This document shows positions 1-7,088 of a DNA stretch of 7,088 bases, in pieces; within the stretch, counting starts at the first letter, position 1; each line of letters starts with the position of its first letter. The notes under the pieces are model-generated. The model saw nothing but the letters and a program-made list of their open reading frames with translations. It was not told the DNA's origin and made no database searches. Both the position numbers and the translations under genes were made by a program. The stretch lies in contig CALBVI010000396.1 in assembly GCA_937969395.1 (NCBI GenBank), positions 1 to 7,088 of the forward strand, written 5' to 3'. This DNA is from an uncultured Spongiibacteraceae bacterium. GTDB lineage: Bacteria; Pseudomonadota; Gammaproteobacteria; Pseudomonadales; Dasaniaceae.

Positions 1-1205
1 TTTGTATTGGTGTTGGTGGTTCTAATCTAGGGCCAGAAATGGTCACAGAGGCTCTGCTTGATACTCAGGAGTCATTGAAAATACATGAGATCTCTAGTGT
101 CGATGTAAACCCCTTAGTTAATGTGTTGTCGAGTTTAAATCCTGAAACAACATTATTTGTCATTTCAACTAAAACGTTTACCACTGCCGAAACATTGCTT
201 AATGCACAGTCAGCTAAGCAATGGTTATTAAACGCGGCACCAGCAACAGCAGTGGCGTCTCATTTTGTCGCTGTCACTGTAGAAATTGATGCTGCCAAAG
301 CGTTTGGTATTACGGAAGAAAACTGCTTCAAAATATGGGATTGGGTTGGTGGACGCTTTTCATTGTGGTCGGCGATTGGTTTGCCGATTGCATTGGCGCA
401 GGGGTTTGATGTTTTTCAAGCATTACTCAATGGTGCTGGGGCGATGGATGAGCATTTTAAAAGCGCGCCTTTAGAGCAGAATATTCCAGTTATGTTAGCG
501 CTAGTAGGAGTATGGAATACCACATTCTTAGGTATGGATACTCTAGCAATATTGCCCTATGACCAAAAACTGCATATGTTACCCGCTTATTTACAGCAGG
601 CTGAAATGGAGAGCAACGGTAAGTCGGTCAATTGGCAGGGTGAGAGTATCAACTATTCGACTTGTCCAATTTTATGGGGGCAGACAGGTATTAATGGGCA
701 ACATGCTTTTTATCAATTATTACATCAGGGTACGCATCGAGTCCCTGCTGATTTCATTATTTCGTTACATAATAATGGTGGTGAAAAATATCTAGCCCAT
801 CATCAGCAATTGGTTGCAAATTGCTTTGCTCAGTCTCAAGCATTGATGGATGGTGTCAGTGTCGAATCTATCAGTGCTGATTTAAAATCCAGTGGTTTAA
901 GTGCTGAAGAAATTCAAACATTGGCGCCTCATAAAGTTCATGCGGGAAATCGGCCTAGCAATACTATCTTGATGGATAAATTAGATGCCTATCATTTGGG
1001 TGCTTTGATCGCACTTTATGAACAGAAGATTTTTGTGCAGGGGATTATTTGGCAAGTTCACTCTTTTGATCAGTGGGGAGTGCAGCTGGGTAAGGTTGTT
1101 GCCAAGAAAGTTGAGCTAAATTTAGCTGAAGAAAAAGCAACAACCAGCTATGACTGCTCAACTAATGGATTGATTAATTGTTACAAGCGCAGCAAAGCGT
1201 TATAG
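1..1205 (+). CDS. pgi: Glucose-6-phosphate isomerase, 5'-truncated by window edge
   Basis: This cytosolic enzyme interconverts glucose-6-phosphate and fructose-6-phosphate in glycolysis and gluconeogenesis. The reading frame is open from base 3 (first codon TGT), well before the first ATG at 39, and gives IGVGGSNLGPEMVTEAL, the family's phosphosugar-binding loop. About 400 codons are present. E. coli Pgi has 549 residues, so roughly the first 145-150 are missing because the window starts there, not because the gene is broken. Further signatures are STKTFTTAETL, then WDWVGGRFSLWSAIGLPIAL (PGI signature 1), and IALYEQKIFVQG followed by SFDQWGVQLGK (signature 2). The expected catalytic residues are present: Glu in MESNGK (codon 609-611), His in NGQHAFYQLLHQGT (702-704) and Lys in GVQLGK (1092-1094). 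The Glu-His spacing of 31 residues equals that in E. coli. The C-terminus STNGLIN is also typical. A small membrane gene follows after 25 bases. Confidence 0.97.
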   Translation, partial: CIGVGGSNLGPEMVTEALLDTQESLKIHEISSVDVNPLVNVLSSLNPETTLFVISTKTFTTAETLLNAQSAKQWLLNAAPATAVASHFVAVTVEIDAAKAFGITEENCFKIWDWVGGRFSLWSAIGLPIALAQGFDVFQALLNGAGAMDEHFKSAPLEQNIPVMLALVGVWNTTFLGMDTLAILPYDQKLHMLPAYLQQAEMESNGKSVNWQGESINYSTCPILWGQTGINGQHAFYQLLHQGTHRVPADFIISLHNNGGEKYLAHHQQLVANCFAQSQALMDGVSVESISADLKSSGLSAEEIQTLAPHKVHAGNRPSNTILMDKLDAYHLGALIALYEQKIFVQGIIWQVHSFDQWGVQLGKVVAKKVELNLAEEKATTSYDCSTNGLINCYKRSKAL

Positions 1206-1230
1206 GGGTAGTAAATAAAAGGAATTAATC

Positions 1231-1578
1231 ATGCAGTCGCACATTAAGGCCGCCGTTTATTCAGGGCTTGTTTTTCCCGGCGCGGGTTATTTTTTTCTAA
1301 AAAAAGTAAAGCGCGCAGTTATCTTTGTTTTATTAACATTGCTGAGCTTAATAGTCGTTTTATATGATGCGATATATAAAGCACAGATTATTGCTCAGAA
1401 GATTGTTAATGGTGAAATTCCGTTTGATCTGACCATTATTCGACAGCAAATTTCTGCTACTGCAGGTGTATTAGATGCTTCTGTGGTTGTCGCTCTGTAT
1501 TCAGTGATGGCCGTGTTGTGGCTGGTAAGTGTCGTCGATTGTTATCGGCTTGGAAAATTAAAAGATAAATTAAGTTAA
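1231..1578 (+). CDS. Small membrane protein of unknown function, 115 aa
   Basis: I do not recognise this protein. It has a short amphipathic or hydrophobic start with a GLVFPGAGY motif (residues 12-20) and a basic patch KKVKR (24-28). A first membrane segment follows at about 29-47 and a second at about 84-103, with a roughly 35-residue polar loop between them. The tail is short and basic. The Pro-Gly-Gly motif just before a basic patch and a membrane helix recalls small TM2-like or DUF proteins, but that is only a resemblance. A good ribosome site, AAGGA at 1219-1223, lies 7 bases before the ATG and supports the start. The gap to pgi is 25 bases with no hairpin visible, so cotranscription with pgi is plausible. 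The gene probably encodes a real inner-membrane protein. No function can be assigned from sequence. Confidence 0.75.
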   Translation: MQSHIKAAVYSGLVFPGAGYFFLKKVKRAVIFVLLTLLSLIVVLYDAIYKAQIIAQKIVNGEIPFDLTIIRQQISATAGVLDASVVVALYSVMAVLWLVSVVDCYRLGKLKDKLS

Positions 1579-1616
1579 TAAGTTACTATAAAATAAATAG
1601 TATTTGCGTATTTAAT

Positions 1617-1645
1617 TTCTTAATGTGTTGGTATCACTCTATAAT
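1617..1645 (+). promoter_or_regulatory. Candidate sigma-70 promoter for the DUF898-M48 unit
   Basis: A perfect TATAAT (1640-1645) lies 62 bases before the DUF898 start codon. A weak -35 match, TTCTTA (1617-1622), sits 17 bases upstream of it. The whole 129-base gap is very AT-rich, so chance matches are likely and the -35 box is poor. The gap length and the clear gene boundary on its left favour a promoter somewhere in this stretch. Confidence 0.4.
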
Positions 1646-1707
1646 TTACTGCGATTAAGTATAAATAATAAATCAATCTTACATTGTAATTACAAAGGAA
1701 TGTTTCT

Positions 1708-2721
1708 ATGGATAGCTCTAGTCAAATAGTTGAACCTACCGTAACACATAAAAAAGCTGGTTTTGAATTCCGCGGCGATGGCATGGAATACTTTAAAATT
1801 TGGATTGTTAATGTGCTGCTAACGATTCTTACATTAGGTATTTATTCTGCTTGGGCGACTGTAAGAAACAATCGCTACTTTTATTCCAATCTTTATCTAG
1901 ATAATACAAATTTTAGCTACCTAGCAGAGCCTTTGACTATCTTAAAAGGGCGGGTGATAGCGGTGGTAGTCTTTGTAGCTTTCAGTATGATTTCTCAATA
2001 TGATCCTGCTTACGGTATCGTTCTTACTGTAATTTTATTGATTGCTATTCCTTACTTTGTTAATCAGTCCTTGGCTTTTCAGCGTAGAATGTCAGCCTAT
2101 AATAATATTCAATTTCGATTTAAAGCCTCTTATTTTGAAGCATTTATGGTGTTTTATGTTTGGCCCTTATTAGGTGTATTAACCCTAGGTATTTTATACC
2201 CCTTAGCAATGTTGAAGATGCATCAGTATGTCGTAAAGAATAGTGCTTACGGGACAACCAGCTTTGACTTTAATGCAACTTACGGTGATTACGGCATAAT
2301 CTTCTTGATTTTATTAGGTGTAGGTTTAGTTTTTGGTTCGATTTATATGGCTATTGTTGCCTTTATACCTGGTGCGGCATTTATCACGCCATTTATTATG
2401 GGTTTGGTTTATTTTGGCTTGTATTTATATTTTGTAACTCAAATTAATAATTTATTCTTCCATAGTCTAAGTCTCAAAGATCACAGATTTAATGCCTCGG
2501 TAAGTGCTGTCGGTCTAGGTAAGGTAGTTTTGATTAATTTGTTATTGATTTTAGTAACGTTAGGACTTTATTTACCGGCAGCCAAAGTTCGAATGGCTAA
2601 GTATTTTTGTGATTGTATCTCGATGAAAATTGCTGGGTCACTGGATGACTTCACTGCCGCTGAGAAAGAGAATGTCAGCGCCTTGGGTGAAGAGTTTGGG
2701 CAAGTTTTTGACTTTTCATAA
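1708..2721 (+). CDS. DUF898/YjgN-family inner-membrane protein
   Basis: This is a polytopic inner-membrane protein of the YjgN (DUF898) family, whose biochemical role is unknown. The diagnostic N-terminal block is present: FEFRGDGMEYFKIWIVN, then LTLGIYSAWATVRNNRYFYSN, and later ILKGR (residues 19 to about 82). The protein is 337 residues long; E. coli YjgN is about 398. It contains three diverged internal copies of a motif ending a membrane helix: TLGIYSAWA (42-50), TLGILYPLA (159-167) and TLGLYLPAA (284-292). Each is followed by a basic residue cluster and an aromatic-rich stretch. A further hydrophobic pair lies at about 195-245. The ribosome site AAAGGA (1694-1699) lies 8 bases before the ATG, which supports this start. 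The M48 peptidase gene follows after 38 bases, so the two are probably cotranscribed. Family membership is firm, function is not. Confidence 0.9.
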   Translation: MDSSSQIVEPTVTHKKAGFEFRGDGMEYFKIWIVNVLLTILTLGIYSAWATVRNNRYFYSNLYLDNTNFSYLAEPLTILKGRVIAVVVFVAFSMISQYDPAYGIVLTVILLIAIPYFVNQSLAFQRRMSAYNNIQFRFKASYFEAFMVFYVWPLLGVLTLGILYPLAMLKMHQYVVKNSAYGTTSFDFNATYGDYGIIFLILLGVGLVFGSIYMAIVAFIPGAAFITPFIMGLVYFGLYLYFVTQINNLFFHSLSLKDHRFNASVSAVGLGKVVLINLLLILVTLGLYLPAAKVRMAKYFCDCISMKIAGSLDDFTAAEKENVSALGEEFGQVFDFS

Positions 2722-2759
2722 CTGCTTGCTAAATCGTTTAGTTACTTAAGACTTATAAG

Positions 2760-3872
2760 ATGATTAATGGACTCTATCTTGACGGTAAATCTTCTAAACG
2801 CCATAGCGCAAGTTTAGAAGTTAACTTTAGTGAGCCTGTACCTGTGACTATTGTGGTCCATTATGATGATGGGCAGCAAAAAAAAATCGCATTAACACTT
2901 GCCGAGATGAAAGTGCAGTCGCGTATTGGTAGTACACCGAGAGAAATAATGTTTGGTGATGGCAAGTTGTTTGTCACCGAAAGCCATCAGGCGGTCGATG
3001 ATCTTGTCGCAATGTTGGGAGGGAGCAAGTCTCTCGGCATTATGCACAAATTAGAGAGTAGTCTGTCGATGGTGTTGGCCGCCATTGTTATTACTTTATT
3101 AGTGCTTTGGTTTACGATTGATGTTGGCATACCAACATCTGCAAAATATATCGCCTATAACTTGCCGTCCTTTACCTCAAAGCATTTTGGTAGCTCCTTA
3201 GATCTACTCGATAAGACAATGTTTGATCCTAGCGAGTTAGACGAAAGTCGCCAACAACATATACAAAAGTTAGTCGCGCCGTATTTAAAACAATACAAAA
3301 ACTTAAATGCTCAGCTTAAATTTCGTTCAAGTGATAGCGCTAATGCTTTTGCACTACCTGATGGGAATATTGTTTTTACTGATGATATTGTCAATATGGT
3401 AGAAACTGATCAGCAACTATTGGCAATATTGTTTCATGAGATTGGTCATCTAGAGCACAGACATATAATGCGTCGAGCTTTGCAAGGCTCAATGGTAACG
3501 GTGTTAGTTGTTTTTATTACTGGAGATATTGATAATCTTGATTTAATGACGGGTTTGCCTACTTTGTTATTAGATCTAAATTATTCAAAGGAGTTTGAAT
3601 TAGAGGCAGATTATTTTTCTCTAGAATTGCTTCACAGTAATAACTTTGATCTTGATAGCTTCGCCACTGTTATGCAGCGCCTTGATGACTACTATAAGGA
3701 GGGGGGGCAAGGTGATGTGGTCGCTGAAACTGATATTGTGGACAATGGCGAAGATACAGATAAACATATTAATGAGACCATAAAGACTGTCGTTGGTTTT
3801 TTATCAAGCCATCCGGCCACATATGATCGAATTGCTTTGGTCGAAGAGTTTAAAAAGAATAACCCACGATAA
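2760..3872 (+). CDS. Membrane-anchored M48-family zinc metallopeptidase
   Basis: This is a zinc-dependent endopeptidase of the M48 family (HtpX/Oma1/BepA relatives), which typically degrades or processes damaged membrane or envelope proteins. Residues 1 to about 85 form a soluble N-terminal domain starting MINGLYLDGKSS, a type often seen on this M48 subgroup. One membrane segment lies at about 103-121. The catalytic part follows, with NAFALPDG (195-202) and the zinc motif HEIGH (His226, Glu227, His230) in LFHEIGHLEHRH. The third ligand is probably Glu280 in EFELEAD. A hydrophobic stretch at about 245-258 lies between the two motifs, as in other M48 enzymes. Lysines before the membrane segment suggest a cytoplasmic N-terminus and a periplasmic catalytic domain; this is inferred. 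The ATG has no good ribosome site and an in-frame stop lies at 2739-2741, so translation may depend on the upstream DUF898 gene, 38 bases away. The substrate is unknown. Confidence 0.9.
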   Translation: MINGLYLDGKSSKRHSASLEVNFSEPVPVTIVVHYDDGQQKKIALTLAEMKVQSRIGSTPREIMFGDGKLFVTESHQAVDDLVAMLGGSKSLGIMHKLESSLSMVLAAIVITLLVLWFTIDVGIPTSAKYIAYNLPSFTSKHFGSSLDLLDKTMFDPSELDESRQQHIQKLVAPYLKQYKNLNAQLKFRSSDSANAFALPDGNIVFTDDIVNMVETDQQLLAILFHEIGHLEHRHIMRRALQGSMVTVLVVFITGDIDNLDLMTGLPTLLLDLNYSKEFELEADYFSLELLHSNNFDLDSFATVMQRLDDYYKEGGQGDVVAETDIVDNGEDTDKHINETIKTVVGFLSSHPATYDRIALVEEFKKNNPR

Positions 3873-4050
3873 TTAAAATATAAGAGTTAAAATTGAATCG
3901 TCATTGGTTATTTCTATTAATAGCAATACACCTGAATTTTTGGCGTTAGTTGTGATTAGTCAATGAGTTTATAGAGCCGATTCTGGTAATATTCCCCTAA
4001 AATCATCCCTTTCTTACAAGTTAGTTGCCTTATCTGAAAAGGCTCTATCT

Positions 4051-4074
4051 TCCATATTTTCTGCATATTTCATC
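4051..4074 (+). promoter_or_regulatory. Shared upstream element, copy 1
   Basis: TCCATATTTTCTGCATA (4051-4067) matches 6899-6915 at 16 of 17 bases, and 21 of 24 when extended to 4074. It lies about 50 bases before the pseudo-receiver gene start. An AT-rich stretch with ATTTAAAT (4081-4088) follows, as it also does downstream of copy 2. It could be a regulator-binding site or a conserved promoter core left by duplication. The coding strand and the exact -35/-10 boxes cannot be settled by eye. Confidence 0.5.
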
Positions 4075-4103
4075 ACTAATATTTAAATACCATGCTTGTA
4101 TAT

Positions 4104-4108
4104 AGAGG
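4104..4108 (+). promoter_or_regulatory. Ribosome binding site deciding the 4119 start
   Basis: AGAGG lies 10 bases before ATG 4119 and 7 bases before an in-frame TTG at 4116. Either codon could be used, and they differ by one residue. ATG is preferred because it is the stronger start codon and gives the usual MKNILFI receiver opening. Confidence 0.5.
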
Positions 4109-4118
4109 TGTTTAATTG

Positions 4119-4811
4119 ATGAAGAATATCTTGTTTATCAATGGCAAAGATAATTGTTCAAGATCGTTATTTGTTCATTTACATGAAGAGGGCTACCAAA
4201 TAGATTTTGCTAGCAGCTTTATGGATGTTATGCGTATGCTCGATTCTCAATGTGTCGATTTGATTTTTTTGAACGAAGATTTTCCTGAGATATGCAGTGA
4301 AACTACTTTTCGTGTTATTCGAAAATATTCAGATGCCGCTATTGTTGTTTCCATTAGTACGCCTAGCGAGTTAGATCGAATGATATGGATAGATATCGGC
4401 GTTGATGAAGTGGTTTGTAAAAATAGCTCAGTACAATCTATCGGTCAGTGTATAGCCAATGTACTGCAAAAAAAAATACTGAGTGATGATGAACCTAATA
4501 ACAGATTAAAGCCTCTGACAATGTCGTCTGAAGAAACGGAAACATCAAAAGTTGATGATCTGCCTTTGTCGCCCGAAGAATTACTGCTATTGAAATTACT
4601 TTCAAAAAAACCGATACAAACGCATAGCTACGGAGTGCTTACTAGCTATATGAATGTAAATGGATTTCAATATTCCGATAGTGTTGTCGATGAAAATATA
4701 GGTAATTTACGAAAAAAATTGTCTCTAATTTCATCGGTAGCAGATCCAATCAAAGAGTCATTTTCTGATCAAGGTGCTGGTTATAGATTGCATTTGGATA
4801 ATGCTATTTAA
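4119..4811 (+). CDS. Atypical OmpR-type response regulator with a pseudo-receiver domain
   Basis: The architecture is that of an OmpR/PhoB regulator: receiver at about 1-105, a polar acidic linker at about 110-147, and a C-terminal winged helix at about 150-227. It aligns without gaps to the intact regulator at 6100 over the receiver. The key residues are changed: the acidic pair Glu11-Asp12 is Asn8-Gly9, phospho-acceptor Asp55 is Asn52, switch Thr82 is Ile79, and only the Lys survives (Lys101, followed by Asn instead of Pro). Normal Mg-dependent phosphorylation is therefore not expected. The winged helix keeps its hydrophobic frame, ending VDENIGNLRKKL (190-201) and GAGYRLHL, but the recognition helix differs from SDRTVDSHVKNLRRKL by losing an Arg, a His and a Lys. 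The frame is uninterrupted and the ribosome site is good, so this looks like an expressed, diverged gene and not a pseudogene. It might be a constitutive regulator, a decoy or a dimer partner. It lies 98 bases before the kinase gene. Confidence 0.85.
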   Translation: MKNILFINGKDNCSRSLFVHLHEEGYQIDFASSFMDVMRMLDSQCVDLIFLNEDFPEICSETTFRVIRKYSDAAIVVSISTPSELDRMIWIDIGVDEVVCKNSSVQSIGQCIANVLQKKILSDDEPNNRLKPLTMSSEETETSKVDDLPLSPEELLLLKLLSKKPIQTHSYGVLTSYMNVNGFQYSDSVVDENIGNLRKKLSLISSVADPIKESFSDQGAGYRLHLDNAI

Positions 4812-4815
4812 GCCT

Positions 4816-4842
4816 ATGCGCGCTTCCAAAAGTGAGGCGTAT
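4816..4842 (+). other. Stem-loop just after the pseudo-receiver gene
   Basis: Bases 4816-4825 can pair with 4834-4842: nine pairs, two of them G-U wobbles, with one bulged G (4822) and an 8-base loop CCAAAAGT. It begins 4 bases after the stop codon of the pseudo-receiver gene. No T-tract follows, so it is not a classical intrinsic terminator. It could act as a 3' stabiliser or a partial transcription barrier before the kinase gene. Confidence 0.35.
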
Positions 4843-4909
4843 CTCGTATTTAATCTCCGGTTACACTGGCTAGCATTGTTATTGCTTGGGGCTATTGTTA
4901 AGTAAAATT

Positions 4910-6100
4910 ATGGATAAACCCATTATAGATTACCGCGTTAAAACTATTTTTTGGATCACGGTTACCGCGCTTGTTTTTGTACCCGCTTTTGCCATTAACA
5001 ATTTTATTGCCGGACGCACGACGATGGGCTGGATGTCTGTATTAGTGGTTTCGGTGCTTGTGTTGCAAGCTTGGACAATTTATCGCGGTCGTTTTTATCG
5101 TCTTCTAACGACTGCGGTTTTAGTTCCTGTCATTGTTTTGTTCGTTATGGCAGCATTTTATTACCAGCAGATTATTGGTGCGTTATGGTGTTATCCAGCG
5201 GTGCTGGTATTTTATTTCATTCTGCCAAGGCGCAAAGCTATTTATGCCAGTATCTGTCTTTTACTCGTGGCTGTTCCTAGCGCTTGGTTCGCTTTGGAGC
5301 ATTCATTAGCTACTCGCGTTGCCGTGACTCTGTTGGCGGTGACTTTTTTTTCCGCTATTTTTGTATTAATTATTGAGCAACAACAGCAAGAATTAGAAGA
5401 AAAAGAAGCGCAGCGAAGAGATAGTATGGCCAGTGCATCACATGAACTGCGCACACCTTTAACAACAACATTGGCTCAGGTGGAGGCAATGCGGGATGGA
5501 ATTCGGCCATTAGATGAATTTCAATTGGCGACGGTATCACGTTCCATTGAACACATGGCTAGTCTTGTCGATGATCTTTATTTGCTGTCACTGGCTGATG
5601 TCAGGCAGTTAACAGTCAACAAGCAAACGGTTGCTATTGTAGATACGGTGGAAGATGCATTGGCTGCAGTAAAAACTAAGCTTGCGGACCATTCACTACA
5701 GATAGCTAACAACGCTATTCCTAACGTGTCCCTATCTGCGGATCCACACCGTTTACGACAGATTATTGATAATTTATTAGAGAATTGTTGTCGCTATACC
5801 AGTTCAGGTGGCAGTATACATCTTTCGGTTGAGCGCGAGCAGCATATGTTGAAGTTCACGGTGGCGGATAGTGGTCCTGGTGTTAGTGATAAGCAATTAA
5901 AAAAATTGTTTGAACGGTTTTATCGAACAGACCAATCGCGCTCTCGTCATTTAGGGGGAGCGGGTTTGGGCTTGTCGTTGATTAAAGCACTTTCGGAGGC
6001 TCATGGTGGGCATGTAAAAGCGGCGCATGCTAAGCAGGGTGGATTGGCGATATCAGTATTCTTCCCTTTAACTAATGATCACAAAATAGGACGGCTGTAA
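4910..6100 (+). CDS. Six-TM sensor histidine kinase, BaeS-like catalytic core
   Basis: This membrane sensor kinase autophosphorylates on His and should pass the phosphate to the regulator encoded by the next gene. About six membrane helices (residues 12-30, 41-57, 66-84, 88-105, 110-127, 135-156) are joined by short loops with no sizeable periplasmic domain. A Gln/Glu-rich helix (157-170) leads into the dimerisation and phospho-acceptor region SASHELRTPL, with His178. The ATPase domain has the N box LLENCCRY (Asn292), G1 DSGPG (320-324), an F box LFERFYR and G2 GGAGLGLSLI (349-358). All catalytic motifs are intact. The kinase core resembles BaeS (VDDLYLLSLAD, LLENCCRYTSSGG), but the sensor half does not. 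An in-frame TTG at 4886 would add 8 residues. ATG 4910 is chosen because the TTG has no ribosome site, although the site at 4910 is also weak. The stop codon overlaps the regulator start as TAATG. Confidence 0.93.
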   Translation: MDKPIIDYRVKTIFWITVTALVFVPAFAINNFIAGRTTMGWMSVLVVSVLVLQAWTIYRGRFYRLLTTAVLVPVIVLFVMAAFYYQQIIGALWCYPAVLVFYFILPRRKAIYASICLLLVAVPSAWFALEHSLATRVAVTLLAVTFFSAIFVLIIEQQQQELEEKEAQRRDSMASASHELRTPLTTTLAQVEAMRDGIRPLDEFQLATVSRSIEHMASLVDDLYLLSLADVRQLTVNKQTVAIVDTVEDALAAVKTKLADHSLQIANNAIPNVSLSADPHRLRQIIDNLLENCCRYTSSGGSIHLSVEREQHMLKFTVADSGPGVSDKQLKKLFERFYRTDQSRSRHLGGAGLGLSLIKALSEAHGGHVKAAHAKQGGLAISVFFPLTNDHKIGRL

Positions 6101-6804
6101 TGAGTACTCCGCCTCGTGTGTTAGTTGTTGAAGATGAAATAATCATCTCCGAAATATTACGTGATTATTTGATTGCGGATGGTTTTGCTGCTGATGTGAT
6201 TAACACCGGTGAGGGCGTTGTCGATTTTATTCGCGATGAACACCCAGACTTGGTGTTATTGGATTTGATGTTGCCAGAAGTTGACGGTGTGCGTATCTGT
6301 CGCGAAGTTAGGGCGTTTTCTGATGTGCCAATTATAATGGTGACGGCGAAGATTGACGAAGCTGATTGCTTGATAGGCCTGGGTGTTGGTGCTGACGATT
6401 ATGTGTGTAAACCAGTTAAACCGAAAGAAGTTGTCGCACGAGTTAAGGCGATATTGCGCCGAACAGCCAAACTTGATTTTCATGCGCAAACACCTCAATC
6501 AGCGTTACAAATTGATGATTCAGAATGTCGGGCGCGTTGGCATCAACAGATCATTGACTTAACTCCGATTGAATTTCGTTTGCTAGCGTTGTTTGCTAAA
6601 AAAATTGACAGAGTCTATTCGCGAGATACATTGATGAGTGCTATCTACCTTGATGGTCGCTATGTGAGTGATCGCACGGTTGATTCTCATGTAAAAAATC
6701 TACGGCGTAAGCTAATAGCAGTTACTCAGCTTGATAACCCTATTCGTCCAGTTTATGGCATGGGTTATAAATTAGAATTAAATGAAAAACTGAATGAAAA
6801 ATAA
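6100..6804 (+). CDS. BaeR-like OmpR/PhoB-family response regulator
   Basis: This DNA-binding response regulator is the likely partner of the kinase encoded just upstream. The receiver domain (about 1-120) is complete: acidic residues Glu11, Asp12 and Glu13, phospho-acceptor Asp55 in LLDLMLPEVDG, switch Thr82 in IIMVTAK, and Lys104 in YVCKP. The C-terminal winged helix starts at LTPIEFRLLALF. It contains the recognition helix DRTVDSHVKNLRRKL and ends in the wing motif YGMGYKLEL. The overall sequence, especially GADDYVCKP, KEVVARVKAILRR and the recognition helix, is close to BaeR, the envelope-stress regulator of enterobacteria. That supports the family assignment but does not prove the same regulon. 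The ribosome site TAGGA (6087-6091) is inside the end of the kinase gene, 8 bases before the ATG. The one-base TAATG overlap implies cotranscription and coupled translation. Confidence 0.94.
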   Translation: MSTPPRVLVVEDEIIISEILRDYLIADGFAADVINTGEGVVDFIRDEHPDLVLLDLMLPEVDGVRICREVRAFSDVPIIMVTAKIDEADCLIGLGVGADDYVCKPVKPKEVVARVKAILRRTAKLDFHAQTPQSALQIDDSECRARWHQQIIDLTPIEFRLLALFAKKIDRVYSRDTLMSAIYLDGRYVSDRTVDSHVKNLRRKLIAVTQLDNPIRPVYGMGYKLELNEKLNEK

Positions 6805-6898
6805 TACCGATAATGATCTCTTGGTAAACCTTTCTCCTGTTTTTTTTTGGGTGCTGTTTTTTTGTTATTTCGCTATAGGCGAGCTCAATAAAGCAAAC

Positions 6899-6922
6899 TC
6901 CATCTTTTCTGCATAATTAATC
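6899..6922 (+). promoter_or_regulatory. Shared upstream element, copy 2
   Basis: TCCATCTTTTCTGCATA (6899-6915) is 16 of 17 identical to 4051-4067. A possible -10 box CATAAT follows at 6925-6930, and ATTTAAAT occurs at 6943-6950. The element is about 95 bases before the last regulator start and about 50 bases before the leader ORF. It probably forms part of, or overlaps, the promoter of that regulator. Confidence 0.5.
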
Positions 6923-6966
6923 GTCATAATTTGGATAGTCCTATTTAAATTATGGAGTTGCAAGCA

Positions 6967-7014
6967 ATGCCCTTATCTATCTTCTTTTTCAGTCAGTGTT
7001 TATCTCAACAATGA
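6967..7014 (+). CDS. Possible 15-codon leader peptide coupled to the next regulator
   Basis: A 15-residue ORF (MPLSIFFFSQCLSQQ) starts at 6967. GGAG (6954-6957) lies 9 bases before its ATG, a good ribosome site. An alternative in-frame ATG at 6952 would make it 20 residues, but then GGAG would overlap its own start codon. Its TGA stop (7012-7014) overlaps the start of the following regulator as ATGA. That regulator has no ribosome site of its own, so the ORF may serve to deliver ribosomes to it. It could also be a chance ORF. No homology is recognised. Confidence 0.4.
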   Translation: MPLSIFFFSQCLSQQ

Positions 7015-7088
7015 GTGCTCAGCCTTATATTATTATTGTCGATGATGAGGTTGTTGTCTCTGAAATCATTCGAGATTATCTTATTGCC
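7011..7088 (+). CDS. Response regulator, N-terminal 26 residues, truncated by window edge
   Basis: An open frame begins MSAQPYIIIVDDEVVVSEII and continues RDYLIA to the window end. It matches the start of the BaeR-like regulator at 6100 at 15 of 26 positions without gaps, and most of the other positions are conservative changes. The acidic pair Asp11-Asp12 and Glu13, which bind Mg in active receivers, are present, so unlike the protein at 4119 this copy starts as a canonical receiver. The phospho-acceptor and output domain lie outside the window. No purine-rich ribosome site precedes the ATG; the start codon overlaps the stop of a short leader ORF. Together with copy 2 of the shared element, this suggests a separate transcription unit. 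Confidence 0.85.
   Translation, partial: MSAQPYIIIVDDEVVVSEIIRDYLIA

Follow-up and report, generated by a model that had tools for sequence, protein, structure and literature searches.

The window, by which we mean the whole stretch of DNA that was analysed, is a complete contig of 7088 bases (C396) from a genome of 2.49 Mb that is divided into 495 contigs and is 64% complete. On the forward strand it contains, in this order, the end of pgi, the genes for a hydrophobic protein of 115 residues, a DUF898 protein and an M48 peptidase, the gene at 4119, a histidine kinase gene, the gene for a BaeR-like regulator and the start of the gene for a third regulator. The 4119 gene (4119-4811, forward strand) encodes an OmpR-type regulator of 230 residues with a pseudo-receiver, and the coordinates given to it in a first-pass annotation, with an ATG at 4119 and a stop codon ending at 4811, were correct. 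An alternative TTG start is located at 4116 and, from a reading of the sequence, a Shine-Dalgarno-like AGAGGTG (4104-4110, forward strand) is located 8 nt upstream of the ATG.

The next two genes on the forward strand are its neighbours, a sensor histidine kinase (4910-6100) and an intact BaeR-like response regulator (6100-6804), the start of which shares one base with the kinase stop codon. The kinase has a BaeS-like core, an intact H-box with the histidine at 5441-5443 and a hydrophobic N-terminus that is probably a multi-pass membrane segment. The third regulator, which is also BaeR-like (7011-7088, forward strand) and on which the first-pass finding for 4119-4811 was silent, is truncated by the contig end after its first 26 residues; the acidic pair is intact and 15 of the 26 residues are identical to those of the 6100 protein.

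A consensus scan of the forward strand in the 98 bases from the 4119 gene to the kinase gene yielded no promoter-like or terminator-like site. This gap is filled by a frame of 29 codons (4816-4905; MRASKSEAYLVFNLRLHWLALLLLGAIVK), which contains one hydrophobic stretch, is separated by four bases from the pseudo-receiver gene and the kinase gene alike, and possibly encodes a small membrane protein. When the gap was shuffled 5000 times, 22 of the shuffles produced a frame of this kind, and 74 did so if any start was permitted.

The genes for the small protein, the DUF898 protein and the M48 peptidase form a block (1231-3872) whose order is repeated in a related genome (G009, locus L052); the pgi, kinase and regulator genes of the window had no match in the 15-kb L052 stretch. 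The very start of another contig from the window's own genome (L044, G000:C53, 2-559) encodes the C-terminal half of a second kinase, which is 44% identical to that in the window. This fragment lies on a separate contig and may follow the third regulator, in which case the two systems would form a cluster.

The shared upstream repeat and the kinase

A repeat of 39 nt is present upstream of both the 4119 gene and the third regulator gene. The first copy (4051-4089, forward strand) is 74% identical to the second (6899-6937, forward strand), and the copies end 29 bases upstream of the ATG at 4119 and 73 bases upstream of the ATG of the third regulator, respectively. The repeat is the top match between the two upstream regions and its score was attained in 0 of 400 Markov resamples, while the regions upstream of the DUF898 gene and the kinase gene scored 8 to 10 against either repeat region, as compared to a resample mean of 10.5. 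The second copy contains the published BaeR core TCTNCANAA as an exact match at 6905 (4 of 200 shuffles), and the first copy matches 8 of its 9 bases at 4057, which is at chance level (130 of 200 shuffles). The 18-base BaeR consensus of E. coli fits poorly, one copy having 5 mismatches to it and the other no fewer than 6. In a comparison of 11 regions that lie upstream of related kinase genes or of the genes downstream of these, one in G004 contains the exact core (10 of 200 shuffles) and one in G003 a weak match (14 of 200), the rest being unremarkable. The repeat is probably a shared operator, and we infer that the 6100 protein binds to it. Two other counts were discarded. Matches to a 19-base pattern were not taken as support since the pattern was derived from its own two matches, the resampling being the proper control, and a search of the whole genome for the repeat core, in which one mismatch was allowed, was uninformative (160 matches versus 111 in the reversed control).

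The kinase has seven relatives at 53-65% identity, and the close relatives P0009-P0016 are database proteins without gene context. A search of genome contigs with an alignment of eight kinases, including that in the window, identified 12 loci, the best three of which (L083-L085) matched the N-terminal part only. Genes were listed around L083-L086, L088 and L091, and a regulator search in the frames of all 12 loci recovered four regulator-like frames (L088, L091, L093 and L094), none of which matched the 4119 protein at 1e-4. With a limit of E 0.01, the N-terminal part was matched in 33 of the 293 genomes of the order, and with a limit of 1e-70 the kinase profile was matched in 2 of the 369 genomes of the class, the window's own genome being counted in both cases; the second match to the profile covered the kinase core only. 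This N-terminus (4910-5404) contains no Pfam domain above cut-off, is shared with the diguanylate cyclases P0017 and P0018 (47% and 41%) and, more weakly, with the frames in those 33 genomes, among them a second frame of the same genome on contig C384. It is possibly an undescribed sensory module that serves two output types.

We also inspected the surroundings of six related kinase-regulator pairs. No second regulator of the 4119 kind was found near any of these, with the contig of G001 ending about 60 bases upstream of the kinase gene. Five of the pairs (L045, L047, L048, L049 and L050) are followed by a short gene, the product of which we take to resemble a Spy/CpxP-type protein, while L046 is followed by none.

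The receiver and DNA-binding domains of the 4119 protein

The first-pass annotation described the phosphorylation site of the 4119 protein as systematically erased, on the basis of a gapless alignment with the 6100 protein. This alignment is sound: at an offset of 3 residues, 27 of 123 receiver positions are identical, as compared to 13 for the runner-up among 81 offsets, and the spacings of 44, 27 and 49 residues between the key positions are the same in both proteins. The substitutions were likewise recovered (codons on the forward strand). The acidic pair E11/D12 of the 6100 protein corresponds to N8/G9 in the 4119 protein (4140-4145), the phospho-aspartate D55 to N52 (4272-4274), the conserved T82 to I79 (4353-4355) and K104 to K101 (4419-4421), which is the sole active-site residue left. 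Two additional losses had escaped the annotation, namely the replacement of the switch residue Tyr101 by Val98 (4410-4412) and of Pro105 by Asn102. In alignment with the 4119 protein, residues E/D, D, D, T/S, Y, K and P were all present in 26 of 26 other regulators, a set that consists of 25 regulators from the same and related genomes and the 6100 protein.

The view that this is a pseudo-receiver stands, and no substitute acid is aligned to any of the active-site positions, Glu53 and Asp54 coming after Asn52. In published usage a receiver counts as a pseudo-receiver if one or more of its five catalytic residues (DD, D, T/S, K) are missing, and as aspartate-less if the phospho-aspartate is missing (PMC12632262, PMC4395418); the 4119 protein belongs to both classes, with N8, G9, N52 and I79 at sites where the residues are conserved in 26 of 26 comparators. 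It is predicted not to be phosphorylatable in the usual way. The aspartate-less class comprises about 2% of OmpR-type receiver proteins, and asparagine is the commonest substitution after glutamate (16%) in such receivers (PMC4395418). The match to the Pfam receiver family PF00072 was 23.5 bits, below the curated cut-off of 30.2, whereas the winged-helix family PF00486 (Trans_reg_C) was matched at residues 148-223 with 28 bits against a cut-off of 26.2, and by virtue of this domain downstream of the receiver the protein is an OmpR/PhoB-type regulator.

AlphaFold models of the 4119 and 6100 proteins, inferred from five-row alignments, were weak (mean pLDDT 67.0 and 68.8), and no further alignment rows were found in viral contigs. 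A Foldseek search with the 4119 model ranked BaeR first, with TM-scores below 0.4 from this poor model. Helix 4 was unformed in the 4119 model, and was dropped as evidence because the model of the intact 6100 protein also lacked it.

The best curated family for the 4119 protein is BaeR, with 71 bits over residues 3-225 (NCBIfam), followed by CreB with 63 bits, and the nearest solved structure by sequence is likewise BaeR (4b09; 54 bits, next 37.6). A cysteine before the lysine, present in all ten BaeR-like rows of our 27-row set, is retained in the 4119 protein. The set omits L011, three loci that represent the same genes as others (L013, L015 and L039, equivalent to L031, L035 and L003) and three matches from the same genome without a locus. 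In a tree of the 27 rows, the end branch of the 4119 protein was 8.05 changes per site, which is saturated, so that its position could not be placed. Its probable BaeR ancestry thus rests on the profile and sequence scores and on the cysteine. The scores fell below the BaeR and BaeS equivalog cut-offs for the 4119 protein (71 of 380 bits), the 6100 protein (282 of 380) and the kinase (232 of 500).

To compare individual elements, we used the ten BaeR-like rows as the consensus and 11 of the 15 other rows as comparators, leaving out L003, L037, L041 and L042. The recognition helix of the 4119 protein (SDSVVDENIGNLRKKL; 4674-4721, forward strand, by alignment) had an identity to this consensus of 0.43, versus 0.44 in the 11 ordinary comparators. 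The suggestion that the protein acts through protein contacts and not DNA binding is weak in view of these values. It had been prompted by the smaller number of basic residues, which is correct in relation to the 6100 protein, whose Arg, Thr, His and Lys in this helix are gone while one Glu is gained, but is not exceptional among regulators, since the DNA-binding domain is at least as acidic in 2 of 26 of these and the recognition helix is more acidic in 1 of 26. We accordingly did not count the domain's low charge as evidence. The alignment also identified an insertion of three residues (SDQ) in the wing (4764-4772, forward strand), and with this and the substitutions in the recognition helix the DNA specificity has probably changed.

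In searches that depend on shared short exact words, which a fast-evolving orthologue could escape, no orthologue of the 4119 protein was found in 57 related genomes (its own included), in 5.77 billion proteins or in the genome contig database. Eleven of the 57 genomes contained matches at 1e-10, and the best match in each of the 10 others than its own was an ordinary regulator; nine of these are represented in the 27-row set, either by that locus or by another locus for the same gene, and the tenth, L011, was checked apart. Among the 5.77 billion proteins there were 386 candidates, the best match other than itself being at 24-26% identity, and the receiver part used alone gave 49 candidates, of which only the protein itself matched at E up to 10. 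Since no orthologue was found, yet the kinase has its seven relatives at more than half identical residues, the 4119 protein appears to be lineage-specific or too fast-evolving for a conserved partner.

The dimer face and the role of the 4119 protein

For the analysis of the dimer face, we selected the residues named for KdpE and PhoB (PMC4773095, PMC4888885). The two halves of this face have fared differently in the 4119 protein. In the alpha4-beta5 half (Arg87-Glu97; 4377-4409, forward strand) residue class is retained at 6 of 6 positions (Arg87, Met88, Ile91, Asp92, Asp96 and Glu97), as compared to 1 of 6 in the alpha5 half (Ser107-Lys118; 4437-4472, forward strand). The pattern concerns 12 positions of a single protein and is one of residue class, not identity; equal unevenness was obtained in 217 of 100,000 random draws from 74 class-conserved receiver columns, 46 of which are retained in the 4119 protein. 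Over the whole alpha4-beta5 stretch, similarity to the BaeR-like consensus was 0.79 (comparators 0.82) and identity 0.37 (comparators 0.60), while similarity over the whole alpha5 element was 0.50 (comparators 0.84). The 6100 protein retains 4 of 6 positions in the helix-4/strand-5 half and 6 of 6 in the helix-5 half, and its two gaps, Cys90 and Gly95, are at the sites of Arg87 and Asp92 in the 4119 protein. Loss at both of these alpha4 sites was seen in 1 of 25 other regulators (L040).

The first-pass annotation had proposed a decoy, a heterodimer partner or a constitutive modulator of the same regulon. Of these, the half-retained dimer face favours a heterodimer partner, with a constitutive modulator as a further possible role. 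Our preferred, still tentative reading is that the 4119 protein and the 6100 regulator are under shared control and that the former serves the latter as a partner subunit that needs no phosphorylation. This reading builds on the residue losses, the intact frame, the gene order, the shared repeat and the fact that the two halves of the dimer face are eroded unequally. The kinase and the 6100 regulator look like a working pair, with the H-box and the receiver residues intact. The kinase would phosphorylate the 6100 regulator, which in turn would increase the amounts of all members of the set, including the pseudo-receiver, by binding to the shared repeat. The latter would be neither phosphorylated nor docked by the kinase, and would pair with the 6100 protein, its own retained helix-4/strand-5 face being set against the intact helix-5 face of its partner. 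The resulting heterodimer would carry one ordinary and one altered DNA-binding domain, and would either damp the targets of the homodimer or read composite sites in the manner of BldM-WhiI. A stricter version, in which the two proteins split one dimer face so as to form an obligate one-sided heterodimer, with the dead receiver as a fixed docking plate for the living one, is rather unlikely. Several points weigh against the partner reading, namely the failure to find an orthologue, the saturated branch, the small number of positions behind the dimer-face pattern, the double alpha4 loss in L040 and the poor fit of the repeat to the E. coli BaeR consensus, and we know of no published pseudo-receiver that pairs via half a face.

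The best-surviving alternative, to which we give a smaller though still appreciable chance, is a stand-alone factor similar to CmrT, which would form phosphorylation-independent homodimers on DNA sites of its own, with the two-component system steering it only by expression level. In CmrRST the same parts are located in one operon, CmrR binds upstream and CmrT homodimerizes (PMC12548384, PMC12632262). The DNA-binding core and recognition helix of the 4119 protein are within the normal range, and the shared upstream repeat is compatible with control by level. However, the canonical alpha5 homodimer contacts are gone (E107, R111, R113 and two small or hydrophobic positions; KdpE numbering), Asn52 is not phosphomimetic, and the Thr and Tyr that are present in CmrT have been lost. 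A partner subunit is favoured over such a factor because a heterodimer would complete one side of the interface, whereas a homodimer of the pseudo-receiver would complete little of it.

The 4119 gene could also be a duplicated regulator gene in early decay, still without stop codon or frameshift, as might be suspected from the failure to find an orthologue, the very long branch and the absence of such a second regulator near the six related pairs. To quantify this, we simulated neutral drift with the 6100 sequence as the start and free drift throughout. At 26% identity to the start, the simulated genes had acquired 9.9 in-frame stops on average, and none of 300 runs was stop-free; at 70% identity 2 of 300 were. 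Under these premises a neutral gene at the present divergence would be expected to have accumulated about 10 stops, while a recent onset of relaxation after a long constrained divergence is compatible with the result. The codon-usage score of the gene was 0.106 per codon, within the range of 0.086-0.160 for four neighbours and above that of 500 shuffles (at most -0.148). Core hydrophobic positions were defined as those with a hydrophobic residue in 90% or more of the other regulators; the receiver retains 26 of its 32 and the DNA-binding domain 14 of its 16, and four of the six exceptions in the receiver (56, 57, 81 and 106) are at most 2 residues from an active-site position. The codon usage, the Shine-Dalgarno-like site, the domain core and the upstream repeat all being retained, we consider early decay improbable, and as far as one sequence can tell 4119-4811 is a gene and not debris.

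More improbable is a receiver that senses a signal other than phosphorylation, such as thiol oxidation, in the manner of RitR. Asparagine at the phospho-site is the substitution seen in RitR (PMC4395418), and the 4119 protein contains five cysteines (13, 45, 59, 100 and 111). Against this, the 6100 protein contains four cysteines, the one before the lysine is common among the BaeR-like rows, and none in the 4119 protein is near position 128, the site of the RitR cysteine according to PDB titles. The Foldseek match to a streptococcal redox regulator was based on a poor model.

The potential for docking on the kinase was examined at three positions of the beta5-alpha5 loop and eight of helix 1, the latter chosen with reference to work on OmpR and presumed to be docking positions. 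The 4119 and 6100 proteins differ at 8 of 8 helix-1 and 3 of 3 loop positions in this comparison, while positions 17, 20, 24 and 28, in or after helix 1 and outside the compared set, are identical. Identity of helix 1 to the BaeR-like consensus was 0.19, versus a mean of 0.33 in 11 comparators, a divergent helix 1 being also typical of regulators that serve other kinases. Pairing specificity is mainly determined by one face of helix 1 and the beta5-alpha5 loop, and our helix-1 set is wider than the published one (PMC2991266). Docking of the 4119 protein on this kinase is unlikely. A role as decoy or sink, in which it would bind the kinase next to it in competition with the 6100 regulator, as has been proposed for pseudo-receivers (PMC12632262), would agree with the location of the gene before an intact kinase (H-box in 8 of 8 aligned homologues) and with the four identical positions, and is nevertheless the least probable one, since all eleven positions compared for docking differ from the 6100 protein while the third regulator retains 15 of 26 identities over a stretch that ends in helix 1.

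Relationship to known systems

The closest precedent is CmrRST in Clostridioides difficile, in which, as at the 4119 locus, a kinase, an intact and an aspartate-less OmpR-type regulator are encoded side by side (PMC12548384). In CmrRST the intact regulator autoregulates the operon and heterodimers were recovered in pull-downs (PMC12548384); the CmrRST literature weighs the same two models, a partner subunit and a stand-alone factor (PMC12548384, PMC12632262). CmrT has a Glu at the site and retains T/S, Lys and Tyr, while the 4119 protein has Asn52, Ile79 and Val98, with Lys101 alone left, and unlike CmrT it has lost both acids and half of its dimer face is eroded. The pseudo-receiver gene is also the first in order at the 4119 locus, unlike in CmrRST, and cmrRST has a c-di-GMP riboswitch, as compared to 0 Rfam matches at the gathering threshold in the window.

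In BldM-WhiI of Streptomyces, an atypical regulator acts as an auxiliary subunit in a heterodimer on a composite site (PMC4125116); the two genes are described as not co-transcribed (PMC12548384), and BldM as having no known partner kinase (PMC12632262). RitR of streptococci is an OmpR-type regulator with Asn at the phospho-site, as in the 4119 protein (PMC4395418). Unlike the 4119 protein, it retains the Tyr as well as one acid of the triad, and its receiver has been described as a monomer in which helix 4 is kinked. The BaeSR envelope-stress system provided the top curated family for both regulators and the kinase, from which the kinase differs in its N-terminus, a hydrophobic module that diguanylate cyclases carry as well. 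A literature text search for BaeR in combination with a pseudo-receiver had as its sole match a review on circadian clock proteins.

The kind of protein encoded at 4119 is thus already known; what sets this one apart is how far the erasure has gone, the splitting of the dimer face and the BaeSR-like setting. A 2025 review calls the on-off switching of bacterial pseudo-receivers a mystery (PMC12632262), and CmrRST, with a pseudo-receiver within a kinase-regulator operon, is only beginning to be understood. The 4119 locus adds a further example, which has been eroded separately and lies in a BaeSR-like setting, together with a prediction, at the level of residues, of which half of the dimer face pairs with which protein. 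If true, complementary half-interfaces of a regulator and its pseudo-receiver twin would represent a new mode of wiring for a two-component system.
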